Source: Actinospica acidithermotolerans
GTDB taxonomy: Bacteria > Actinomycetota > Actinomycetes > Streptomycetales > Catenulisporaceae
Length of the DNA: 64,000 bases
Direction of reading: 5' to 3'
Assembly (NCBI RefSeq): GCF_018139625.1
Contig: NZ_JAGSOH010000012.1
Span: 1-64,000, forward strand
In this document: in pieces, positions 1 to 64,000 of the stretch
How positions within the stretch are numbered: position 1 is the first letter of the stretch
Layout of the letters: each line of letters begins with the position of its first letter
Position numbers and translations under genes: made by a program
The notes under the pieces: generated by a model
What the model saw: only the letters and a program-made list of their open reading frames with translations
What the model was told of the DNA's origin: nothing
The model's database searches: none

Positions 1-630
1 CTCCCGGCCCGCCCGCTCCGCCGCCGCCTGGACCCGGGCGCGCAGCCGGGAGACGTGCTCCACGGTGCCGATCGGGAGTATCAGCCGGTCCGCGCGGGCC
101 GCCGCGACCTCGGTCAGCTCGGCGCCGAACGCGAGCACCGACAGCTGCGCGCGGGACGGCGGCAGCGCGCTCTCGAAGCCCTTGGTGCGCACCAGCGCGC
201 CGTTGTAGTCCACCGGCTCGCCGGCGAGCAGCCCGCGCAGCGCCTGGGCCGACTCGGCGACGATCGTCACCGCGTCGGAGCGGGAGCGGCCGTGCCACTC
301 CTCGACCACGGTGGACGTGGAGGCGGCCAGCGCCACGCCGGTCCCCCGGCCGGTGAGCGCCGCCACGGTGGCCGCGCCGCGGGCCGTGGTCACCGGGTCG
401 CGCACCGCCGCGGGCAGCGGCCCGAGGCACAGCGTGGCCGGACCCTCGCCGAGCGCGGCGCCGAGCGCGAAGGCGTCGTGCCCGGTGGCCTCGCCGATCA
501 TGATCTCGCCGAACCCGAGGCCGTCCGCGAGCCTGGCCAGGTGCGCGGACGCGACGGGATCGCCGTCGGCCCTGGCCCCCACCAGAACGCCGAGGCCGCT
601 GCCCCGGACGTCCCCTTGCTCCTGCTGCAT
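1..630 (-). CDS. LLM-class (luciferase-like, probably F420-dependent) oxidoreductase, N-terminal part
   Basis: The minus-strand frame starts at ATG 630-628 and runs 210 codons off the left edge, so the 3' end is missing. The protein reads as a TIM-barrel luciferase-like monooxygenase: an early strand LGVLVGAR, then LADGLGFGEIMIGEATGHDAF, where the family places its cofactor-facing acidic and aromatic residues, then GTGVALAASTSTVVEEWHGRS and a segment on binding a second strand (LSVLAFGAELTEVAA). Actinomycete members usually use F420 and act on unknown substrates. A purine-rich GGGGAGGAAGG lies about 12 bases upstream of the ATG. Plus-strand frames here are high-GC shadows. The family call is from motif recognition only; cofactor and substrate are inferred. 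Confidence 0.72.
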   Translation of the reverse strand, partial: MQQEQGDVRGSGLGVLVGARADGDPVASAHLARLADGLGFGEIMIGEATGHDAFALGAALGEGPATLCLGPLPAAVRDPVTTARGAATVAALTGRGTGVALAASTSTVVEEWHGRSRSDAVTIVAESAQALRGLLAGEPVDYNGALVRTKGFESALPPSRAQLSVLAFGAELTEVAAARADRLILPIGTVEHVSRLRARVQAAAERAGRE

Positions 631-835
631 CGGCGCCGCGCCTTCCTCCCCAGGCCGTGGATCGCCGTGGATTCGCGATCGGGTGTCAGGCCGAAACCGT
701 ACCGGCTCGCGAGCATGTGACGAAAGGAGTGCCCGCGTCCGCGATAGGTTGGGACGAGCGCCCCCGGCCCGGGCGCCACAGCAGCGACGGCCGCGCCCCG
801 ACCGAGCGTGACCGGAACACCACGAGGAGCGAGCA

Positions 836-2434
836 GTGCGTATCACATCGATCGGCCACGCCGGGCTTTTCATCGAGTCGGCCGCCGGGTCCATCGTGTG
901 CGACCCCTGGTTCACCCCGGCCTACTTCGGCTCCTGGGTGCCGTTCCCGGACAACACCGTCCTCGATCCGGCCCCGCTCGGCGCCGCCGACTACCTGTAC
1001 GTCTCGCACCTGCACCGGGACCACTTCGACCCGGACTGGCTGGCGGCGCACATGAACAAGGACGCCACCGTCCTGCTCCCGGACTTCGCGGTGCCCGACC
1101 TGCGCGTGGCGCTCGAGGACCTCGGCTTCAGGCACTTCGTGCAGACCCGCAACAACGAGGCGGTCACCCTCGACTCGGGCCTGCGCGTGCTGATCAACGC
1201 GCTGGTCTCGCCGACCGACGGGCCGCTCGGCGACTCCGGCCTGGCCGTGGACGACGGACGGGTGCGCATCTACAACCAGAACGACTCGCGGCCGGTCGAG
1301 GCGGGCCCGATCGAGGAGTTCGGCCCGCTGCACGGCCACTTCCTGCAGTACTCCGGCGCCATCTGGTACCCGATGGTCTACGACTTCCCGGAGCGGATGA
1401 AGCACACCGTCGGCACCCGCAAGCGGCGCAACGGCATGGCCCGCGCGCTGAAGTACATCGAGCAGTACCAGGCCGCGCACGTCTTCCCGTTCGCCGGGCC
1501 GCCCTGCTTCCTGGACGACGAGCTGTGGGAGTTCAACGACTTCGACCGCGACGAGGCGAACGTCTTCCCGGACCAGTTCGTCTTCCTGGACTACCTCAGG
1601 GAGCAGGGCTTCGAGAAGGCGCACCTGTTCCTGACCGGCACGAGCGTGGAGCTGACCGGGGACGGCGGGGCCGAGCTCGAGCAGATCCCCGAGCGCGAGG
1701 TGGCCCGGATCCGGGACGACCGGCGCGGCTACCTGACCGACTACAAGAAGAAGGTCCAGCCGGTCATCGACGGGATCCTGCGCGCGCTGCCGCAGGACCG
1801 CTCCGACCTGGTCGGCCAGCTGCAGGACTGGGTGCAGCCGCTGATGGAGACCGCGGACCACACCTGCTCGGGCCTCAACGGCCGGATCCTGCTCGAGGTC
1901 GAGGCCGTGGACGGCGGCCCGGACGAGCAGATCGTCTTCGACTTCCTGGACCGCAAGATCAAGCAGTACGCGGACGAGGAGGTGCGCTACTCCTTCCGGG
2001 CCAAGCGGCCGCTGATCGAGAAGCTGGTCCGCGAGCGCACACCCGACTGGGTGAACGAGCTGTTCCTGTCCTGCCGCTTCCAGGCCTCCCGCAAGGGCCC
2101 GTTCAACGAGTACGTGTACTCCTTCTTCAAGTCGCTCTCGGTCGAGCACATGACCTTCGTCGAGGGCTACTACGCCGAGTCCGCCGGCGTGGAGGACTTC
2201 GCGCTGGCGGACGGGCACGTGGTGCAGCGGCACTGCCCGCACCTGAAGGCGGACCTCACCCGTTTCGGCACCGTACGCGACGGTGTGCTGACCTGCGCCT
2301 TGCACGGCTGGGAGTTCGACATCGATAATGGCCGGTGCCTGACCAGCGACGACCGCAAGCTGGTGACCAGGCCCGCGTCACCGGACGGCGCGGACGCGCA
2401 GTACCCGCGGATCCCGGAGGCCGAGCAGGGGTAG
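836..2434 (+). CDS. MBL-fold metallohydrolase fused to a C-terminal Rieske [2Fe-2S] domain
   Basis: A 532-residue protein starting at GTG 836, behind a GAGGAG ribosome site. The N-terminal region is a metallo-beta-lactamase fold of the UlaG type, with the metal motif SHLHRDHFD at about residues 57-65 (HxHxDH). The last 80 residues are a Rieske domain: CPH at about 467-469 and CALH at about 487-490 give the two Cys and two His [2Fe-2S] ligands. An MBL-like domain plus a Rieske domain also occurs in CMP-Neu5Ac hydroxylase, though there the Rieske domain is N-terminal. The protein could therefore be a redox-dependent oxygenase rather than a simple hydrolase; that is inference. No separate reductase is visible nearby. 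It is followed after 27 bases by the PLD-like membrane gene and then another MBL gene, probably one transcription unit. Confidence 0.8.
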   Translation: MRITSIGHAGLFIESAAGSIVCDPWFTPAYFGSWVPFPDNTVLDPAPLGAADYLYVSHLHRDHFDPDWLAAHMNKDATVLLPDFAVPDLRVALEDLGFRHFVQTRNNEAVTLDSGLRVLINALVSPTDGPLGDSGLAVDDGRVRIYNQNDSRPVEAGPIEEFGPLHGHFLQYSGAIWYPMVYDFPERMKHTVGTRKRRNGMARALKYIEQYQAAHVFPFAGPPCFLDDELWEFNDFDRDEANVFPDQFVFLDYLREQGFEKAHLFLTGTSVELTGDGGAELEQIPEREVARIRDDRRGYLTDYKKKVQPVIDGILRALPQDRSDLVGQLQDWVQPLMETADHTCSGLNGRILLEVEAVDGGPDEQIVFDFLDRKIKQYADEEVRYSFRAKRPLIEKLVRERTPDWVNELFLSCRFQASRKGPFNEYVYSFFKSLSVEHMTFVEGYYAESAGVEDFALADGHVVQRHCPHLKADLTRFGTVRDGVLTCALHGWEFDIDNGRCLTSDDRKLVTRPASPDGADAQYPRIPEAEQG

Positions 2435-2461
2435 GGGCCTCCCTGACGAGGGGGACGACCC

Positions 2462-4471
2462 TTGCTTCCGTTCGGCTGGATGCTCCGGCTCAGCCGCTGG
2501 TACACCCGCAAGCCCAAGCTGGTCGGCTTCAGCGCGCTCGCGCTGCTGATCCTCGGCCTGTCGGCGGGCGCGGTGATCACCGGCTTCACCCACGGGTTCT
2601 GGCCCAACCTGCTGCTGAACGCGGCCGGCGACATGCTCGGCGGCATGGTCATCCTGCTGATGATCGAGCCGATCGTCTCCCGCGCCGCGGTGCAGATCCG
2701 GCAGCACGCCCACCTCGACTTCCGGCTCTTCGCCCGGCGCATCCCGCAGGCCGAGCGGGAGATCAGGGTGCTGGACACCTACTCAGGGCTCTTCGACACG
2801 ACCAACGGGCTGCGCTCGCTGCCCGCGCTGCACGACGCGGTGCTGCGCGGCGTGCACGTCAAGGTGCTGCTGATGAGCCCGGCCACCGATGCCTCCCGGC
2901 TGCGCCAGGAGCAGCTGGAGGCGTCGTACCCGGGCCTGTCCATCGACGGGCAGATCCACAACAACATCTCCGCGCTGGGCACGATGGAGCAGCAGCTCGC
3001 CCAGGCGCTGCGGCGGATCGGCGCGCCGCCGCCGATCCCGATGATCGGCTCGGACAGCGAGGACACCGGCGTCTACCCGGTGCGGGCCGCCGAGCCGGCC
3101 GCCGCAGCCGTCCAGCCCGCCGCGGCCGTCGGCGCCTTCGAGCTGCGGCTCTACTCGGTCGCCGCGCCCTTCACCCTCTACCAGCGCGACAACTCGGTCC
3201 TGTTCGCGCTGCTGCCCGCCTACCAGTTCGCGCACGAGGCGCCGCAGCTGGAGATCGCGGCGGGCTCGCTGACCGGCATGCAGATCCTGGAGAAGTTCGA
3301 CGAGCTCTGGGAGGACGCGCGCCCGGTGCGCCGGCTGGCCCCGATCCGGCTCTCGCACGCCGAGGACAGCGAGCCGATGTGGGTGCGGTACCTGGAGCTC
3401 GGCGAGGAGAAGTACTACATCTCCAGCCGGATCGACGCGGCGCTGCGGATCAAGCCGGACCAGCACTTCTGGCTCGGCGAGCACGGCGGCGAGGAGCACG
3501 AGGCCGAGCCGGTGCCGTCCGATTCGACGCTGCACCGGCAGCTGCTGGAGGCGCACGACCGGAAGTACAGCGCCGAGCGCCGCGGCGCGCCGACGTTCTA
3601 CCAGATGTGGCCCTCCTCCGAGCAGCCGGTCCCGCGCGGCCGCACCCTGGACTTCGACCGGCTGCCCACCGCGCAGATCCTGCAGCGGCTGGCCGGGGCC
3701 GAGCGCAGCGTGCGCCTGCTGGACACCAGCTCCAACCTGATCGGCCAGGACGGCGACGCGGCGGGCGCCGAGGCCTTCGTCCAGGCGGCGCTGCGGGCGA
3801 TGGCCAACGGCGCGACGATCAGGGTCCTGCTGCTCGCGCCGACCACCTCGGCCGCGCGCGAGCGGGCGAAGGAGATCCGGGACACCCACTTCGACCAGAT
3901 GGTCGAGCGCAACATCCAGCGGCTGCGCTTCCTGGCCTCGCAGCTGCCGTCCCGCGGGATCGAGCCGGAGCGGCTGCGGGTGCGGCTCTACGACCAGCTG
4001 CCCGAGATCAGCGTGCACCAGATCGACGACCGGGTGCTGGTGGGCTTCCTGCCCTACCGCAGGCGCTCGTCGATGACCTCGCAGCTGGAGACCGAGCGAC
4101 ACTCCGAGCTCGGCGTCTACGCGGTCGGCCAGTTCGAGCAGATCTGGACCCGCGCGCGCCCGCTGGACGGGCTGCGCTACGTGATACTGCGCAACCAGGG
4201 CACGATGGTGCAGGGCGAGCGGCTGCTGGTGCGCGCCTGGCAGGTCGGCCGCACCTGGCACGTGGCCTCGGCGCGGATCGAGGAGCTGGTCGCCGCGAGC
4301 GAGCCGCGGCACCCGGTGCACGCCTGGATCGAGGAGGCCCCCGGCGCGCAGTTCTGGCTGAGCGAGCCGCTGATCCGGGACGAGAACGTCCCGGTCTGGG
4401 ACGCCTTCGCCCGGCTGTACGGCGCGGCGGACCCCGGCGTCCCGGTGCGCGCCCTCGACCTGGTCGAATGA
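2462..4471 (+). CDS. membrane-anchored protein with two degenerate phospholipase-D-like halves
   Basis: The TTG start at 2462 has a close purine-rich site (GAGGGGG); ATG 2480 is the alternative. Residues about 19-45 and 47-68 form two membrane segments, followed by a large cytoplasmic part of two related halves. Each half has a strand and loop resembling a PLD-like fold (RVLDTYSGLFDT at about 100 and RLLDTSSNLIGQ at about 420), a helix followed by VKVLLMSP or IRVLLLAP, a segment at the HKD position (LYQRDNSVLFALLP and VHQIDDRVLVGFLP), and a C-terminal FWLGE or FWLSE motif. The catalytic HxK is not intact in either half, so a binding or regulatory role is as likely as an enzyme. I do not recognise a named family. 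It lies between two MBL genes in the same direction, with 15 bases to the next start. Confidence 0.62.
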   Translation: MLPFGWMLRLSRWYTRKPKLVGFSALALLILGLSAGAVITGFTHGFWPNLLLNAAGDMLGGMVILLMIEPIVSRAAVQIRQHAHLDFRLFARRIPQAEREIRVLDTYSGLFDTTNGLRSLPALHDAVLRGVHVKVLLMSPATDASRLRQEQLEASYPGLSIDGQIHNNISALGTMEQQLAQALRRIGAPPPIPMIGSDSEDTGVYPVRAAEPAAAAVQPAAAVGAFELRLYSVAAPFTLYQRDNSVLFALLPAYQFAHEAPQLEIAAGSLTGMQILEKFDELWEDARPVRRLAPIRLSHAEDSEPMWVRYLELGEEKYYISSRIDAALRIKPDQHFWLGEHGGEEHEAEPVPSDSTLHRQLLEAHDRKYSAERRGAPTFYQMWPSSEQPVPRGRTLDFDRLPTAQILQRLAGAERSVRLLDTSSNLIGQDGDAAGAEAFVQAALRAMANGATIRVLLLAPTTSAARERAKEIRDTHFDQMVERNIQRLRFLASQLPSRGIEPERLRVRLYDQLPEISVHQIDDRVLVGFLPYRRRSSMTSQLETERHSELGVYAVGQFEQIWTRARPLDGLRYVILRNQGTMVQGERLLVRAWQVGRTWHVASARIEELVAASEPRHPVHAWIEEAPGAQFWLSEPLIRDENVPVWDAFARLYGAADPGVPVRALDLVE

Positions 4472-4486
4472 GATGAGGAGAGCGAC

Positions 4487-5284
4487 ATGATCGACCTGGC
4501 CCGGCGCGCCTGCGCCGCGACCGTGCTCGGCGGCCCGACGACGGTGATCGACCTCGGCGGGCTGCGCATCGTCTCCGACCCGACCTTCGACGACGCCGGG
4601 CCGAGCGGGCACCTGACGAAGCTGACCGACTCGCCGGTGGACGCGGCGGAGCTCGGCGCGGTCGACGTCGTGCTGGTCAGCCACGACCAGCACGCCGACA
4701 ACCTGGACGTGCGCGGCCGCGCCTTCACCCTCGAGGCACCGCTGGTGCTCACCACCGAGAGCTCGGCCCCGCAGCTCGGCGGGCGCGCAGTCGGGCTCAA
4801 GCCGTGGTCGAGCCACGCCGTGCCGCGGCCGGACGGGAACGGCGAGCTGACCGTGACGGCGGTCCCTGCCGTGCACGGGCCCGAGGACGCGGAGCGCGAC
4901 GCGGACGGCTTCGTGACCTGCGAGGTCATCGGCTTCCTGCTGGCCGGCGAGGACCTGCCGACGGTCTACGTGAGCGGCGACAACGCCTCGATCCGCGTCG
5001 TGGCCGAGATCGCGAAGCAGGGCCCGCGGGTGGACGCCGCGATCCTGCACGCCGGCGCCGCCCGCGTCCCGGTCCGGCACGGCGGCCGGCCCCTCTCGCT
5101 GGACAGCCGCCGGGCCGCCGCGGCCGCTGCCGTGCTCGGCGCGCCGGTGGTGCTGCCCGCGCACTACGACGGCTGGGCGCACTTCGCCGAGGGCAGAGCC
5201 GAGATCGAGCTCGCCTTCGAGGAGGCCGGGCTCTCCGGCGTGCTGCGCTCGGTGCCGCACGGGAGCTGGGTCGCGCTGCGCTAG
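4487..5284 (+). CDS. UlaG-type MBL-fold metallo-hydrolase
   Basis: 265 residues from ATG 4487, preceded by GAGGAGA at 7-base spacing. The fold signature is LGGPTTVIDLGGLRIVSDPTFD at the start, then the metal-site loop VSHDQHADNLD at about residues 64-74. This is a variant of the usual HDHHxDN loop, with Gln at the third position. GDNASIRV and AILHAGAARVPV follow, and a final LPAHYDGWAHFAEG supplies the last His. Such proteins are annotated as UlaG-like hydrolases or lactonases; the substrate here is unknown. It ends the three-gene unit 836-5284 and converges with the E1 beta gene, with 7 bases between stop codons. That this is the second MBL gene of the unit suggests related substrates, which is inference. 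Confidence 0.75.
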   Translation: MIDLARRACAATVLGGPTTVIDLGGLRIVSDPTFDDAGPSGHLTKLTDSPVDAAELGAVDVVLVSHDQHADNLDVRGRAFTLEAPLVLTTESSAPQLGGRAVGLKPWSSHAVPRPDGNGELTVTAVPAVHGPEDAERDADGFVTCEVIGFLLAGEDLPTVYVSGDNASIRVVAEIAKQGPRVDAAILHAGAARVPVRHGGRPLSLDSRRAAAAAAVLGAPVVLPAHYDGWAHFAEGRAEIELAFEEAGLSGVLRSVPHGSWVALR

Positions 5285-5291
5285 CCGCGAC

Positions 5292-6302
5292 TCAACCGGC
5301 GGCCATCGCCCGGTCGACCGCGTCCAGCACGCGGTCGGCGTCGGGCAGGTACCAGTGCTCGTACTTCGGCGGCGGGAACGGGATGTCCAGGCCCGCGACC
5401 CGGGTCACCGGGGCCTCGAGCCGGTAGAAGCAGCGTTCCGCGATCCTGGCCGCGACCTCGGCGCCGAAGCCGCCGAAGCCGACGCTCTCGTGCACGACGA
5501 TCGCGCGGCCGGTCCGCCCGACGCTGCTCTCGATCGCCTCGTCGTCCAGCGGGACCAGGCTGCGCAGGTCCAGCACCTCGAGCTCGATGCCCTCCTTCGC
5601 CGCCTGCTCGGCCGCCGCCATGCACACGGGGACGGTCTGGCCGTAGCAGACGAGCGTCGCGTGCGTGCCCTGCCTGCGCACGGCGGCGGTGCCGATCCTG
5701 CCGGTGCGCGCCGGAAGCGCGACGTTCGCCTTGCTCCAGTAGAGCCGCTTGGGCTCGAAGAAGATCACCGGGTCCGGCGAGTCGATCGCCTCGCGCAGCA
5801 GGCTGTAGGAGTCCTCGACGGTCGCCGGGGTGACGACGTGCAGTCCGGGGGTGTGCGCGAAGTAGGACTCCGAGCTGTCGCTGTGGTGCTCCACGCCGCC
5901 GATGCCGCCGCCGTACGGAATGCGCACGACGACCGGGACCGGGACCGCGCCGCGGGTGCGGTTGCGCATCTTGGCGAGGTGGCTGAAGACCTGCTCGAAG
6001 GCGGGGTAGGCGAAGGCGTCGAACTGCATCTCGACGACCGGCTTGAAGCCGTAGACGGCCATCCCGATCGCGGTGCCCATGATCGAGGCCTCGGCCAGCG
6101 GCGTGTCGAAGCAGCGCTCGTCGCCGAACTTCGCGGCCAGGCCGTCCGTCACCCGGAACACGCCGCCGAGCGCGCCGACGTCCTCGCCGAAGACGACCAC
6201 CTTGTCGTCCTCGGCCATCGCGTCGGACAGCGCGGCGTTGATCGCCTTGGCCATGGTCAGCGGGGCCGCCGGGGCGGAGATCTGCTCGGTGCCCTGGCTC
6301 AC
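5292..6302 (-). CDS. 2-oxoacid dehydrogenase E1 component, beta subunit
   Basis: 336 residues. The start is GTG 6302-6300, whose sequence overlaps the stop of the alpha-subunit gene (GTGA), so translation is probably coupled. It has the pyrimidine-binding and transketolase C-terminal domains of E1 beta: MAKAINAALSDAM, VVFGEDVGALGGVFRVTDGL, DTPLAEASIMGTAIGMA, PVPVVVRIPYGGGIGGVEHHS, then LEVLDLRSLVPLDDEAI and VHESVGFGGFGAEVAA. With the alpha subunit it decarboxylates pyruvate or branched-chain 2-oxoacids using thiamine diphosphate. The sequence alone does not decide between PDH and BCKDH type. No E2 lipoyl acyltransferase or E3 gene follows; the next gene is convergent. The complex must be completed from elsewhere in the genome. 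Confidence 0.93.
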   Translation of the reverse strand: MSQGTEQISAPAAPLTMAKAINAALSDAMAEDDKVVVFGEDVGALGGVFRVTDGLAAKFGDERCFDTPLAEASIMGTAIGMAVYGFKPVVEMQFDAFAYPAFEQVFSHLAKMRNRTRGAVPVPVVVRIPYGGGIGGVEHHSDSSESYFAHTPGLHVVTPATVEDSYSLLREAIDSPDPVIFFEPKRLYWSKANVALPARTGRIGTAAVRRQGTHATLVCYGQTVPVCMAAAEQAAKEGIELEVLDLRSLVPLDDEAIESSVGRTGRAIVVHESVGFGGFGAEVAARIAERCFYRLEAPVTRVAGLDIPFPPPKYEHWYLPDADRVLDAVDRAMAAG

Positions 6303-7429
6303 TTCGCCGCCTCCTCGGCGCGCAGCATCTCCCGCTGGGCCTTGAGCTGAGGCGTCATCTCGTCGTAGACGTGCTCGAACATCTCGTCCGCGTCGTAGGA
6401 CGGCTCCTCGGCGAACTGCGCGCGCATCTGCTCGCAGTAGCGCTCGCACTCCTCGTCGATCTCCGCCTCGACGGCGGCGTCGAGGGCGCCGCGCGCGGTC
6501 AGGTAGCGGCCGAGCCGGTCGATCGGGTCGCGGCGACGCCAGTACTCGACCTCCGCCGACTGCCGATAGCGGGCCGCGTCGTCGGCGTTGGTGTGGGCCT
6601 GCACGCGGTAGGTGACCGCCTCGATCAGCGTCGGGCCGCCGCCGGTCCGCGCGCGCTGCACGGCCTCGGCGAGCACGGCGTTCATCGCGATCAGGTCGTT
6701 GCCGTCGACGCGGATGCCGGGCATGCCGTAGCCGGACGCCTTGTCCGCGAGGCTGATCGCGTGCGTCTGCTTGTGCAGCGGCACCGAGATCGCGTACTGG
6801 TTGTTCTGCACCAGGAACACCACAGGGGCCTGATAGACGGCGGCGCTGTTGGCCGCCTCGTGGAAGTCGCCCTCGCTGGTGGCGCCGTCGCCGAAGAAGC
6901 ACAGCGCCACGGCCGGGTCGCCGGCCAGCTTCGCGGCCAGGCCGAGGCCGACGGCGTGCGGGCCCTGGGTGGCCAGCGGCGTGCACTGCGGCATGGTGCG
7001 CCACTGCTTGGGATCGTAGCCGCAGTGCCACGTGCCGCGCAGCAGCGTCAGCGCGTCCACGGCCGGGATCCCGCGCAGCACGAGCGCGGCGGAGTCGCGG
7101 TAGGTCGGCAGCAGCCAGTCCTGCTCCTCGAGGGCGTGCACCGCGGCGACCTCGCAGGCCTCCTGGCCGCGGCACGACGGGTAGACCGCCAGCCGCCCCT
7201 GCATCACCAGGTTGGTCGCCTCGGTGTCGAAGGCGCGGGCGAAGCGCAGCGCCCGGTACCCGCGCAGCAGCGCGCCCGGGTCGAGCAGCGCCGGGGTCGG
7301 GCGGATGCCGCCCTCCACCGGCGCCCCGTGCTCGTCCAGGTAGCGCAAGGGCTCACTGTCCCAGACGGGTCGGACGGCGGTAGCCGCCTTGCCCTCCCGG
7401 TCTCGCGCGGACAGATCCAGCAGCGTCAT
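6299..7429 (-). CDS. 2-oxoacid dehydrogenase E1 component, alpha subunit
   Basis: 376 residues from ATG 7429-7427, with GGAGACC just upstream. The thiamine-diphosphate motif begins GDGATSEGDFHEAANS and closes with the NN of LVQNNQ. Other family marks are YPSCRGQEA (substrate channel), WLLPTYRDSAALVLRGIP and the phosphorylation-loop region YRVQAHTNADDAARYR. It heads a two-gene unit with the beta subunit. The promoter region carries a perfect inverted repeat (7464-7483) closely resembling the site between the TetR gene and paaN, suggesting repression by a TetR protein and a link to aromatic or fatty-acid breakdown. Whether the complex handles pyruvate or branched-chain acids is not decided. Confidence 0.93.
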   Translation of the reverse strand: MTLLDLSARDREGKAATAVRPVWDSEPLRYLDEHGAPVEGGIRPTPALLDPGALLRGYRALRFARAFDTEATNLVMQGRLAVYPSCRGQEACEVAAVHALEEQDWLLPTYRDSAALVLRGIPAVDALTLLRGTWHCGYDPKQWRTMPQCTPLATQGPHAVGLGLAAKLAGDPAVALCFFGDGATSEGDFHEAANSAAVYQAPVVFLVQNNQYAISVPLHKQTHAISLADKASGYGMPGIRVDGNDLIAMNAVLAEAVQRARTGGGPTLIEAVTYRVQAHTNADDAARYRQSAEVEYWRRRDPIDRLGRYLTARGALDAAVEAEIDEECERYCEQMRAQFAEEPSYDADEMFEHVYDEMTPQLKAQREMLRAEEAAK

Positions 7430-7463
7430 GGGGTCTCCATCGGCTGATCCAGCGGTGTCCAGT

Positions 7464-7483
7464 TACCGACCGGACGGTCGGTA
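7464..7483. promoter_or_regulatory. TetR-type operator upstream of the E1 alpha gene
   Basis: Perfect inverted repeat with 9-bp arms TACCGACCG and CGGTCGGTA around a GA centre. It contains ACCGACCGGACGGT, fitting ACCGNNCGNNCGGT, which I recall as the core of the PaaR consensus reported for Corynebacterium. The site at 10806-10819 has the same core with two different central bases. It lies 35 bases upstream of the E1 alpha ATG, over the expected promoter. Confidence 0.65.
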
Positions 7484-7808
7484 GGTTGTGCTCCCAGTCT
7501 GGCCGCGGGCCCCACGCCTTGTCCAGAGTGCGGACAGCGCCGAGGGCCAACCCCCGTCCGATCAGGCCTTACCACGCGGCGCGGCCCGGCCGCCGAGCCG
7601 GCGCCCTGTCCCTTTCCCACCGGTTACGGCGATTAGTCGCGAATATCAGTACTCATCATGACATCTCGGGGCGACCGTCTCGGAGATGCAGCGAACTTGC
7701 GACAATCCGGTCTCCGGATCTGCAACCGAATGGGCGACGATGGAGTCGGGGTTAAGCAGATATTCGATCAGAAGGTTCGGCAGGGCACCGGAAAGGAAGT
7801 CGGTCTGC
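7484..7808. other. intergenic region between E1 alpha and the LCP gene
   Basis: About 325 bases without a convincing gene. It must contain the promoters of the divergent E1 alpha and LCP genes. The stretch 7640-7770 is less GC-rich than its surroundings, as expected for a promoter. An in-frame extension of the LCP gene begins at 7686 but has no ribosome site or conserved sequence. I see no RNA gene or riboswitch. Confidence 0.4.
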
Positions 7809-9941
7809 ATGAGCGACGGCGGGCGAGGCTGGTATCCCGGGGACGAGGACCCGCGGTACGACCCGTACGCGCCTCCGCAGCAGCCGCCGTCCGGCTACGG
7901 CCGCCCGCCGCAGCAGGGCCAGGGCCGCGGGCCCGGCTACGGCCAGGGGCAGAACCAGGGCGCGCCCGGCCAGGGCCGGCGCCAGGGCGGCGCGCCCGGC
8001 TACGGCCAGGGCGACCCGTATCAGAACCCGCAGGGCGGCCCGGGCTACGGCCGGGCGCAGCCGCCCGGCGGCTACCGGCAGGCCCCGCCGCGCGCTCCGC
8101 AGGGCGGCGACCGGTACCCCGAGGAGCGCGCCGTGCCCCGGCAGCGCCCCGCGCAGCCCTGGGACGCCGAGCCGGCCCGCGCCGACGTGTGGAGCGCGCC
8201 GGGCGAGGACGCGGCCGGCCGTGACGAGCTCGGGGAGAGCCGCGGCAGCCGCCGCCGGCGCGCCGCCGCCGAGGGTGCCGGAGCGGGTGCCGCCGCGGCC
8301 GGTCCCAGCCACGTGAACGACGACATCGACCTCGACGAGGTGGACCCGCACGGCAAGGCGCAGCGCGCCTGGGCCAGGCAGCAGGAGCTGGCCGGCCGGC
8401 CGCCCTCGAAGATGAAGCAGGCCACGAAGTGGACCGCGCTCGGCATGAGCGTCGTCGTGCTCGCCGGGGTCTGCTACGGCGCGTACGTCTACGAGACCAC
8501 CGTCGGCTCGATCAAGCACACCGCGCTGCTGCCCAGCGGCATGAGCGAGGCCTCGCTGCCCGCCGACCCCTACGGCCACACCGCGCAGAACATCCTGCTG
8601 ATCGGCTCGGACACCCGGGACACGGCCGCCGACTGCCAGCTCGGCAACGACTGCGGTCCCGGCGCGAACGCCGACTCGGAGATGATCCTGCACGTCTCCG
8701 CCGAGGGCACCGACGCGACGATCCTGTCCATCCCGCGCGATACCGTCGCCTACCTGCCGAACTGCGCCGAGAAGAACGGCACCACGACGCTCACCGGCTC
8801 CTACAGCACGTACCAGATCAACTCCGCGCTGCAGTACGGCCCCGAGTGCCAGGTCGCCGCGGACCACTACCTGACCGGCATCACCATCACCGGCTACATG
8901 CTGTTCGACTTCAGCGGCATCGTCACGATGTCCAACGCGCTCGGCGGCGTCCCGGTGTGCGTGACCTCGGCCGTGAACGACAAGGACTCCGGCCTGAAGC
9001 TGCCCGCGGGCACCAGCACCATCCAGGGCGACAAGGTCCTCGAGTTCCTGCGCACCCGGCACTCCTTCTTCGACGGCTCGGACCTCGGCCGCGAGGAGGC
9101 GACGCACTACTTCCTCGCCCAGATGATCCAGACGCTGCGCAAGAGCATGAACTTCAGCGACGTCACCCAGCTGATCTCGATCGGCCAGGCGGCGGCCAAG
9201 GCGATGACCGTGAGCGACAACTACGCGGGCCTGACGAACCTGGAGGGCCTGGTCGAGAGCCTGAACCGGGTGCCCACCAAGAACATCACGATGCTGACGA
9301 TGCCGTGGGAGTACGACCCGAACAACCAGAGCCGGGTCATCCCGTCCTCGGCCGCCAAGGCGGTGTTCGCGGCGATCCAGGGCTCGACCTCGTTCACCAA
9401 CACGACCAAGAGCAGCACTTCCAGCTCCGCCAAGTCGGCCACCAGCGCCGCCGCCTCCCCGACCGCCGCGGCCAGCGCGTCCACCTCCGCAAGCGTGGAC
9501 AAGGGCTCGGTCCCGGTGAACGTCTACAACGCCGACGGCGTGAGCGGCCGGGCCACGACGGTCAAGCAGGGGCTGATCTCGGACGGCTTCAGCAACACCG
9601 TCTCCGCGGGCAACGCCTCGACGGTCTCGGCGAGCCAGGTCACCTACGACCCGAACGAGGCCACCCGCGCCGAGGCCGACGCGGTCGCCGCCGCGCTCGG
9701 CATCTCGACCTCCGAGGTGTCGGCGACGACGAACTGGAAGGGCGTCAGCGTCTTCATCGGCACCGACTTCACCAGCGGCACCAAGCTCGGCGCCGGAACC
9801 GGCAGCACGGCCTCCACCCCCTCGGTGAACACCAGCGGCGCCGCCACGGCCCCCGCCGACTCGCACGAGAGCTTCGCGAGCGGCTCGGAGAACGAGTGCA
9901 TCCCGGTGGAGAGCGGCACGCTGAGCATGGCCTCCAAGTAG
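7809..9941 (+). CDS. LCP-family (LytR-CpsA-Psr) cell-wall glycopolymer ligase with LytR_C domain
   Basis: 710 residues from ATG 7809, chosen because GGAAAGGAAG lies just upstream; an extension to 7686 adds unconserved sequence. Residues 1-190 are a disordered cytoplasmic tail rich in Gly, Gln, Pro and Arg. One membrane segment follows (WTALGMSVVVLAGVCYGAYV), then the LCP domain with its landmarks NILLIGSDTRD, the MILHVSAEGTDATILSIPRDT strand and FLRTRHSFFDGSDLGR, where conserved Arg and Asp residues bind the lipid pyrophosphate. After a Ser/Ala/Thr linker, a LytR_C domain (VPVNVYNADGVSGRATTVKQ) ends near residue 660. The enzyme attaches lipid-linked glycopolymers to peptidoglycan outside the membrane. 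It converges with the TetR gene. Confidence 0.92.
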   Translation: MSDGGRGWYPGDEDPRYDPYAPPQQPPSGYGRPPQQGQGRGPGYGQGQNQGAPGQGRRQGGAPGYGQGDPYQNPQGGPGYGRAQPPGGYRQAPPRAPQGGDRYPEERAVPRQRPAQPWDAEPARADVWSAPGEDAAGRDELGESRGSRRRRAAAEGAGAGAAAAGPSHVNDDIDLDEVDPHGKAQRAWARQQELAGRPPSKMKQATKWTALGMSVVVLAGVCYGAYVYETTVGSIKHTALLPSGMSEASLPADPYGHTAQNILLIGSDTRDTAADCQLGNDCGPGANADSEMILHVSAEGTDATILSIPRDTVAYLPNCAEKNGTTTLTGSYSTYQINSALQYGPECQVAADHYLTGITITGYMLFDFSGIVTMSNALGGVPVCVTSAVNDKDSGLKLPAGTSTIQGDKVLEFLRTRHSFFDGSDLGREEATHYFLAQMIQTLRKSMNFSDVTQLISIGQAAAKAMTVSDNYAGLTNLEGLVESLNRVPTKNITMLTMPWEYDPNNQSRVIPSSAAKAVFAAIQGSTSFTNTTKSSTSSSAKSATSAAASPTAAASASTSASVDKGSVPVNVYNADGVSGRATTVKQGLISDGFSNTVSAGNASTVSASQVTYDPNEATRAEADAVAAALGISTSEVSATTNWKGVSVFIGTDFTSGTKLGAGTGSTASTPSVNTSGAATAPADSHESFASGSENECIPVESGTLSMASK

Positions 9942-9965
9942 GCCGTCGGCCGCAGCTTCGGTGAG

Positions 9966-9987
9966 GCCGGGCGGCTTCGGGCCCGGC
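9966..9987 (+). terminator. possible terminator hairpin after the LCP gene
   Basis: Seven-bp arms GCCGGGC and GCCCGGC around an 8-base loop, 25 bases past the LCP stop. There is no T-tract, which is common in high-GC actinomycetes, so function is uncertain. Confidence 0.35.
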
Positions 9988-10119
9988 TCGCTGACCGGGG
10001 CCTGCGCGGCGGCGGCGAGTACGTGAGAGTACGTGGGCTGAGGCGAGGGCGCGATCGAGCGGGGCGGCGGCTGCGCCGTGGTCCGGTCCGGCCCGGCGGA
10101 CTTCCGTGCCCCGGCCGCC

Positions 10120-10707
10120 TCAGCGCGGCCGGAGTCCGTCCAGCACCAGCGAGGCCAGCGCGTCCGCGACCGCGGGACCCGAGTCCGGCCCCTCCGCGCG
10201 GTACCACTCGACCACTGAGTTGACCAGGCCGAACACCAGCCGCGCCGTGAGCCGCGGGTCGAGATCCGCCCGAAGGTCCCCGTCCGCGATGGCGGCCGCG
10301 GCCAGCTCGGCGACCCGGTGATCGAACTCGCGGCGCGACGCCAGCGCCTCGCGCTCGGTCGCCGTGTTCCCGCGCACCCGGAGCAGCAGCGTGACATAGG
10401 GCAGCTTCTCGACCAGCACCAGGCACTCACGCCGGATCACGTACGCGAACCTGTCGACGGCGCGCCCCTGCGTCGCGCCCGGCTCGGTCAGTACGCCGAA
10501 CAGCCCATCGAGCGCGCGGGAGACGGCGAGGCGCAGCAGCTCCTCCTTGCCCGCGACGTGATGGTAGATCGAGGACTTGGTGATCCCCGCGGCCTTGGCC
10601 AGATCCTCCATCGAGGTGCCGTCGTAGCCGCGGACGTTGAACACGTCCACCGCCACGGCCAGCAGCGACTCCGGGGTGTGCCGATCCGCGCGTTTGGTCG
10701 CCGCCAC
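10120..10707 (-). CDS. TetR-family transcriptional repressor, probably of paaN (PaaR-like)
   Basis: 195 residues from GTG 10707-10705, selected because AGAGGAGG lies 8 bases upstream; a longer frame to 10791 reads as arginine-rich non-coding sequence. The N-terminus is a TetR DNA-binding domain: LLAVAVDVFNVRGYDGTSMEDLAKAAGITKSSIYHHVAGKEELL. The rest is a ligand-binding helical domain (FAYVIRRECLVLVEKLPYVTLLLRVRGN, then LTARLVFGLVNSVVEWY). It is divergent from the phenylacetate aldehyde dehydrogenase paaN, with a palindromic site at 10806-10819 between them. PaaR proteins are released by phenylacetyl-CoA; that effector is inferred here. The similar palindrome before the E1 alpha gene suggests a wider regulon. 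Confidence 0.85.
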   Translation of the reverse strand: MAATKRADRHTPESLLAVAVDVFNVRGYDGTSMEDLAKAAGITKSSIYHHVAGKEELLRLAVSRALDGLFGVLTEPGATQGRAVDRFAYVIRRECLVLVEKLPYVTLLLRVRGNTATEREALASRREFDHRVAELAAAAIADGDLRADLDPRLTARLVFGLVNSVVEWYRAEGPDSGPAVADALASLVLDGLRPR

Positions 10708-10805
10708 TGCGGAAACCTCCTCTCTGCGGGCGTCGCCGCGTCGAAGGGCCCCGCGCGGCCGCAGGTCGCCGCCGCGCGATCCCGCACGCAAGCCCCTTCG
10801 ATCCT

Positions 10806-10819
10806 ACCGAACGGTCGGT
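10806..10819. promoter_or_regulatory. operator between the TetR gene and paaN
   Basis: ACCGAACGGTCGGT, an inverted repeat that fits ACCGNNCGNNCGGT and is followed by TAGT as in the PaaR consensus I recall from Corynebacterium. A -10-like TAGTCT follows directly at 10820-10825, pointing into paaN, so bound repressor would block that promoter. On the minus strand the core is ACCGACCGTTCGGT, 12 of 14 identical to the E1 alpha operator core. Confidence 0.68.
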
Positions 10820-10929
10820 TAGTCTGGCTCGGACCGAACCGGCCGTAAAACGCGTCACCGCTGAAACCGAACCGGACAGAACCGACCCGACCCGAACCCG
10901 CGTCGACCCGCCGAGCACGAGGAGCCCTG

Positions 10930-12606
10930 ATGACCGCCACCGTCGCCGAACTCATCGCCCGGCACCGTCCGACCCTGGACGCGGCCCTCGGGGCGATCCG
11001 CTCCCGCGGGTACTACTCGCGGTTCCCGGAGAACGCCAAGGCCTACCCGGCCGAGGCGAAGGACCGCGCCCAGGCGGCCTTCGAGGCGCGGCACGGCGCC
11101 ACGTGGTCGCTCGGGCAGACCGGAGCGGACGGGACGACCGTGGGCGCGGAGGTCTCCCCGTACGGGTTCGAGCTCGGCTTCAGCTATGAGCACGTGGACC
11201 CGGACGTGCTGATCCCCGCGATGCAGGCGGCGATCCCCGCGTGGCGCGACGCCGGCGCCGAGGCCCGCGCGGCCGTGTGCATCGAGATCCTCTGCCGGCT
11301 CAACGCCAGAAGCTTCGAGGTCGCGTACACCGCGATGCACACCACCGGCCAGGCCTTCATGATGGCCTTTCAGGCGGCGGGCCCGAACGCCCAGGACCGC
11401 GGCCTGGAGGCGGTGGCGTACGGCTACTCCGCGCTGAACGCGCATCCGGACAAGGTGCTGTGGGAGAAGCCGACCGGCCGCGGCGAGCCGACCCGGCTGG
11501 CGAAGAAGTGGATCGCCGCCCCGCGCGGCGTCGCCCTCGTCGTGGGCTGCAACACCTTCCCGACCTGGAACGGCTACCCCGGCCTGTTCGCCTCGCTGGT
11601 CACCGGCAACGCGGCGCTGGTCAAGCCGCACCCCTGCGCCGTCGCCCCGCTCGCACTCACCGTCGAGACGGCCCGCGAGGTGCTCGGGGAGGCGGGCTTC
11701 TCCCCCGACCTCGTCGCCCTCGCCCCCGAGGCGAAGGACGAGGGCCTGGCCAAGACCCTCGCGCTGCGCCCCGAGGTGAAGATCATCGACTTCACCGGCT
11801 CGAACGAGTTCGGCGACTGGCTCGAGGCGAACGCCCGCCAAGCGCAGGTCTACACCGAGAAGGCCGGCATCAACACGGTCATCGTCGACTCCTTCCGCGA
11901 CGACGAGTACCCGGCGGCGCTGGGCCACCTCGCGTTCTCCCTGTCCCTGTACACCGCGCAGATGTGCACCACCCCGCAGAACATCCTCGTCCCTCGCGGC
12001 GGCATCCAGGTCGGGGACGAGCGCAAGTCCCCCGAGGAGTTCGCCGCCGACCTCGCCGGAGCCGTCGAGAAACTCCTCGGCGACGACGCGCGCGCCACCG
12101 CCATCCTCGGCGCCGTCGTCAACCCATTCATCCTCGATCGGCTGGACCGCGCCGCCGGCGTCGGCAAGACGGTCCTCGCCTCACGCGCCGTCACCCACCC
12201 CGACTTCCCCGACGCCGCGATCCGCACCCCCCTGATAGCCGCTGTGGACGCCGTCGACGCCGACATCTACACCCACGAGTGGTTCGGCCCCATCTCCTTC
12301 ATCATCACCACCGACTCGACGCAGGACTCGATCGACATCTACCGCGAGTCCGTCAAGGCCCACGGCGCCCTGACCGCCGCCGTGTACGCCGACAGCGAAG
12401 CGGTCATCCGCGCCGTCGAGGAAGCGACCTGGGAGGCGGGCGCCAACCTCTCGATCAACCTCGTCGGCCCCATCTACGTCAACCAGTCCGCCGCCTTCTC
12501 CGACTACCACGGCACCGGCGCCAACCCCGCGGCCAACGCCACCTACGCCGACCACGCTTTCGTCGCGGGCCGGTTCCGGTTCATCCAGTCGCGGCGGCCG
12601 GCGTAG
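10930..12606 (+). CDS. paaN: phenylacetic acid degradation protein PaaN (aldehyde dehydrogenase family)
   Basis: 558 residues from ATG 10930 with GAGGAGC upstream. It is an aldehyde dehydrogenase of the PaaN type: an N-terminal extension (LIARHRPTLDAALGAIRSRGYYSRFPE), the cofactor-site APRGVALVVGCNTFPTWNGYPGLFASLVTGNAALVKPHP, the general-base region YTEKAGINTVIV and the presumed nucleophile in YTAQMCTTPQNILVPRG. PaaN/PaaZ proteins oxidise the semialdehyde formed on ring cleavage of the epoxidised phenylacetyl-CoA. No paaABCDE, paaK or other pathway gene is in the window, so it is a stand-alone copy controlled by the adjacent TetR gene. Substrate is from family knowledge. Confidence 0.9.
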   Translation: MTATVAELIARHRPTLDAALGAIRSRGYYSRFPENAKAYPAEAKDRAQAAFEARHGATWSLGQTGADGTTVGAEVSPYGFELGFSYEHVDPDVLIPAMQAAIPAWRDAGAEARAAVCIEILCRLNARSFEVAYTAMHTTGQAFMMAFQAAGPNAQDRGLEAVAYGYSALNAHPDKVLWEKPTGRGEPTRLAKKWIAAPRGVALVVGCNTFPTWNGYPGLFASLVTGNAALVKPHPCAVAPLALTVETAREVLGEAGFSPDLVALAPEAKDEGLAKTLALRPEVKIIDFTGSNEFGDWLEANARQAQVYTEKAGINTVIVDSFRDDEYPAALGHLAFSLSLYTAQMCTTPQNILVPRGGIQVGDERKSPEEFAADLAGAVEKLLGDDARATAILGAVVNPFILDRLDRAAGVGKTVLASRAVTHPDFPDAAIRTPLIAAVDAVDADIYTHEWFGPISFIITTDSTQDSIDIYRESVKAHGALTAAVYADSEAVIRAVEEATWEAGANLSINLVGPIYVNQSAAFSDYHGTGANPAANATYADHAFVAGRFRFIQSRRPA

Positions 12607-12777
12607 CGGCCCGGCCCGGCGGCCAGTTCGGCGTCAAGGTCGGCCCGTCCTCGCGGGAACTGCCGCTGCGCGGGGAACTGGTGGGTTGACCGGAAAAGCC
12701 GGTGAAAGCGGTGCGCCGCGCGGGTAGGTAGTGGCCCGTGAGCGAAAATCCCCCTGCGTCGTGGCGACGGGCTCAAC

Positions 12778-12783
12778 TAGGCT
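12778..12783 (+). promoter_or_regulatory. -10 element TAGGCT of a leaderless promoter
   Basis: TAGGCT ends 8 bases before ATG 12792, the spacing at which transcription starts at or beside the A of the start codon. There is no ribosome site in between. It favours ATG 12792 over GTG 12738. Confidence 0.6.
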
Positions 12784-12791
12784 CCGCCGAT

Positions 12792-13376
12792 ATGGAGGAC
12801 AACGATCAGCGGGTCCCCGACCCGCGCCAACTGGTGGCCGTGCTCGCCGACACCGCCAAGCTGCGGGTCTTCGCCGCGCTGGTGCTCGCCGACCCGCCCG
12901 AGGGGCTGACGGCGGCCCAGCTCGCCGCGGCGGCGGGCGCCGACGCGGCGGAGACCGGCCGCGCGCTGGCCAACCTGGGCGCCCTCGGCCTGGTCCGCGG
13001 AACGCGGGGGGACCGCTACACGGCGGCCCCCGAGGTCTTCCGCCGAGCCCTGAGCGAGCTCAACCGGCAGCGCGACGAGGCGGCCGCGAAGGCCTTCTCG
13101 ACCACCGATCCGGCGCGCCTTTCGGTGCTGCTCAACTGCTTCCAGGACGGCAAGCTGGTCTACCTGCCGGAGAAGTTCGGCAAGCGGCAGATCGTGCTCG
13201 AGGAGGTCGCGCAGGCCTTCGAACCCGGCACCCGGTACGCCGAGGCCGAGGTGAACATGGTGCTGCGCGACCTCTACCCCGACTACGCCGCCCTGCGCCG
13301 CTACCTGATCGACTCGGCCTTCCTCTCCCGCGAGGACGGTTTCTATTGGCGCACAGGTGGGACGGTAGACGTTTGA
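12792..13376 (+). CDS. ArsR-like winged helix fused to DUF2087 (transcriptional regulator)
   Basis: 194 residues from ATG 12792, the start set by the -10 element 8 bases upstream. Residues 1-75 form an ArsR/MarR-like helix-turn-helix (RQLVAVLADTAKLRVFAALVL, AAQLAAAAGADAAETGRALANLGALGLVRGTRGDRYTAAPE). After a helical linker, residues 120-190 match DUF2087: VYLPEKFGKRQIVLEEVAQAFEPGTRYAEAEVNMVLRDLYPDYAALRRYLID, then LSREDGFYWRTGG. DUF2087 proteins are commonly annotated as regulators, but targets are unknown. A short DUF2231 membrane gene follows after 69 bases. A CGTTTGAAC repeat covers the stop codon and recurs 35 bases on. Confidence 0.85.
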   Translation: MEDNDQRVPDPRQLVAVLADTAKLRVFAALVLADPPEGLTAAQLAAAAGADAAETGRALANLGALGLVRGTRGDRYTAAPEVFRRALSELNRQRDEAAAKAFSTTDPARLSVLLNCFQDGKLVYLPEKFGKRQIVLEEVAQAFEPGTRYAEAEVNMVLRDLYPDYAALRRYLIDSAFLSREDGFYWRTGGTVDV

Positions 13377-13445
13377 ACCTTTACGCAAGCGCGTACGTTG
13401 TTGCCGTTTGAACAATGAGTCGAGACGCCAGTTGAGGACGCTTCC

Positions 13446-13916
13446 ATGCCGTACACCGTGTTCGGACTGCCCACGCACATACTGATCATCCACGTGACGG
13501 TGGTCGGCATACCGCTGGCGTGCCTGGGCGTCCTCGCCATCGCGATCCGGCCTGCCTGGCGCCGCCGGTTCGGCTGGTGGGTCGCGGCGCTCGCCGTGAT
13601 CATGGTGCCGGTGACGTACGCGACGCAGCTCGCGGGCACGCAGCTGTACAACCACAACTCGTACCTGCAGACCGTGGCCGCGCAGCACAAGGCGCTCGGC
13701 GGCACGCTGGTCTGGTTCGTCGCCGCGGTGGCCGTGCTGGCTTTGGCGCTGGCGCTGGCCGAGAGGCGCGGCTACGCGGACCACCACGCGGCGATGGTCG
13801 TCATCGCGGCGCTCGCCATCGGCGCGAGCGCGATCTGCCTCGTGCGCGTCGTCCAGGTCGGCGACTCGGGCGCGCGGGCCGCGTGGGGCGGCATCGTGAA
13901 GACCTCGAACAAGTAG
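13446..13916 (+). CDS. DUF2231 family four-helix membrane protein
   Basis: 156 residues from ATG 13446, with GAGGAC at a suitable distance. The N-terminal FGLPTHILIIHVTVVGIPLACLG resembles the GLPxHPxxVH opening of DUF2231, with His residues at the edge of the first membrane helix. Three more hydrophobic segments follow (FGWWVAALAVIMVPVTYATQLA, GGTLVWFVAAVAVLALALALAE, AMVVIAALAIGASAICLVRVV), and the C-terminal DSGARAAWGG is also family-like. The conserved His residues suggest haem or metal binding as in related redox membrane proteins; this is inference. A hairpin follows the stop codon. Confidence 0.75.
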   Translation: MPYTVFGLPTHILIIHVTVVGIPLACLGVLAIAIRPAWRRRFGWWVAALAVIMVPVTYATQLAGTQLYNHNSYLQTVAAQHKALGGTLVWFVAAVAVLALALALAERRGYADHHAAMVVIAALAIGASAICLVRVVQVGDSGARAAWGGIVKTSNK

Positions 13917-13951
13917 CAAGCAGCGCCGCAAGGCCTCGCGAGACGCCGAGA

Positions 13952-13986
13952 GCCCCTGCACCCGCGGTGGACCGGGTGGGGGGCTC
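13952..13986 (+). terminator. hairpin terminator between convergent genes
   Basis: AGAGCCCC pairs with GGGGCTCT and CACCC with GGGTG inside it, around a loop of about 10 bases. It lies some 35 bases past the DUF2231 stop and would serve this gene and possibly the convergent gene at 14045. There is no T-tract. Confidence 0.5.
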
Positions 13987-14044
13987 TTCGACGTTGCCAG
14001 GCGTTGTCAGGGGGTCTGCGGCCCCTGAGGAGGGGCCTGGGGAG

Positions 14045-14437
14045 TCAGGCGACGACGCCTTCCACCGTGACCGGGCCGTCCGGCCACCGGCGCAGCGCCA
14101 CGCGGTCGCCCGGCTTGGGCCACAGGCGGCCGGCGGAGCGGGCGCGGGCGACGGCCAGCAGCAGCGACGCGCAGTAGGTCGCGGCGGTGGCGCCGAGTTC
14201 GGTCAGCACCAGGGCGCCGACCGGATCGCAGGTCATTATCCGGCCGGGCAGCAGTCCGGGCGCGAGGCGGGCGAGCTCGGCGATCTCCGGCTCGCTCCAG
14301 CCGAGGCCGTCGTCCATCGGTTCCGCGGCCTCGGCGGCCTCGGCGGCGGACGGGCGTCGCGACCGGGTGCGGGACGGCCGGCAGGGGGGCACAGGGGTAG
14401 GCGCTGGGCCTGCCGCGGAAATCGCCTGTGCCGACAT
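14045..14437 (-). CDS. conserved-looking hypothetical protein
   Basis: 130 residues from ATG 14437-14435, chosen because GGAGG lies 6 bases upstream; the frame stays open to 14500. The first 45 residues are Pro/Arg/Ala-rich and probably disordered. The second part appears folded: WSEPEIAELARLAPGLLPGRIM, then a helix LTELGATAATYCASLLLAVARA, ending LWPKPGDRVALRRWPDGPVTVEGVVA. No signal peptide is clear. I do not recognise the family. Codon bias is normal for the window. It is convergent with the DUF2231 gene and divergent from the NlpC/P60 gene. Confidence 0.5.
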   Translation of the reverse strand: MSAQAISAAGPAPTPVPPCRPSRTRSRRPSAAEAAEAAEPMDDGLGWSEPEIAELARLAPGLLPGRIMTCDPVGALVLTELGATAATYCASLLLAVARARSAGRLWPKPGDRVALRRWPDGPVTVEGVVA

Positions 14438-14803
14438 GGATGCCTCCGTGGTACTGATTCGCTTCGGGGAGCGGGTCCGGGTTGTCAAATATCCGCTCAT
14501 GGGTTGAGCGTACGGTTTGTCTCACTGAATCGAAGATTCTAGGGGCCCGCCGCAACCCTGTCGCCGAATTTTTCCCCGGCCGGGCGCAATCGGCCGCTCC
14601 GGGCGCGCCACCAGGCCCGCCGTACCCCGAACGGGCGCCGGAAAACGGGCAACTGCGGCCGAAAGCACAGAGGCGCGGTAACGATCCGGCAAAGCGGCGC
14701 TCACCCTGCGCGCCCAGCCGGTCACCCCTGGCTAGGGTGACGCGGTATCGGTCGACCGGGGTCCCCGCCCGGTCGCAGGTCCCTGGTCTGGAGTGGTGCC
14801 GCG
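14438..14803. other. divergent intergenic region before the NlpC/P60 gene
   Basis: 366 bases without a gene. A small inverted repeat GAATC-N3-GATTC is at 14527-14539. A -10-like TAGGGT at 14735-14740 would give a leader of roughly 55 bases for the hydrolase gene. NlpC/P60 and Rpf genes of actinomycetes are often under a c-di-AMP riboswitch, but I could not find its conserved core here. Confidence 0.35.
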
Positions 14804-15859
14804 ATGGTGTCTCACAAACGGGCGAACCGCGTGGTCGGGCCGGTCGCGGCGAGCGGCGGGCGCAGGGTCGGCGCGGTGACGTCGTCGGCCGCGGCGGTGG
14901 GAATCGCGGCGGCGGTGTGCGCGCCGGCGACGAGCCAGGCGCTGACGGTGCAGTCGGTCACGGCGCAGGTGCAGAGCCTGCGGGCGCAGTCGGAGATCGC
15001 GACGCAGCGCTACGACCGGGCGTCCCAGGACATGGCGGCGCTTCAGCAGAAGGTCGACGCCATTCAGTCCACGGCGTCGACGATTCAGCTGCAGGTCAAT
15101 AAATACTACGGATCGTTAGGTCAATTGGCCGAAACGCAATATCGCGGCGCCGGCGTCGATCCCACCTTGCAGCTTATGTTCGCGCAGCAACCCGATGAAT
15201 TCCTGCAGCGCGCGGTCAGCCTTCAGTCGCTCAGCCGCGGCGAATCCGTCGGACTGAAAAGGGTTCTTCAGCAACAGCAGCAGCTCGTGCAGTTCCGCGC
15301 CGAGGCCTCGCAGGCCATGGAGCAGCAGGCGGACGACGAGTCGCGGGCCGCGGCGGCGCGGGCGCAGATCCTCGCCGGGGAGCGGCAGGCGCAGGCGCTG
15401 CTCGACCAGCTGACGTCGGCCCAGCGCTGGTCGATGGACTACGCGGGCATCACCCCGCAGGAGATCGCGAACCTGCCGCAGCCGGCCGGCCGGGCCGCGA
15501 CGGCGGTCGACTTCGCCGAGTCGAAGCTGGGCATGTGGTACCAGTGGGGCGGCACCGGCGATCCCAGCTACGACTGCTCCGGCCTGGTCCAGGCCGCGTG
15601 GGCGGCGGCCGGCGTGCAGCTGCCGCGCGTGACGTGGGATCAGATCGACGCCGGCCAGGCGGTCTCGCCGGATCCCGCCGATCTGCAGCCCGGCGACCTG
15701 ATCTTCTACCTCGGCGGCGCGCACGTCGCCATGTACGTGGGAAACGGCCTGGTCATCCACGCGCCGACCACCGGGCAGCGGATCCAGTACGGCCGCTGGA
15801 ACATGATGCCGGTCACCGCGGCCAGGCAGATCCTTCCCACCACGGAGCTCAGCAGCTGA
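14804..15859 (+). CDS. secreted NlpC/P60 peptidoglycan endopeptidase with coiled-coil domain; contains a TTA codon
   Basis: 351 residues from ATG 14804. A signal peptide (basic start, then VTSSAAAVGIAAAVCAPATSQA) is followed by a coiled coil of about 170 residues rich in Gln and Ala, and the NlpC/P60 domain (about 228-345). The catalytic Cys lies in YDCSGLVQAAW, the His in GGAHVAMYVG and the third polar residue in VIHAPT. This is the RipA type that cuts D-Glu-mDAP bonds during septation. Codon 105 (15116-15118) is TTA, one of only two in-frame TTA codons I found in the window. Codons around 15060-15260 are unusually A/T-rich for this genome (AAT AAA, TTA, CAA TTG), suggesting a segment of different history. 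Confidence 0.9.
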   Translation: MVSHKRANRVVGPVAASGGRRVGAVTSSAAAVGIAAAVCAPATSQALTVQSVTAQVQSLRAQSEIATQRYDRASQDMAALQQKVDAIQSTASTIQLQVNKYYGSLGQLAETQYRGAGVDPTLQLMFAQQPDEFLQRAVSLQSLSRGESVGLKRVLQQQQQLVQFRAEASQAMEQQADDESRAAAARAQILAGERQAQALLDQLTSAQRWSMDYAGITPQEIANLPQPAGRAATAVDFAESKLGMWYQWGGTGDPSYDCSGLVQAAWAAAGVQLPRVTWDQIDAGQAVSPDPADLQPGDLIFYLGGAHVAMYVGNGLVIHAPTTGQRIQYGRWNMMPVTAARQILPTTELSS

Positions 15860-15952
15860 GAATCCCGCCGGGCGCTGGCCCGGTGTCGGCGGGGCGCAGT
15901 AGCATCGCAGCAGAGTCCAGACCTCCGATGAATCGAGGAGCGCCGAGCCGCG

Positions 15953-16675
15953 ATGCCGAAGATCGCCCTGTTCGTCACGTGCGTCAACGACGTGGCCTTC
16001 CCGAGCACCGGGATCGCCGCGGTACGCGTCCTGGAGCGCCTCGGGGTCGAGGTCGACTTCCCCGAGGCGCAGACCTGCTGCGGGCAGATGCAGTACAACA
16101 CCGGCTATCCGGCCGAGGCCAAGCCGCTGGCGGAGAAGTTCGCGGGCGACTTCCGCGGGTACGACGCCGTCGTCGTGCCCTCGGGCTCCTGCGGCGCCTT
16201 CGTCCGCGACGTGCATCCGAGGCTGCTCGGCGCGGACGATCCGCCGCCGGTCTACGAGCTCACCGAGTACCTCGTGGACGTCCTCGGGGCGCAGGACGTG
16301 GGCGCGTACTTCCCGCACCGGGTCGCCTATCATCCGACCTGTCACTCCTCGCGACTGCTCAAGCTGGGCGACCGGCCGACCCGGCTGCTGCGCCGCGTCG
16401 CAGGCCTCGAGCTCGTGGAGCTGCCGGGCGCGCAGGAGTGCTGCGGATTCGGCGGGACCTTCTCGGTGAAGAACCCCGACGTCTCGGCGGCCATGGGCGC
16501 CGACAAGGTGGCGCACGCGGTGGAGAGCGGCGCCGAATACCTGATCGCTGCGGACAACTCCTGCCTGATGCACATCGGCGGTACGGCCCGCCGATCCGAG
16601 GCGCCGATCAAGACCCTGCATCTCGCCGAGGTCCTGGCGTCCACCGCGGACTCGCCGTACGGGGCGAGCGCATGA
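15953..16675 (+). CDS. lutA: LutA, (Fe-S)-binding subunit of L-lactate oxidation
   Basis: 240 residues from ATG 15953 with GAGGAGC upstream. It carries two CCG-type cysteine-rich repeats: TCVND to QTCCGQMQYNTGYP, and ATCH-like TCHSSRLLKLGD to ECCGFGGTFSVK, which bind an iron-sulfur cluster in LutA/GlpC proteins. LutABC is a cytoplasmic complex oxidising L-lactate to pyruvate. The three genes are contiguous and translationally coupled by ATGA overlaps. No GntR-type LutR gene or lactate permease is adjacent. Confidence 0.93.
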   Translation: MPKIALFVTCVNDVAFPSTGIAAVRVLERLGVEVDFPEAQTCCGQMQYNTGYPAEAKPLAEKFAGDFRGYDAVVVPSGSCGAFVRDVHPRLLGADDPPPVYELTEYLVDVLGAQDVGAYFPHRVAYHPTCHSSRLLKLGDRPTRLLRRVAGLELVELPGAQECCGFGGTFSVKNPDVSAAMGADKVAHAVESGAEYLIAADNSCLMHIGGTARRSEAPIKTLHLAEVLASTADSPYGASA

Positions 16676-18114
16676 AGGACGTCTACCTGGGGATGCCCTC
16701 CTTCCCCGAAGCGGCCCGCACCGCCACGAAGGACGAACGGCTGCGCGCCAATCTGACCCGCGCCACGCACACGATCCGCGACAAGCGCGCGAAGGCCGTC
16801 ACCGAGATCGAGGACTGGGCCGAGCTCGTCGAGGCCGGCAAGGCCATCAAGGACCACACGCTGCGCCATCTCGACGAGTACCTCCTGCAGCTCGAGGCGA
16901 AGGTCACCGAGGCGGGCGGGCAGGTCCACTGGGCGCGGGACGCCGCCGAGGCCAACCGCATCGTCGCCGGCCTGGTCAAGGCCGCCGACGGCGGTGGCGA
17001 TCAGATCCGCGAGGTGGTCAAGGTGAAGTCCATGGCCACCCAGGAGATCGGCCTCAACGAGGCGCTGGCCGCCGAGGGCGTCGCGGCCTACGAGACGGAC
17101 CTGGCCGAGCTGATCGTGCAGCTCGGCGACGACCTGCCCTCGCACATCCTCGTCCCGGCGATCCACCGCAACCGCACCGAGATCCGCGACATCTTCCGCG
17201 CCAACATGGCCCGCTACGGCCGTCCCGCGCCGGAGGGGCTGACCGACGCTCCGGCCGATCTGGCCGAGGCGGCGCGGCTGCACCTGCGGGAGAAGTTCCT
17301 GCGCGCCAAGGTCGCCGTCTCCGGTGCCAATTTCATGATCGCGGAGACCGGGACGCTGGTCGTCCTCGAATCCGAGGGCAACGGCCGCATGTGCCTGACG
17401 CTGCCCGAGACGCTGATCTCGGTCGTCGGCATCGAGAAGGTCATCCCGAGCTTCCGCGATCTCGAGGTCTTCCTCCAGCTGCTTCCCCGCTCCTCGACCG
17501 CCGAGCGGATGAATCCGTACACGACGATGTGGACCGGCACGGCCGCGGGCGACGGCCCGCGCACGTTCCATCTCGTCCTGCTCGACAACGGCCGCACCGA
17601 CACCCTCGCCGACACCGTCGGCCGCCAGGCCCTGCGCTGCATCCGCTGCTCCGCGTGCCTGAACGTCTGCCCGGTCTACGAGCGCGCCGGCGGCCACGCC
17701 TACGGCTCAGCCTACCCGGGCCCGATCGGCGCCATCCTCAGCCCGCAGCTGCGCGGCACCGCGAGCGAGATCGACGCCTCACTCCCCTACGCCTCGTCCC
17801 TGTGCGGCGCCTGCTTCGAGGCCTGCCCGGTCGCCATCGACATCCCCGAGGTCCTCGTCCACCTCCGCGCCCGCGTCGCCGACGCCGAACCCGGCCACCG
17901 TGCCGAACGCGCCGCCATGCAGGCTGCCACCTACGCCATGACCCATCCGGCCGCCTACCGCGCCGCCGAGGCCGCCGCGATCAAGGCCCGCAGGCTGCTG
18001 CCCCCGGACCGCAAGCTCCCCCTCGGCCCGGCCAAGGCGTGGACCGAGACCCGCGACCTCCCGGAGCTGCCGAAGCAGACCTTCCGCCAGTGGTGGAAGG
18101 AGAACCACCGATGA
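16672..18114 (+). CDS. lutB: LutB, iron-sulfur subunit of L-lactate oxidation
   Basis: 480 residues from ATG 16672, which overlaps the lutA stop (ATGA). Residues 1-300 are a LUD domain (VVKVKSMATQEIGLNEALAAEGV, GANFMIAETGTLVVLESEGNGRM). A ferredoxin-like double [4Fe-4S] region follows at about 320-400: RCIRCSACLNVCPVY and SLCGACFEACPVAIDIPE. The length and order match LutB/YkgF proteins. It would pass electrons from lactate oxidation through LutA and LutC. Confidence 0.94.
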   Translation: MKDVYLGMPSFPEAARTATKDERLRANLTRATHTIRDKRAKAVTEIEDWAELVEAGKAIKDHTLRHLDEYLLQLEAKVTEAGGQVHWARDAAEANRIVAGLVKAADGGGDQIREVVKVKSMATQEIGLNEALAAEGVAAYETDLAELIVQLGDDLPSHILVPAIHRNRTEIRDIFRANMARYGRPAPEGLTDAPADLAEAARLHLREKFLRAKVAVSGANFMIAETGTLVVLESEGNGRMCLTLPETLISVVGIEKVIPSFRDLEVFLQLLPRSSTAERMNPYTTMWTGTAAGDGPRTFHLVLLDNGRTDTLADTVGRQALRCIRCSACLNVCPVYERAGGHAYGSAYPGPIGAILSPQLRGTASEIDASLPYASSLCGACFEACPVAIDIPEVLVHLRARVADAEPGHRAERAAMQAATYAMTHPAAYRAAEAAAIKARRLLPPDRKLPLGPAKAWTETRDLPELPKQTFRQWWKENHR

Positions 18115-18794
18115 CCGAGACGACCGGAAGCGCTAGAAGCGCTACAAGCGCGCGTGAGGAGATCCTCCGGCGGGTCCGCAGAGCGCTGGCCGACGTGCCG
18201 CGCGGGGAGCGGAGCGAGGTCGACCGGGACTATCTGGCGGTGCACGGCGCGCGCTCCGCGGGCGAGAACATCGATCTGCTCGCCGAGAACCTCGCCGAAT
18301 ACCGGGCGCACGTCCATCGCAGCGGCGAGGCCGAGATCGCCGTCACCGTCGCACGGCTGCTGGCCGAGCGCGGGTCGAGGAGCGCCGCCGTGCCGGGCGG
18401 ACTGCCGGAGGATTGGCTCACGCGGGTCCCGCCGGAGGTCACGCTCATTCACGACAGCCCCGATCTGACCGCGCAGCGCCTCGATGCCGTGCACTCGGTC
18501 ATCAGCGGCTGCGCACTCGCCATCGCCGAGACCGGCACCATCGTCCTCGACGGCGGCCCCGGTCAAGGACGTAGGCTGCTCACCCTCGTGCCCGACCACC
18601 ACATCTGCGTCGTGCGCGTGCCGGAACAGATCGTCGGCTCCGTCCCACAGGCCTTCGCGGTCGGCGCCCTCGTGCCGACTCGTCCGCAGACCTGGATCGC
18701 GGGCCCGTCCGCGACCAGTGACATCGAACTCGATCGCGTCGAGGGCGTCCACGGCCCCCGCATCCTCGACGTCGTACTGCTCGGCGCCGCGTAG
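18111..18794 (+). CDS. lutC: LutC, LUD-domain subunit of L-lactate oxidation
   Basis: 227 residues from ATG 18111 (ATGA overlap with lutB). It is a single LUD domain: SAREEILRRVRRALAD at the N-terminus, AVHSVISGCALAIAETGTIVLDGGPGQGRRLLTLVPDHHICVV in the core and a C-terminal GPSATSDIELDRVEGVHGPRILDVVLL. The last 14 codons and the stop lie in the first unit of a 70-bp tandem repeat, so two further copies of this 3' end follow the gene. Confidence 0.93.
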   Translation: MTETTGSARSATSAREEILRRVRRALADVPRGERSEVDRDYLAVHGARSAGENIDLLAENLAEYRAHVHRSGEAEIAVTVARLLAERGSRSAAVPGGLPEDWLTRVPPEVTLIHDSPDLTAQRLDAVHSVISGCALAIAETGTIVLDGGPGQGRRLLTLVPDHHICVVRVPEQIVGSVPQAFAVGALVPTRPQTWIAGPSATSDIELDRVEGVHGPRILDVVLLGAA

Positions 18795-18967
18795 GCGAGT
18801 CCCGGCGCCGCGTAGCCCGTTCGGCCCCCGCATCCTCGACGTCGTACTGCCCGGCGCCGCATAGGCGGGTCTCGGCGCCGCGTAGCCCGTTCGGCCCCCG
18901 CACCCTCGACGTCGTACTGCTCGGCGCCGCGTAGGCGGGTCTCGGCGCCGCGTAGCCCGTTCGGCCC
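18752..18967 (+). repeat. 70-bp tandem repeat, three copies, duplicating the 3' end of lutC
   Basis: Units begin with CGGCCCCCGCA-type sequence at 18752, 18822 and 18892, each 70 bases, with a partial fourth start at 18962. The first unit covers the last 43 bases of lutC, including its TAG; the other two carry slightly diverged copies of the same coding end and stop. Within each unit a shorter GGCGCCGCGTAG motif occurs twice. The period is not a multiple of three, so copies fall in different frames and are not translated as part of LutC. Confidence 0.9.
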
Positions 18968-19065
18968 AGGCTGCACGTGGTCGGCGTGCGGGGAGCCGCG
19001 GGGGGATGTCTGCTGGATCAGAGCAGAGCGGCTAGCCCCGCCGGGATACGGGATGGTGGTCCAAG

Positions 19066-20109
19066 GTGCGGACACGAGTGCTTGGCGTGGTCGCGGTACT
19101 GGGAATCGGGGCGCTGGCACTCGGCGGCTGCACCTCGTCGGGATCCGGCTCGGCGAGCTCGACGTCGAGTCCGGGCGGGGCGAGCCTGCAGACCAACTAC
19201 GAGGACGTCATCGCCTCGGTGATGCCCTCGGTGGTGGAGATCACGAGCCCCAGCTCGCTCGGAACCGGGGAGATCCTCGACACCCAGGGCGACATCGTCA
19301 CCAACAACCACGTCGTCGCCGGCTCGGACACGTACACGGTCACCCTGTCCACCTCCGGAGAGGGCTTCGCCGCCACGCTCGTCAGCCGCTTCCCGCAGGG
19401 CGACCTCGCGGTGATCAAACTGACGAATCCGCCGTCCGGGCTCAAGCCGGTGACCTGGGCCGACTCCTCCAAGGCGGCGGTCGGGCAGATCGTGCTCGCG
19501 ATGGGCAACCCGATCGGGCTCTCGAGCTCGTCGACCGACGGCATCATCTCCGCGACCGGACGCACCGTCACCGAGCCGAAGAGCGAGAACACGCCCGCCG
19601 CCACCCTGACCGACATGATCCAGACCTCTGCGGAGATCAACTCCGGCAACAGCGGCGGCGCGCTGGTCGACCTGAACGGCCACGTGGTCGGGATCCCGAC
19701 CCTGACCGCCGTGGACCAGAACCTCGGCGGCGCGCACCCGGGCATCGGCTTCGCCATCCCCTCGAACGAGGCGAAGCGGATCGCCGACCAGATCGTCACC
19801 CACGGCAAGGTCGTCGACTCCGGCCTCGCCTCGCTCGGCATCACCGGCCGCACCGTCATCGACTCCAACGCGAACCCGGTCGGCGTCGGCGTGGTGGAAG
19901 TCACGTCCGGCGGGCCGGCCGCCAACGCCGGCATCGTTCCCGGCGACCTCATCACCTCCGTCGACAAGGTCCAGATCACGTCCATGGAGGCCCTGTCGGC
20001 GCTGCTCGCGACGCTCAGCCCGGGCCAGAAGGTGCCGGTCGGCTTCACCGAGGCGAACGGCACGAAGAGCACGGTCGAGGTCACCCTCGGGACCCTCCAG
20101 GTCTCCTAG
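19066..20109 (+). CDS. HtrA/DegP-like serine protease lipoprotein with one PDZ domain
   Basis: 347 residues from GTG 19066. A lipoprotein signal ends in LALGGC, so the protein is probably anchored outside the membrane. The trypsin-like domain shows His in VTNNHVVAGS, Asp in PQGDLAVIKL and the nucleophile in INSGNSGGALVD. A PDZ domain follows (GVGVVEVTSGGPAANAGIVPGDLITSVDKV) with the usual carboxylate-binding loop. A short Ser/Gly linker separates anchor and protease. It is a probable envelope quality-control protease. Twelve-base repeats cover the stop codon (20098-20133). Confidence 0.92.
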   Translation: MRTRVLGVVAVLGIGALALGGCTSSGSGSASSTSSPGGASLQTNYEDVIASVMPSVVEITSPSSLGTGEILDTQGDIVTNNHVVAGSDTYTVTLSTSGEGFAATLVSRFPQGDLAVIKLTNPPSGLKPVTWADSSKAAVGQIVLAMGNPIGLSSSSTDGIISATGRTVTEPKSENTPAATLTDMIQTSAEINSGNSGGALVDLNGHVVGIPTLTAVDQNLGGAHPGIGFAIPSNEAKRIADQIVTHGKVVDSGLASLGITGRTVIDSNANPVGVGVVEVTSGGPAANAGIVPGDLITSVDKVQITSMEALSALLATLSPGQKVPVGFTEANGTKSTVEVTLGTLQVS

Positions 20110-20133
20110 TCCGTCTCCTGGTCCGTCTCTGAC
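20098..20133 (+). repeat. 12-bp repeat, three degenerate copies, over the protease stop codon
   Basis: Units 20098-20109 (ending in the TAG stop), 20110-20121 (TCCGTCTCCTGG) and 20122-20133 (TCCGTCTCTGAC). The shared core is GTCTC followed by CTAG, CTGG or TGAC. Confidence 0.6.
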
Positions 20134-20301
20134 ACGGCATAGCCCCGGAAGCTGCTCAAGCTCTCGACGGCACCGCCGTCACCGGTCCCGTCGCGAACCG
20201 GATGAGCGCGCCGGCCTCCGGAAACCGCGGCGGGAGGCGCGCCGAACCGCGACCGGTCCGGGCGCGCGACGGCGCCGGCAGGCACGGGGCGACGCGCCGT
20301 G

Positions 20302-20320
20302 GCGTCTCACGTGCGGTCCG
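20302..20320 (+). promoter_or_regulatory. shared upstream element of the sulfite reductase leader
   Basis: GCGTCTCAC, 3 bases, CGGTCCG. The same two blocks occur at 24310-24329 before the other sulfur leader peptide. In both places the first G is exactly 70 bases before the leader ATG. It is a candidate binding site for a sulfur regulator or part of a promoter. Confidence 0.55.
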
Positions 20321-20371
20321 GATTCTGGGATCGGCTGGACGTCCCCCCGGCTCGGGTGCAAACCTGGGGAC

Positions 20372-20503
20372 ATGTCCCCTGCCATAGACCGACCCGTCGC
20401 GCGCGCCGCGGCGCGTCTGCGGGTGCGCGACCTCGGCGTCGCGCTGGTCTCGCGTCGGCACGTGGACTTCGGCCGCAGCTCCAGCGCGATCTGTCGGGCG
20501 TAG
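20372..20503 (+). CDS. sulfur-assimilation leader peptide upstream of sulfite reductase
   Basis: A 43-residue ORF from ATG 20372. Its C-terminus, VALVSRRHVDFGRSSSAICRA, belongs to the actinomycete leader-peptide type with an RRHVD core and a single late Cys that precedes sulfur genes. The second copy at 24380 shares ALV, HVD, and SSAxC. The stop is 54 bases before the sulfite reductase start. Peptides of this kind are thought to sense cysteine by translation pausing and attenuation; that role is inferred from context. Upstream there is a -10-like AAACCT 6 bases before the ATG, suggesting a leaderless message. Confidence 0.75.
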   Translation: MSPAIDRPVARAAARLRVRDLGVALVSRRHVDFGRSSSAICRA

Positions 20504-20557
20504 CCAGCCTCCAAGCCCGCCGCCCGCTTCATCACGTCACGTTGAAGGATTCCCTCC

Positions 20558-22300
20558 ATGACGACTGCAGAGTCGCGTCCGAACGCCTCCGCCCAGGACC
20601 CCGGCGCCGCGCCGCGGCGGACCGCGAGCGTGAAGTCGCACCAGATCCACCGGCACCGCGGCGAGGGGCAGTGGGCGAAGGGGCACTTCACCCCGCTCAA
20701 CGGCAACGAGCAGGTGAAGAAGGACGACGACGGCCTCAACGTCCGCGCGCGGATCGAGAACATCTACGCGCACCGCGGCTTCGACTCGATCGACGGCGCC
20801 GACCTGCGCGGCCGGATGCGCTGGTGGGGCCTCTACACCCAGCGCCGCCCCGGGATCGACGGCGGGCGCACCGCTGTGCTCGAGCCGGAGGAGCTGGACG
20901 ACAAGTACTTCATGCTGCGGGTGCGCATCGACGGCGGCCGGCTGACGCTGGCCCAGCTGCGCGCGATCGCGACCGTCTCGACGGACTACGCGCGCGGCAC
21001 CGCGGACATCACCGACCGGCAGAACATCCAGCTGCACTGGATCCGCATCGAGGACGTCCCGACGATCTGGAAGATCCTCGAGGGCGTCGGCCTGAGCACC
21101 ACCGAGGCGTGCGGCGACGTCCCCCGCGTCATCCTCGGCTCGCCGGTCGCCGGCGTCTCGAAGGACGAGATCCTGGACGGCACCCCGGCGATCGAGGCGA
21201 TCAACGAGCGCTTCATCGGTTCCCGCGAGTTCTCGAACCTGCCGCGCAAGTTCAAGACCGCCATCTCCGGCCTGCAGGACGTGGTGCACGAGGCGAACGA
21301 CATCTCGTTCGTCGGCGTCGTGCACCCGGAGCACGGGCCGGGATTCGACCTCTGGGTCGGCGGCGGCCTGTCCACGAATCCGCAGTTCGCGAAGCGGCTC
21401 GGGGCCTGGATTCCGCTGGCGGAGGTCCCCGAGGTCTGGGCCGGGGTGGCCGGCATCTTCCGCGACTACGGCTACCGCCGGCTGCGCAACCGCGCGCGTC
21501 TGAAGTTCCTGATGGCCGACTGGGGTCCGGCGCGCTTCCGCGAGGTGCTGGAGACCGAGTACCTCAAGCGCGGGCTGATCGACGGCCCGGCGCCGGCGTT
21601 CGTGCCGCCGACCGAGCGCGACCACGTGGGCGTGCACGAGCAGAAGGACGGCAACTTCTACGTCGGCTTCGCGCCGCGGGTCGGCCGGGTCGACGGACCG
21701 ACGCTGGCGAAGATCGCCGACCTCGCCGAGGCCGCGGGCTCGGAGCGGATCCGCACCACGGCCGACCAGAAGATGCTGATCCTGGACGTGCCGCGGGACC
21801 GGGTCGAGCCGCTGGTCGAGGCGCTGGCCGCGCTGGACCTGCAGGTACGGCCGAGCGTCTTCCGGCGGCACACGATGGCGTGCACCGGCATCGAGTTCTG
21901 CAAGCTGGCGATCGTCGAGACCAAGGCGCTGGCCTCGGACGTGATCGACGAGCTGGAGAAGCGGCTGCCGGACTTCGACACGCCGGTGACGGTGAACGTC
22001 AACGGCTGCCCGAACTCCTGCGCCCGGATCCAGACCGCCGACATCGGGCTCAAGGGCCAGCTCGTCCGGAACAAGGACGGCGAGCAGGTCGAGGGCTTCC
22101 AGGTGCACCTCGGCGGCCACTTCGGCTCGGACCTGGACGACGAGGGCTCCTTCGGCCGCAAGGTGCGCGGGCTCAAGGTCACCGCGTCCGAACTGCCCGA
22201 CTACATCGAGCGGGTGCTGAAGAACTTCCAGGCGGGGCGGCACGAGGGCGAGTCCTTCGCGCAGTGGACCGTGCGGGCCTCGGAAGCCGAACTCGGCTAG
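20558..22300 (+). CDS. sir: ferredoxin-dependent assimilatory sulfite reductase
   Basis: 580 residues from ATG 20558, with AAGGAT at proper spacing. It has the duplicated nitrite/sulfite reductase architecture. The siroheme-[4Fe-4S] ligands are CTGIEFC at about 440 and NGCPNSC at about 480; siroheme-contacting arginines are in DRQNIQLHW and the FRRH segment. WGLYTQR and TEACGDVPR hold the Tyr and Cys that form a covalent link beside the siroheme in the Mycobacterium SirA/NirA enzyme, which favours sulfite over nitrite. It reduces sulfite to sulfide with six electrons from ferredoxin. A leader peptide precedes it, and a chelatase for siroheme synthesis ends the sulfur block at 30784. Confidence 0.93.
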   Translation: MTTAESRPNASAQDPGAAPRRTASVKSHQIHRHRGEGQWAKGHFTPLNGNEQVKKDDDGLNVRARIENIYAHRGFDSIDGADLRGRMRWWGLYTQRRPGIDGGRTAVLEPEELDDKYFMLRVRIDGGRLTLAQLRAIATVSTDYARGTADITDRQNIQLHWIRIEDVPTIWKILEGVGLSTTEACGDVPRVILGSPVAGVSKDEILDGTPAIEAINERFIGSREFSNLPRKFKTAISGLQDVVHEANDISFVGVVHPEHGPGFDLWVGGGLSTNPQFAKRLGAWIPLAEVPEVWAGVAGIFRDYGYRRLRNRARLKFLMADWGPARFREVLETEYLKRGLIDGPAPAFVPPTERDHVGVHEQKDGNFYVGFAPRVGRVDGPTLAKIADLAEAAGSERIRTTADQKMLILDVPRDRVEPLVEALAALDLQVRPSVFRRHTMACTGIEFCKLAIVETKALASDVIDELEKRLPDFDTPVTVNVNGCPNSCARIQTADIGLKGQLVRNKDGEQVEGFQVHLGGHFGSDLDDEGSFGRKVRGLKVTASELPDYIERVLKNFQAGRHEGESFAQWTVRASEAELG

Positions 22301-22406
22301 GCCACCCGGCGATAGGTCGAAGACACGGAGCAGGAAGCGAACGTAGCCGCGTGGACGCAGCGTGTAGGCAGGTCAAAGCGGAATACAGGAGTTACACGCC
22401 TGTCGC

Positions 22407-22420
22407 TTACCGCACGGTAA
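22407..22420. promoter_or_regulatory. palindromic operator in the thiolase promoter
   Basis: Perfect inverted repeat TTACCG-CA-CGGTAA, lying over the -35 region of the promoter whose -10 is TACCCT at 22440. This is a TetR-like operator shape; no regulator is adjacent. Confidence 0.5.
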
Positions 22421-22439
22421 CAATCCGGCCTTCGCGCAG

Positions 22440-22445
22440 TACCCT
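22440..22445 (+). promoter_or_regulatory. -10 element TACCCT of a leaderless promoter
   Basis: TACCCT ends 6 bases before ATG 22452, so transcription should start at the start codon. There is no ribosome site in the interval. Confidence 0.6.
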
Positions 22446-22451
22446 GGCCCC

Positions 22452-23609
22452 ATGACAGAGGCGTACATCGTCGGCGCGGTGCGGACCGCGGTCGGCAGGC
22501 GCGGCGGCGCGCTCAGCGCCGTGCACCCCGCCGACCTGGGCGCGCACGTTCTCCGTTCCCTGATGGAGCGCACCGGGGCGGACCCGGGCGCGGTGGACGA
22601 CGTCGTGTTCGGCTGCATCGACAACGTCGGGCCGCAGAGCACGGACATCGCGCGCACGGCCTGGCTCGCGGCCGGGCTGCCCGAGCACGTGCCGGGGGTC
22701 ACCATCGACCGGCAGTGCGGTTCCTCGCAGCAGGCCGTGCACTTCGCCGCGCAGGCGGTGATGTCCGGCACCTCGGACCTCGTCGTCGCGGGCGGCGTGC
22801 AGTCGATGTCGCAGATCCCGCTCTGGTACTCGGGCGTCGGTGCGGTGGAGAAGCTCGGCATGACCGAGGGGCCCTTCGCCGGTTCGACGGGCTGGCGGGA
22901 GCGCTACGGCGAGCAGCCGGTCAGCCAGTTCCACGGCGCCGAGCGGATCGCCGAGAAGTGGGACATCTCCCGGGCCGAGATGGAGGAGTGGGCGCTGCGC
23001 TCGCACACCCGGGCCGTGGCCGCGATCGACGCCGGATACTTCGAGCGCGAGATCGCGCCGTACCAGGGCTTCGCCGTGGACGAGGGGCCGCGCCGCGGCA
23101 CCAGCCTGGAGCAGATGGCCGGCCTCAAGACCCTGGCCGACGGCGGCCGGCTGACGGCGGCGGTCTCCTCCCCCACCAACGACGCCTCGGCGGCGCTGCT
23201 GATCGCCTCCGAAGACGCCGTCCGGGTGCACGGGCTGACGCCGCGGGCGCGGATCCACCACCTCTCGGTGCGCGCGGACGACCCGATCATGATGCTGACG
23301 GCCCCGATCCCGGCCACCGCCCACGCGCTGCGCAAGACAGGGCTCGACATCGGGGACGTCGACCTGGTAGAGATCAACGAGGCGTTCGCCAGCGTCGTAC
23401 TGGCCTGGTTGCGGGAAACAGGCTGCGATCCGGCGAAGGTGAACGTCAACGGCGGGGCGATCGCGCTCGGCCACCCGATCGGCGCGACCGGCGCCCGGCT
23501 GATGACCTCGATGCTGCACGAGCTGGAGCGCACTGGGGGGCGCTACGGACTGCAGACGATGTGCGAGGGCGGAGGCCAGGCCAACGTGACGATCATCGAA
23601 AGACTCTGA
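22452..23609 (+). CDS. acetyl-CoA C-acyltransferase (thiolase)
   Basis: 385 residues from ATG 22452, the start fixed by the -10 element 6 bases upstream. Thiolase residues are complete: the nucleophilic Cys in DRQCGSSQQA, His in ALGHPIGATG and the second Cys in MCEGGGQAN; NEAF is also present. Within the family it looks like the catabolic beta-ketoacyl-CoA thiolases (FadA5/FadA6-like) rather than the fadA of the fadAB pair at 53.4 kb. The palindrome at 22407-22420 suggests TetR-type control. The substrate is unknown. Confidence 0.9.
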   Translation: MTEAYIVGAVRTAVGRRGGALSAVHPADLGAHVLRSLMERTGADPGAVDDVVFGCIDNVGPQSTDIARTAWLAAGLPEHVPGVTIDRQCGSSQQAVHFAAQAVMSGTSDLVVAGGVQSMSQIPLWYSGVGAVEKLGMTEGPFAGSTGWRERYGEQPVSQFHGAERIAEKWDISRAEMEEWALRSHTRAVAAIDAGYFEREIAPYQGFAVDEGPRRGTSLEQMAGLKTLADGGRLTAAVSSPTNDASAALLIASEDAVRVHGLTPRARIHHLSVRADDPIMMLTAPIPATAHALRKTGLDIGDVDLVEINEAFASVVLAWLRETGCDPAKVNVNGGAIALGHPIGATGARLMTSMLHELERTGGRYGLQTMCEGGGQANVTIIERL

Positions 23610-23629
23610 ACAGACCACCCCCGCCCGGT

Positions 23630-23635
23630 TAGGCT
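23630..23635 (+). promoter_or_regulatory. -10 element TAGGCT of a leaderless promoter
   Basis: TAGGCT ends 6 bases before ATG 23642 of the phosphatase gene; no ribosome site intervenes. Confidence 0.58.
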
Positions 23636-23641
23636 CGCACT

Positions 23642-24160
23642 ATGGCGATGATCGAACTCCCGCAGCCCGACGACGCGGTCGTCTCGGGGCCGCCCTGGCT
23701 CTGGTGGGCGCAGCGCGGAGAGAAGGCGCGGCTGGCCGGCATGGCCCTGCCCGCGGACAACTTCGACTTCAGCCGGCTCTCCGAGCTCGGTTTCGACACC
23801 GTCGTCTCGCTCATCGGCTTCGGCAACTACAGCCCGGCCCCGCTCGAGCGGCACGTGTTCACCCTGCACGACCTGGTGAACGGCGGCCTGCCGCCGGACC
23901 CGGTGCACGAGGAGCTCGAGCTGCGCGCGGCCGTCGCGAAGGTCTGCTCGCTGCTCGACGAGGGCCGCAACGTCGTGGTGCACTGCCGGGCCGGGATCGG
24001 CCGCACCGGCACGGTGATCGCCTGCGCGCTCACCGCCCGCGGCTACGACCCGGACGAGGTCGTCGGCTGGCTGGACCGGGTCCAGCGGCTGCGCACCAAG
24101 CACGACGGCTGGCCGGAATCGCGCTGGCAGAGCGAAATGGTGGCCCGCTTCGCCGGCTGA
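23642..24160 (+). CDS. dual-specificity / tyrosine protein phosphatase
   Basis: 172 residues from ATG 23642. The active-site P-loop VVVHCRAGIGRTG (HCxxGxxRT) is intact at about residues 111-123, with the nucleophilic Cys and the phosphate-binding Arg. The general acid would lie in the preceding FTLHDLVNGG segment. There is no signal peptide or membrane segment, so it is cytoplasmic. Bacterial members act on phosphotyrosine or phosphoserine proteins, or sometimes on nucleotides or phosphoinositides; the target here is unknown. It stands alone between the thiolase and the second sulfur leader. Confidence 0.88.
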   Translation: MAMIELPQPDDAVVSGPPWLWWAQRGEKARLAGMALPADNFDFSRLSELGFDTVVSLIGFGNYSPAPLERHVFTLHDLVNGGLPPDPVHEELELRAAVAKVCSLLDEGRNVVVHCRAGIGRTGTVIACALTARGYDPDEVVGWLDRVQRLRTKHDGWPESRWQSEMVARFAG

Positions 24161-24179
24161 GGCCGGGCCTTCGGCACCC

Positions 24180-24215
24180 GGCGGTGGGGGCGGCAAGGCT
24201 GCTGCCCTCACCCCG
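24180..24215 (+). terminator. possible terminator after the phosphatase gene
   Basis: A GC-rich imperfect hairpin: GGTGGGGGCGGCA pairs, with mismatches, with TGCTGCCCTCACC around a short loop, about 20 bases after the stop. No T-tract. Confidence 0.35.
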
Positions 24216-24309
24216 CCCGCCTGCGAAAGCCGGCCGTACCACCATCCCGGAACTCCACCCCGCTCACGGCGGCCGATCGCGCTAGCCGGCCCGCGAGAGC
24301 TCATGTGCC

Positions 24310-24329
24310 GCGTCTCACACCTCGGTCCG
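24310..24329 (+). promoter_or_regulatory. shared upstream element of the cysH-operon leader
   Basis: GCGTCTCAC, 4 bases, CGGTCCG, beginning exactly 70 bases before the leader ATG at 24380, as at 20302. Farther down both regions share CTCGGG and a CAA-CT -10-like stretch just before the ATG. Confidence 0.55.
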
Positions 24330-24379
24330 CATAGCGGGACGAGGTAGACGCGGACGCCTCGGGATGGCAATCTCGAATC

Positions 24380-24466
24380 ATGTCCCGCTCCGGAATCGCC
24401 CTCGTAGGTCGGCTGCACGTCGACCTCAAGCGCGTTTCCAGCGCAGTCTGTCTGCCCACCCGCTGA
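24380..24466 (+). CDS. sulfur-assimilation leader peptide upstream of the cysH operon
   Basis: A 28-residue peptide, beginning MSRSGIALVGRLHVDLKR and ending SSAVCLPTR. The HVDL, R and SSAxC features match the actinomycete sulfur leader-peptide family and the copy at 20372. It is 150 bases before the zinc-ribbon gene that opens the operon, leaving room for an attenuator. CAATCT 6 bases before the ATG may be a -10 element, giving a leaderless message. Cysteine-dependent translation through the late Cys codon is the likely sensing event (inference). Confidence 0.82.
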   Translation: MSRSGIALVGRLHVDLKRVSSAVCLPTR

Positions 24467-24616
24467 CCCCCGCCGCCGTCGACACCGCCTCGATCGCGCG
24501 CCGCATCCGGCGCCCGAGGCGCGCCACGCGGGCCGGGCTGATGCGTCGGACGGGACATTCCACTCCTTCCGGCTCCGGCCAGGCCCGACCACGCCTATCC
24601 CGGAAGAGGACTCGCC

Positions 24617-24796
24617 GTGAGCGAACGAGCCGCACCGCAGTACTGCCCGTACTGCGGCGATGAGGACCTGCGTCCCGAGGTGCTGTCCGGCGACAAGCCG
24701 GAGGCCAGCCACGGCGTGTGGCTGTGCCGGGCGTGCGCGCGGGTCTTCCGTCTGAACTTCGTCGGTCTCAGCAGTTTGGCGGTATCCAAGTCATGA
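24617..24796 (+). CDS. small zinc-ribbon protein at the head of the cysH operon
   Basis: 59 residues from GTG 24617, with AGAGGA 7 bases upstream. It has two CxxC knuckles, CPYC at 10-13 and CRAC at 37-40, spaced as a zinc ribbon or rubredoxin-like fold. The C-terminus RVFRLNFVGLSSLAVSKS is hydrophobic and conserved-looking. Its stop overlaps the cysH start (ATGA), so the two are made together. Small proteins in this position accompany cysH in Streptomyces-type genomes (from memory). It may bind metal or deliver electrons or an Fe-S cluster to APS reductase; that is inference. Confidence 0.78.
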   Translation: MSERAAPQYCPYCGDEDLRPEVLSGDKPEASHGVWLCRACARVFRLNFVGLSSLAVSKS

Positions 24797-25509
24797 CCGC
24801 GCTCATATCACGATCCGAGACGACCGAGGACGCGCTGCGGGCGCTGGCCGACGAGGCCGAGGCCCGGTTCGCGGACCGGCCGGCCGCCGAGGTGCTGGCG
24901 TGGGCCGGGCAGACCTTCGGGTCGAACCTCGTACTGGCGTCGTCGATGGCGGACACGCACCTGGTGCACCTGGCGCAGACCGTGGTGCCCGGCATCGACG
25001 TGCTGTTCCTGGACACCGGCTACCACTTCGTCGAGACGATCGGCACGCGTGACGCGGTCGCCGCGGTCTACGACGTGAACCTGGTCTCGGTCACCCCGAG
25101 GCAGACCGTCGCCGAGCAGGACGCCGAGTACGGCGCGAACCTGTTCGAGCGCAACCCCGAGCAGTGCTGCGCGCTGCGGAAGGTCGAGCCGCTCGAGCGC
25201 GGGCTCTCCCCGTACACGGCGTGGATCAACGGGATGCGCCGGGTGGACGCCCCGACCCGCAAGGACATCCGCGTCGTGGACTTCGACGCCAAGCGCGGCA
25301 TGGTGAAGATCTCGCCGATCGCCGCGTGGACCGACGAAGACGTGCAGGAGTACGCCGAGAAGCACGGCGTGCTGGTCAACCCGCTCTTCCAGGACGGATA
25401 CACCTCGATCGGGTGCGCCCCCTGCACCCGGCGCACCGCCCCCGGGGAGGACCCGCGGGCCGGACGCTGGGCCGGGTTCGCCAAGACCGAGTGCGGACTG
25501 CACACGTGA
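24793..25509 (+). CDS. cysH: adenylyl-sulfate (APS) reductase, [4Fe-4S] type
   Basis: 238 residues from ATG 24793. It is a PAPS/APS reductase: SSMADTHLVHLAQ, LFLDTGYHFVET and the PP-loop-like nucleotide site. The presence of CC (ERNPEQCCALRK) and CxxC (IGCAPCTRR) marks the iron-sulfur form that uses APS directly. The C-terminal ECGLH holds the catalytic Cys that carries S-sulfocysteine. No cysC (APS kinase) is in the operon, which agrees with APS use. Electrons come from thioredoxin. The product sulfite feeds the reductase at 20558. Confidence 0.94.
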   Translation: MTALISRSETTEDALRALADEAEARFADRPAAEVLAWAGQTFGSNLVLASSMADTHLVHLAQTVVPGIDVLFLDTGYHFVETIGTRDAVAAVYDVNLVSVTPRQTVAEQDAEYGANLFERNPEQCCALRKVEPLERGLSPYTAWINGMRRVDAPTRKDIRVVDFDAKRGMVKISPIAAWTDEDVQEYAEKHGVLVNPLFQDGYTSIGCAPCTRRTAPGEDPRAGRWAGFAKTECGLHT

Positions 25510-25523
25510 CGAAGGAGACTGAC

Positions 25524-26444
25524 ATGACCGTTGTGGATACCGTGAGCCCCCTTCGCCTGAGCCACCTGGACGCGCTCGAGTCGGAGGCCGCGCACATCTT
25601 CCGCGAGGCCGCGGCCGAGTTCGAGCGCCCGGTGCTGCTGTTCTCCGGCGGCAAGGACTCGATCGTGATGCTGCACGTGGCGATGAAGGCCTTCTGGCCC
25701 GCCAAGGTGCCCTTCGGGCTGCTGCACGTCGACACCGGCCACAACTTCCCCGAGGTGCTCGAGTACCGCGACCGCACCGTCGCGGAGCACGGGCTGCGGC
25801 TGGAGGTCGCGAAGGTGCAGGACTACATCGACGACGGCCGGCTGCGCGAGCGCGCGGACGGCACCCGCAACCCGCTGCAGACCGTGCCGCTGCTGGACGC
25901 GATCAACGCGCACCGCTTCGACGCCGTGTTCGGCGGCGGACGGCGCGACGAGGAGAAGGCCCGCGCGAAGGAGCGGGTGTTCTCGCTGCGCGACGAGTTC
26001 GGCCAGTGGGACCCGCGCCGGCAGCGCCCCGAGCTGTGGTCGCTCTACAACGGCAGGCACCGGCCCGGCGAGCACGTGCGCGTGTTCCCGCTGAGCAACT
26101 GGACCGAGCTCGACGTCTGGCAGTACATCGAGCAGGAGAAGATCGAGCTCCCGGAGATCTACTTCGCGCACGAGCGCGAGGTGTTCAAGCGCAACGGGAT
26201 GTGGCTCACGCCCGGCGAGTGGGGCGGGCCGAAGGACGGCGAGACGATCGAGACGCGCTCCGTGCGCTACCGGACCGTCGGCGACATGTCCTGCACCGGC
26301 GCCGTCGACTCGACCGCCGCGACGCTGCAGGACATCATCACCGAGATCGCCGCGTCCACGCTGACCGAGCGCGGCGCGACGCGCGCCGACGACAAGATGT
26401 CCGAAGCCGCCATGGAAGACCGCAAGCGCGAGGGGTATTTCTAA
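25524..26444 (+). CDS. cysD: sulfate adenylyltransferase subunit 2
   Basis: 306 residues from ATG 25524, with AAGGAG upstream and 14 bases after cysH. The PP-loop LLFSGGKDSIVML, FGLLHVDTGHNFPEV, GGGRRDEEKARAKERVFS and RYRTVGDMSCTGAVDS are all CysD signatures. CysD adenylates sulfate to APS; CysN supplies GTP energy. The C-terminus KREGYF is characteristic of the family. CysN begins 2 bases after the stop codon. Confidence 0.96.
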   Translation: MTVVDTVSPLRLSHLDALESEAAHIFREAAAEFERPVLLFSGGKDSIVMLHVAMKAFWPAKVPFGLLHVDTGHNFPEVLEYRDRTVAEHGLRLEVAKVQDYIDDGRLRERADGTRNPLQTVPLLDAINAHRFDAVFGGGRRDEEKARAKERVFSLRDEFGQWDPRRQRPELWSLYNGRHRPGEHVRVFPLSNWTELDVWQYIEQEKIELPEIYFAHEREVFKRNGMWLTPGEWGGPKDGETIETRSVRYRTVGDMSCTGAVDSTAATLQDIITEIAASTLTERGATRADDKMSEAAMEDRKREGYF

Positions 26445-26446
26445 AG

Positions 26447-27751
26447 ATGACCGCCATCCACGAGCCGCCCCTGGAGACGCCGGCCGGCACGCTGCTCCGG
26501 CTGGCCACCGCGGGCTCCGTCGACGACGGCAAGTCCACCCTCGTCGGCCGGCTGCTGCACGACACCAAGCAGGTCTTCGCCGACCAGCTCGACGCCGTGG
26601 AGCGGGTCTCGCGCGAGCGCGGCCTCGACGGCGCCGATCTGGCGCTGCTGACCGACGGCCTGCGCGCCGAGCGCGAGCAGGGCATCACGATCGACGTCGC
26701 CTACCGCTACTTCGCGACCCCGAAGCGCCGGTTCATCCTGGCCGACACGCCGGGCCACGTGCAGTACACCCGGAACATGGTCACCGGCGCCTCGACCGCG
26801 CAGCTGGCCGTGGTGCTGGTGGACGCGCGGCACGGCGTGGTCGAGCAGACCCGCCGGCACGCGGCCGTCGCGGCGCTGCTGAAGGTGCCGCACGTGGTGC
26901 TCGCGGTGAACAAGATGGACCTGGTGGACTACCGGGAGTCGGTGTTCGCGCCGATCGCCGACGAGTTCGCCGCCTACACCCGGGCGCTGGGCGTGCCGGA
27001 CGTGACCGCGATCCCGATCTCGGCGCTGGCCGGCGACAACGTCGTGGACCCGTCGAACCACATGGACTGGTACGCGGGCCCGACGCTGCTCGAGCACCTG
27101 GAGAACGTGGACGTCGACCACGACCCGCAGTTCTGCGCGGCGCGGCTGCCGGTCCAGTACGTCCTTCGGCCGCAGAGCCCCGAGTTCCGCGACTACCGCG
27201 GCTACGCGGGCCAGGTCACCGCCGGCGCGTTCCGTCCGGGCGACGAGGTGCTGGTGCTGCCCTCGGGCCGGCGCACCACGATCGCCGGGATCGACCGGCT
27301 CGGCGAGCAGGACGTCGACCTGGCCTACGCGCCGCAGTCGGTGACCATCCGGCTCGCGGACGACGTGGACGTCTCCCGCGGCGACGTGATCGTCGCGGCG
27401 GACCGGGCGCCCGAGGTGACGCAGGACGTGGTCGCCACGGTCTGCCACATCGCCGACCGGCCGCTGCGCGCGGGCGACCGGGTGCTGCTGCGCCACGGCA
27501 CCTCGACCGTCAAGGCGATCGTGCGCTCGCTGGACTCGACGCTGAACCTGGAGACGCTGCGCCGCGACCCGAACCCGGAGGCGCTGCGGGCCAACGACAT
27601 CGGCCAGGTCACGCTGCGCACCGCCGCCCCGCTTCCGCTGGACGACTACGCCGATCACCGGCGCACCGGCTCCTTCCTGCTGATCGACGACGCCGACGGG
27701 ACGACGTTGACCGCGGGCATGGTGGGCGTGCCGCTGGGATCCGAGGACTGA
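26447..27751 (+). CDS. cysN: sulfate adenylyltransferase subunit 1 (GTPase)
   Basis: 434 residues from ATG 26447. GTP-binding motifs are complete: GSVDDGKST (G1), the EREQGITIDVAYR switch, DTPGH (G3), NKMD (G4) and the ISAL region (G5). Two beta-barrel domains of the EF-Tu type follow (YVLRPQSPEFRDYRGYAGQVTAGAFRPGDEVLVLPSG). There is no fused APS kinase domain, in keeping with an APS-reducing pathway. It acts with CysD in the cytoplasm. Confidence 0.95.
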   Translation: MTAIHEPPLETPAGTLLRLATAGSVDDGKSTLVGRLLHDTKQVFADQLDAVERVSRERGLDGADLALLTDGLRAEREQGITIDVAYRYFATPKRRFILADTPGHVQYTRNMVTGASTAQLAVVLVDARHGVVEQTRRHAAVAALLKVPHVVLAVNKMDLVDYRESVFAPIADEFAAYTRALGVPDVTAIPISALAGDNVVDPSNHMDWYAGPTLLEHLENVDVDHDPQFCAARLPVQYVLRPQSPEFRDYRGYAGQVTAGAFRPGDEVLVLPSGRRTTIAGIDRLGEQDVDLAYAPQSVTIRLADDVDVSRGDVIVAADRAPEVTQDVVATVCHIADRPLRAGDRVLLRHGTSTVKAIVRSLDSTLNLETLRRDPNPEALRANDIGQVTLRTAAPLPLDDYADHRRTGSFLLIDDADGTTLTAGMVGVPLGSED

Positions 27752-27902
27752 GCAAGAGGATGTCAGTGTTCCACTTCATACTCGCCGGGATCTCCGGCGC
27801 GATCGAGCCGAAGGGCACCGGGCGGCTGAGCGGGTGTCGCGCCCACGACGCCGCGCCATCGCACCACCCCGCCCTTCCCTTCGACTCCTCGCGAGGAAAC
27901 CC

Positions 27903-29003
27903 ATGCCCAGAACCGGAAAGTTCCCCTTAGCGCTGCGCACCGCCTCTGCCCTCGTCGTCGGCGCACTGACCCTCGCGGTCACCAGCGCGTGCGCCCATGC
28001 GACGGCGGGGACGAGCTCTGCCGCCGGCGGCGGCAGCACCGGAACCTCCTCCGGCACCGCGGCCTCGTCGCTGCGGCTCGGCTATTTCGCCAACGTCACC
28101 CACTCCACCGCGATCGCCGAGGTCGCGAACGGCACGCTCGCCAAGGATCTCGGCTCGACCACGCTGAGCACCACGATCTTCAACGCGGGCCCGGCCGAGA
28201 TGACCGCGCTGCTGTCCGGCCAGCTGGACGCCGCGTACGTCGGCCCCTCCTCCGCCCTGTCCGCCTGGACCAAGTCTGACAAGCAGGGCCTGACGATCGT
28301 CGCGGGCGCCGAGACCGGCGGCGCCGAACTCGTCGTCGACAGCTCCATCACCTCCGCCGCGCAGCTCAAGGGGAAGACCATCGCGTCCCCGCAGCTCGGC
28401 AACACGCAGGACGTGGCACTGCGCTACTGGCTCAAGCAGCAGGGCTACACGACGAACGAGCAGGGCGGCGGTGACGTGAGCATCCAGCCGGAGGCGAACG
28501 CGACCACGCTCAGCCTGTTCGAGCAGGGCAAGATCCAGGGCGCCTGGGTGCCCGAGCCCTGGGCCTCCCGGCTGGTGGTCGAGGGCAAGGGCCACGTGCT
28601 GGTGGACGAGAAGTCGCTGTGGCCCGCCGGCGAGTTCGCCACGACGAACCTCGTCGTGAACACCGCGTACCTCAAGGCCCACCCGCAGACGGTGGCCGAG
28701 CTGCTGGACGCGCAGATCGCCGTGAACAAGTGGATCACGGCGAACCCGGCCGCGGCGCAGACCCTGATCAGCGGCGCGATCAAGAAGCTGACCGGCTCGA
28801 CGATCAAGGCGAGCGAGATCGAGCGGGCCTGGACCGAGGAGTCGGTGACCAACGACCCGCTGGTCTCCTCGCTGCAGACCTCGCTGGACCACGCGGTGGC
28901 CGACGGACTGCTCAAGAGCACCTCGCTCACCGGGATCTTCGACCTGACGCTGCTCAACCAGGAGCTGACGAAGGCCGGGGAGACCACGGTCTCCACCTCG
29001 TGA
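27903..29003 (+). CDS. sulfonate/aliphatic sulfur ABC transporter substrate-binding lipoprotein; contains a TTA codon
   Basis: 366 residues from ATG 27903, with GAGGAAA 6 bases upstream. A signal sequence ends in a lipobox-like AVTSAC. The mature part is SsuA/NMT1-like: LRLGYFANVTHSTAI, FNAGPAEMTALLSGQLDAAYVGPSSAL, LKGKTIASPQLGNTQDVALRYWL and GAWVPEPWASRL. The permease and ATPase genes and the sulfate-activation genes beside it point to sulfonates or taurine-like sulfur sources. Codon 9 (27927-27929) is TTA, in the signal peptide, one of two TTA codons noticed in the window; only a start after that codon would remove it, and none fits. Confidence 0.88.
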   Translation: MPRTGKFPLALRTASALVVGALTLAVTSACAHATAGTSSAAGGGSTGTSSGTAASSLRLGYFANVTHSTAIAEVANGTLAKDLGSTTLSTTIFNAGPAEMTALLSGQLDAAYVGPSSALSAWTKSDKQGLTIVAGAETGGAELVVDSSITSAAQLKGKTIASPQLGNTQDVALRYWLKQQGYTTNEQGGGDVSIQPEANATTLSLFEQGKIQGAWVPEPWASRLVVEGKGHVLVDEKSLWPAGEFATTNLVVNTAYLKAHPQTVAELLDAQIAVNKWITANPAAAQTLISGAIKKLTGSTIKASEIERAWTEESVTNDPLVSSLQTSLDHAVADGLLKSTSLTGIFDLTLLNQELTKAGETTVSTS

Positions 29004-29032
29004 CCGACTGACCCAGGAGAAGGGACACCGCG

Positions 29033-29833
29033 ATGACTGTGACCGCGACCGTGGGCGAAGAGCTCGAGGCGGTCGAGCCGGCGGCCGTACGGCTGACCGG
29101 CGTGACCAAGACCTTCGGCAAGGGCGGCGTGCCGGTGCTGGACGGGATCGACCTGTCCGTGGCGCCCGGCGAGTTCGTCTGCCTGCTCGGCGCCTCCGGC
29201 TGCGGCAAGTCGACGCTGCTGAACCTGATCGCGGGCCTGGACCCGGCCAGCTCGGGCCTCATCGAGCTGCCGGGGAAGGGCTCGCGCCCGGGGCACGCGG
29301 CGCTGATGTTCCAGGAGTCGGCGCTCTTCCCCTGGCTCACGGCGGGCCGCAACGTGGAACTCGCGCTCAAGTTGCGCGGGGTGCGCGCGAAGGCCGAGCG
29401 GCGCGAGGAGGCCCAGCGGCTGCTGGGCCTGGTCCGGCTCGGCTCCGCCTACGACAAGCGGGTGCACGAGCTGTCCGGCGGCATGCGCCAGCGCGTCGCG
29501 CTGGCGCGCTCGCTGGCCCAGCAGGCCGACGTGCTGCTGATGGACGAGCCGTTCGCCGCGCTCGACGCCATCACCCGCGACGTGCTGCACGAGGAGCTGG
29601 TCAAGCTCTGGTCGGAGACCGGCCTGACCGTCATCTTCGTGACGCACAACGTGCGCGAGGCCGCCCGCCTCGGCCAGCGCGTCATCCTGCTCTCCTCCCG
29701 CCCGGGCCGGATCGCCCGGGAGTGGCGGGTGGAGATCCCGCAGCCGCGGCGGATCGAGGACGCCGCGGTGACCGACCTGACCCGGCAGATCACCGCCGAG
29801 CTGCACAAGGAGATCAGCCGCCATGGCAACTGA
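29033..29833 (+). CDS. sulfonate-type ABC transporter ATP-binding protein
   Basis: 266 residues from ATG 29033. Walker A is GASGCGKSTLL, the Q-loop FQESALFPWLT, the signature LSGGMRQRVALARSL, Walker B VLLMDEPFAAL and the switch His VTHNVREA. It is closest in style to SsuB/TauB. The last 11 bases overlap the start of the permease gene. It works at the cytoplasmic face of the importer. Confidence 0.94.
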   Translation: MTVTATVGEELEAVEPAAVRLTGVTKTFGKGGVPVLDGIDLSVAPGEFVCLLGASGCGKSTLLNLIAGLDPASSGLIELPGKGSRPGHAALMFQESALFPWLTAGRNVELALKLRGVRAKAERREEAQRLLGLVRLGSAYDKRVHELSGGMRQRVALARSLAQQADVLLMDEPFAALDAITRDVLHEELVKLWSETGLTVIFVTHNVREAARLGQRVILLSSRPGRIAREWRVEIPQPRRIEDAAVTDLTRQITAELHKEISRHGN

Positions 29834-30719
29834 AGTCGTCGAAGATCTCGTGCCCGAGCCCGAGGCCGAGTTCACCTCGCTCGAGGCCGGCCTGGACGCG
29901 CTGGAGACCGCCGCCGAATCGCGCAAGCCCTGGTGGCGGCGCGTGCTGCTGGCCAAGGTGCTGCCGCCGGTGCTCGCGGTCGTGGCGCTGCTGCTGATCT
30001 GGGACCTGCTGGTGCTGGCGCAGATCAAGCCGGCCTGGGTGCTGCCCGGCCCGGCCGACGTCTGGGACGAGCTGACCTCGAACTGGAGCACGTACCAGAT
30101 CAGCGCGGCGATCTGGGACTCGGTCTCCCGCGGCGTGATCGGCTTCGCCATCTCGGTCGTGGTCGGCACGGTGCTCGGCCTGTCGATCGCGCGCATCCCG
30201 TGGCTGCGCGCGGCGATCCAGCCGATCCTGTCCGGCCTGCAGTCGCTGCCGTCGGTGGCCTGGGTGCCGATCGGCATCATGTGGTTCGGCATCACCAGCG
30301 GCACGATCTACACCGTGGTGCTGCTCGGGGCGATCCCGTCCGTGACGATCGGCCTCATCGACGGCGTGGACCAGATCCCGCCGATCTACACCCGGGTGGG
30401 CCGCAACCTCGGCGCGCGCGGGCTGAACTCGGCGCGGCACGTGCTGTTCCCGGCGGTGCTGCCCGGCTACGTCAGCGGCCTGAAGCAGGGCTGGGCGTTC
30501 TCCTGGCGCTCGCTGATGGCGGCCGAGCTGATCGCCGTCTCCCCTCACCTCGGCCCCGGCGTGGGCCAGGCGATGGCGGAGGCCGGCGACAACAACGACA
30601 TGGCGATGGCGTTCGGAATCCTGATCATCATCCTGGTGATCGGCATCGGCATCAACGCCGCGTTCTTCGCGCCGATCGAGCGGCGCCTGCTGCGCAGCCG
30701 GGGGCTGGTCCGCTCGTGA
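29823..30719 (+). CDS. sulfonate-type ABC transporter permease
   Basis: 298 residues from ATG 29823, overlapping the ATPase gene by 11 bases. A polar N-terminal tail precedes about six membrane helices. The EAA-type loop that contacts the ATPase lies in VGRNLGARGLNSARHVLFPAVLPGYVSGLKQGWAFSW. SsuC-like features are VLPGPADVWDEL and LPSVAWVPIGIMWFG. Its stop overlaps the start of a 23-residue ORF through GTGA. Confidence 0.93.
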   Translation: MATEVVEDLVPEPEAEFTSLEAGLDALETAAESRKPWWRRVLLAKVLPPVLAVVALLLIWDLLVLAQIKPAWVLPGPADVWDELTSNWSTYQISAAIWDSVSRGVIGFAISVVVGTVLGLSIARIPWLRAAIQPILSGLQSLPSVAWVPIGIMWFGITSGTIYTVVLLGAIPSVTIGLIDGVDQIPPIYTRVGRNLGARGLNSARHVLFPAVLPGYVSGLKQGWAFSWRSLMAAELIAVSPHLGPGVGQAMAEAGDNNDMAMAFGILIIILVIGIGINAAFFAPIERRLLRSRGLVRS

Positions 30720-30787
30720 GCGAGCTTGCGAGCGAACCGTTGAGAACGGTGCGATTCCCCGCGAGCGCCGAAGAGGTGGCGGCGTGA
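30716..30787 (+). CDS. 23-residue ORF coupled on both sides by GTGA overlaps
   Basis: A GTG at 30716 overlaps the permease stop, and this ORF's own stop (30785-30787) overlaps the GTG start of the chelatase at 30784, giving two consecutive GTGA junctions. The peptide begins MSELASEPLRTVRF and ends in AEEVAA. It is acidic and has no membrane segment or cysteine. The arrangement suggests that ribosomes pass through it between the two genes. It could be a translational linker or a small functional protein; I do not recognise it. An inverted repeat ACCGTT-GAG-AACGGT lies inside at 30736-30750. Confidence 0.5.
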   Translation: MSELASEPLRTVRFPASAEEVAA

Positions 30788-31572
30788 GTCGGCTGCTGCT
30801 CGTCGCCCATGGTTCTCGGGACCCGCGTTACGCGGCGTCCTACGAGACCCTGTGCGCGCAGCTGCACCGACAGGGGCACGCCGCGCGGGTCGGCCACCTC
30901 GGGCTCTGCGGCCCGGACGTGGTCGAGGCGGCGCGGCTGCTTGCCCGGCAGGGCGGCGACGAGCCGATCGTGGCGGTGCCGATGTTCCTCAACCACGGCT
31001 ACCACGTGGCGCACGACGTGCCCGCCGCGGTCGCCGAGGCGCGCGCGGCCCTCGGCGCGCACGAGCGCATCCTGGTCGCCGAGCCGCTGGGCCCGGACCG
31101 GTTGCTGATCGAGGCCATGGAGTCGCGGCTGCGCGAGCTCGGCGTGTGGCCCGGGGACCCGGAGACCGCCGTCGTGCTGGCCTCGGCGGGCACCTCGGAC
31201 GCAGCGGCGCGCGGCGTGCTCGAGGCGGCGGCCGCGCGCTGGGCCCGCACCGGCTGGCACAGCGTCAGCCCCGCCTACGCGGCGGCCGCGGAGCCCGACG
31301 CGGCCCGGGCGGTCGCCGGGGCCCGCGCGGCGGGTGCGCGGGACGTCGTGATCGCAAGCTACTTCCTCGCTCCCGGATTGCTGGCCGACCGGGTCGCCAA
31401 CGGCACCCCCGGCGTCCGGATGGCCGCCCCGCTGGCCACCCCGGCCGATGTGGACCCGGCGCTGCTCAGGCTGGTGGTCGCCCGGGCCGGCGCCGCGCTG
31501 CGGCGGAACGCGGGCAGCCACGGAGGGCGCCCCCGCCCGGGGGCCCGGAACGGAAGCGCCCTGCGACGCTAG
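30784..31572 (+). CDS. sirohydrochlorin chelatase (CbiX/SirB-like)
   Basis: 262 residues from GTG 30784. It has two CbiX-like halves: LLLVAHGSRDPRYAASYETL with the metal-site His, then VAVPMFLNHGYHVAHDVP with the second His, followed by a weaker second half (TAVVLASAGTSD, VVIASYFLAPGLLADRVA). It inserts ferrous iron into sirohydrochlorin to make siroheme, the cofactor needed by the sulfite reductase at 20558. Its place at the end of the sulfur operon supports that role over cobalt chelation. The last 25 residues are basic and probably disordered. Confidence 0.86.
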   Translation: MSRLLLVAHGSRDPRYAASYETLCAQLHRQGHAARVGHLGLCGPDVVEAARLLARQGGDEPIVAVPMFLNHGYHVAHDVPAAVAEARAALGAHERILVAEPLGPDRLLIEAMESRLRELGVWPGDPETAVVLASAGTSDAAARGVLEAAAARWARTGWHSVSPAYAAAAEPDAARAVAGARAAGARDVVIASYFLAPGLLADRVANGTPGVRMAAPLATPADVDPALLRLVVARAGAALRRNAGSHGGRPRPGARNGSALRR

Positions 31573-31674
31573 GCCACGCCCTCCGACGATCGCCGGGCCA
31601 CGGCACCTGCCACGCACGCTCGCGGCCTTGCAGGGACGGTTACAGACGACGAATGTGCGCCCGCTCCTACGCCT

Positions 31675-31688
31675 TGCGTGCGCACGCA
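31675..31688. repeat. 14-bp perfect palindrome
   Basis: TGCGTGCGCACGCA, in the 250-base gap between the chelatase and ppk2 genes, which are convergent. The gap contains no gene that I can support. The palindrome could be a terminator element or a protein site. Confidence 0.4.
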
Positions 31689-31823
31689 TCAGACACCGCG
31701 GCCTGATCCGACGCTAGTCCGAAGACACGGCCTACATCGACCTGCCCGACGGCGTGTCAGCTCCGCGGTTGCCGACTGCTACCCGATCGGCGCATTCCCA
31801 CGATCATCGGAATCGGCCCGCGC

Positions 31824-31857
31824 GGTCGGGACTCGAGAACGGTCAGGACTCGAGAAC
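31824..31857 (-). repeat. 17-bp direct repeat over the ppk2 stop codon
   Basis: GGTCGGGACTCGAGAAC (31824-31840) and GGTCAGGACTCGAGAAC (31841-31857) differ by one base. The second contains the last codons and the TGA of ppk2 (minus strand); the first is a copy placed immediately after the gene's end. Confidence 0.85.
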
Positions 31858-33045
31858 CCGCTCGCGCTCCGCGGCGAGGTCGAAGTCGCCCGGCGGGTAC
31901 TGCGGATCGATCGACTCGAGCGCCTCGATCAGCAGCCGGAGCACGGCGTAGTTGCGGTACCACTTGCGGTCCGCCGGCACGACGTGCCAGGGCGCCGCCT
32001 CGGTGCCGCAGCGCTCCAGGGCTATCCGGTAGGCCTCCTGGAAGTCCGGCCACAGCATCCGGTCGTCGACGTCGGTCGGGGTGTACTTCCAGCGCTTGGC
32101 GGGGCTCTCCAGCCGGGCCAGCAGCCGCTCGCGCTGCTCGTCGGGCGAGATGTGCAGGAAGCACTTCACGATCACGGTGCCGTCGTCGACCAGCGACTTC
32201 TCGAAGCGGTTGATCGTGTTGTAGCGGCGGCCGATGTGCATCGGCAGCACCAGCTTGCGCACCTTCGCGACGAGCACGTCCTCGTAGTGCGAGCGGTCGA
32301 AGATGCCGATCTGGCCGGCCTCCGGCACGTTGTTGCGGATCCGCCAGAGGAAGTCGTGCGCCTGCTCCTCGACCGTGGGGGCCTTGAACGCCCTGATCCG
32401 GGTGCCGTTGGGGTCGAGCAGGCCGACGACGTGGCGCACCGTGCCGCCCTTGCCCGAGGTGTCCATGCCCTGCAGCACGAGCAGCACGCGGCGCTTCGAG
32501 TCCCCGCCGGCGGCCGCGGCGTAGAGCCGCTCCTGCAGCTCGGCCACCCGCGCGGCGAGCGCCGGGAGCTGGGCCTCGACCTGCGCGCGGTTCTCCACGC
32601 CGGGCGTGGCCGCGGTCTCGATCGCGGCCAGGTCCACCGGGGCGCCGGGCTTGAGCCGCAGCAGCTCGCCGAGGACGGTGTCCGGGATCGGGGCGTCGGC
32701 GAAGGCGGCCTCGGCGGCGACGATCTGCGCGGCGACCTGCTCGACGAGCTGCTTGGCCTCCTCGGGCGCGAGCTCGGCGTCCTCGACCTTCAGCACGGCC
32801 TTCGCGGTCGCCTTGGCGGCCTTGTACTCCTCCTGGGCGCGCCGGGCCTCGGCCTCGAAGTCCTTGGCCTTCTTCGCGGCGGACTTGGCAGTGGCCTTGG
32901 TGACCTCGACGGCCTTGTCGGCCTTCGCCCGGACCGCCTTCGTCAGTTCCTTGGTCCGCAGCTTCTCGGCCCGCGCCGCCTTCTCGGCCTTCCCGGCATC
33001 CTTGGCCTTGGCGGGCTTCTTCTGCTTGTCCTGCTTCTGCGCCAT
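31843..33045 (-). CDS. ppk2: polyphosphate kinase 2 family protein with a long basic N-terminal tail
   Basis: 400 residues from ATG 33045-33043 with GGAG upstream; a longer frame begins at 33102 without support. The PPK2 core starts near residue 125 (LRLKPGAPVDLAAIETAATPG) and has Walker A GMDTSGKGG at about 193-201 and Walker B-like FDRSHYED, as in class III PPK2 enzymes that transfer phosphate between polyphosphate and nucleotides. Residues 1-125 are an extension absent from typical members: Lys/Ala-rich repeats (KKPAKAKDAGKAEKAARAEK, KATAKSAAKKAKD) like histone H1 tails, then an acidic helical part. The tail may bind polyphosphate or DNA; this is inference. A 17-bp repeat covers the stop. 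Confidence 0.9.
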   Translation of the reverse strand: MAQKQDKQKKPAKAKDAGKAEKAARAEKLRTKELTKAVRAKADKAVEVTKATAKSAAKKAKDFEAEARRAQEEYKAAKATAKAVLKVEDAELAPEEAKQLVEQVAAQIVAAEAAFADAPIPDTVLGELLRLKPGAPVDLAAIETAATPGVENRAQVEAQLPALAARVAELQERLYAAAAGGDSKRRVLLVLQGMDTSGKGGTVRHVVGLLDPNGTRIRAFKAPTVEEQAHDFLWRIRNNVPEAGQIGIFDRSHYEDVLVAKVRKLVLPMHIGRRYNTINRFEKSLVDDGTVIVKCFLHISPDEQRERLLARLESPAKRWKYTPTDVDDRMLWPDFQEAYRIALERCGTEAAPWHVVPADRKWYRNYAVLRLLIEALESIDPQYPPGDFDLAAERERVLES

Positions 33046-33150
33046 GACCGGATTCTCCCATGCGAGCGCGCCGGATGCACCACCGGTCCGCAGGTGATTC
33101 ACCGCGGGGTGCCCGCCGGTTCACCGCGCATTCACCGGCGGTTATCAGCC

Positions 33151-34209
33151 CTAGGCGACGAGCGCCGCGCCCGCCTTCGTCAGCGAGATCAGCCGGCTGA
33201 CCGCGCGCAGGTACTTCTTCCGGTAGCCGCCGCCCAGCAGCTCCGGGGTGAACAGCCGGTCGGCGGCCACGCCGGAGGCGAGCACCGGGACCGAGCGGTC
33301 GTAGAGCCGGTCGACGAAGACGACGAAGCGCAGCGCGGCGTTCTGGTCCTCGATCGGGCGCACGCCGAGCAGGCCGAGCGCCTCGACGCCGTCGAGCAGC
33401 GCGCCGTACCGGCTCGGGTGCAGGGTGCTGAGATGCTTCACGAGGGCGTCGAAGTCGTCGACGAAGCGGGACTCGCCGCCGTCGGCGTACCCGCGCACGG
33501 AGGCGTCGCTGAGCGGATCCGGCGCCGACGCGCCGTCCCTCCGCCGGTAGTCCCGCCCCTCGATGCGCACCGCGGTGAACCGCGCGGCCAGGCCCTGGAT
33601 CTCGCGCAGGAAGTCGGCGGCGGCGAAGCGGCCCTCGCCGAGCTGGCCGGGCAGCGTGTTCGAGGTCGCGGCCAGCTGCACGCCGGCCTCGGCGAGCCGG
33701 GTCAGCAGCGTGGAGACGAGCACCGTGTCGCCGGGATCGTCGAGTTCGAACTCGTCGATGCAGACCAGCCGCTGGGTGGCCAGGTGCGCGACGGTGGGCC
33801 CGAAGCCCAGCGCCCCCACCAGGTTCGTGTACTCCACGAAGGTGCCGTAGACCTTCGGCCCCTCGGTCTCGTGCCAGAGCGAGGCGAGCAGGTGGGTCTT
33901 GCCGACGCCGTAGCCGCCGTCCAAGTAGACGCCGCGGCCCTCGCCGCCGGCCGCGGAGGAGGAGCGGCGCAGCAGCCCGCGTATGCCGGACTTCCCGCCG
34001 GAGCCGCCGCCGGACCACGCCGCGGCCCGCTCCGAGAGCAGATCGCGCGCGGCCGACTGGCTCGGCTCGGCCGCGTCGGGGATGTAGGTGGCGAAGCGCG
34101 CGTGCGCGAACCGCGGCGGCGGCACGAGCTCCGCGATCAGCCGGTCGGCGGAAACGGCGGGTCGGCGCTCGGTGAGGGAGTTCGCGTAGCCGCGCTCGGC
34201 GATCGTCAC
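33151..34209 (-). CDS. zapE: ZapE / AFG1-like ATPase
   Basis: 352 residues from GTG 34209-34207, set by a -10 element TAAAAT 7 bases upstream. AAA-type motifs: Walker A GGYGVGKTHL at about residues 97-106, Walker B LVCIDEFELDD, sensor region LAATSNTLPGQL. C-terminal parts FTAVRIEGRDYR and RFVVFVDRLYDR also match ZapE. ZapE in E. coli associates with the division ring under stress; eukaryotic AFG1 works in mitochondria. A Gly/Ser-rich insert (about 65-88) is unusual but fits high-GC relatives. It is divergent from the RibD-like gene. Confidence 0.9.
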   Translation of the reverse strand: MTIAERGYANSLTERRPAVSADRLIAELVPPPRFAHARFATYIPDAAEPSQSAARDLLSERAAAWSGGGSGGKSGIRGLLRRSSSAAGGEGRGVYLDGGYGVGKTHLLASLWHETEGPKVYGTFVEYTNLVGALGFGPTVAHLATQRLVCIDEFELDDPGDTVLVSTLLTRLAEAGVQLAATSNTLPGQLGEGRFAAADFLREIQGLAARFTAVRIEGRDYRRRDGASAPDPLSDASVRGYADGGESRFVDDFDALVKHLSTLHPSRYGALLDGVEALGLLGVRPIEDQNAALRFVVFVDRLYDRSVPVLASGVAADRLFTPELLGGGYRKKYLRAVSRLISLTKAGAALVA

Positions 34210-34216
34210 ATGATCA

Positions 34217-34222
34217 ATTTTA
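34217..34222 (-). promoter_or_regulatory. -10 element TAAAAT of a leaderless promoter (zapE)
   Basis: On the minus strand TAAAAT is followed by 7 bases and GTG 34209. This decides the zapE start; there is no ribosome site. Confidence 0.62.
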
Positions 34223-34256
34223 TCGAGCGCGGATGGTGATCATGGCAGGTGGCCGC

Positions 34257-34333
34257 GTGAGCTGCCTCACGATGGCACGTGACGTGCCTCACTATCCGGG
34301 CACGCTCGCCCGGATACACGTGACTTGCCTCAC
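34257..34333 (+). repeat. three copies of GTGANNTGCCTCAC in the zapE/ribD-like intergenic region
   Basis: GTGAGCTGCCTCAC at 34257-34270, GTGACGTGCCTCAC at 34279-34292 and GTGACTTGCCTCAC at 34320-34333. Starts are 22 and 41 bases apart, close to two and four helical turns. An 8-bp-arm inverted repeat ATCCGGGC/GCCCGGAT at 34294-34315 lies between the second and third. The spacing suggests stacked protein sites controlling one of the divergent genes. Confidence 0.7.
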
Positions 34334-34432
34334 TTTCCGGTCGTCCTCCGGCGCGGCTCTCCGTGGTGCGGCGCTCCGACCGCGCTCGCCCGGATAGCTG
34401 CCCGGGCTGACCGCCGCCCGGGCGCCCGCCCT

Positions 34433-34438
34433 TAGCAT
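34433..34438 (+). promoter_or_regulatory. -10 element TAGCAT of a leaderless promoter
   Basis: TAGCAT ends 7 bases before ATG 34446 and picks this start over ATG 34437, which lies inside the element. Confidence 0.62.
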
Positions 34439-34445
34439 GCGGGGT

Positions 34446-35195
34446 ATGCGGCAACTGATCCCCGAGCCCCCTCCCCCGCGGTCCCGGCCGGAGCCCGAGC
34501 TGAGCACCGTGTACGCCTATCCGCGGGGAGCGCGGCGCTGGCTGCGGGCGAATCTGGTGGCCTCGGTGGACGGACTGGCCCAGGCCGACGGCGCCTCCCG
34601 CGGCCTGTCCGGCCCGGCGGACCTGAGGGTGCTGCGCACCCTGCGCGGCCTGGCCGACGTGGTGCTCGTCGGCGGGGCCACCGTGCGCACGGAGGGCTAC
34701 CACCGCCCCGTCGTCGTCCGCGAGGAGTTCGCCGAGGCCAGGGCTGCCGCCGGCCAGCCCCCGGCCGCCGCGATCGCCGTCGTCAGCTCGTCGCTCGACG
34801 TCGACTTCGACTCCCCGCTCTACACCGACGCCGTCACCCCGACCATCACCGTCACCGTCGCCGACGCGCCCCCGGAGCGCCTGGAACTGGCCCGCGCGGC
34901 CGGCGAGGTGCTGATCGCGGGCCCGCGCGGCAGAGTCGACCTCGCCGAGGCCGTAGACCGCCTGGTCGACACCGGCCGCAGCAGGCTCCTGTGCGAGGGC
35001 GGCCCCAAGCTGCTCGCCGCGGTCGCCGCCGCGGGGCGCCTCGACGAGCTCTGCCTGTCCGTATCGCCGCAGCTCAGAGCGGGCGACGGCCTGCGCCTGC
35101 TGGACGGCCCGGCGTTCCCGGTGCCGATGAAGCTCAACCTGCACACCCTGCTGACCGAGGACGGTTTCCTGTTCGCCAGGTACGTGGTGACGTAA
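34446..35195 (+). CDS. RibD C-terminal-like (dihydrofolate reductase fold) pyrimidine reductase
   Basis: 249 residues from ATG 34446. It is a RibD_C/DHFR-fold protein: RRWLRANLVASVDGLAQADGASRGLSGPADLRVLRTLRGLADVVLVGGATVRTEGY is the nucleotide-binding start, and LLCEGGPKLLAAVAAAGRLDELCLSVSPQL the GGP loop region. It lacks the deaminase half of RibD. Stand-alone actinomycete members may reduce the riboflavin pathway intermediate or other pyrimidine or pterin substrates; no rib gene is nearby. Promoter and repeats upstream suggest specific regulation. Confidence 0.85.
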   Translation: MRQLIPEPPPPRSRPEPELSTVYAYPRGARRWLRANLVASVDGLAQADGASRGLSGPADLRVLRTLRGLADVVLVGGATVRTEGYHRPVVVREEFAEARAAAGQPPAAAIAVVSSSLDVDFDSPLYTDAVTPTITVTVADAPPERLELARAAGEVLIAGPRGRVDLAEAVDRLVDTGRSRLLCEGGPKLLAAVAAAGRLDELCLSVSPQLRAGDGLRLLDGPAFPVPMKLNLHTLLTEDGFLFARYVVT

Positions 35196-35242
35196 GGACC
35201 CGGTAAGCGAGCACAGCCTTCAGGACCGCTCCTCAAACGACG

Positions 35243-35248
35243 TACCCT
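35243..35248 (+). promoter_or_regulatory. -10 element TACCCT of a leaderless promoter (msrB)
   Basis: TACCCT ends 7 bases before ATG 35256. The other candidate, ATG 35250, would be 1 base from the hexamer, so 35256 is preferred. Confidence 0.62.
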
Positions 35249-35255
35249 CATGAAT

Positions 35256-35666
35256 ATGGGATACGAAGTGGAGAAGACCGAGGATGAGTGGCGCGCGCAG
35301 CTCTCTCCGGCGGAGTACCAGGTGCTGCGCCAGGCGGGCACCGAGGCGGCGTACAAGGGCGAGTACACGGACACCGAGACAGAGGGCGTATACCGCTGCC
35401 GGGCGTGCGGCAGCGAGCTGTTCCGGTCCACCGAGAAGTTCCACTCGCACTGCGGCTGGCCCTCCTTCTACGACCCGGCCGACAGCGACGCGGTCGAGCT
35501 GATCGCCGACAGGTCGCACGGCATGGTCCGCACCGAGGTCCGCTGCGCCAAGTGCGGCTCGCATCTCGGCCACGTCTTCGAGGGCGAGGGCTACCCGACC
35601 CCGACCGACCAGCGCTACTGCATCAACTCGATCTCGCTGACGCTGGAGCCGAAGGCGGCGGAGTAG
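35256..35666 (+). CDS. msrB: peptide-methionine (R)-S-oxide reductase MsrB
   Basis: 136 residues from ATG 35256 (MGYEVEKTEDEW), chosen from the -10 position. Zinc is held by CRACG and CAKCGSHLGHVF. The active site is RYCINSISLTL with the catalytic Cys; the substrate site has HCGWPSFYDP. It reduces methionine-R-sulfoxide in proteins using thioredoxin. The length fits the single-domain family. A degenerate 15-base repeat (CGGCGG-GTAGCCGA) covers the stop codon and recurs 30 bases later. Confidence 0.95.
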   Translation: MGYEVEKTEDEWRAQLSPAEYQVLRQAGTEAAYKGEYTDTETEGVYRCRACGSELFRSTEKFHSHCGWPSFYDPADSDAVELIADRSHGMVRTEVRCAKCGSHLGHVFEGEGYPTPTDQRYCINSISLTLEPKAAE

Positions 35667-35958
35667 CCGAGTCCGCGAGCGTGGACGGCGGGGTAGCCGA
35701 CCGGGCAGGCCTCGGCGGGAACGACGGCGTACCCGCTCCGGATGGGAGCCTGCCCCGATCGCCACGCCGCGCGGTGAACGCTGGGGTCGGCGCTTGTCGG
35801 CGGCCGGGTTTGCGGCAGCACCCCCGGGCCCCGGCCCCGCGCCGAAACCGGGCCCGGCGGCGCCGCGAGACGGGCTGGCAGCCGAACGGCTGGATCGGCT
35901 ACAGAGTGACCGGGCCGGTTCGCTGTCGGCACTGGTCACGGTGTGGTGGACTGGCCTC

Positions 35959-36657
35959 ATGCGACTGACTCCGACCGAGCGGGACCGGCTGCTGATCTTC
36001 ACCGCGGCCGAGCTCGCCCGCGCGCGGCGGGCCCGGGGCCTGCGGCTGAACGTGCCCGAGGCGGTGGCGTTGATCGCCGATACGGTGTGCGAGGCGGCGC
36101 GGGACGGGGCGCGGTTGGCGGACGCGGTGGCGGCCGGGCGCGGGGTGCTGGGGCCCGCGGACGTGCTGCCGGGGGTCGCGGCGATCGTGACCGAGGTGCA
36201 GGTCGAGGCCGTGTTCGAGGACGGGACGCGGCTCGCGGTGATCTCGGATCCGATCGGGGGCGAGCAGGCGGGCGCGCCGGGGGCGATCCTGCTGCGGGAC
36301 GAGTCGCAGCATGCTGCCGTCGAGCCGGCGGACGTCGTGTCGCTGGAGGTCGTGAACACCGCCTCCGTGCCGATCTCGGTCACGTCGCACTTCCACTTCT
36401 TCGAGTCGAACCCGCGGCTGCGCTTCGACCGGGCGGCGGCCTACGGACGTCATCTGGCGGTGCCGGCCGGGTCCTCGGTGCGGTTCGATCCGGGGGCCGC
36501 GGTGCGCGTCTCGCTGGTGCCGATCGGCGGGGAGCGGGTGGCGATCGGGTTCGCGGGGCTGGTGGACGGCCCGCTGGACGAGCCGGGGGCGAAGGAGCGC
36601 GCGCTGGCGAAGGCCGCGGCGTGCGGGTATCTGACCGTGGAGGGCGGCGTCCGATGA
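35959..36657 (+). CDS. ureAB: fused urease gamma-beta subunit
   Basis: 232 residues from ATG 35959; a longer frame back to 35794 is Pro/Gly-rich and unconserved. Residues 1-100 are the gamma subunit (LTPTERDRLLIFTAAELARARRARGLRLNVPEAVALIAD, then EVQVEAVFEDGTRLAVISDPI). Residues 110-232 are the beta subunit (VEVVNT-like segment, VTSHFHFFESNPRLRFDRAAAYGRHLAVPAGSSVRFDPG). It overlaps ureC by ATGA. Gamma-beta fusions are known in actinomycetes. No ureD, ureE, ureF or ureG is in the window, although 290 bases upstream are free of genes. It forms the scaffold for the alpha subunit. Confidence 0.9.
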   Translation: MRLTPTERDRLLIFTAAELARARRARGLRLNVPEAVALIADTVCEAARDGARLADAVAAGRGVLGPADVLPGVAAIVTEVQVEAVFEDGTRLAVISDPIGGEQAGAPGAILLRDESQHAAVEPADVVSLEVVNTASVPISVTSHFHFFESNPRLRFDRAAAYGRHLAVPAGSSVRFDPGAAVRVSLVPIGGERVAIGFAGLVDGPLDEPGAKERALAKAAACGYLTVEGGVR

Positions 36658-38345
36658 GCTTCGACGCGGAGCAGTACGTCTCGGTGCACGGCCCGCGGGT
36701 CGGCGACCGGGTCGTGCTGGGCGACAGCGGGCTGATCGCTCAGGTCGAGTTCGACTCGCAGCAGCCGGGGGACGAGTTCCTCGCCGGGTTCGGGAAGACG
36801 GCGCGCGACGGGCTGCACCTGAAGGCCGCGTCGGTGCGCGCCACGTGCGACCTGGTGATCAGCAACGTCCTGGTGATCGACCCGGTGCTCGGCATCGGCA
36901 AGACGTCGATCGGCGTGCGCGAGGGGCGGATCCACGCGATCGGGCGGGCCGGGAACCCGGACACCATGTCAGGGGTCGACGTCGTCGTCGGGACGGGGAC
37001 GACGATCGTGTCCGGCGAGGGGATGATCGCGACCGCCGGGGCCATCGACACGCACGTCCACCTGCTCTCGCCGCGCATCATGGAGGCCTCGCTCGCCTCC
37101 GGCGTGACCACGATCGTCGGCCAGGAGTTCGGGCCGGTCTGGGGCGTCGGGGTGAACTCGCCGTGGGCGCTGCGGCACGCGTTCAACGCGTTCGACGCGT
37201 GGCCGGTGAACATCGGCTTCCTGGCCCGCGGCTCGTCCTCGAACGCCGATCCGCTCGTGGAGGCGCTGGTCGAGGGCGGGGCGAGCGGCTTCAAGGTGCA
37301 CGAGGACATGGGTGCGCACGCCCGCGCCCTGGACACCGCGCTGCGGGTCGCCGAGGAGCACGACGTGCAGGTCGCGCTGCACACGGACGGCCTGAACGAG
37401 TGCCTGTCCGTCGAGGACACCCTCGCGGTGCTGGAGGGGCGCACGATCCACGCCTTCCACATCGAGGGCTGCGGCGGCGGGCACGTGCCGAACGTGCTGC
37501 GGCTGGCCGGCGTCCCGAACGTGATCGGCTCCTCGACGAACCCGACGCTGCCGTTCGGGCGGGACGCGCTCGGCGAGCACTTCGGCATGATCGTCTCGGC
37601 GCACGACCTGAAGCCGGAGCTGCCCGGCGAGGCCCAGATGGCCCGCGACCGGATCCGCGCGGGCACGATGGGCGCGGAGGACGTGCTGCACGACCTCGGC
37701 GTCATCCCGATCACCTCGTCCGACGCGCAGGGGATGGGCCGCGCCGGGGAGACCGTGCGCCGGACGTTCGCCGTCGCGGCGAAGATGAAGGCCGAGCTCG
37801 GCGGGCTCGACGGCGCGCAGCCCGCCGCGCACGACAACGCGCGCATTCTGCGCTACATCGCGAAGCTGACGATCAACCCGGCCATCGCGCACGGTCTCGC
37901 GCACGAGATCGGCTCGCTCGAGGTGGGCAAGCTCGCGGACGTCGTGCTGTGGCGGCCCGGGTACTTCGGCGCGAAGCCGCAGCTCGTGCTGAAGGCCGGC
38001 TTCCCCGCGTACGGCGTGGTCGGCGATCCGAACGCGGCGACCGACCGCTGCGAGCCGCTCGTGCTCGGGCCGCAGTTCGGGGCGCACGGCGCGACGGCGG
38101 CGGACCTGTCGGTGGCCTTCGTCTCCGGCGCCGCCGCCGAGGCCGAGTCGGACCGCTTCCCGTCCCGGCGGCGCCGCGTCGGCGTGCGCGGGACGCGCGG
38201 GATCGGCCCGGCCTCGATGGTGCGCAACGCCCGGCTCGGCCTGGTCGAGGTGGCCCCGGCGACCGGCGCGGTCACCCTCGACGGCGAGCCGGTCAGCTCT
38301 CCGCCGGCCGAGACCGTGCCGCTCTCCCGCCTGTACTTCCTCTGA
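36654..38345 (+). CDS. ureC: divergent urease alpha-subunit homologue
   Basis: 563 residues from ATG 36654. Nickel-site residues are kept: HVH at 134-136, the carbamylated Lys in GFKVHED (K214, H216), H243 in ALHTDG, H277 in GGGHVP and D357 in TSSDAQ. Other features differ from canonical UreC. The mobile-flap Cys (C319 in Klebsiella) is Ala at 316, followed by the conserved His 317. The GGGTGPAxGTxATTCTPG segment is replaced by a shorter GQEFGPVWGVGVNSP. The Ala after the SSD motif (A363) is Gly. These changes would open the pocket. The gene lies directly before agmatine deiminase, so N-carbamoylputrescine is a candidate substrate; this is inference. Urease remains the alternative. Confidence 0.82.
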   Translation: MSFDAEQYVSVHGPRVGDRVVLGDSGLIAQVEFDSQQPGDEFLAGFGKTARDGLHLKAASVRATCDLVISNVLVIDPVLGIGKTSIGVREGRIHAIGRAGNPDTMSGVDVVVGTGTTIVSGEGMIATAGAIDTHVHLLSPRIMEASLASGVTTIVGQEFGPVWGVGVNSPWALRHAFNAFDAWPVNIGFLARGSSSNADPLVEALVEGGASGFKVHEDMGAHARALDTALRVAEEHDVQVALHTDGLNECLSVEDTLAVLEGRTIHAFHIEGCGGGHVPNVLRLAGVPNVIGSSTNPTLPFGRDALGEHFGMIVSAHDLKPELPGEAQMARDRIRAGTMGAEDVLHDLGVIPITSSDAQGMGRAGETVRRTFAVAAKMKAELGGLDGAQPAAHDNARILRYIAKLTINPAIAHGLAHEIGSLEVGKLADVVLWRPGYFGAKPQLVLKAGFPAYGVVGDPNAATDRCEPLVLGPQFGAHGATAADLSVAFVSGAAAEAESDRFPSRRRRVGVRGTRGIGPASMVRNARLGLVEVAPATGAVTLDGEPVSSPPAETVPLSRLYFL

Positions 38346-38404
38346 CGCTTCGCACGACGCTTCGCATGACGCTTCGTAGGACGGTTCCAGTGACGCTTCC
38401 CGTG
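38345..38404 (+). repeat. 12-bp degenerate tandem repeat between ureC and aguA
   Basis: Five units starting at the last base of the ureC stop: ACGCTTCGCACG, ACGCTTCGCATG, ACGCTTCGTAGG, ACGGTTCCAGTG and ACGCTTCCCGTG. They end 18 bases before the aguA start codon and replace a normal intergenic spacer. Confidence 0.75.
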
Positions 38405-38422
38405 ACCGAGGAGACCCCTGAC

Positions 38423-39466
38423 ATGCCCACCCCCGCAGAGCTCGGATTCGCGATGCCCGCCGAATGGTCGCCGCACGAGCGCACCTGGATGGCCTGGCCC
38501 ACGGAGGGGTACACGCTCGGCGAGGACCCGGCCGAGGCGTACCGCGCGTGGTCGCAGGTGGCGAACACGATCGTGCGCTACGAGCCGGTGACGATGGTCG
38601 TCGACCCGGCGGCGCGCGCGTCGGCCGACGAGTGGCTGGACCCGGCCGTCGCCAAGGTCGAGTTCCCGCTCAACGACGCCTGGATGCGCGACATCGGCCC
38701 GACCTTCCTGACGCGCGGGGCCGGGGGCGGGGCCGGCGAGCTCGCCGCCGCCGACTGGATCTTCAACGGCTGGGGCGCGCAGTCCTGGGCGCAGTGGGAC
38801 AAGGACGCGGACATCGCCGAATCGGTCATCGGGCACGCCGGGGCACGCCGCTTCATCTCGCGCCTGGTCAACGAGGGCGGCGGCATCCACGTCGACGGCG
38901 AGGGCACGGTGCTCGTCACCGAGACCGTGCAGCTGGACCCGGGCCGCAACCCGGACTGGACCAGGCAAGCGGTCGAAGACGAGCTCAAGGCCTTCCTCGG
39001 CGTCGGCAAGGTCATCTGGCTGGCGCGCGGGCTTACCCGGGACTACAGCGAGTTCGGCACGCGCGGGCACGTCGACATCGTCGCGGCGTTCGTGCAGCCG
39101 GGCGTCGTGGTCGTGCACACGCAGCCGGATCCGGCGCACCCGGACCACGAGGTGGGCAAGGCGAACGCCGCCCTGCTGCGGGGCGCGACGGACGCCCGCG
39201 GCCGCGCCCTCGAGGTGGTCGAGCTCCCGGCGCCGACGGTGATCACCGACGCGGACGGCGAGCCGGTGGACTACTCGTACATCAACCACTACCTCGGCAA
39301 CGGCTTCGCGCTGCTCTGCGGCTTCGACGACCCGCGCGACGCGCAGGCGGCCGAGATCCTCGGTTCGCTGCTGCCCGGCCGCAAGATCGAGCTCGTCGAC
39401 GCCCGGCCCATCTTCGAGCGCGGCGGCGGCATCCACTGCATCACCCAGCAGCAGCCGGCGGTCTGA
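38423..39466 (+). CDS. aguA: agmatine deiminase
   Basis: 347 residues from ATG 38423, with GAGGAGA upstream. It is a guanidino-modifying (pentein) enzyme: MPAEWSPHERTWMAWP at the start, NDAWMRDIGPTF, VNEGGGIHVDGEGTVLVTE, GTRGHVDIVAAF with the catalytic His and GGGIHCITQQQP with the nucleophilic Cys at 339. It converts agmatine to N-carbamoylputrescine and ammonia. The usual next enzyme, N-carbamoylputrescine amidase (AguB), is not present; the neighbouring gene pair is ureAB-ureC. The first gene after it is a secreted protein with its own promoter region. Confidence 0.94.
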   Translation: MPTPAELGFAMPAEWSPHERTWMAWPTEGYTLGEDPAEAYRAWSQVANTIVRYEPVTMVVDPAARASADEWLDPAVAKVEFPLNDAWMRDIGPTFLTRGAGGGAGELAAADWIFNGWGAQSWAQWDKDADIAESVIGHAGARRFISRLVNEGGGIHVDGEGTVLVTETVQLDPGRNPDWTRQAVEDELKAFLGVGKVIWLARGLTRDYSEFGTRGHVDIVAAFVQPGVVVVHTQPDPAHPDHEVGKANAALLRGATDARGRALEVVELPAPTVITDADGEPVDYSYINHYLGNGFALLCGFDDPRDAQAAEILGSLLPGRKIELVDARPIFERGGGIHCITQQQPAV

Positions 39467-39534
39467 GAAATATCCGTTCGATTTGTTCCCGCGTGCCGAA
39501 AAGGAAATAGCGCACAAAATATTCCAGGCGTTCG

Positions 39535-39548
39535 CTACCGGTCGGTAG
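39535..39548. promoter_or_regulatory. inverted repeat in the promoter region of the secreted protein gene
   Basis: CTACCG-GT-CGGTAG, a perfect 14-bp inverted repeat resembling a TetR-type operator, about 90 bases before the gene. The surrounding stretch 39467-39560 is clearly more A/T-rich than the genome average. Confidence 0.45.
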
Positions 39549-39635
39549 ACAGACATATTCGTCGCAGTACGCTGACTACTGAGCCGGCTCGCCTCCCTTG
39601 GAAACCCACACTCCAGTCAGAGGTGCGATACAGCC

Positions 39636-40271
39636 ATGTCCGTTTCCCTCACCACCGCGCGGCGGCCGCTGGCCGTCGCCCTGCTCGCGGGCCTGACCGC
39701 GTTCGGCGTCGCGACGAGCGCCGACGCGGCCACCGCGGTCACCTACGACTGCCAGGCCAGCGCGCTCGGCCAGACCGGCACCTTCACCGTCAGCGCCTCC
39801 GTCACCGCCTCGGCGCCCAGCACCGTCGCGGCCGACTCGTCCCTGGCCATCACCGAGTCCGTGGGCTCGATCACGGTGCCCAGCAGCGCGGACGGCTACA
39901 CCGTCAAGAAGATCCAGGGCATCAAGCTCGAGGTCCCGGTGCCGGCCAACTCGACCTACGACTCGGCCTCGCTCTCCGGCGGCAGCAACTACGGCTCCGG
40001 CACGCCGAGCGTGTCCGAGGCCTCCGGCGTGATCACGGTCTCCATCCCCGGCCCGATCAGCGCCGGCACCACGTTCACGCTGCCGACCCTCACCATCGAT
40101 CTGACCTCGGGCTCCTCCGGCACGATCACGAGCTCGCTGTCCGGGACGAGCTACAGCAGCCCCGGCCTGACCTTCACCGCGGTGCTCTCGGTCATCGGTA
40201 TCGGCGTCAACGCCAGCGCGGTGGGCTACCCGTCCGCGACGCCGTCGCTGACGAGCACGACCATCGACTAG
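39636..40271 (+). CDS. secreted beta-rich hypothetical protein
   Basis: 211 residues from ATG 39636. A Sec signal peptide (RRPLAVALLAGLTAFGVATSADA) is cleaved near residue 32. The mature part is Ser/Thr/Gly/Val-rich and looks like an immunoglobulin-like beta sandwich: TYDCQASALGQTGTFTVSASVTASAPSTVAADSSLAITESVGSITVP. The single Cys near the N-terminus and this pattern resemble DUF6801-type secreted actinomycete proteins, but I am not sure of the family. A strong terminator follows. The A/T-rich upstream region and inverted repeat suggest regulated expression. Confidence 0.72.
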   Translation: MSVSLTTARRPLAVALLAGLTAFGVATSADAATAVTYDCQASALGQTGTFTVSASVTASAPSTVAADSSLAITESVGSITVPSSADGYTVKKIQGIKLEVPVPANSTYDSASLSGGSNYGSGTPSVSEASGVITVSIPGPISAGTTFTLPTLTIDLTSGSSGTITSSLSGTSYSSPGLTFTAVLSVIGIGVNASAVGYPSATPSLTSTTID

Positions 40272-40306
40272 GAAATCGAATCGGTGAATTAGTCGCATTC
40301 GACAAC

Positions 40307-40338
40307 GACGGGCGCCCGCATTGTCGCGGGCGCCCGTC
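40307..40338. terminator. strong bidirectional terminator
   Basis: 13-bp perfect arms GACGGGCGCCCGC and GCGGGCGCCCGTC around a 6-base loop, followed by TAAAAC. It sits between the convergent secreted-protein gene and hemQ and can serve both. Confidence 0.8.
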
Positions 40339-40362
40339 TAAAACGCAGAACAGAGAAATCGC

Positions 40363-41100
40363 CTACGGCAGAACGCGGACGATTTCGCCGAGCGACTTGC
40401 GCCGGCCCGTGTAGAACGGGATCTCGACGCGGACGTGGCGGCGGGTCTCGGAGCCGCGGAGGTGGCGCATCAGATCCACGATCCGGTGCAGGTCGTTCGC
40501 CTCGAAGCAGAGCAGCCACTCGTAGTCGCCGAGCGCGAAGGACGGCACCGTGTTGGCGCGCACGTCCGGGTACTCGCGGGACATCTTGCCGTGCTCGGCG
40601 AGCAGCGCGCGGCGCTCCTCGTCCGGGAGCAGGTACCACTCGTACGAGCGCACGAACGGGTAGACGCAGGCCCAGTCGCGCGGCGCCTCGCCGGCCAGGT
40701 AGGCCGGGATGTGGCTCTTGTTGAACTCCGCCGGGCGGTGCAGGGCCATGCTGGACCACACCGGCTCGCAGCACTGGCCGAGCAGGGTCTTGCGGAAGGA
40801 CGAGTAGAGCTCCTGCAGCGACTCGGCCGACGGGCCGTGCGCCCAGATCATGATGTCGGCGTCGGCGCGCAGCCCGGCCGTGTCGTACGTGCCGCGCACC
40901 ACGACGTCCTGGTCGGCGGCGAGCTTGGTGAACAGCTGCTCGACCTCCTCGGCGTAGCCCGCGCGCAGGCCCTCGTCCTCCGGAAGCTCGGCGACCGCCT
41001 TGAAGACCGACCAGCTGGTGTAGCGGATCTCCTCGTTCAGCTCCCGCGCCTTCCGGCTCACGGGCCTTTCCTGCTGCTCACTGCCCGTGGTGTCCGTCAT
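40363..41100 (-). CDS. hemQ: HemQ, coproheme decarboxylase
   Basis: 245 residues from ATG 41100-41098, which overlaps the hemG stop (ATGA). The chlorite dismutase-like fold is evident: EEIRYTSWSVFKAV, RGTYDTAGLRADADIMIWAHGPSAESLQELYSSFRKT, then PFVRSYEWYLLPDEERRALLAEHGKMSREYPDVRANTVPSFALGDYEWLLCFEAN, as in actinobacterial HemQ. It oxidatively decarboxylates coprohaem III to haem b using peroxide, the last step of the coproporphyrin-dependent pathway. It ends the hemE-hemG-hemQ operon. Confidence 0.95.
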   Translation of the reverse strand: MTDTTGSEQQERPVSRKARELNEEIRYTSWSVFKAVAELPEDEGLRAGYAEEVEQLFTKLAADQDVVVRGTYDTAGLRADADIMIWAHGPSAESLQELYSSFRKTLLGQCCEPVWSSMALHRPAEFNKSHIPAYLAGEAPRDWACVYPFVRSYEWYLLPDEERRALLAEHGKMSREYPDVRANTVPSFALGDYEWLLCFEANDLHRIVDLMRHLRGSETRRHVRVEIPFYTGRRKSLGEIVRVLP

Positions 41101-42530
41101 CTCTCGTCGTTCCCTTCAATCAGTGTGCTTACGGCTGAGTCCGCGGAGGCGATGCAGGCCGGGATGCCCACGCCGTCGTACGCGGCGCCGGCGACGGCCA
41201 GGCCGGCCGGCAGCGCGGCGCGGATCCGGGCGACGCGGTCGAGGTGCCCGACCGCGTACTGCGGCAGGGCCCGCGTCCAGCGCTGCACGTGCCGGTCCAC
41301 GGGGGCGGCGGTCAGGCCTATCGCGTCGGCGAGGTCGGCGAGCGCGGCCTTGGCCAGCTCCCCGTCCTCGCGCTCCAGGATCTCGGCCTCGCCGTGCCGC
41401 CCGAGCGAGGTGCGCAGGATGACCAGGTCCCCGGCGCTGTGCGCGAGCCAGGGCCATTTGAGGCTGGAGAACGTCGCGGCCTTGATCGCGCGCCCGTCCA
41501 CCGGCGGCACCAGGAAGCCGGAGCCGAGCGGCATGCCGGCCAGGGCGCTGCGGTGGAAGGCGAAGGTGGTGATGGCCATCGAGGCGTACTCGATGTCGCG
41601 CAGCTCGGGGAGGGCGGACGGCGCGTGCTCGGCCAGCAGGTCGGCCGCCGCGTAGCCGGGGACGGCGAGCACGACGGCGTCGCCGTCCACGGTCGAGCCG
41701 TCGGACAGCTCGGCGCGCCATCCGGCCTCGGTGCGTCGCAGGGCCCGGACGGCGACGTCGGTGCGCAGGTCCGCGCCGCGCTTGGCGACATCCGCGGCGA
41801 TGGCGCCGGGCAGCCGTCCCACGCCGCCGCGGATGCCCGCGAAGACCGGCTTCGGCGCCTGGCCGGCGGCCGAGGAGTCCGCCGCGCCCTTGGCGAGCAG
41901 ATCGCGCACGCCGGTGGTCAGCGGGGTGCCGGCCGCGGCCAGCGGAACGAGCTGCGGGACCGTGGCGCGCAGCGAGAGCTTGTCGGCGTGGCCCGCGTAG
42001 ACGCCGCCGAGCAGCGGCTCGACGAGCCGGTCCACGACCTCGCGGCCGAGCCGGCGGGCGATGTACTCGCCCACGGCCACGTCCTCGGTGACCGGCGTCT
42101 TCGGCATCACGCGGTCGGCCTGCACGCGGGCCAGGCCGCGGGAGCCGAGCACGCCGCTCGCGCTCAGGGCCCGGAGGTCGCCGGGGACGCCCATCAGCTG
42201 TCCGGAGGGCAGCGGGTGCAGCTCTCCGCGGCTCCACACGCCGGCGGCCGTGGTGGCCGGGTGCACGATGTCGTCCGCGAGCCCGGTCTCCTGGGCCAGC
42301 GCCACGCCCTCGGGCCGGCGCGCCAGGATCGACTCTGCGCCGAGGTCCACGGTGCTCCCGGCGACGTGCCCGAGCACGAGCTTCCCGCCGTAGCCCGGCG
42401 AGGCCTCGAGCAGGGTCACGGTGAGCCCGGCGGCGAGGGCGGCACGCGCCGCGGCCAGGCCGGTGACCCCGCCGCCGACGACGAGCAGATGCCGCGGCCG
42501 GCGGCCGGTGGGAGGCGTCGTGGACGACAC
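41097..42530 (-). CDS. hemG: coproporphyrinogen III / protoporphyrinogen oxidase (HemG/HemY type)
   Basis: 477 residues from GTG 42530-42528, two bases after the hemE stop. The FAD site is LLVVGGGVTGLAAARAALAAG at the N-terminus with GGKLVLGHVAGSTVDLGAES after it; the C-terminal FAD contact is GLAVAGAAYDGVGIPACIASA. It is the oxygen-dependent HemY (CgoX) type. In Gram-positive actinobacteria the preferred substrate is coproporphyrinogen III, and the adjacent hemQ supports this route. Its stop codon overlaps the hemQ start codon. Confidence 0.94.
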   Translation of the reverse strand: MSSTTPPTGRRPRHLLVVGGGVTGLAAARAALAAGLTVTLLEASPGYGGKLVLGHVAGSTVDLGAESILARRPEGVALAQETGLADDIVHPATTAAGVWSRGELHPLPSGQLMGVPGDLRALSASGVLGSRGLARVQADRVMPKTPVTEDVAVGEYIARRLGREVVDRLVEPLLGGVYAGHADKLSLRATVPQLVPLAAAGTPLTTGVRDLLAKGAADSSAAGQAPKPVFAGIRGGVGRLPGAIAADVAKRGADLRTDVAVRALRRTEAGWRAELSDGSTVDGDAVVLAVPGYAAADLLAEHAPSALPELRDIEYASMAITTFAFHRSALAGMPLGSGFLVPPVDGRAIKAATFSSLKWPWLAHSAGDLVILRTSLGRHGEAEILEREDGELAKAALADLADAIGLTAAPVDRHVQRWTRALPQYAVGHLDRVARIRAALPAGLAVAGAAYDGVGIPACIASADSAVSTLIEGNDER

Positions 42531-42532
42531 GG

Positions 42533-43621
42533 TCAGCTCCGGACGGTGTTTTCGTGCACGTAGTCGACGACCCGGGCCAGCTGCCCGGGATCGGCGTTGG
42601 GCGGGACCCCGTGGCCGAGGTTGAAGACGTGGCCGGGCAGCCGCGCGGCGTCGTCGAGCACGCGCTGGACCGCGGCGTCGAGCGCGGCGGGCGGCGCGAA
42701 GAGCGTGGCCGGGTCGAGGTTGCCCTGCAGGGCCTTGCCGGGCCCGACGCGGCGCTCGGCCTCGTGCAGCGGCACCCGCCAGTCGACGCCGACCACGTCG
42801 GCCCCGGCCTCGCCGAGGTCGCGCAGCAGCTCGCCGGTACCGACGCCGAAGTGGATGCGCGGCACGCCGCGGTCGGCGACGGCGGCGAAGACCTTGGCGG
42901 AGGCGGGCTGCACGTACTGCCGGTAGTCGACGGGGGCGACCGAGCCGACCCAGGAGTCGAACAGCTGGATCGCGGAGGCGCCGGCGTCGATCTGGGTGAG
43001 CAGGAAGGTCGAGGTGATGTCGGCGACGCGGTCCAGCAGCGCGGTGAACAGCTGCGGATCGCCGTACATCATGGCCTTGGTGTGCTCGAAGCCCTTCGAG
43101 GGGCCGCCCTCGATCAGGTAGCTGGCGAGCGTGAAGGGCGCGCCGCCGAAGCCGATCAGCGGGGTGGCGCCGAGCTCGGCGGTCAGCAGGCGCACCGCGG
43201 CGGCGATCGGCGCGAGCTCGTCCGGCTCGGGCGCGCGCAGCCGGTCGAGGTCGGCGGCGGCGCGCACCGGCTCGGCGATGACCGGCCCGACGCCCGGCTT
43301 GATCTCCAGGTCGAGGCCGATCGCCTTGAGCGGGGTGACGATGTCGCTGAAGAAGACGGCGGCGTCGACGCCGTAGCGGCGCACCGGCTGCATGGTGATC
43401 TCGGCGACGAGCTCCGGCATGAAGCAGGAGTCGAGCATCGGGATGCCCTCGCGGGCCTTGCGGTACTCGGGCAGCGAGCGGCCGGCCTGGCGCATGAACC
43501 ACACGGGGGTGTGCGGCACGGGTTCCCGGCGGCAGGCGCGCAGGAACGCGGAGTCGGCGGCGGGGGTCGCCGGGGCCGCGGCGTCGGGATCGGTGCTCTG
43601 CGCGTTCTGGGTGCTGCTCAC
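42533..43621 (-). CDS. hemE: uroporphyrinogen decarboxylase
   Basis: 362 residues from GTG 43621-43619, selected because TATCGT lies 7 bases upstream on this strand; the frame is open to 43738. The opening [23 protein letters not shown] holds the two catalytic arginines; the Asp of [13 protein letters not shown] and the [15 protein letters not shown] and [10 protein letters not shown] segments are also diagnostic. It decarboxylates the four acetate groups of uroporphyrinogen III. It leads the hemE-hemG-hemQ operon and is divergent from DUF3000. Confidence 0.95.
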
Positions 43622-43628
43622 GAAATGC

Positions 43629-43634
43629 ACGATA
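43629..43634 (-). promoter_or_regulatory. -10 element TATCGT of a leaderless promoter (hemE)
   Basis: Minus-strand TATCGT, 7 bases, then GTG 43621. It defines the start of the hem operon. Confidence 0.6.
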
Positions 43635-43778
43635 CCCGCGTGCGAGGGCGGACCCGTACTCGCCCCGGCGCGCCCGGCCGCGGGCGCCCGGGACGCCTTC
43701 TTCATTTTGTGAGGACCGTCACAGGTGACTTCGCGCATACTTGGGCGCGCCTACCCGCCGCGGTCCGCCACCCGGTCG

Positions 43779-43784
43779 TACGCT
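43779..43784 (+). promoter_or_regulatory. -10 element TACGCT of a leaderless promoter (DUF3000)
   Basis: TACGCT ends 7 bases before ATG 43792; no ribosome site. Confidence 0.6.
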
Positions 43785-43791
43785 GCGACAC

Positions 43792-44514
43792 ATGGCCCAG
43801 CACCCGCACCCCCTGACCCCGCACCGCGCCCAGGTCGCCGAGGCGCCGTCGGGCGGCGCCGGGCCGGCGACGCCCGAGGTCTTCGCGGCGGCGGTCGGGG
43901 GCATCGGCGCGCTGCGGCCGCGGCCGGGCCTGGAGTTCGAGCCGCTGCCGGCGCCGCGTCGGCTCGCCACGCACAGCCACGCGGTCTCGGTCTCGGCGTC
44001 GGAGCAGCGCGAGGGCGGCGAGGTGGAGCTCGGTTCGGGCCGCTTCGTGCTGCTGTACGAGCCCGCGGGCCACGAGGAGTGGCTCGGCAGCTGGCGCTGC
44101 GTCACGCTGCTGGAGGCGGAGCTCGAGCCGGAGATCGCTGAGGACCCGCTGGTGGCCGACGTCGCCTGGTCCTGGCTGCGGGAGGCGCTGTCCGGCCTGA
44201 ACTACGCGGCGCTCGGCGGCACCGTCTCGCGCTGCGCGTCCTCGGGCTACGGCGAGCTCGCGGACCAGGGCACCAGCATGTCGGTCGAGCTGCGGGCGTC
44301 CTGGTCGCCGCTGCCGCCGCTGGACGCCTCCATCCCCGGCGGCCCGGCCGTGCAGCGCGCCGCGGCGGCCGCGGGCCGCGCCCGGTGGAGCGCGCAGGAG
44401 GCCGGCCCGGGCCTCGCCGCGCACGTCGAGGCCTGGTCGCAGTGCCTGGCGACGGCGGTCGGGATGCCCCCCGAGCTGGCCGGGATCGCCCGGCTGCCGC
44501 GCGTCGGCGGCTGA
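43792..44514 (+). CDS. DUF3000 family protein
   Basis: 240 residues from ATG 43792. It matches the actinobacterial DUF3000 pattern: FAAAVGGIGALRPRPGLEFEPLPAPRRLATHSHAVSVSA, LGSGRFVLLYEPAGHEEWLGSWRCVTLLEAELEPEIAEDPLVADVAWSWLREAL and YAALGGTVSRCASSGYGEL. The family sits divergent from hemE across Streptomyces-type genomes and has no assigned function. The protein has no signal or membrane segment. Confidence 0.88.
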   Translation: MAQHPHPLTPHRAQVAEAPSGGAGPATPEVFAAAVGGIGALRPRPGLEFEPLPAPRRLATHSHAVSVSASEQREGGEVELGSGRFVLLYEPAGHEEWLGSWRCVTLLEAELEPEIAEDPLVADVAWSWLREALSGLNYAALGGTVSRCASSGYGELADQGTSMSVELRASWSPLPPLDASIPGGPAVQRAAAAAGRARWSAQEAGPGLAAHVEAWSQCLATAVGMPPELAGIARLPRVGG

Positions 44515-44903
44515 GCGCGGCCGCGCTCCGCGGGGGGTTACGGCGGGCGGACCGCTGGACGACCGGTCATTCGATCACTAGACGTCCGTTGAGCCAAACG
44601 GGCGTACATCCAGAATTGGTTAACGGTCGGTCACGCTGGGTATGAAGCCTACCCACACGGCGGATTCAGCTGCCCCTCAGGCCGGGACCGGACTGATCCG
44701 CTACTGCGTCCGGGTGAGTTCCGTACGGTGGCGTCTCGCCCGGACGGCGGAAGCGCACGGCCGTTCGGCCGTCGGCTCACGCTAAAGGTCGCCACTCACA
44801 TTGCCGATTCCTTCCCCGGAAGGGCTAGAGACAGGCCCTTCCGTCCGGCCGGCCCCTCCACCCTCGCCGACCGGTCCAACCCTCCACCTCCAGGGAGGTT
44901 CGG
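44515..44903. other. intergenic region upstream of the LuxR-type regulator
   Basis: 389 bases without a gene. It contains a small inverted repeat GGGTA-N7-TACCC at 44638-44654 and a stretch TTGGTTAACGG at 44616-44626 that may be part of a promoter. The message would have a leader of more than 200 bases if transcription starts there. I see no recognised riboswitch. Confidence 0.35.
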
Positions 44904-45635
44904 GTGTCCGTCCTCGTCGACCATGCCGCGAGCATGCTGGCCTACCGGCCGGCCAAGCTGACCGCGATGGTAGTTGTGCACGATCCGCGCGTGCGCACCT
45001 CAGTGACCCGCCATCTGTGGGCACTCGGAGTGCGCGATGTGGTGGAGGCCTCCACCATCGCCGAGGCGCGAAGCCGGATGGCCACGGTTCGCGATATCGC
45101 GGTCGTGGACGTGCATCTGCCGGACGGCCCCGGCCTGGCGTTGCTGGCGGAGATGCGCACGGCCGGGTGGAACAGCGCGGTCGCCATCTCCACCGCCGAC
45201 GACACCAACGCGGTGCGCGCGGCGCTCGCCTCCGGGGTGCGCGGCTACGTGGTCACCGGCGCCCGGACGCTGCCGCAGGCCCGCCCGGGGCTGAACGGGA
45301 TGAACGGCGCGGGCCCGATGGGGCACGGCCACGGCCCGGCGCACCTGCGCGAGCGGCGGCTGGCCGCGATGTCCGGACAGGCCGGCACGATGGCCGCGCT
45401 GGCCCAGGGCTCGATCCCGAACACCATGAACGCCGGCGTGCGCGAGCTGTCCGCGCGCGAGATCGAGGTGCTGCGGCTGGTCGCCGACGGCCGCTCGAAC
45501 AAGGCCATCGGGCAGACGATGGGGCTGAGCGCGCTGACCGTGAAGAGCCATCTCGCTCGGATCGCCCGCAAGCTCGGCACCGGCGACCGCGCCGGCATGG
45601 TCGCCGTGGCCATGCGCGGCGGGATCATCGCCTGA
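44904..45635 (+). CDS. LuxR/NarL-type regulator with an atypical receiver domain
   Basis: 243 residues from GTG 44904, with AGGGAGG 5 bases upstream. The receiver domain (about 20-125) keeps the phospho-acceptor Asp in AVVDVHLPDGPG and the Thr of AISTADD. It has only one acidic residue at the metal pocket (VVVHDP), and the conserved Lys after GYVV is missing (TGA follows). A linker rich in Gly, Met and Ala precedes the GerE helix-turn-helix: LSAREIEVLRLVADGRSNKAIGQTMGLSALTVKSHLARIARKLGTGDRAGMVAVAMRGGII. No sensor kinase gene is near. The last 32 codons and the stop are the first unit of a 108-bp tandem array. Confidence 0.9.
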   Translation: MSVLVDHAASMLAYRPAKLTAMVVVHDPRVRTSVTRHLWALGVRDVVEASTIAEARSRMATVRDIAVVDVHLPDGPGLALLAEMRTAGWNSAVAISTADDTNAVRAALASGVRGYVVTGARTLPQARPGLNGMNGAGPMGHGHGPAHLRERRLAAMSGQAGTMAALAQGSIPNTMNAGVRELSAREIEVLRLVADGRSNKAIGQTMGLSALTVKSHLARIARKLGTGDRAGMVAVAMRGGIIA

Positions 45636-46077
45636 CCATCGCCCGCCGTGACGAGCCACCTCACCCGGGCCGCCCGCAAGCTCGGCACCGGCGACCGCGC
45701 CGGCATGGTCGCCGTGGCCATGCGCGGCGGGATCATCGCCTGACCATCGCCCGCCGTGACGAGCCACCTCACCCGGGCCGCCCGCAAGCTCGGCACCGGC
45801 GACCGCGCCGGCATGGTCGCCGTGGCCATGCGCGGCGGGATCATCGCCTGACCATCGCCCGCCGTGACGAGCCACCTCACCCGGGCCGCCCGCAAGCTCG
45901 GCACCGGCGACCGCGCCGGCATGGTCGCCGTGGCCATGCGCGGCGGGATCATCGCCTGACCATCGCCCGCCGTGACGAGCCACCTCACCCGGGCCGCCCG
46001 CAAGCTCGGCACCGGCGACCGCGCCGGCATGGTCGCCGTGGCCATGCGCGGCGGGATCATCGCCTGACCGTCGCCCG
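45538..46077 (+). repeat. 108-bp tandem array: the LuxR gene's 3' end plus four more copies, all in frame
   Basis: Anchored at GCCCGCAAGCTCGG, units recur at 45564, 45672, 45780, 45888 and 45996, exactly 108 bases apart. The first is the end of the regulator gene and differs from the others at its start; units 2-4 look identical and the fifth diverges only after its stop. 108 bases are 36 codons, so every copy reads in the gene's frame and ends in the same GGIIA and TGA. Each copy after the gene has its own GTG: 31 codons, from TSHLTRAARKLGTGD to the TGA. Reading through each stop would therefore add repeated half-HTH domains. Confidence 0.95.
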
Positions 46078-46273
46078 CGTCGCCCGCGGCACGTGGGCTT
46101 CCGGACAACCCGCGGCCTTCCCTGCGGGGCGTCCGCGTTCGTGTGACTAACCACGCCTGCGGGTGAACTCCCGCGCTCGCTGCCCGCCGGGGGCATGTCC
46201 CTCGTGCGGGCGGACGCGTTGGTCCGGTCGGTTGTCCGGTCGGCCCAGGTCCACGGCGTCGGGGAGTAGCACC

Positions 46274-47716
46274 ATGCACAAGAGGATCGGCGTGCTCGTC
46301 GTCGCCCGCGACGCGGCCGGCGTGCTGCCGGGCACGCTGGAGCGGATCCCGGAGTCCTTCCGGGAGCGGATCGAGGAGATCGTCATCCTCGACGACGCCA
46401 GCGCGGACGACACCTTCCCCGTCGCCGCCGCGTGGGCGCGCCGCAACCGGCTCGGCCGCTCGACCGTGCTGCGGCATACGAAGCGGCTCGGGCACGGCGG
46501 GACCCGGAAGGCAGGCCTGCGGATCGCGATCGAGCACGGCCTCGACGTCGTCGCCCTGCTCTCGGGCGACGGACGATACGCCCCCGAATCACTTCCCTCG
46601 CTGGTCGGGCCGATCCTCGACGAGGAAGCCGACGCGGTGATCGGCGTCCCGGACGGATCTGCCGAAGGTGGCCGCGTCAACCGGATCTGCGGCGGCGTTC
46701 CGCTCAGGCTCGGCGAGCGCATCCTCGGCGCCCCACTGCGCGCAGCCCACGACGGGTTCCGGGCTTACGGCACGGCCGCGCTGCGCGAGATCGCGTATGA
46801 GGCGAACGGGGACGGGCCCGAGTTCGATACTCAGATCCTCATTCAGCTGCGGCACGCGGCGAAGCGGATCATCGAGGTCCCGGTGCCCGGCGAGGCCGCG
46901 GCCGCCGACCTGCGGCAGGGCGTCGGCGTGCTGCGCGACGTGCTCGAATACCGCCGGGTCGGCATGGGGTTCGGCACGAGCGACTGGGTCCCGGCGGCGG
47001 AACCCGACGCTCACGAGGGGGGTTGGGCGTCGCACGAGTCGCTGCTCGCCGAACTGGCCGGGCTTCCGATGGGCCGCGTGCTCGACCTCGGCTGCGCCGA
47101 CGGCTGCTTCGCCGAACGCGTCCGGGAGGTCGGGCACCGCGTCGTGGGCGTGGACCGCACCGAGTTCGACGGCGTGCGCGACCGGATGAACCTGTTCGTG
47201 CGCGCGGACCTGAACTACGGCATCCCGCCGGAGGCGCGCGTCGCCGCGGGCTATGACGTCGTGCTCGTGGCCGGCGTCCTGCAGTTCCTCGTCCGGCCGG
47301 AGCGGCTGCTCCGCGAGATCCGCAGTGTGCTGCGGCCCGGCGGGCAGGTGTACGTGTGCGTGCCGAACGCGGTGCACTGGTATCCGCGGCTGCGTTTCCT
47401 GCTCGGGCGCTTCGACTACGACCGGCGCGGCATCCTCGACGTGAGCCACCTGCGGTTCTTCACCCGGCGCTCGCTACGCGGGATGCTCGTCCGCACCGGC
47501 TACGACATCCTCGACGCCCAGGTGGAGGCCCTGCCGTTCGGCGGCCAGCGCGTGCTCGCGCGGCTGCTGCCCGATCTGTTCGCCTACCGGCTGATTGCCC
47601 GCGCGACGCCGCATCACGAGGACACGATCGGGGCGCCGAGCCTGGCCGACGAGGTCTTCGGCGCGCACTACGCGTCGGTGCCACGGCAGCAGGAACGGCG
47701 TCACCAGGAGGCATAG
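46274..47716 (+). CDS. family 2 glycosyltransferase fused to a SAM-dependent methyltransferase
   Basis: 480 residues from ATG 46274 with GGGGAG upstream. Residues 1-225 are a DPM1/GT2-like glycosyltransferase: VLVVARDAAGVLPGTLERIP, EIVILDDASADDT with the DD nucleotide-sugar site, GHGGTRKAGLRIAIEHG and LLSGDGRYAPESLPSLV. Residues 255-440 are a class I methyltransferase (MGRVLDLGCADGCFAERVREVGHRVVGVD, then VVLVAGVLQFLVRPERLLREI). The combination suggests glycan or glycolipid assembly with methylation. Its final 81 codons overlap, on the opposite strand, the 3' end of the MFS gene; the natural end of the methyltransferase may be somewhat earlier. Confidence 0.85.
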   Translation: MHKRIGVLVVARDAAGVLPGTLERIPESFRERIEEIVILDDASADDTFPVAAAWARRNRLGRSTVLRHTKRLGHGGTRKAGLRIAIEHGLDVVALLSGDGRYAPESLPSLVGPILDEEADAVIGVPDGSAEGGRVNRICGGVPLRLGERILGAPLRAAHDGFRAYGTAALREIAYEANGDGPEFDTQILIQLRHAAKRIIEVPVPGEAAAADLRQGVGVLRDVLEYRRVGMGFGTSDWVPAAEPDAHEGGWASHESLLAELAGLPMGRVLDLGCADGCFAERVREVGHRVVGVDRTEFDGVRDRMNLFVRADLNYGIPPEARVAAGYDVVLVAGVLQFLVRPERLLREIRSVLRPGGQVYVCVPNAVHWYPRLRFLLGRFDYDRRGILDVSHLRFFTRRSLRGMLVRTGYDILDAQVEALPFGGQRVLARLLPDLFAYRLIARATPHHEDTIGAPSLADEVFGAHYASVPRQQERRHQEA

Positions 47717-48880
47717 CCCGACGATCCCGAGAGCGGCCTTCGCGCCGGTGAACTCGGCCATGGCGCCCCACAGCGCCGTCATCAGCGCGATCGACGTGTT
47801 GCTGCTGATCGACCACGCGGCGAGCACGCGCGCGGTGCGGTCGGCGGGCGTCAGTTCGAGGCGATACGTCGCGAAGAGCGGGTTGAACACGCCGCAGGTG
47901 GTGATCAGGCCGCCCTCGACGGCCATGACGACGAGCAGCCCCGGGACGCCCGGCCGCATCGCCGCCAGCCCGATCACCCAGCAGGCGCGCAGCACGCCGG
48001 TCACGAGGATGAGCCTGCGCTGCCCGAATCGCGAGGCGAGCGGTCGGGCGACGCGCGAGCCGGCCAGGCCGCCGATGCTGGGCACGGCGAAAGCGAGCCC
48101 GTACTCCCAGACCGGGAAGCCGTACCGGCCCAGCATGAGGACGGCCATCAGCGGCTCGGTCGCCGAGATCAGGCCGTTGACCAGGATCGAGTTGAAGAAC
48201 AGCGGTCTGAGCGCGGCGCTGCCGAGGATGTGGCGCCAGCCCTCGAACAGCTCGGCCGCCTTGATGCCGGAGCGTCCCTCCCGGCGCTCCGGCTTCGGCT
48301 CGACGCCGCCGATCGCGCGGATCCCGCACGCGGACAGCAGGAAGCTCACGGCGTCGGCCACGACCGTCGTCACCGGACCCAGGACGCCGATCAGCAGGCC
48401 GCCGATCGGCGGACCGAGCACGATCGACGACCAGTTCGTCGACTCGAACCGCGCGTTCGCGATGAGCAGATCGTCCGGTTCCACGAGGTATTTGACGAAG
48501 CTTCCGCTCGCCGCGTTGAACGCGATGTCCGCCGCGCCGTCGACCACTGCCACAACCAGAAGTTGACCGAAGGTCAACCAGCCGAACGTGTAGGCGAGCG
48601 GCACGGTGATCAGCACGGCAAAGCGCGTCAGATCCATCGCGATCATGACCGGGCGCTTGCGGCGGAACTCGATCCACGGCCCGACCGGGATCGCGAGCAG
48701 CGCGCCGACCACCCGGCCCGAGGCCATGAGCACGGCGATCTCGGCGGATCCGCCGTGCAGCACGGTGATGACGATCAGCGGGAACGCGCCGAAGCCGAGC
48801 CAGGTGCCGTACGTGCTGACCACGTACGCGGTCCACAGCCAGCGGAACTCCCGGCCCAGCGCGCGTCTCCCGGTAACCAT
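47474..48880 (-). CDS. MFS transporter (efflux type)
   Basis: 468 residues from ATG 48880-48878, fixed by -10 TTTAAT 7 bases upstream. About 11 or 12 membrane helices of the major facilitator superfamily, MFS_3-like: FRWLWTAYVVSTYGTWLGFGAFPLIVITVLHGG, IPVGPWIEFRRKRPVMIAMDLTRF, NARFESTNWSSIVLGPPIGG and the second half from LFFNSILVNGLI. The last 60 residues, after LLPWHRR, are Gln/Arg-rich and non-membrane; they lie over the 3' end of the glycosyltransferase-methyltransferase gene. It is divergent from a LysR gene, a usual arrangement for regulated efflux. Confidence 0.88.
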   Translation of the reverse strand: MVTGRRALGREFRWLWTAYVVSTYGTWLGFGAFPLIVITVLHGGSAEIAVLMASGRVVGALLAIPVGPWIEFRRKRPVMIAMDLTRFAVLITVPLAYTFGWLTFGQLLVVAVVDGAADIAFNAASGSFVKYLVEPDDLLIANARFESTNWSSIVLGPPIGGLLIGVLGPVTTVVADAVSFLLSACGIRAIGGVEPKPERREGRSGIKAAELFEGWRHILGSAALRPLFFNSILVNGLISATEPLMAVLMLGRYGFPVWEYGLAFAVPSIGGLAGSRVARPLASRFGQRRLILVTGVLRACWVIGLAAMRPGVPGLLVVMAVEGGLITTCGVFNPLFATYRLELTPADRTARVLAAWSISSNTSIALMTALWGAMAEFTGAKAALGIVGLCLLVTPFLLPWHRRVVRAEDLVGQARRPDRVLVMRRRAGNQPVGEQIGQQPREHALAAERQGLHLGVEDVVAGADEHPA

Positions 48881-48887
48881 GGCCGCG

Positions 48888-48893
48888 ATTAAA
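48888..48893 (-). promoter_or_regulatory. -10 element TTTAAT of the MFS gene
   Basis: Minus-strand TTTAAT, 7 bases, ATG 48880: a leaderless arrangement. Confidence 0.6.
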
Positions 48894-48959
48894 CCGGCCC
48901 CCGGCAGCCCGGTTCAAACAACCGCGCGACCGTCGCGGCACAACCCGGAGTTGTACATC

Positions 48960-48965
48960 TAGCAT
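48960..48965 (+). promoter_or_regulatory. -10 element TAGCAT of the LysR gene
   Basis: TAGCAT ends 6 bases before ATG 48972. The 91-base divergent region between the MFS and LysR genes must also hold the LysR binding site; AACCCGGAGTTGT at 48943-48955 is in the right place, but no clear T-N11-A motif was chosen. Confidence 0.55.
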
Positions 48966-48971
48966 GCCGCC

Positions 48972-49901
48972 ATGGACCTTGAAGCCGTGCGCACCTTCGC
49001 CGCCGTCGCCGACACCGGCCAGTTCCAAGAGGCGGCCGCCGAGCTGGCGGTCACTCAGCAGGCCGTCTCCAAGCGGGTCGCGGCGCTGGAGAAGGGCCTC
49101 GGGGTCCGGCTGTTCACGCGGTCGGCGCGAGGCGCCGCGCTGACGATCGACGGCCAGGCGTTCCTGCCGCACGCCCGCGCACTGCTCGCCGCCGAGGAGC
49201 GCGCCGTCGCGTCCGTCCGGCCCGGGCGGCGTGCGCTGCGCGTGGACGTGATCGAGCGCAAGCTCGCCCCGGCGGGGCTGCTGCGCGCCTTTCATCGTGC
49301 GTACCCTGACATCGAACTCGGCGTCGTGACGCTGCCGAACGCGGACGCCGCGGTCGCCGCCGTGCGCGACGGCCAGATCGACGCCGCGATCCGCGCCGTG
49401 CCGCGGCCGGGGACGCGGCTGCCCGAACAGGTCCAGTCCGTCCGCGTCGACGACGAGCCGCTGCACATCCTCGTCGGCCCGGGGCATCCGCTGGCGGGCG
49501 AACGGTCCGTCACCACCGCACAGCTCGTGGGCCACCGCATCTGGATGCCGACGGTCGCGCCGGGCACGGAGTGGGGCGCGTACTACCTGGACCTGGCCGC
49601 GGAATTCGGCCTGACGCTCGATCCGGTCGGCCCCGGCTTCGGCCTCGAACCGCTCCTCGCGACCGTCGCCGACTCGACGAGCCTCGCGACGTTCGTCGGC
49701 GAGCGCACGGACCTCGCGTGGCCCGCGGACTGGGGTCTGCGCCGCGTCACGCTGACCTCCCCGACGCCGATCTATCCGCATTCGCTGGTCTGGCACGCTG
49801 ACAACCCGCATCCCGCGCTCGCCGCGCTGCGCAAGCACCTGGCGGCCGCGTACCGGCCCCTGGAAGGCGGCTGGGCGCCCGCGTGGTCGGAAAATCCCTG
49901 A
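48972..49901 (+). CDS. LysR-family transcriptional regulator
   Basis: 309 residues from ATG 48972. The helix-turn-helix is MDLEAVRTFAAVADTGQFQEAAAELAVTQQAVSKRVAALEKGLGVRLFTR, followed by the LysR substrate-binding domain (LRVDVIERKLAPAGLLRAFHRAYPDIELGVV, then HILVGPGHPLAGE). It is divergent from the MFS gene and probably regulates it in response to the exported compound. The effector is not identifiable from the sequence. Confidence 0.93.
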   Translation: MDLEAVRTFAAVADTGQFQEAAAELAVTQQAVSKRVAALEKGLGVRLFTRSARGAALTIDGQAFLPHARALLAAEERAVASVRPGRRALRVDVIERKLAPAGLLRAFHRAYPDIELGVVTLPNADAAVAAVRDGQIDAAIRAVPRPGTRLPEQVQSVRVDDEPLHILVGPGHPLAGERSVTTAQLVGHRIWMPTVAPGTEWGAYYLDLAAEFGLTLDPVGPGFGLEPLLATVADSTSLATFVGERTDLAWPADWGLRRVTLTSPTPIYPHSLVWHADNPHPALAALRKHLAAAYRPLEGGWAPAWSENP

Positions 49902-49917
49902 CCCCAGCGCAGCGGAC

Positions 49918-51126
49918 TCAGTCGATGACCTCGTCGAGCCGGTCGGCGACGTGCCGGGCGATCTCCAGCGCACCGGTGGCGGCCGGCGAGACCGCGTTGA
50001 GCACGTGGACCTGGCGCGGGAGCTCCTCGATCAGGAAGTCGTCGAGCAGCTTCCCTTCGGGCGTCACGGCCTGCGCGCGCACGCCCGCGCCCGCCGGCAC
50101 GATGTCGGCCTCCGTGATCGCGGGCACCAGCCGGGCCAGCGACTCGGCGAAGCGGCTGCGGGAGAGCGAGCGGCGCACCTCGTCGAGCCCCGGCCGCCAG
50201 CAGTCGCGCCCGAGCCGCCAGGTGCCGGGGAAGCGCAGCGAGTCGGCGAGGTCGCGCGGTGAGAAATCGCGCCGGCGGTAGCCCTCGCGGCGCAGCGCGA
50301 GCACCGCGTTCGGGCCCGCGTGCACACTGCCGTCGATGCCGCGCGTCAGGTGCACGCCGAGGAACGGGAAACGCGGATCGGGCACCGGGTAGATCAGACC
50401 CCGCACAAGGTCGCGCCGCTCCGGCGCCAGCTCGTAGTACTCGCCGCGGAACGGCACGATCCGCACCGGCGGACGCAGCCCGGCGAGGTGCGCGATCCGA
50501 TCACTGTGCAGCCCCGCGCAGTTGACGAGCGCGTCGGCGCGAACCGGGCCCGAGTCGGTCTCGACCTCCACGCCGCCGTTCCCCGAGCGGATGCCGCGCA
50601 CCCGCGCGCCGGTGCGCAGATCGGCGCCCGCGGCATCGAGGTCCTCGGCCATGGCCTCGCACACGAGGGGGTAGTCGATGATCGCAGTGCTCTGCACGTG
50701 AAGCGCGGCCACGCAGGAGACCTCGGGCTCGATCTCCTTGGCGCGCACCGGATCCACGAGCTGCGCGGGCACGCCGTTCGCCTCCGCGTTGGCCGCCAGC
50801 CTGTGCAGCCGCGGCAGCTCCTCCCGCGACGTCGCGACGACGAGCTTTCCGCACACCTCCACCGGAACCCCGGCCTCGCGGGCGAATCCGACCATGGAGG
50901 CGTTTCCGGCGACCGCCGTGCGGGCCTTGAGGCTCCCGGGCCGGTAGTACAGCCCGGCGTGCACGACGCCGCTGTTGTGCCCGGTCTGGTGAACCGCCCA
51001 GCGCGCTTCCTTCTCCAGCACCGTGACATCGTGGCCGCGCACGGTCGCGAGCTCGCGCGCCGTCGCGAGCCCCACGATGCCTCCGCCGATGACGATCACG
51101 TGCCGATGAGCGTGCTCTGCGGCCAT
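49918..51126 (-). CDS. lhgO: L-2-hydroxyglutarate oxidase
   Basis: 402 residues from ATG 51126-51124, set by TAGACT 6 bases upstream. It is a DAO-family flavoprotein with the FAD motif HVIVIGGGIVGLATARELA, the LhgO-type WAVHQTGHNSGVVHAGLYYRPGSLKA, VPFRGEYYELAPERRDLVRGLIYPVPDPRFPFLGVHLTR and the C-terminal VLNAVSPAATGALEIA. It oxidises L-2-hydroxyglutarate to 2-oxoglutarate and passes electrons to the respiratory chain; it removes a side product of metabolism. It is convergent with the LysR gene and divergent from RNase D. Confidence 0.92.
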   Translation of the reverse strand: MAAEHAHRHVIVIGGGIVGLATARELATVRGHDVTVLEKEARWAVHQTGHNSGVVHAGLYYRPGSLKARTAVAGNASMVGFAREAGVPVEVCGKLVVATSREELPRLHRLAANAEANGVPAQLVDPVRAKEIEPEVSCVAALHVQSTAIIDYPLVCEAMAEDLDAAGADLRTGARVRGIRSGNGGVEVETDSGPVRADALVNCAGLHSDRIAHLAGLRPPVRIVPFRGEYYELAPERRDLVRGLIYPVPDPRFPFLGVHLTRGIDGSVHAGPNAVLALRREGYRRRDFSPRDLADSLRFPGTWRLGRDCWRPGLDEVRRSLSRSRFAESLARLVPAITEADIVPAGAGVRAQAVTPEGKLLDDFLIEELPRQVHVLNAVSPAATGALEIARHVADRLDEVID

Positions 51127-51132
51127 GCGGCC

Positions 51133-51138
51133 AGTCTA
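51133..51138 (-). promoter_or_regulatory. -10 element TAGACT of lhgO
   Basis: Minus-strand TAGACT, 6 bases, ATG 51126. Confidence 0.6.
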
Positions 51139-51197
51139 GAAGCCGCGCGGAGCCAACGGGGTGCGACGCGATAACGTGGTCTGTCCCAATCGCGCGT

Positions 51198-51203
51198 TAC
51201 GGT
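51198..51203 (+). promoter_or_regulatory. -10 element TACGGT of the RNase D gene
   Basis: TACGGT ends 6 bases before GTG 51210. The AAGGGG between them is too close to the start to work as an ordinary ribosome site. Confidence 0.52.
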
Positions 51204-51209
51204 AAGGGG

Positions 51210-52481
51210 GTGACCGACCGCGCCCTCGAACCCACCGCCGCGCCCGCCCCGTCGCCGGAACCCGCCGCCCCCGAGCCCTTGCCGCTGCTCAGCCCGCGCG
51301 AAGGGGTGCCGGACGTCGTCGGCACCGCCGCGGGACTCGCGGACGTGGTCGCCCGGTTCAAGGCGGGACGCGGAGCGGTGGCCGTGGACGCGGAGCGGGC
51401 CTCGGGCTTCCGGTACGGCCAGCGGGCCTACCTCGTGCAGCTGCGGCGCGAGGGCGCGGGCACCGCGCTGATCGACCCGGTGGCGTGCCCCGATCTGTCC
51501 GAGCTCGGCGAGGTGCTGTCCGGCACCGAGTGGGTGCTGCACGCGGCGAGCCAGGACCTGCCCTGCCTGCGCGAGCTGAACTTCACGCCGCAGAACCTGT
51601 TCGACACCGAGCTCGGCGGCCGGCTGGCCGGCTACCCGCGGGTCGGGCTCGGCCCGATGATCGAGGACCTGCTCGGCTACCACCTGGAGAAGGGCCACTC
51701 GGCCGACGACTGGTCCACCCGGCCGCTGCCCGAGTCCTGGCTCAAGTACGCCGCGCTCGACGTCGAGCTGCTCGTCGACCTGCGCGAGGCCGTGCACGAC
51801 GAACTGGAGTCGCAGGGCAAGCTGGAGTGGGCGCTGCAGGAGTTCGAGGCCGTGCGCACCGCGCCGCCGGCCGAGCCGCGCGCCGAGCCGTGGCGCCGCA
51901 CCTCGGGCGTGCACCGGGTCCGCAAGGCCCGCAACCTCGCCGTCGTGCGCGCGCTCTGGGAGCGCCGCGACGAGTTGGCCCGGCGCCGCGACATGGCCCC
52001 CGGCCGCGTCCTGCCCGACGCGGCGATCGTCGAGGCGGCCGCGCGGCTGCCCAGGACCGTGCACGAACTGCGCGCCGTCCCCGGTTTCAGCGGCCGTACC
52101 CGCTCGGCCGACGCCGTGGGCTACTTCGCTGCGCTGGAAGCCGCCCTGGCCCTGCCGGACAGGGACCTCCCCCACCACCCGCCGCGCAGCGACGCCCCGC
52201 CGCCGGCCAAGTCCTGGGAGCGCGCCGACCCGGCCGCCGCGGCCCGTCTCGCCGTGGCCCGTCCGGCCGTGACCGCGATCGCCGACGAGCACCACGTCCC
52301 CACCGAGAACCTCTTGCTGCCGGACCTCGTCCGCCGCCTCTGCTGGGCCCCGCCCGCCGAGCTGGACGACGACACGATCGCGCACTACCTCTCCACCGGC
52401 GGCGCCCGCCCCTGGCAGGTCGGGCTGACCGCCCACGTCCTCGGCGCGGCCCTGCGCCGGGCGGCCGCCCACGCGGTCTAG
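51210..52481 (+). CDS. ribonuclease D family 3'-5' exonuclease with HRDC domain
   Basis: 423 residues from GTG 51210. The DEDDy exonuclease domain (about 50-215) shows AVDAERASGFRY (first Asp, Glu), HAASQDLPCLREL (Asp) and KYAALDVELLVDL (Tyr and Asp). An HRDC domain follows (VRALWERRDELARRRDMAPGRVLPDAAIVEAAARLP). It processes 3' ends of stable RNAs. In Streptomyces-type genomes the next gene is normally the fadA thiolase; here a HicAB pair stands between them. Confidence 0.92.
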   Translation: MTDRALEPTAAPAPSPEPAAPEPLPLLSPREGVPDVVGTAAGLADVVARFKAGRGAVAVDAERASGFRYGQRAYLVQLRREGAGTALIDPVACPDLSELGEVLSGTEWVLHAASQDLPCLRELNFTPQNLFDTELGGRLAGYPRVGLGPMIEDLLGYHLEKGHSADDWSTRPLPESWLKYAALDVELLVDLREAVHDELESQGKLEWALQEFEAVRTAPPAEPRAEPWRRTSGVHRVRKARNLAVVRALWERRDELARRRDMAPGRVLPDAAIVEAAARLPRTVHELRAVPGFSGRTRSADAVGYFAALEAALALPDRDLPHHPPRSDAPPPAKSWERADPAAAARLAVARPAVTAIADEHHVPTENLLLPDLVRRLCWAPPAELDDDTIAHYLSTGGARPWQVGLTAHVLGAALRRAAAHAV

Positions 52482-52543
52482 CGCGCCGCCCTTCCATCCC
52501 TCGGCGCGCGGCAAACCCGCCTCCAGAAAACGCTACCCATACG

Positions 52544-52562
52544 CTAGAGTCTGGAAATCTAG
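52544..52562. promoter_or_regulatory. inverted repeat in the hicAB promoter
   Basis: CTAGA, 9 bases, TCTAG, immediately before the -35 element TTGGCA (52563-52568). It is a possible site for autoregulation by the HicB helix-turn-helix. This region is clearly more A/T-rich than its surroundings. Confidence 0.4.
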
Positions 52563-52598
52563 TTGGCATAGAATTCGGGGCACGGGTACTATTAGATT
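52563..52598 (+). promoter_or_regulatory. promoter of hicAB
   Basis: TTGGCA at 52563-52568 and TACTAT at 52587-52592, 18 bases apart, would start transcription next to ATG 52605. TAGATT at 52593-52598, 6 bases before the ATG, is an alternative -10 for a leaderless message. Confidence 0.5.
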
Positions 52599-52604
52599 CA
52601 GCGC

Positions 52605-52796
52605 ATGAAGCGCAGAGCACTGCTTCGCGAGCTCGTGAAGATCGCGGAGTCCAAGGACCTCAAACTCGAGTTCGTCCGCCATGGTGCGGGCCACGACATC
52701 TACCACCTCGGGCATGCGGTCCTCATCATCGGCCGCCATGCAGACATACCTGAGCAGACGGCGAAGATCACCCTCAAGACAGCGAGGAACGGATGA
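52605..52796 (+). CDS. hicA: HicA-family toxin
   Basis: 63 residues from ATG 52605. It matches HicA/YcfA: KRRALLRELVKIAESKDLKLEFVRHGAGHDIYHLGHAVLIIGRHADIPEQTAKITLK. The His of GHDIYHLG is at the catalytic position of these mRNA-cleaving dsRBD-like toxins. Its stop overlaps the hicB start (ATGA). Toxin first, antitoxin second, is the normal HicAB order. It interrupts a conserved gene neighbourhood, suggesting transfer. Confidence 0.85.
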   Translation: MKRRALLRELVKIAESKDLKLEFVRHGAGHDIYHLGHAVLIIGRHADIPEQTAKITLKTARNG

Positions 52797-53194
52797 CTAC
52801 CCCCACCGTCTATCGGGCCACCGCGACGCGCGACGGTCGCTGGTGGGCCGTGGAGATCCACGGCTTCCCGCCGAACTACGCGGCGGTCACCCAGGGACGC
52901 GACCTCGCCGAAGCCGCGTCGAATGCGCGAAAGGCGACATCGCTGCTGCTCAACGTCCCAGCGGAGGAGATCGAGATCGACCTGCACGTCAACGAGGCGG
53001 ACGAGGTGGTCGCCGAGGTGGAGCGGGCACGGGCCAGGCGCGCGGAGGCGGCGCGCGAGGAGCAGGCGACCCTGGTCAGGGCCGCACGTCGCCTGGTCGA
53101 CCAGGGGCTGACCCAGCGCGACGCGGCCCGGCTGCTCGGCCTGTCCTTCCAGCGCGTGCACCAGCTGCTGAAGACGGCGTCGCCGACCGGTTAG
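52793..53194 (+). CDS. hicB: HicB-family antitoxin with C-terminal DNA-binding domain
   Basis: 133 residues from ATG 52793. The N-terminal HicB-like part (TVYRATATRDGRWWAVEIHGFPPNYAAVTQGRDLAEAASNARKATSLLLNVPAEEIEIDL) is the RNase-H-like dimer domain that neutralises HicA. After a charged helix, LTQRDAARLLGLSFQRVHQLLK is a helix-turn-helix for autoregulation. The long Glu/Arg/Ala helix between them is a normal linker. Confidence 0.86.
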   Translation: MTTPTVYRATATRDGRWWAVEIHGFPPNYAAVTQGRDLAEAASNARKATSLLLNVPAEEIEIDLHVNEADEVVAEVERARARRAEAAREEQATLVRAARRLVDQGLTQRDAARLLGLSFQRVHQLLKTASPTG

Positions 53195-53348
53195 TCGCCA
53201 CCCGGCCCGGTTCGAGATGACGCGCCGACCGGCGAGCCGAGCCCAGCCGAACCCGGGTGCGCGCCCCGGGCAGCCACCGTGACCTGAGCTGCGCGCGGTC
53301 CGCCGGGGCCGGCGGCGGCTGCCCGAAATCCGCGGTACCGAATTAGGT

Positions 53349-53360
53349 TACTCGCGAGTA
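53349..53360. promoter_or_regulatory. palindromic operator of fadAB
   Basis: TACTCGCGAGTA, a perfect 12-bp palindrome that touches a -10-like TAGCAT at 53359-53364. A TetR-type fatty-acid repressor would block transcription from here. No regulator gene is adjacent. Confidence 0.6.
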
Positions 53361-53407
53361 GCATGGCCTCCGAGCACCTGTCATCGCTTCACGCTAGGAG
53401 TGCCACC

Positions 53408-54628
53408 GTGCCTCGTACCGCGCGCGACGTCGTCTTCGTGGACGGCGTCCGAACCCCCTTCGGCAAGGCGGGCCCCAAGGGCATGTACGCCGAGACCCGC
53501 GCCGACGACCTGATCATCAAGTGCATCCGGGAGCTCGTGCGCCGGCACCCGGAGCTGCCCGTGGAGCGGATCGGCGAGGTCGCGATCGCGGCGACCACGC
53601 AGATCGGCGACCAGGGGCTGACGCTGGGGCGCACGGCCGGGCTGCTGGCCGGGCTGCCGCTGTCGGTGCCGGGCTACTCGATCGACCGGATGTGCGCGGG
53701 CGCCATGACGGCCGTGACCAGCGTGGCCGGCTCGGTCGCGCTCGGCGCGGTGGACATCGCCGTCGCGGGCGGCGTCGAGCACATGGGCCGGCACCCGATG
53801 GGCGAGGGCGTCGACCCGAACCCGCGGATCATCGCCGAGCGGCTCGTGGACGAGTCCGCGCTCGTCATGGGGCAGACCGCGGAGAACCTGCACGACCGGT
53901 TCCCGCAGCTGACCAAGGAGCGCTCGGACGCCTACGCCGCCGCCTCCCAGGAGAAGTACGCGAAGGCGCTGGCCAACGGCAAGATCCAGCCGGATCTCGT
54001 ACCGGTCGCCACCCGCAACTCGCTCGAGTCGCAGGCGGGCCCGGGCTGGGGCCTGGCCACCGCCGACGAGCCGCCGCGCCCGGGCACCACGATCGAGGCC
54101 CTGGCCGCGCTCAAGACCCCCTTCCGGGTTCGCGGCAAGGTCACCGCGGGCAACGCGGCCGGCCTCAACGACGGCGCCACCGCCTCGCTGATCGCCGCCG
54201 AGGACGTGGCCCGCGAGCTCGGCCTGCCGGTGAAGATGCGGCTGGTCTCCTACGCCTTCGCGGGCGTCGAGCCCGAGGTGATGGGCTTCGGCCCGATCCC
54301 GGCGACGGAGAAGGCGCTGGCCAACGCGGGCCTGACGATCGACGACATCGGCCTGTTCGAGCTGAACGAGGCCTTCGCGGTCCAGGTGCTCGCGCTGCTC
54401 GACCACTACGGCATCGCCGACGACGACCCGCGGGTCAACCCGTGGGGCGGCGCGATCGCCATCGGCCACCCGCTCGCCTCCTCCGGCGTGCGGCTGATGA
54501 CGCAGCTCGCGCACCACTTCGAGGAGCACCCCGAGGTCCGCTACGGCCTGGTCTCGATGTGCGTCGGCCTCGGCATGGGCGGCACGGTCATCTGGGAGAA
54601 CCCGAACCACGAGGAGTACGGGAAGTGA
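53408..54628 (+). CDS. fadA: acetyl-CoA acyltransferase FadA (thiolase of beta-oxidation)
   Basis: 406 residues from GTG 53408, with AGGAG 6 bases upstream; a frame from ATG 53363 would overlap the operator and is rejected. Catalytic residues: Cys in [11 protein letters not shown], His in [10 protein letters not shown] and Cys in [14 protein letters not shown] is present. It makes acetyl-CoA and the shortened acyl-CoA in fatty-acid oxidation. It overlaps fadB by GTGA, the normal two-subunit trifunctional complex order in actinomycetes. Confidence 0.95.
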
Positions 54629-56745
54629 CTGATCGTCAGAGCCTGATCGAGCAGGCCACGGCCGCCTTCCCGGAGGAGGTCGTCACGCACGCCCCGGTCC
54701 ACCTGCTGGACCTGCCGGGCGGCGCGGGCCGCTTCGCGCTCATCACCCTGGACAACGGCTTCGACCACACCAAGCCGACCACCTTCGGCCCGCGCGGCCT
54801 GATCAACATCGACGTCGCGCTCGACGAGGTGGCGAAGCTCGCGCAGAACAACGAGATCGTCGCCGCGGGCGTCACCGGCAAGCCGTTCATCTTCGCCGTC
54901 GGCGCGGACCTGAAGGGCATCGCCGGCGCGGGCTCGAAGGAGATCGCCAAGGCGACCGGCAAGCAGGGCCACGACACCTTCCGCCGCCTCGGCGAGCTGC
55001 CGATCCCGACGTTCGCGTTCATCAACGGCGCGGCGATGGGCGGCGGCGTGGAGATCGCGCTGCACTGCACGTACCGCACCGTGAGCGCGAGCCTTCCGGC
55101 GCTCTCGCTGCCCGAGGTCTTCCTCGGCCTGATCCCGGGCTGGGGCGGCACCTACCTGCTGCCGCGGCTGATCGGCCCGGACAACGCGGTGACGGTCATT
55201 ATCGACAACCCCTTGTCGCAGAACCGCCAGCTCAAGGGGAAGAAGGTCTTCGAGCTCGGCATCGCGGACGCGATCTTCGAGGGCGCGGACTTCCTCGAGG
55301 AGTCGCTCGGCTGGGCCGCCTCGGTGGTCAAGGGCGAGACCGTCGTGGAGCGCAAGGAGTACCCCGAGGCCGAGTGGACCGCGGCGCTCGCGCGCGGCAA
55401 GCAGATCGCCGACAGCCGGGTGCACGGCGCGACCCCCGCGCCGTACCTCGCGCTGGACCTGATCTCCGGGGCCCGCACCAACTCCCGCTCCGAGGGCTTC
55501 GACGCCGAGGACGAGGCGCTGGCCGACCGCATCATGAGCGAGGAGGTGCGCTCCGGCGTCTACTCCTTCAACCTGGTGCAGAAGCGGGCCAAGCGCCCGG
55601 TCGGCGCGCCGGACCGCTCGCTGGCCAAGCCGGTCACCAAGGTGGGCGTCGTCGGCGCCGGCCTGATGGCCTCGCAGCTGGCCACGCTGTTCGTGCAGCG
55701 GCTCGCGGTGCCGGTCGTGCTGACCGACATCGACCAGGAGCGCGTGGACAAGGGCGTCAGGTACGTCCACGAGCAGCTGGACCTGCTGGCGCTCAAGGGC
55801 CGGCTCAACTCGGACAAGCTGAACCGGCTCAAGGCGCTCGTCTCCGGCTCGCTGACCAAGGACGCCTTCGCCGACGCGGACTTCGTGATCGAGGCCGTGT
55901 TCGAGGAGCTGTCCGTCAAGCAGCAGGTGTTCGCCGAGCTCGAGGCCGTCGTCCGGCCGGACTGCGTGATCGCGACGAACACCTCCTCGCTGTCGGTCAC
56001 CGAGATGGCCTCGAAGATGGAGCACCCGGAGCGGGTCGTGGGCTTCCACTTCTTCAACCCGGTCGCCGTGCTGCCGCTGCTCGAAGTCGTTCGGGCGGAG
56101 AAGACTGACGACGCGTCGCTCGCCACGGCCTTCGCCGTCGCCAAGACGCTGAAGAAGAACGCGGTGCTGGTCAAGGACGCCCCGGCGTTCGTGGTCAACC
56201 GGATCCTGACCCGCTTCATGGGCGTGGTCAACGACGTGCTCGACGAGGGCACGCCGATCGAGGTGGCGGATCGCGCGCTCGATCCGCTGGGCCTGCCGAT
56301 GAGCCCCTTCGAGCTGCTCGAGCTCGTCGGGCCGGCGGTCGGCCTGCACGTCTCCGAGACGCTGCACGCCGCGTTCCCCGACCGGTTCTCGGTCTCCGAG
56401 AACATCAGGAAGCTGGTGGCCGCGGGCAAGCGCGGGATCTACCAGTGGGTCGACGGCGCTCGCGTGGTGGACCCGGAGCTGGAGGCCCTGTTCACGGTCG
56501 GCGACTCGCCGTCGACGGCCGAGCAGGTGCTGGACCGGGCGACCTCCGCGCTGGCCGAGGAGATCGACTACATGCTCAAGGACGGCGTCGTGGCCGCGGC
56601 CGAGGACATCGACCTGTGCATGATCCTGGGCGCCGGCTGGCCGTTCCACCTCGGCGGCGTCACGCCGTACCTGGACCGCTCCGGCGTGTCCGAGAAGGTG
56701 ACCGGGCACCGCTTCCTGGACAAGGGCGTGGCCTCGCTGCCGTAG
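54625..56745 (+). CDS. fadB: FadB, enoyl-CoA hydratase / 3-hydroxyacyl-CoA dehydrogenase
   Basis: 706 residues from GTG 54625 (GTGA overlap with fadA). Residues 1-190 are the crotonase domain: oxyanion hole FAVGADLKGIAG and FINGAAMGGGVEIALHCTYR with the catalytic Glu in LPEVFLGLIPGWGGTYLLP. The NAD domain begins KVGVVGAGLMASQLATLF, with ATNTSSLSVTEMA and GFHFFNPVAVLPLLEVV, and two C-terminal helical domains follow. It carries out hydration and oxidation of enoyl-CoA. A strong terminator follows. Confidence 0.95.
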   Translation: MTDRQSLIEQATAAFPEEVVTHAPVHLLDLPGGAGRFALITLDNGFDHTKPTTFGPRGLINIDVALDEVAKLAQNNEIVAAGVTGKPFIFAVGADLKGIAGAGSKEIAKATGKQGHDTFRRLGELPIPTFAFINGAAMGGGVEIALHCTYRTVSASLPALSLPEVFLGLIPGWGGTYLLPRLIGPDNAVTVIIDNPLSQNRQLKGKKVFELGIADAIFEGADFLEESLGWAASVVKGETVVERKEYPEAEWTAALARGKQIADSRVHGATPAPYLALDLISGARTNSRSEGFDAEDEALADRIMSEEVRSGVYSFNLVQKRAKRPVGAPDRSLAKPVTKVGVVGAGLMASQLATLFVQRLAVPVVLTDIDQERVDKGVRYVHEQLDLLALKGRLNSDKLNRLKALVSGSLTKDAFADADFVIEAVFEELSVKQQVFAELEAVVRPDCVIATNTSSLSVTEMASKMEHPERVVGFHFFNPVAVLPLLEVVRAEKTDDASLATAFAVAKTLKKNAVLVKDAPAFVVNRILTRFMGVVNDVLDEGTPIEVADRALDPLGLPMSPFELLELVGPAVGLHVSETLHAAFPDRFSVSENIRKLVAAGKRGIYQWVDGARVVDPELEALFTVGDSPSTAEQVLDRATSALAEEIDYMLKDGVVAAAEDIDLCMILGAGWPFHLGGVTPYLDRSGVSEKVTGHRFLDKGVASLP

Positions 56746-56771
56746 CGGCGGCGGCTCCGGGTAGCCGAGAG

Positions 56772-56796
56772 CTGATACCTGAAAGCCGTGTATCAG
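56772..56796. repeat. inverted repeat after fadB
   Basis: CTGATAC, 11 bases, GTATCAG, located just before the strong terminator hairpin. Unknown function; it could be a protein site or a second hairpin. Confidence 0.45.
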
Positions 56797-56806
56797 TCCT
56801 GCATCA

Positions 56807-56845
56807 AGGTGTGGCCCGTCCCCGGTTCGGGGGCGGGCCACACCT
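56807..56845 (+). terminator. strong terminator after fadB
   Basis: AGGTGTGGCCCG pairs with the CGGGCCACACCT run, with an inner CCCC/GGGG stem around GGTTC. It isolates fadAB from the DUF2142 gene. Confidence 0.8.
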
Positions 56846-56865
56846 CTCGCGACTTCAGATTCGTT

Positions 56866-56871
56866 TAACCT
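56866..56871 (+). promoter_or_regulatory. -10 element TAACCT of a leaderless promoter
   Basis: TAACCT ends 7 bases before GTG 56879. Confidence 0.6.
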
Positions 56872-56878
56872 CGGACGT

Positions 56879-58507
56879 GTGCTCCGCAAGATTCCGGCGG
56901 CAAGGCCGTTGCTCGCGTTCCTCGCGTTCCTGACCCTCGCTCTGTCCTGGAGCCTCGGAACGCCGCTGCTCAGCGCCGCGGACGAACCCGAGCAGGCCGT
57001 CAGGGCGATGGCCGTGGTGCGCGGGGAGTTCTCCGGCGCCCAGCAGGTCTGGAACTTCGCCCACTGGCAGAGCACTTATACGACCCCGGACTACCTGGAG
57101 ACCCGCTACCGGCTCCCGCACGATCTCGTGCGCGCGGTCGCGGCGCACGATCCGGCCTGCTACGCGTTCAACGAGGCCAACACCGCCGCGTGCACCGTCA
57201 CCTCGAACACGCACCGGATAGCTCAGGCCGGGGCCACGGCGCTGAGCCACATGAACTACTCGCCGCTCTACTACGCGCTGGTCGGCTGGCCGAGCCTGCT
57301 GCTCCGCGGCGACAACGCGCTCTACGCGATGCGCGTCGTCAGTGCCCTGATCACCGCGCTGCTGCTGGCCGCAGCGTTCACTACCTCCGCGCGGCGCGGT
57401 CGCGCGGCGGCGGTCGGCGTGGTCGCGGCGGCGACCCCGGCGGCGATCTACTTCGGCGCGGTCGTCAACCCGAGCGGCCTCGAGATCGCGTCGGCGCTGC
57501 TCGCCTGGGCGTCGCTGATCTCGATGACGCGCGCCGAATCCGCGGGCGGTACGCGGCTCTCGGACCGGATCTTGTTCACCGTCGCGGCGGCGACGCTCCT
57601 GCTCGTGCGCCCGCTCGGCCCGGTCTGGCTCGGAATCATCGTCCTCGCCGTCTTCGCGGCGAGCCCGGATCCGCGCGCGCGGCTGCGCGCGGCGGTGCGC
57701 GGCCGGGGCGCGCGATGGATGTTCGCCGCTCTCGCCGCCGCGCTCGCGGCGACCCTGGCCTGGGACGCGACGCAGAACACGCTGGGCATCCTGCCGCGCC
57801 CGAACGCGACGTACACGTTCGCCAAGGGCGCCTCCATGACGCTGGCTCAGACTCCTCAGTTCTTCGCCCAGATGGTCGGCCTGATCGGCTGGAACGACGT
57901 GCACGTTCCGACCGCCACGACCTACCTCTGGTACGGCACGGTGGTCGCCCTGCTGCTCGCCGGCCTGATAGTCGGCGGACGACGCGAGCGGCTGGTCCTG
58001 CTCGCCCTGGCCGTGATCGTCGTCGCCTTCCCGATCGCCTTCGAGGGCTACTCCGGCGCCTCGTACGGCGTCGGCTGGCAGGGCCGGTACTCGCTCCCCT
58101 TCGCGGTCGGCGTTCCGCTGCTGGCCGCCGAGGTGCTCGGGCGCCGGCTGTGGACGGCGGAGCCCGGCGGCATACCGCGCGCGCTGGCTAAGACGGTCGG
58201 CGCCGTCCTCGCGCTCGGCTACCTGTGCGAGGTCTGGTGGGCCTGGCGGCGCTACGCCGAGGGACTCGGCAGTGCGTCGCACTACCTCCCGACGCACGCG
58301 AAGTGGACGCCGCTGATCAGCTGGCCGGGAATGATCGGCCTCGCCGTCCTCGGCGTCGCCGGGGTGTTCGCGCTGCTCGCCTCGTCCTCGACCTTCCGGG
58401 TCGCCGCGGCCGCCGAAGCCGCCGAGCAGGACGGGGACGCGCCGGAGCCGCCCGCTCAGGCGCCGGCGGGCAGTCCCGGCGTCGAGAGCTTGGTCAACAA
58501 GTTGTAG
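56879..58507 (+). CDS. DUF2142 family membrane protein (probable lipid-linked-sugar glycosyltransferase)
   Basis: 542 residues from GTG 56879. A GT-C-like topology: an N-terminal helix, a large first extracellular loop with DEPEQAVRAMAVVRGE (the DxP/E feature of lipid-sugar-using enzymes) and a DUF2142-type MNYSPLYYALVGWPSLL segment, then about ten membrane helices. These proteins are assumed to transfer sugars from polyprenyl phosphates to envelope glycans. The C-terminus is polar. Its last 52 bases overlap the convergent gene at 58456. Confidence 0.8.
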   Translation: MLRKIPAARPLLAFLAFLTLALSWSLGTPLLSAADEPEQAVRAMAVVRGEFSGAQQVWNFAHWQSTYTTPDYLETRYRLPHDLVRAVAAHDPACYAFNEANTAACTVTSNTHRIAQAGATALSHMNYSPLYYALVGWPSLLLRGDNALYAMRVVSALITALLLAAAFTTSARRGRAAAVGVVAAATPAAIYFGAVVNPSGLEIASALLAWASLISMTRAESAGGTRLSDRILFTVAAATLLLVRPLGPVWLGIIVLAVFAASPDPRARLRAAVRGRGARWMFAALAAALAATLAWDATQNTLGILPRPNATYTFAKGASMTLAQTPQFFAQMVGLIGWNDVHVPTATTYLWYGTVVALLLAGLIVGGRRERLVLLALAVIVVAFPIAFEGYSGASYGVGWQGRYSLPFAVGVPLLAAEVLGRRLWTAEPGGIPRALAKTVGAVLALGYLCEVWWAWRRYAEGLGSASHYLPTHAKWTPLISWPGMIGLAVLGVAGVFALLASSSTFRVAAAAEAAEQDGDAPEPPAQAPAGSPGVESLVNKL

Positions 58508-60096
58508 GAGTAGACCAGGATCGAATAGCCGTCCACGCTGTACACCGCCGACGGCGCGCCCAGCGCGCTCTCGACCTGAGCCTGCGTCATGTCGCCGCGC
58601 GGGTCCTGCTCGGCGACCACGAACCGCGCGTCGTTCGACTTCACGTCGTACCACTGCTGGCGGGCGCCCCAGATGCGCGCGATGAAGCCCTCGCCGGCGG
58701 CCCTGAGGTAGATCGGGCGCACCTGCACGCCGCCGCCGCTGTAGACGGTGATCGGCGAGGCGTTCCAGTACCCTCCGAGCCCGTAGGTCAGGTGGTGCTC
58801 TTCCAGCCAGGCGGCGAGCGGCCGGACCGGGTCGGACTTCGTCGCCTGGAACAACGAAGTCCCGCTCACGAGGCAGATCACCGCGGCGGACGCCGCCACG
58901 GCCGTCCCCGCGCGCTGGAACGACGGCAGCCGCAGCGGCCGCAGCGAACTCGCCGCCCGCGCGCTGAGCGCCGCGAGCAGCACGACCACGCCGACGAACT
59001 CGTAGCCGCCGCCGTTGCCCGGCTGGGCAACCGTGGAGAATTCATACGCGGCCAGGTAGACGAGGACGGTCACGGCCAGCAGCCGGTCCGCGTCGTCCAC
59101 CCTCGTCCAGCGGATCAGCACCCGGAGCAGGCTCAGCAGCCCGCACACGAGCGCGAATCCGCCGAAACACGTGAGCGCCACGCGGGACGGCGTATCACCG
59201 GGGAAGTTGTAGACGTCCACTCCGAACATCCCGAACAGCGACTGCCACATGCCGGTGAAATGCCAGCCCGCCTGCGAGAGCGGCGCGATGTTCGTGTGCG
59301 CCTTGGTGAGGTAGTAGGCGCCCATCGCCTTCATGAGCGAACGCAGCTCGACGGCGGCCGGCACCGAGACGAGCGCGGCCAGCGCGAGCCATGTCTCGGG
59401 TGTGCGCAGCCGCCGCCCGCGCAGATGCTCGACGGCCCAGACGAAAAGCAGCGCGGGCACGGCCACGTAGCGGACGGTCACGTCGCCGAGCTGGCCGAGC
59501 ATCAGCACCGCGAGCATCGCCCACGGCGCCCAGCGGCGGTCGGCGAAGCGGGTGTAGACGACGTACGCGACGAAGACGAACACGATGGTCCCGTTGTGGT
59601 CCGGGACGATCATGATCGTTTGGAGGAGCGCCCCGCCGCCGAACAGATCGGCCGTCATGAACAGCGCCACGAGCGCGACGCGGAGCCAGGCACCCGTGCC
59701 CTGGGCCCCGCCCCTCGCGAGCCAGCACGCGGACAGGAAGACGAGCGTGTAGATCAGCGCCCCGGCCACGTGCAGCGAGAAGCCGCTGAGCCCGAGCACA
59801 AGCGCGGTGAGGCCGTAGATCGGCGCGTCGAACGTGTAGAAGTTGACGTCCGAGGCCCACCAGCCGTGCAGCAGCAGCTGCCCGTGCACCATGTCCCAGC
59901 CCTGCAAGGCCACGCTCGCGGTGTCCGAGTTCCACGGCCGGGTCAGCGACTGGGCCAGGCTGAGGGCGAAGAAACAGGCCGTGAGCAGCAGCATCGCGCC
60001 GACCGGGAGCAGCCGCGGCCGAGCTGGGCGCGGGACCGGCTCGTCGTCCCGCTCCGCCGCCGAATCCTGCTCGACCTGCTGCGCCGACTCGGTCAT
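58456..60096 (-). CDS. multi-pass membrane protein, GT-C/GT39-like
   Basis: 546 residues from ATG 60096-60094, with GGAGGG close upstream. After a charged N-terminal tail it has about 11 membrane helices and a C-terminal extracellular domain (about 430-530: LEEHHLTYGLGGYWNASPITVYSGGGVQVRPIYLRA). NSDTASVALQGWDMVHGQ after the first helix holds the acidic residue expected of GT-C transferases. A role in envelope polysaccharide synthesis is likely because of its neighbours, but no exact family is assigned. It is convergent with DUF2142. Confidence 0.72.
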   Translation of the reverse strand: MTESAQQVEQDSAAERDDEPVPRPARPRLLPVGAMLLLTACFFALSLAQSLTRPWNSDTASVALQGWDMVHGQLLLHGWWASDVNFYTFDAPIYGLTALVLGLSGFSLHVAGALIYTLVFLSACWLARGGAQGTGAWLRVALVALFMTADLFGGGALLQTIMIVPDHNGTIVFVFVAYVVYTRFADRRWAPWAMLAVLMLGQLGDVTVRYVAVPALLFVWAVEHLRGRRLRTPETWLALAALVSVPAAVELRSLMKAMGAYYLTKAHTNIAPLSQAGWHFTGMWQSLFGMFGVDVYNFPGDTPSRVALTCFGGFALVCGLLSLLRVLIRWTRVDDADRLLAVTVLVYLAAYEFSTVAQPGNGGGYEFVGVVVLLAALSARAASSLRPLRLPSFQRAGTAVAASAAVICLVSGTSLFQATKSDPVRPLAAWLEEHHLTYGLGGYWNASPITVYSGGGVQVRPIYLRAAGEGFIARIWGARQQWYDVKSNDARFVVAEQDPRGDMTQAQVESALGAPSAVYSVDGYSILVYSYNLLTKLSTPGLPAGA

Positions 60097-60115
60097 GGCC
60101 CTCCAGAAGACGTAC

Positions 60116-60148
60116 GGGATCGGCGGGCGGCAGGCGCCCGCCGATCCC
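60116..60148. terminator. strong hairpin between two membrane-protein genes
   Basis: GGGATCGGCGGGCG and CGCCCGCCGATCCC, perfect 14-bp arms with a 5-base loop. It lies between the end of the DUF2079 gene and the start of the next minus-strand gene, so each gene probably has its own promoter. No T-tract. Confidence 0.65.
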
Positions 60149-60167
60149 TAGTGTTCCGAAGGAACCT

Positions 60168-61757
60168 TTAGGAAACGTGGAGACGCTCCATGAGAATCAC
60201 CGGGCCGTCGCGCGAGATCACCTGGAAGCCCTGGGCCTCGAGGGTCTGCTCGAAGTTCGGCGGGGTCCAGTTGGAGCCGAGGTCGAAGAAGGCGTACTGC
60301 GCGGCGGCCGGCGTGGAGACGTCGGTGTCCCTGGCCACGACGGCGGTCCCGAGGTCGTTGCTCACGTACACGTCCACGTTCGACGGGACCCGGTCGGCGA
60401 CCCGGTCGATCTGCGCGTTGAGCGCGGCGGGCCGGCTCATGTTCCCGTCCAGGTAGGCCCAGGCGGAGCTGAAGTTCTCGCGGGCGGGCCGGGACTGCAT
60501 CCACATCGAGGAGCCGACCGCGAGGACCGCGAGCAGCACGACCGCGGCGCGCCAGGCGCGGCCGGGGGTAAGCCACCCGGGCCGCGGGAGCCCGTCGGGC
60601 AGCCGGGGCGCGATCCGCCGCCGGAGCATCTCGAGCAGCAGCCCGATCCGGCGCAGGCCGTCCGCGGCGCCGATGACGATGATCGGCGCGACCCCCACGT
60701 AGAAGTGGTAGTGGGTACTCCAGTGCGTGTTGTTCTCGGAGACCATCAGCAGCAGGACCGGGGTGGCACCGAGGTACGTGATCGGCGAGGCCAGGCAGAC
60801 GAATCCGACAGGGGCGAGCAGCATCAGCCAGGTGTCGGTCTTGACCGGGTTGTCGATCAGCAGACGCAGCAGGTGCCGCGGGTGCTCCACCGCGTGGGTC
60901 AGCGCCTGGCTCATCGTCGAGGCGCCGAGGGTCTGCTGGTAGTCGAAGTGCCTGGCCTGCCAGAAGGCCAGATCGTGGCCCCAGTCGGGCACGATCACGT
61001 TGGTGAACAGGAACATCGTCGCCGGGCCGAGCAGGCAGAGCACCAGCGCGTGCCGCCACTTGCGGTGCCGGGCGGCCCAGAGCCCGAAAAGCAGCACGAC
61101 GGAGCCCATGTCCTCGAAGCAGAACAGCGTCGCGCCGATCGCGATCGAGGCGGCGGTCCACTTTCCGGCGAGCGCGCGCTCGATCGCGAGGGCGATCAGC
61201 AGCGGCTCGAACATGTTCTCGTGGATGTCGAAGCCGATCGCATTCTGGACCTCGATGCAGCTGAGGTAGAAGACGCAGGCGATGACGCCGACAGCCGGGC
61301 TCTGCAGGCGGCGCACGGCGTAGTAGACCGGCACACCCGCCGAGCAGACCAGGAACGCCTGCGCGACGGCGATCACGTTGGGCGAGTCGTGAATCCACAG
61401 CAGCGGCACCAGCAGGACGAGGATCGGCGCGAAGTGGTCGCCCCACTCGTTGGTGATCTGCGGCGCCTCCAGCGGCTCGCTCGGGTAGCCGTGGAAGGCC
61501 CAGCCGTGGATGACCTGGAATATGACGCCGAAGTCGTAGCTGCCGGCGAGGTGCTGGTCCACCTTGTCGACCGCGAGCGCGCTGTAGAAGAACGCCGCTA
61601 TCAGGCAGACCCAGAAGGCCGGACACGTCAGCACCAGCCGGCCAATGCGCCTTAGTGCGGCGCCGAACCGGCGCGGATCCTGCGTGCGCGCATCGGATTC
61701 CGCACCATCGGCGACAGATATGTCACCAAGAGTATCCCGCGTGACGAATGCTTCCAT
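60168..61757 (-). CDS. DUF2079 family membrane protein
   Basis: 529 residues from ATG 61757-61755. The family pattern is clear: HLAGSYDFGVIFQVIHGWAFHGYPSEPLE after the first helix, NEWGDHFAPILVLLVPLLWI, then GFDIHENMFEPLLIALAIE and YHFYVGVAPIIVIGAADGLRRI. About 9 or 10 membrane helices precede a C-terminal extracellular domain (NVDVYVSNDLGTAVVARD). DUF2079 proteins are GT-C-like and accompany envelope glycan genes. It is followed by the UGM-like gene upstream on the same strand. Confidence 0.86.
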   Translation of the reverse strand: MEAFVTRDTLGDISVADGAESDARTQDPRRFGAALRRIGRLVLTCPAFWVCLIAAFFYSALAVDKVDQHLAGSYDFGVIFQVIHGWAFHGYPSEPLEAPQITNEWGDHFAPILVLLVPLLWIHDSPNVIAVAQAFLVCSAGVPVYYAVRRLQSPAVGVIACVFYLSCIEVQNAIGFDIHENMFEPLLIALAIERALAGKWTAASIAIGATLFCFEDMGSVVLLFGLWAARHRKWRHALVLCLLGPATMFLFTNVIVPDWGHDLAFWQARHFDYQQTLGASTMSQALTHAVEHPRHLLRLLIDNPVKTDTWLMLLAPVGFVCLASPITYLGATPVLLLMVSENNTHWSTHYHFYVGVAPIIVIGAADGLRRIGLLLEMLRRRIAPRLPDGLPRPGWLTPGRAWRAAVVLLAVLAVGSSMWMQSRPARENFSSAWAYLDGNMSRPAALNAQIDRVADRVPSNVDVYVSNDLGTAVVARDTDVSTPAAAQYAFFDLGSNWTPPNFEQTLEAQGFQVISRDGPVILMERLHVS

Positions 61758-61852
61758 GCCGCGATCAGCCCCCCTCGAGAATCACCGCTGCCCGTCAGCG
61801 GGAGACCAGCACAGGCGGGGACCCGCTCCCACACGGCCCCGCCGTCGCGCGA

Positions 61853-61886
61853 CCCCTCCGCGGCCGTACCGGCGGCCGCGGAGGGG
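61853..61886. terminator. hairpin after the UGM-like gene
   Basis: CCCCTCCGCGGCCG and CGGCCGCGGAGGGG, 14-bp perfect arms around TACCGG, about 50 bases beyond the stop of the minus-strand flavoprotein gene. Confidence 0.7.
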
Positions 61887-61933
61887 GTGTCGGGCCGTTG
61901 CGGGCCCGTCAGGTGCTCAGAGCTGGAAGGTGC

Positions 61934-63487
61934 TCAGGCCGAGCTGGAGACCTTCTCCTCGTCCCGGCGGCGCGGGATCATCGGCGCGTCGCGCCCGGTG
62001 CCCTTGGGCGTGCCGGAGCGGTCCTTCGACGCCGAGGACTCCTCGTGGTACTCCTCTTCGACGTTGACGCTCCACACGTCGTGCTTGCTGCCCGTGCGAA
62101 TGTTCTCGCTGGTCAGCAGGGCGGTGAGCATGGAGTGGTCCGCGTTGTTGTACCGGTGCATGCCGTTGCGGCCGACCGGGTGCACGTTCGGGGTGTGCTC
62201 GGCCAGCCAGGCCTTGATCACCTCGAGGTTCGCCGCGTACCGGTCGTCGTAGACGGGGTAGGCCTTGGGCATCCGGACCACGTAGCCGGCCTCGACCGAG
62301 CCCGGGGTGATCAGGTTGAGCTCCTCGAGCTCCTTGGTGCCCAGCTTGACCAGGTCCTCGTCGTCCATGGTCCACAGCTCGTCGCCCTCGTTGACGAAGA
62401 ACTCCAGACCCAGGCAGGTGCGCCCCTCCTTGACCAGGTACGGCGACCAGGAACCGAAGTTCTGGATGCGCCCGACCTTCACGCCCGGGGTGTGGATGTA
62501 GATCCAGTTGTCCGGGAAGCCGTGCTTCTCCGGCACCACCAGGGCGACGGTCAGGAAGTCGCGGTAGCGCAGGTCCTTGGCGGCGGCGATCGCCTCGGCC
62601 GAGGCCGGCGGGTCCATCGAGAGGACCAGCGCGGAGATCGGGGTCGAGGAGATGACGTCGCTCGCCGGCACGACCTTCTCGTGCTCGGCGCCGTCCTCGT
62701 CGCGGGTGACGACGGTGACGGAGGTCGCGCCCTCGCCCTCGGCCCAGGAGACGGTCTTGACCCAGGACTCGAGCTCGACCGTGCCGCCCTGCTTGCGCAC
62801 CTTCTCGGTCGCGGTCTCCCACATCATGCCGGGACCGAACTTCGGGTAGTAGAACTCGTCGATCAGCGAGGTGATCTTCTTCGAGCCCTTACGCGGGTTG
62901 AGCGCGTTGACGATGGCGCCGAAGAGCGACAGGTTCTTGATGCGCTGAGCCGCCCAGTCCGCGGGCAGCTCGCTGGTGTCCATGCCCCAGACCTTCTCCG
63001 TGTACGTCTTGAAGAAGATCCGGAACAGCCGCTTGCCGAAGCGCGCGGTCACCCAGCCGTCGAAGTACTCCTGGTTCTTCGGCGGATTGATCTTGGCCGC
63101 GGTGTACGAGGCGATGCACTTGACCGCCTCGACCACGCCGAGGCCCTTGAGGGCGTTGCCCGCCTTGAGCGGGTAGTCGAACAGCTTCCCCCGGTAGTAG
63201 ATCCGCGACATCCGCGGCCGCAGCAGGAAGTCCTCCTCGGGGAGGATCTCATGCCACAGGTCGTCCACCTGCTTCACCTTGGTGAAGAAGCGGTGACCCC
63301 CGATGTCGAATCGCCAACCACCGCGCTCCGCCGTCTGGGAGATGCCGCCGACCACGTTCTCCGACTCGAAGACCTGAGCCGGGAATCCGTGCTTGGTCAG
63401 GTCGTAGGCCGCGGTCAGTCCAGCAGGTCCGGCGCCGATGATGACCGTTCCCGGTCCTTCGTTCGTTTCGGAGTGCGTAGTGTCCAC
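61934..63487 (-). CDS. FAD-dependent oxidoreductase, UDP-galactopyranose-mutase-like
   Basis: 517 residues if the start is GTG 63487-63485; the frame is open to a TTG at 63562, and neither start has a convincing ribosome site, so the N-terminus is uncertain. The FAD site is VIIGAGPAGLTAAYDLTKHG with VGGISQTAERGGWRFDIGGHRFFTKVKQVDDLWHEIL, a pattern shared with UDP-galactopyranose mutase and related proteins. KTYTEKVWGMDTSELPADWAAQRI and PDNWIYIHTPGVKVGRIQNF continue the match. The C-terminal 50 residues are charged and disordered. It probably rearranges or oxidises a sugar nucleotide for envelope glycans; the exact reaction is not known. Confidence 0.8.
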   Translation of the reverse strand: MDTTHSETNEGPGTVIIGAGPAGLTAAYDLTKHGFPAQVFESENVVGGISQTAERGGWRFDIGGHRFFTKVKQVDDLWHEILPEEDFLLRPRMSRIYYRGKLFDYPLKAGNALKGLGVVEAVKCIASYTAAKINPPKNQEYFDGWVTARFGKRLFRIFFKTYTEKVWGMDTSELPADWAAQRIKNLSLFGAIVNALNPRKGSKKITSLIDEFYYPKFGPGMMWETATEKVRKQGGTVELESWVKTVSWAEGEGATSVTVVTRDEDGAEHEKVVPASDVISSTPISALVLSMDPPASAEAIAAAKDLRYRDFLTVALVVPEKHGFPDNWIYIHTPGVKVGRIQNFGSWSPYLVKEGRTCLGLEFFVNEGDELWTMDDEDLVKLGTKELEELNLITPGSVEAGYVVRMPKAYPVYDDRYAANLEVIKAWLAEHTPNVHPVGRNGMHRYNNADHSMLTALLTSENIRTGSKHDVWSVNVEEEYHEESSASKDRSGTPKGTGRDAPMIPRRRDEEKVSSSA

Positions 63488-63586
63488 AAGCAAGAAATTC
63501 TGCCATCTGAAGACAGCCTGAGCGGCCACATGCCGGTAACGATCCTTGTCAGCCTGTTTCAAATCCGTTACTGAGGAGACTGCAAC

Positions 63587-64000
63587 CTAAATCTCACGCT
63601 GGGCGTGCAGGACCCGGCCCGCAGCGGCGATGCCCGGGCCGTCCAGGCCGAGCCGGGCGAGGATCGCCGGGCGCTCGTCGTGCGCCTGGAACTCCGGCGG
63701 CACGCCCAGCACCTTCGTCGGCCGCAGCACGCCGGCGTCCTGCAGCGCCTGGCTGATCGCCGCGCCCACGCCGCCGACCCGGCCGTTGTCCTCGACCGTC
63801 ACCACGGCCCGGTGCGCGCGCGCCAGGTCCACCAGCGCCGGGTTGACCGGCTTGACCCAGCGCGGGTCCACCACGGTCGCCTCGACGCCCTCGGCGGCCA
63901 GCTCCTCGGCCGCGGCCAGGGCGGCGCCGGCCAGCGGTCCGGTGGCGATGATCAGGAGGTCGCCCTCGTTCACCGGCTTGGCCGCGCGGCGCAGGATGTC
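63587..64000 (-). CDS. dxs: 1-deoxy-D-xylulose-5-phosphate synthase, C-terminal part
   Basis: The minus-strand frame enters from the right edge and stops at TAG 63589-63587. The visible 137 residues are the transketolase C-terminal domain of DXS: LLIIATGPLAGAALAAAEELAAEGVEATVVDPRWVKPVNPALVDLARAHRAVVTVEDNGRVGGVGAAISQALQDAG and LGVPPEFQAHDERPAILARLGLDGPGIAAAG. DXS joins pyruvate and glyceraldehyde 3-phosphate for isoprenoid precursors. The start and the thiamine-binding domain lie outside the window. Confidence 0.9.
   Translation of the reverse strand, partial: DILRRAAKPVNEGDLLIIATGPLAGAALAAAEELAAEGVEATVVDPRWVKPVNPALVDLARAHRAVVTVEDNGRVGGVGAAISQALQDAGVLRPTKVLGVPPEFQAHDERPAILARLGLDGPGIAAAGRVLHAQREI

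Follow-up and report, generated by a model that had tools for sequence, protein, structure and literature searches.

Textbooks present urease as a nickel enzyme of high specificity that depends on dedicated chaperones. Among described members of the family, the UreA2B2 urease of Helicobacter mustelae carries iron in place of nickel (PMC11541087). In Actinomycetota, AguY is a known alternative N-carbamoylputrescine amidohydrolase (PMC12283126), and S. coelicolor carries SCO5525-5526 ('ureABC') with an AguA homologue, SCO5527 (PMC3293853); the preliminary description of the DNA considered here had mentioned similar loci in Streptomyces, and they are real. We analysed a trio of this kind in a window of 64,000 nucleotides from Actinospica acidithermotolerans and, on balance, favour the reading that its variant UreABC would be an accessory-independent hydrolase of the partner deiminase's ureido product, most likely N-carbamoylputrescine.

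That ureAB, ureC and aguA are contiguous, as had been claimed, is borne out by the gene calls (Table 1), with ureAB and ureC overlapping by ATGA. The ureAB product scored 323 bits against NF009671 (cut-off 243) and matched PF00547 and PF00699, and UreC scored 721 bits against the alpha-subunit model NF009686 and matched PF00449, its 619.7 bits against the curated urease alpha equivalog TIGR01792 falling below the cut-off of 680. The third gene is the sole PF04371 gene found in the A. acidithermotolerans genome. Within the locus, ureD, ureF, ureG and aguB are all absent. The earlier statement that ureDEFG are lacking stands for the locus and fails for the genome, where contig 96 carries a canonical ureABC(F)GD cluster and contig 412 a further ureF-ureG-ureD set.

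Table 1. Genes of the urease-like locus, by position in the window.
Gene	Position	Strand	Length	Product	Gene call
ureAB	35959..36657	+	232 aa	fused urease gamma/beta subunit, variant clade	ATG start and stop read directly
ureC	36654..38345	+	563 aa	urease-alpha-like subunit, variant clade	ATG start
aguA-like	38423..39466	+	347 aa	deiminase of agmatine deiminase family, PF04371	ATG start

We aligned window UreC to K. aerogenes UreC, whose numbering serves as the reference for residue comparison. The metal ligands H134, H136, K217, H246, H272 and D360 are retained, and H219, D221, H320 and R336 are also unchanged; across the variants H134, H136, K217 (at 99%), H219, H246, H272, H320 and D360 are conserved. 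The flap residue C319 is replaced by Ala316, Gly-Gly 157-158 by Gln-Glu, W222 by Met219, A276 by Cys273 and A363 by Gly360, with Cys at 276 and Gly at 363 throughout the variant clade. A 21-letter K. aerogenes segment reads VGQEFGPVWGVGVNS----PW in window UreC, four residues shorter, the deletion falling after residue 167. Retention of the metal ligands and carbamylated lysine, the change of Cys to Ala316, the shortened segment and the Ala to Gly change had all been pointed out before, and each is seen in this alignment. The accompanying claim that all the changes enlarge the pocket does not hold up, for position 167 is Val, Phe or Met in the variant clade, the flap Cys position is Val in 81% of it, and Gly-Gly 157-158 is Gln-Glu. 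As far as the alignment indicates, the active-site pocket is altered, not merely bigger. Variant UreC forms a fully supported clade apart within the urease family, at 49% identity or less to true ureases. An AlphaFold model of window UreC matches solved ureases with a TM of ~0.91, which supports the fold only; mean pLDDT is 79, and is low at active-site residues 273-276 and 360-362.

The genes ureAB-ureC-aguA stand in the same order at 80/80 of the nearest loci, and the juxtaposition is therefore not by chance. The trio is also present in a second family (f18; L165-L169), and in two genomes (G195 and G230) the order is aguA-ureAB-ureC. Deiminases of other subfamilies adjoin the variant elsewhere (G027, G305, G352, G289 and L018/L080/L173), the tree placing at least three deiminase subfamilies next to it, and PotABCD polyamine genes lie next to it in three arrangements (L127-L129; L134 and L141; L136 and L138). 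A linked Amidohydro_3 gene lies at L134:6475-8094. When 30 variant loci were sampled, a deiminase was linked in 12, an Amidohydro_3 gene in 13, both in none and neither in 5. Overall, 25/30 variant loci had a deiminase, polyamine or Amidohydro_3 link, against 1/20 canonical ureases, and a deiminase or PotBCD neighbour was found at none of the 20 canonical ureases of the same class; neighbour counts by clustering are lower bounds, gene calling being crude, and the main counts were obtained with BLAST. The variant is strongly associated with deiminase genes, as had been suggested, and with polyamine genes; the association survives rearrangement and is missing from canonical ureases. The expectation that aguA always accompanies the variant fails at the distant loci that have Amidohydro_3 instead and at those with neither. 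Counting against our proposal are the 5/30 loci with neither partner, together with genome G300, which carries the variant and has zero PF04371 genes. In a phylum-wide sample of 397 genomes searched at a strict threshold of 1e-170, the variant was seen only in A. acidithermotolerans and genomes of the same order, with no members outside the class. The variant branch is found in many soil actinomycetes.

Because the variant adjoins deiminase or polyamine uptake genes and occurs in genomes lacking the usual urease helpers, we consider a polyamine with a urea tag, and not urea itself, to be the probable substrate of the branch. In the scheme we propose, the deiminase would act on a guanidino compound (agmatine most likely), releasing ammonia and yielding a ureido compound, N-carbamoylputrescine, and the UreABC complex would then split the terminal urea group to leave the free amine, putrescine, with CO2 and ammonia. 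The chemistry would be that of the conserved bimetal site, carbamylated lysine and His320. The distal nitrogen of urea faces the channel and is held by the carbonyls at K. aerogenes positions 277 and 363 (PMC7433671), and the substituted nitrogen would take the position of this distal, channel-facing NH2. Variant UreABC would mature without UreD, UreF and UreG. The substrate, reaction order, metal and self-maturation are what we infer from sequence and gene context.

UreD, UreF and UreG were missing above cut-off from all 23 variant-only genomes, which hold no other urease, and were present only in genomes that also have canonical UreC (in G289, a UreG fragment at a contig end lies just below cut-off). 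This bears on the main rival to the N-carbamoylputrescine reading, an accessory-free urea-hydrolysing urease, in which the variant would be an ordinary enzyme of modest activity that matures as B. subtilis UreABC does and is clustered with these genes because agmatinase or arginine breakdown yields urea. B. subtilis ureABC lacks accessory genes and has very low activity (PMC8600894), and every catalytic residue is conserved in the variant. An agmatinase-family protein, found in 24 of 30 sampled genomes, could supply urea in most of the variant-only genomes, which also counts against our proposal. However, the six genomes without agmatinase, A. acidithermotolerans among them, all have the deiminase-linked variant, and a deiminase yields no urea, yet several deiminase subfamilies adjoin the variant. 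In addition, the active-site lining is changed in a fixed manner clade-wide, and genomes such as that of A. acidithermotolerans already have a canonical urease. We therefore regard an ordinary urease as unlikely.

The deiminase itself bears on which ureido compound would be formed. In the window deiminase the catalytic Cys, His, Asp and Glu are present, in the motifs NDAWMRD, NEGGGIHVDG, GHVD and GGGIHCITQQQ. Plant agmatine iminohydrolases have an acid that binds the terminal amine of agmatine, Asp220 in MtAIH (PMC6447857), and at this site, four residues before the catalytic His, the window deiminase has Gly, as do 11/11 window-type deiminases of the tree. Agmatine as its substrate is not secured, because Gly replaces the amine-binding acid; this replacement and a TIGR03380 equivalog score below cut-off (305.7 against 381.8 bits) count against our proposal. 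The same two-step logic might instead serve another guanidino substrate, such as a guanidino acid or an exogenous guanidine, in which case the ureido product would not be N-carbamoylputrescine. That the Streptomyces operon is flanked by a TetR regulator and by permeases of apparent NCS1 and MHS type, not by polyamine transporters, fits such a substrate and again speaks against our own. On the other side, the same UreC clade pairs with PotABCD and with deiminases that retain the amine-binding Glu (L018, L080, L130-L132 and L173), and the UreC proteins of L018 and L080 are 82-84% identical to window UreC. A different guanidino substrate consequently seems to us quite unlikely.

No AguB was found above cut-off in this genome, nor in any of 34 genomes searched, and no putrescine carbamoyltransferase was found above cut-off in 22 genomes. 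The best match to the AguB model in the A. acidithermotolerans genome is a nitrilase at 254 bits, against a cut-off of 410, and its presence is a further point against our proposal. It would suit an explanation in which the deiminase product is consumed by some other enzyme (a beta-ureidopropionase-like nitrilase, a carbamoyltransferase or an amidase of the AguY type) and the UreABC association stems only from shared nitrogen regulation or is a relic, as would G043, which has a separate deiminase and a putrescine carbamoyltransferase match near cut-off. However, this nitrilase, on contig 389, was set aside as AguB, being under the cut-off and adjoining a dihydropyrimidinase, indicative of pyrimidine catabolism, and the deiminase-bearing f18 genomes (G055, G151, G260, G308, G324 and G370) reach only ~46-97 bits with the AguB model. 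UreC, moreover, is ~80% identical between families with every catalytic residue retained, unlike a relic. Consumption by another enzyme seems very improbable.

A wider reading, possible but doubtful, is that this urease-family branch in its entirety may have moved from urea to N-carbamoyl polyamines, with UreDFG-free maturation and possibly a non-nickel metal, served by two non-homologous iminohydrolases, an AguA-type deiminase or an Amidohydro_3 enzyme. If true, it would add a fourth kind of enzyme for N-carbamoylputrescine and a urease-family enzyme with a substituted urea as its natural substrate; no urease acting on carbamoylputrescine was found in the literature searched. A chaperone-free, polyamine-tied sister clade would show the urease active site retuned to a substituted urea and differently assembled. 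Our proposal would, if true, correct the 'second urease' annotation across Streptomyces, S. coelicolor SCO5525-5526 included, and explain disposal of the deiminase product in actinomycetes that have agmatine deiminase without AguB.

With the nickel urease UreABC of K. aerogenes and S. pasteurii, the variant shares its fold, subunit set, metal ligands, carbamylated Lys, H219, D221, H320 and R336; it differs in forming its own clade, at residues 157-158, 167, 222, 276, 319 and 363, in the four-residue deletion, and in the lack of UreD/F/G in variant-only genomes. B. subtilis UreABC likewise has structural genes without accessory genes (PMC8600894), but it and the H. mustelae enzyme hydrolyse urea, whereas variant loci associate with deiminase and polyamine genes. 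The AguA-AguB, AguA-AguY and AguA-putrescine carbamoyltransferase routes, which turn agmatine into putrescine (PMC12283126), each combine an AguA-family deiminase with a second enzyme, as proposed here, the second enzyme in our case being a urease-family metalloenzyme rather than a nitrilase, carbamoyltransferase or amidase. S. coelicolor, whose canonical ureC is SCO1234, has in SCO5525-5526 with SCO5527 the same trio and family as in the window (PMC3293853, PMC2492869); the papers found describe SCO5525-5526 simply as another urease cluster, consisting of ure(AB)C alone, and propose no functional tie to the deiminase.

The neighbouring ureAB, ureC and deiminase genes of the preliminary description were confirmed by direct sequence reading and domain searches (see table), with the end of ureAB overlapping the start of ureC as ATGA and a gap of 77 bases between ureC and the deiminase gene. 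The alpha subunit and the deiminase fall below the curated equivalog cut-offs, at 620 against 680 bits for urease and 306 against 382 bits for agmatine deiminase. The genome is 7.9 Mb and Actinospica-like, its closest named relative being A. durhamensis (UreC 94%). Elsewhere in the window, a 108-base unit present in five tandem copies (45538-46078, 98% matching) duplicates the 3' end of a response regulator gene (44904-45635).

Genes of the ureAB-ureC-deiminase locus in the window
Gene	Position	Product	Basis
ureAB	35959-36657	fused gamma/beta urease	sequence reading and domain searches
ureC	36654-38345	urease alpha	sequence reading and domain searches
deiminase gene	38423-39466	PF04371 deiminase	sequence reading and domain searches

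A class-wide search of 395 genomes revealed a gap in UreC identity between groups at ≥52% and ≤49%. In trees that included 22 others, the former group formed a single, fully supported clade. Across 137 variants, the metal ligands, H219, D221, H320 and R336 (K. aerogenes numbering) are essentially invariant, while F47, Q157, E158, C276, M342 and G363 differ from canonical UreC in a fixed or nearly fixed way, W222 becomes Met, Thr or Leu, and the loop past residue 167 is four residues shorter. The flap Cys-to-Ala change described previously holds for the window UreC (Ala316, equivalent to residue 319) but is no rule for the clade, because residue 319 is mostly Val (81%), otherwise Ala (11%) or Ser. 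C319A urease retains part of its activity and therefore the change alone proves little; crystallised K. aerogenes Cys319 variants exist (e.g. 1fwa). In urea-bound S. pasteurii urease the distal urea nitrogen is directed into the channel, where the Gly280 and Ala366 carbonyls (residues 277 and 363 in K. aerogenes) hold it (PMC7433671). The clade is fixed to Cys at 276 and Gly at 363, which we infer would fit a substrate with a substituted distal nitrogen.

Other divergent UreC proteins were also seen. A third type in Pseudonocardiaceae-like genomes (L182 on G207 contig 21, L147, L149) has fused ureAB and shares the four-residue deletion, Val319 and Gly363 with the variant; downstream of it at L182 lie an Amidohydro_3 gene and an MHS-like permease. 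Another (L144, L163), 48-49% identical to the window UreC, has a GGGTGPA loop three residues shorter and Gly363, with the flap Cys retained.

The association with aguA, which the preliminary description suggested testing by a survey, holds at every one of the 80 best loci from a collection of genomes at species level. Nearly all of these loci belong to Streptomycetaceae, and all keep the order ureAB, ureC, deiminase. Among 30 variant neighbourhoods sampled across families, a deiminase was found in 12. Among the 80, a TetR regulator continues the operon in 54, as is usual in Streptomyces, an MHS-type permease often joins it (34, Streptomyces), and a divergent permease, NCS1 type by eye reading, lies upstream in 41. 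The S. coelicolor counterpart of the trio is SCO5525-5527, described as a second 'ureABC' plus an AguA homologue and as not responding to ArgR or arginine (PMC3293853); an older UreC survey described such Streptomyces clusters as containing ure(AB)C only (PMC2492869). A few Streptomyces loci (L018, L080, L173) carry a different deiminase beside the same UreC as other Streptomyces clusters, with further deiminase-family paralogues nearby, several of which seem to be Tat-exported. These clusters also contain TetR regulators and a dipeptide-type ABC transporter.

Of the 30 neighbourhoods, 7 include PotABCD genes and 13 include an Amidohydro_3 enzyme, the latter never together with a deiminase (0/30; Fisher P ~9e-5, relatedness ignored). 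PF04371 is absent genome-wide in eight genomes, and in seven of these Amidohydro_3 adjoins ureABC; from its position and exclusivity, we would guess that it is an alternative iminohydrolase. Near 20 canonical ureases there was a single weak Amidohydro_3 match and neither a deiminase nor PotB/C/D. Deiminase arrangement varies by lineage (ureC-aguA, aguA-ureAB or convergent aguA), as does that of the pot genes (upstream, downstream or convergent). Because gene order differs in this way and the linked deiminases belong to different subfamilies, the partnership arose or was retained several times, the predicted common chemistry being a guanidino-to-ureido enzyme adjoining a hydrolase of urea groups.

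In such a scheme the deiminase would convert a guanidino to a ureido group, and UreABC would hydrolyse the urea group of that product. AguB fell below cut-off in all 34 genomes, a check that the preliminary description had called for, and no putrescine carbamoyltransferase reached its cut-off in the 22 genomes tested. The deiminase-linked form is present in each of the six genomes that lack an agmatinase-family protein, the window's among them (chance ~0.002 to 0.003 assuming independence, although the genomes are not fully independent). Asp220 binds the agmatine amine in plant enzymes (PMC6447857), and the deiminases of L018, L080, L130-L132 and L173 keep Glu there. On these grounds N-carbamoylputrescine is the leading candidate substrate, although the window-type deiminase has Gly at this position, so that another ureido compound could be the substrate instead. 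On G043 contig 63 (10158-13860) a deiminase gene and a carbamoyltransferase lie ~1.7 kb apart, the latter reaching 459 bits with the putrescine carbamoyltransferase model (cut-off 500). The pair is probably an agmatine deiminase system of its own, alongside the variant urease that this genome encodes as well.

Accessory genes track canonical urease rather than the variant, since UreD, UreF and above-cut-off UreG were found in none of 23 genomes with the variant as sole UreC (G289 has a UreG fragment at a contig end, 199.7 against 204.2 bits), and UreD and UreG in every tested genome holding both kinds. The expected absence of ureDEFG thus holds for UreD, UreF and UreG in variant-only genomes but not for the window's own, where UreDFG could still serve the variant because it has a canonical UreC (cluster on contig 96) and a second ureF-ureG-ureD set (contig 412, L012:6801-8891) with no adjoining ureABC, neighboured by xdhC, a PucR-like regulator and a MobA-like gene. 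Our main doubt is that the variant may be an accessory-free enzyme hydrolysing urea itself, which would explain part of the data, but the linked deiminase releases no urea. The best reading of these sequences is a new urease-family variant with putative activity on a deiminase product; the original interpretation is partly supported, and the accessory-gene result adds to its interest. There are precedents for unusual maturation in the B. subtilis urease, which has no accessory genes and very low activity (PMC8600894), and in the iron urease of Helicobacter (PMC11541087).

Follow-up and report, generated by a model that had tools for sequence, protein, structure and literature searches.

Tandem copies of the 3' end of a NarL/FixJ-type response-regulator gene in Actinospica acidithermotolerans: a probable young non-coding minisatellite

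The window analyzed here, a stretch of 64,000 nucleotides from Actinospica acidithermotolerans, contains a response-regulator gene of the NarL/FixJ type, the product of which combines a receiver domain (Response_reg, PF00072, 2.3e-07) with a GerE/LuxR-type helix-turn-helix domain (PF00196, 1.6e-16), both scoring above the Pfam cut-off. Matches to this protein were detected in 60 of the 60 relatives searched, with clear orthologs in most of them, and the identity reaches 98% in its two genus-mates and 89% in Actinocrinis. The response-regulator gene is preceded by a DUF3000 gene, within the coding sequence of which ARAGORN reports a tRNA-Arg (gcg) at 43885-43955 that is probably a false positive.

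The end of the regulator gene is part of a tandem array, for which TRF gives the boundaries 45538-46078, a period of 108, 5.0 copies, 98% matches, 0 indels and a score of 1033. The array consists of five 108-bp units in register (45538-46077), namely the gene's own 3' end and four copies of it, each unit covering approximately the last 31 of the 243 codons together with the TGA and some 10 bp of the 3' UTR (Table 1). The period equals exactly 36 codons, so that all copies lie in the frame of the gene; every unit ends with GGIIA-TGA followed by a 10-bp spacer, and units 1-4 contain one 31-codon GTG ORF each (at 45648, 45756, 45864 and 45972), with the peptide of the array copies beginning MTSHLTRAARKLG. 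An array at the 3' end of the regulator with four further in-frame 108-bp copies had been claimed in the preliminary description and is borne out by both TRF and the ORF list, although the repeated part had been overstated there as the C-terminal half of the protein. By its head-to-tail, near-identical units (108 bp x 5.0, 98%), the array belongs with minisatellites or tandem repeats, which are defined by such units of roughly 10 to 100 bp or more. The 108-bp unit has no second locus in this genome.

Table 1. Coordinates of the response-regulator gene, the array units and associated features (positions in the window)
Feature	Coordinates	Strand	Remarks
NarL/FixJ-type (LuxR-HTH) response-regulator gene	44904..45635	+	243 aa, GTG start, good SD (GGGAGG), TGA stop
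Unit 0, gene copy of the repeat	45538..45645	+	CDS end with TGA and 10 bp of 3' UTR
Unit 1, inner chimeric copy	45646..45753	+	same sequence as units 2 and 3
Unit 2, inner chimeric copy	45754..45861	+	
Unit 3, inner chimeric copy	45862..45969	+	
Unit 4, last copy	45970..46077	+	apparently original G at position 100; continues into the old 3' flank
Hairpin region after the array	46070..46135	+	z -3.5 here; strong hairpins at the same place in relatives
Sibling array at the 3' end of a LUD-domain (LutC-like) gene, with TAG	18752..18967	+	70-bp unit x 3.1, same window

Comparison of the units reveals three types. Units 1-3 are identical to one another; unit 4 differs from them at a single site, 0-based position 100 in the spacer, where it has G instead of A, and continues into GTCGCCCGCGTCGCCCG, apparently the original downstream flank. 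Between unit 0 and units 1-3 there are six differences, which are confined to positions 6-24, and the other 83 bp are identical. Units 1-3 accordingly combine the 5' variant of unit 4 with the spacer base of unit 0 (A at position 100), and unequal exchange between unit 0, the gene copy, and unit 4, a single diverged copy, would be expected to yield exactly such hybrid inner units. The clustering of the six differences in 19 of the 108 bp (p ~4e-4), next to 83 identical base pairs, suggests that recombination homogenized the rest of the unit. The later copies had been described as sharing changes relative to the gene copy, which holds, with the qualification that these changes are confined to 19 bp; the accompanying proposal, amplification of one diverged copy, comes close, except that what was amplified, the inner unit, joins part of the diverged last copy to part of the gene copy.

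Comparison with 35 orthologs shows that the protein sequence of unit 0 is ancestral. All 35 orthologs have AAG and ATC (K and I) at the codons that read ACG and GCC (T and A) in the array, and most of them have CAC and GCC where the host gene has CAT and GCT. Two changes (CAT and GCT), both synonymous, can therefore be assigned to the gene branch, and four base changes in three codons to the array branch, namely AAG to ACG and ATC to GCC, in codons that are invariant in 35 of the 35 orthologs, and GCC to ACC. All four array-branch changes are nonsynonymous and, judged from so small a number of substitutions, this replacement-only pattern appears to resemble drift free of constraint. Another LuxR gene as the ectopic donor of the diverged 5' part was considered and rejected, given that a genome-wide search for a 25-bp pattern, with as many as 3 mismatches allowed, matched the four array copies only.

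All 13 other family genomes, one per species, lack the array, and the 11 of them in which the orthologous gene was found contain just one copy of the 108-bp unit. The sequence that follows the array can be aligned with the downstream flanks of two related genomes and has the block CGGGTGAACT in common with them, and a strong hairpin is located between the stop codon and this block in all three genomes, with z values of -8.2 and -5.9 in the two relatives. The hairpin region that follows the array is probably the terminator of the host gene. Since the positions of the hairpin and of block CGGGTGAACT match those in the relatives, the array can be placed in the 3' UTR, ahead of the probable terminator, and makes this UTR 432 nt longer.

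These observations are best accommodated by a simple history. A segment from the last codons of the gene to about 10 bp past the stop would have been duplicated in tandem into the 3' UTR, ahead of the terminator, a change that may have been near-neutral and tolerated because the intact gene is the first copy. The second copy would then have drifted free of the coding constraint, after which unequal exchange or slippage between the two copies would have produced inner units with the 5' part of the last copy and the 3' part of the gene copy, and recombination among the repeats would have homogenized the core of the unit. The order of these events, their neutrality and the exact mechanism of recombination are what we infer from the pattern. 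We consider it highly probable that the array is a young non-coding minisatellite that arose by tandem duplication in the 3' UTR and was later amplified and homogenized by repeat recombination.

To place this array in context, we surveyed TRF arrays in 1.57 Mb, about a fifth, of this 7.9 Mb genome (the two genus-mates have genomes of 9.6 and 9.9 Mb). Arrays with periods of 24-127 bp cross the 3' ends of called genes in 13 cases (about 13-17 with manual inspection), compared with 33 arrays inside genes and 3 crossing 5' ends. The period is divisible by 3 in 32 of the 33 in-gene arrays vs only 4 of the 13 3'-end arrays (Fisher p 6e-6), and the 70-bp period of the sibling array in the same window is not divisible by 3; frame constraint is absent from the sibling arrays at gene ends. 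In view of this contrast, the length of 36 codons needs no cause beyond a one-in-three chance, and the in-frame period of the 108-bp unit appears to be fortuitous. The array thus looks like a tandem duplication of an ordinary sort and belongs to a class of minisatellites found at gene ends in this genome.

Further examples of this class include arrays of 112 bp x 3.9 at a glyoxalase-like gene and of 127 bp x 3.8 at a gene of the endonuclease/exonuclease/phosphatase family. At L140:9658-11667, a single ORF with the unusual pairing of sigma-70 region 2 and CAP domains is followed by an array of its own 3' end (93 bp x 5.0, 99% identical). At L116:7453-7717, the last 37 bp, including the TGA, of a sigma-factor gene with regions 2, 3 and 4 are repeated within a 53 bp x 5.0 array with 85% matches, and a 122 bp x 4.0 array located between two minus-strand genes (L140:6205-6694; contig C88:26205-26694) includes the 3' end of one gene and reaches the start of the other. 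In the two genus-mates, the counterparts of the 93-, 127- and 70-bp arrays are not arrayed and the 112-bp unit has no match; likewise, a 47 bp x 4.4 array of another genome in the comparison, G002, is absent from the other two genomes. The sibling arrays arise independently, after the species split, and are lineage-specific where checked.

The only part of this picture that is left unexplained is a mild surplus of 3'-end over 5'-end arrays (13:3, p 0.02; 17:3 with the hand-assigned cases, p 0.003), which could mean a specific process or a benefit. The ratio is rough, given that the simple GC-frame caller used in the survey over-extends 5' ends, and the surplus rests mainly on a fifth of one genome; the corresponding counts are 2:0 in G002 (0.8 Mb) and mixed in G003 (0.4 Mb). 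The broader proposal that there is a real genome-wide excess of arrays that start in the last codons and pass the stop, the 108-bp array being one example, and that it stems from a process specific to 3' ends (such as termination-linked DNA breakage or replication-transcription conflict) or from retention of the arrays as insulators of transcription units, appears to us rather unlikely.

A role at the DNA or RNA level, in which the array alters termination, the stability of the 3' UTR or the expression of the downstream glycosyltransferase/methyltransferase gene, possibly by VNTR-type tuning through copy number, seems improbable, even though the array follows the stop codon and precedes the presumed terminator hairpin, so that the 3' UTR is 432 nt longer, and gene-end arrays are frequent in this genome. 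A precedent exists in M. tuberculosis, where the length of the VNTR upstream of fpg1 has been reported to correlate with expression (PMC2734929). However, the unit RNA folds no better than shuffled sequences (z ~0), on which ground RNA structure was rejected as the selected feature, and matches no Rfam family above chance; furthermore, no promoter or terminator consensus was found in the array region, and the sibling arrays appear by eye to have no sequence in common, which gives no indication of a shared binding site. The array may affect termination or the downstream gene, but nothing requires a function for it.

The copies had also been suggested to yield competitor peptides, translated from their own GTG or by readthrough; such peptides, for which reinitiation after the TGA is a further conceivable route, would hinder DNA binding or dimerization of the regulator. 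The copies are in frame with one another as well as with the gene, and each has a 31-codon GTG ORF, as such a scheme calls for, and a TGA followed by C, the stop context found in the array, is leaky. The intact frame and stop in every copy likewise fit a coding function, but the copies are too alike to be informative in this respect. The signals that mark genes for small peptides were not found at the GTGs of the copies, the upstream sequence of which (ATCGCCCGCC) has no purine-rich SD, in contrast to that of the host gene; nor is there a coupled start, the gap from TGA to GTG being 12 nt, and translational coupling can drop substantially when the distance rises by less than 20 nt (PMC12548453). 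The array branch carries replacement changes only, with the loss of the K and I that are invariant in the orthologs, which, few as these changes are, points away from purifying selection on the peptide, and the array peptide has no match in Pfam or NCBIfam, although the 31-residue version from the gene has no Pfam match either. Taken together with the disregard for frame in the sibling 3'-end arrays and the lack of conservation of the array in any of the 13 other family genomes, these findings fail to support competitor peptides, which we regard as very improbable. The other suggestion made at the same time, a recent slippage product, is upheld in the form of duplication followed by repeat recombination, by the absence of the array from the 13 genomes, the chimeric inner units and the many gene-end arrays of arbitrary period.

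An assembly artefact, such that the real array is shorter, longer or absent, is also very improbable: the assembly is a 422-contig draft, but three unit types distinguished by substitutions, along with unique left and right junctions, would be hard to obtain from misassembled single-copy sequence, and a similar clean array, the 47 bp x 4.4 one, is present in the single-contig genome G002. The three unit types support the existence of a tandem array, and it is the copy number of five that is uncertain. The A. acidithermotolerans genome was assembled with SPAdes from 2x250-bp MiSeq reads (PMC9308616), which probably applies to this assembly, and because the sequence that stays identical from unit 1 to within unit 4 spans about 400 bp, more than a 250-bp read, no single read establishes the number of copies.

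With bacterial minisatellites and VNTRs, the young array shares head-to-tail units, near-identical inner and variant end copies, lineage specificity and a location in or near an intergenic region; it differs in that its unit starts inside a coding sequence and includes the stop codon. MIRU resemble it as 40-100 bp repeats between genes that contain short ORFs and are known also beside a two-component regulator operon. However, MIRU are a dispersed family, whereas the 108-bp unit is confined to one locus and derives from the adjacent gene, and the translation of MIRU is coupled by a stop/start overlap of -4 nt (PMC12548453), in contrast to the gap found here. Our literature search found no dedicated description of tandem arrays at gene 3' ends in bacteria, the nearest case being the repeats of Borg elements (PMC9879509). 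The Borg repeats within ORFs all have lengths divisible by three, compared with 14-38% of the intergenic ones, and repeat regions starting within the terminal part of an ORF are on record. The frame is thus kept in genes and not outside them, and regions start in ORF ends, as in A. acidithermotolerans; yet the Borg repeats are perfect, A-enriched and carried by archaeal extrachromosomal elements, whereas the arrays described here are GC-rich, partly diverged and located on bacterial contigs.

An in-frame, stop-ending array is to be expected in about 1 in 3 cases by chance, which calls for caution in reading function into such arrangements, and on its own this array, an ordinary young repeat, matters little. 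The 3'-over-5' pattern would give a testable view of how tandem duplications are generated or tolerated in the 3' UTRs of high-GC actinomycetes.
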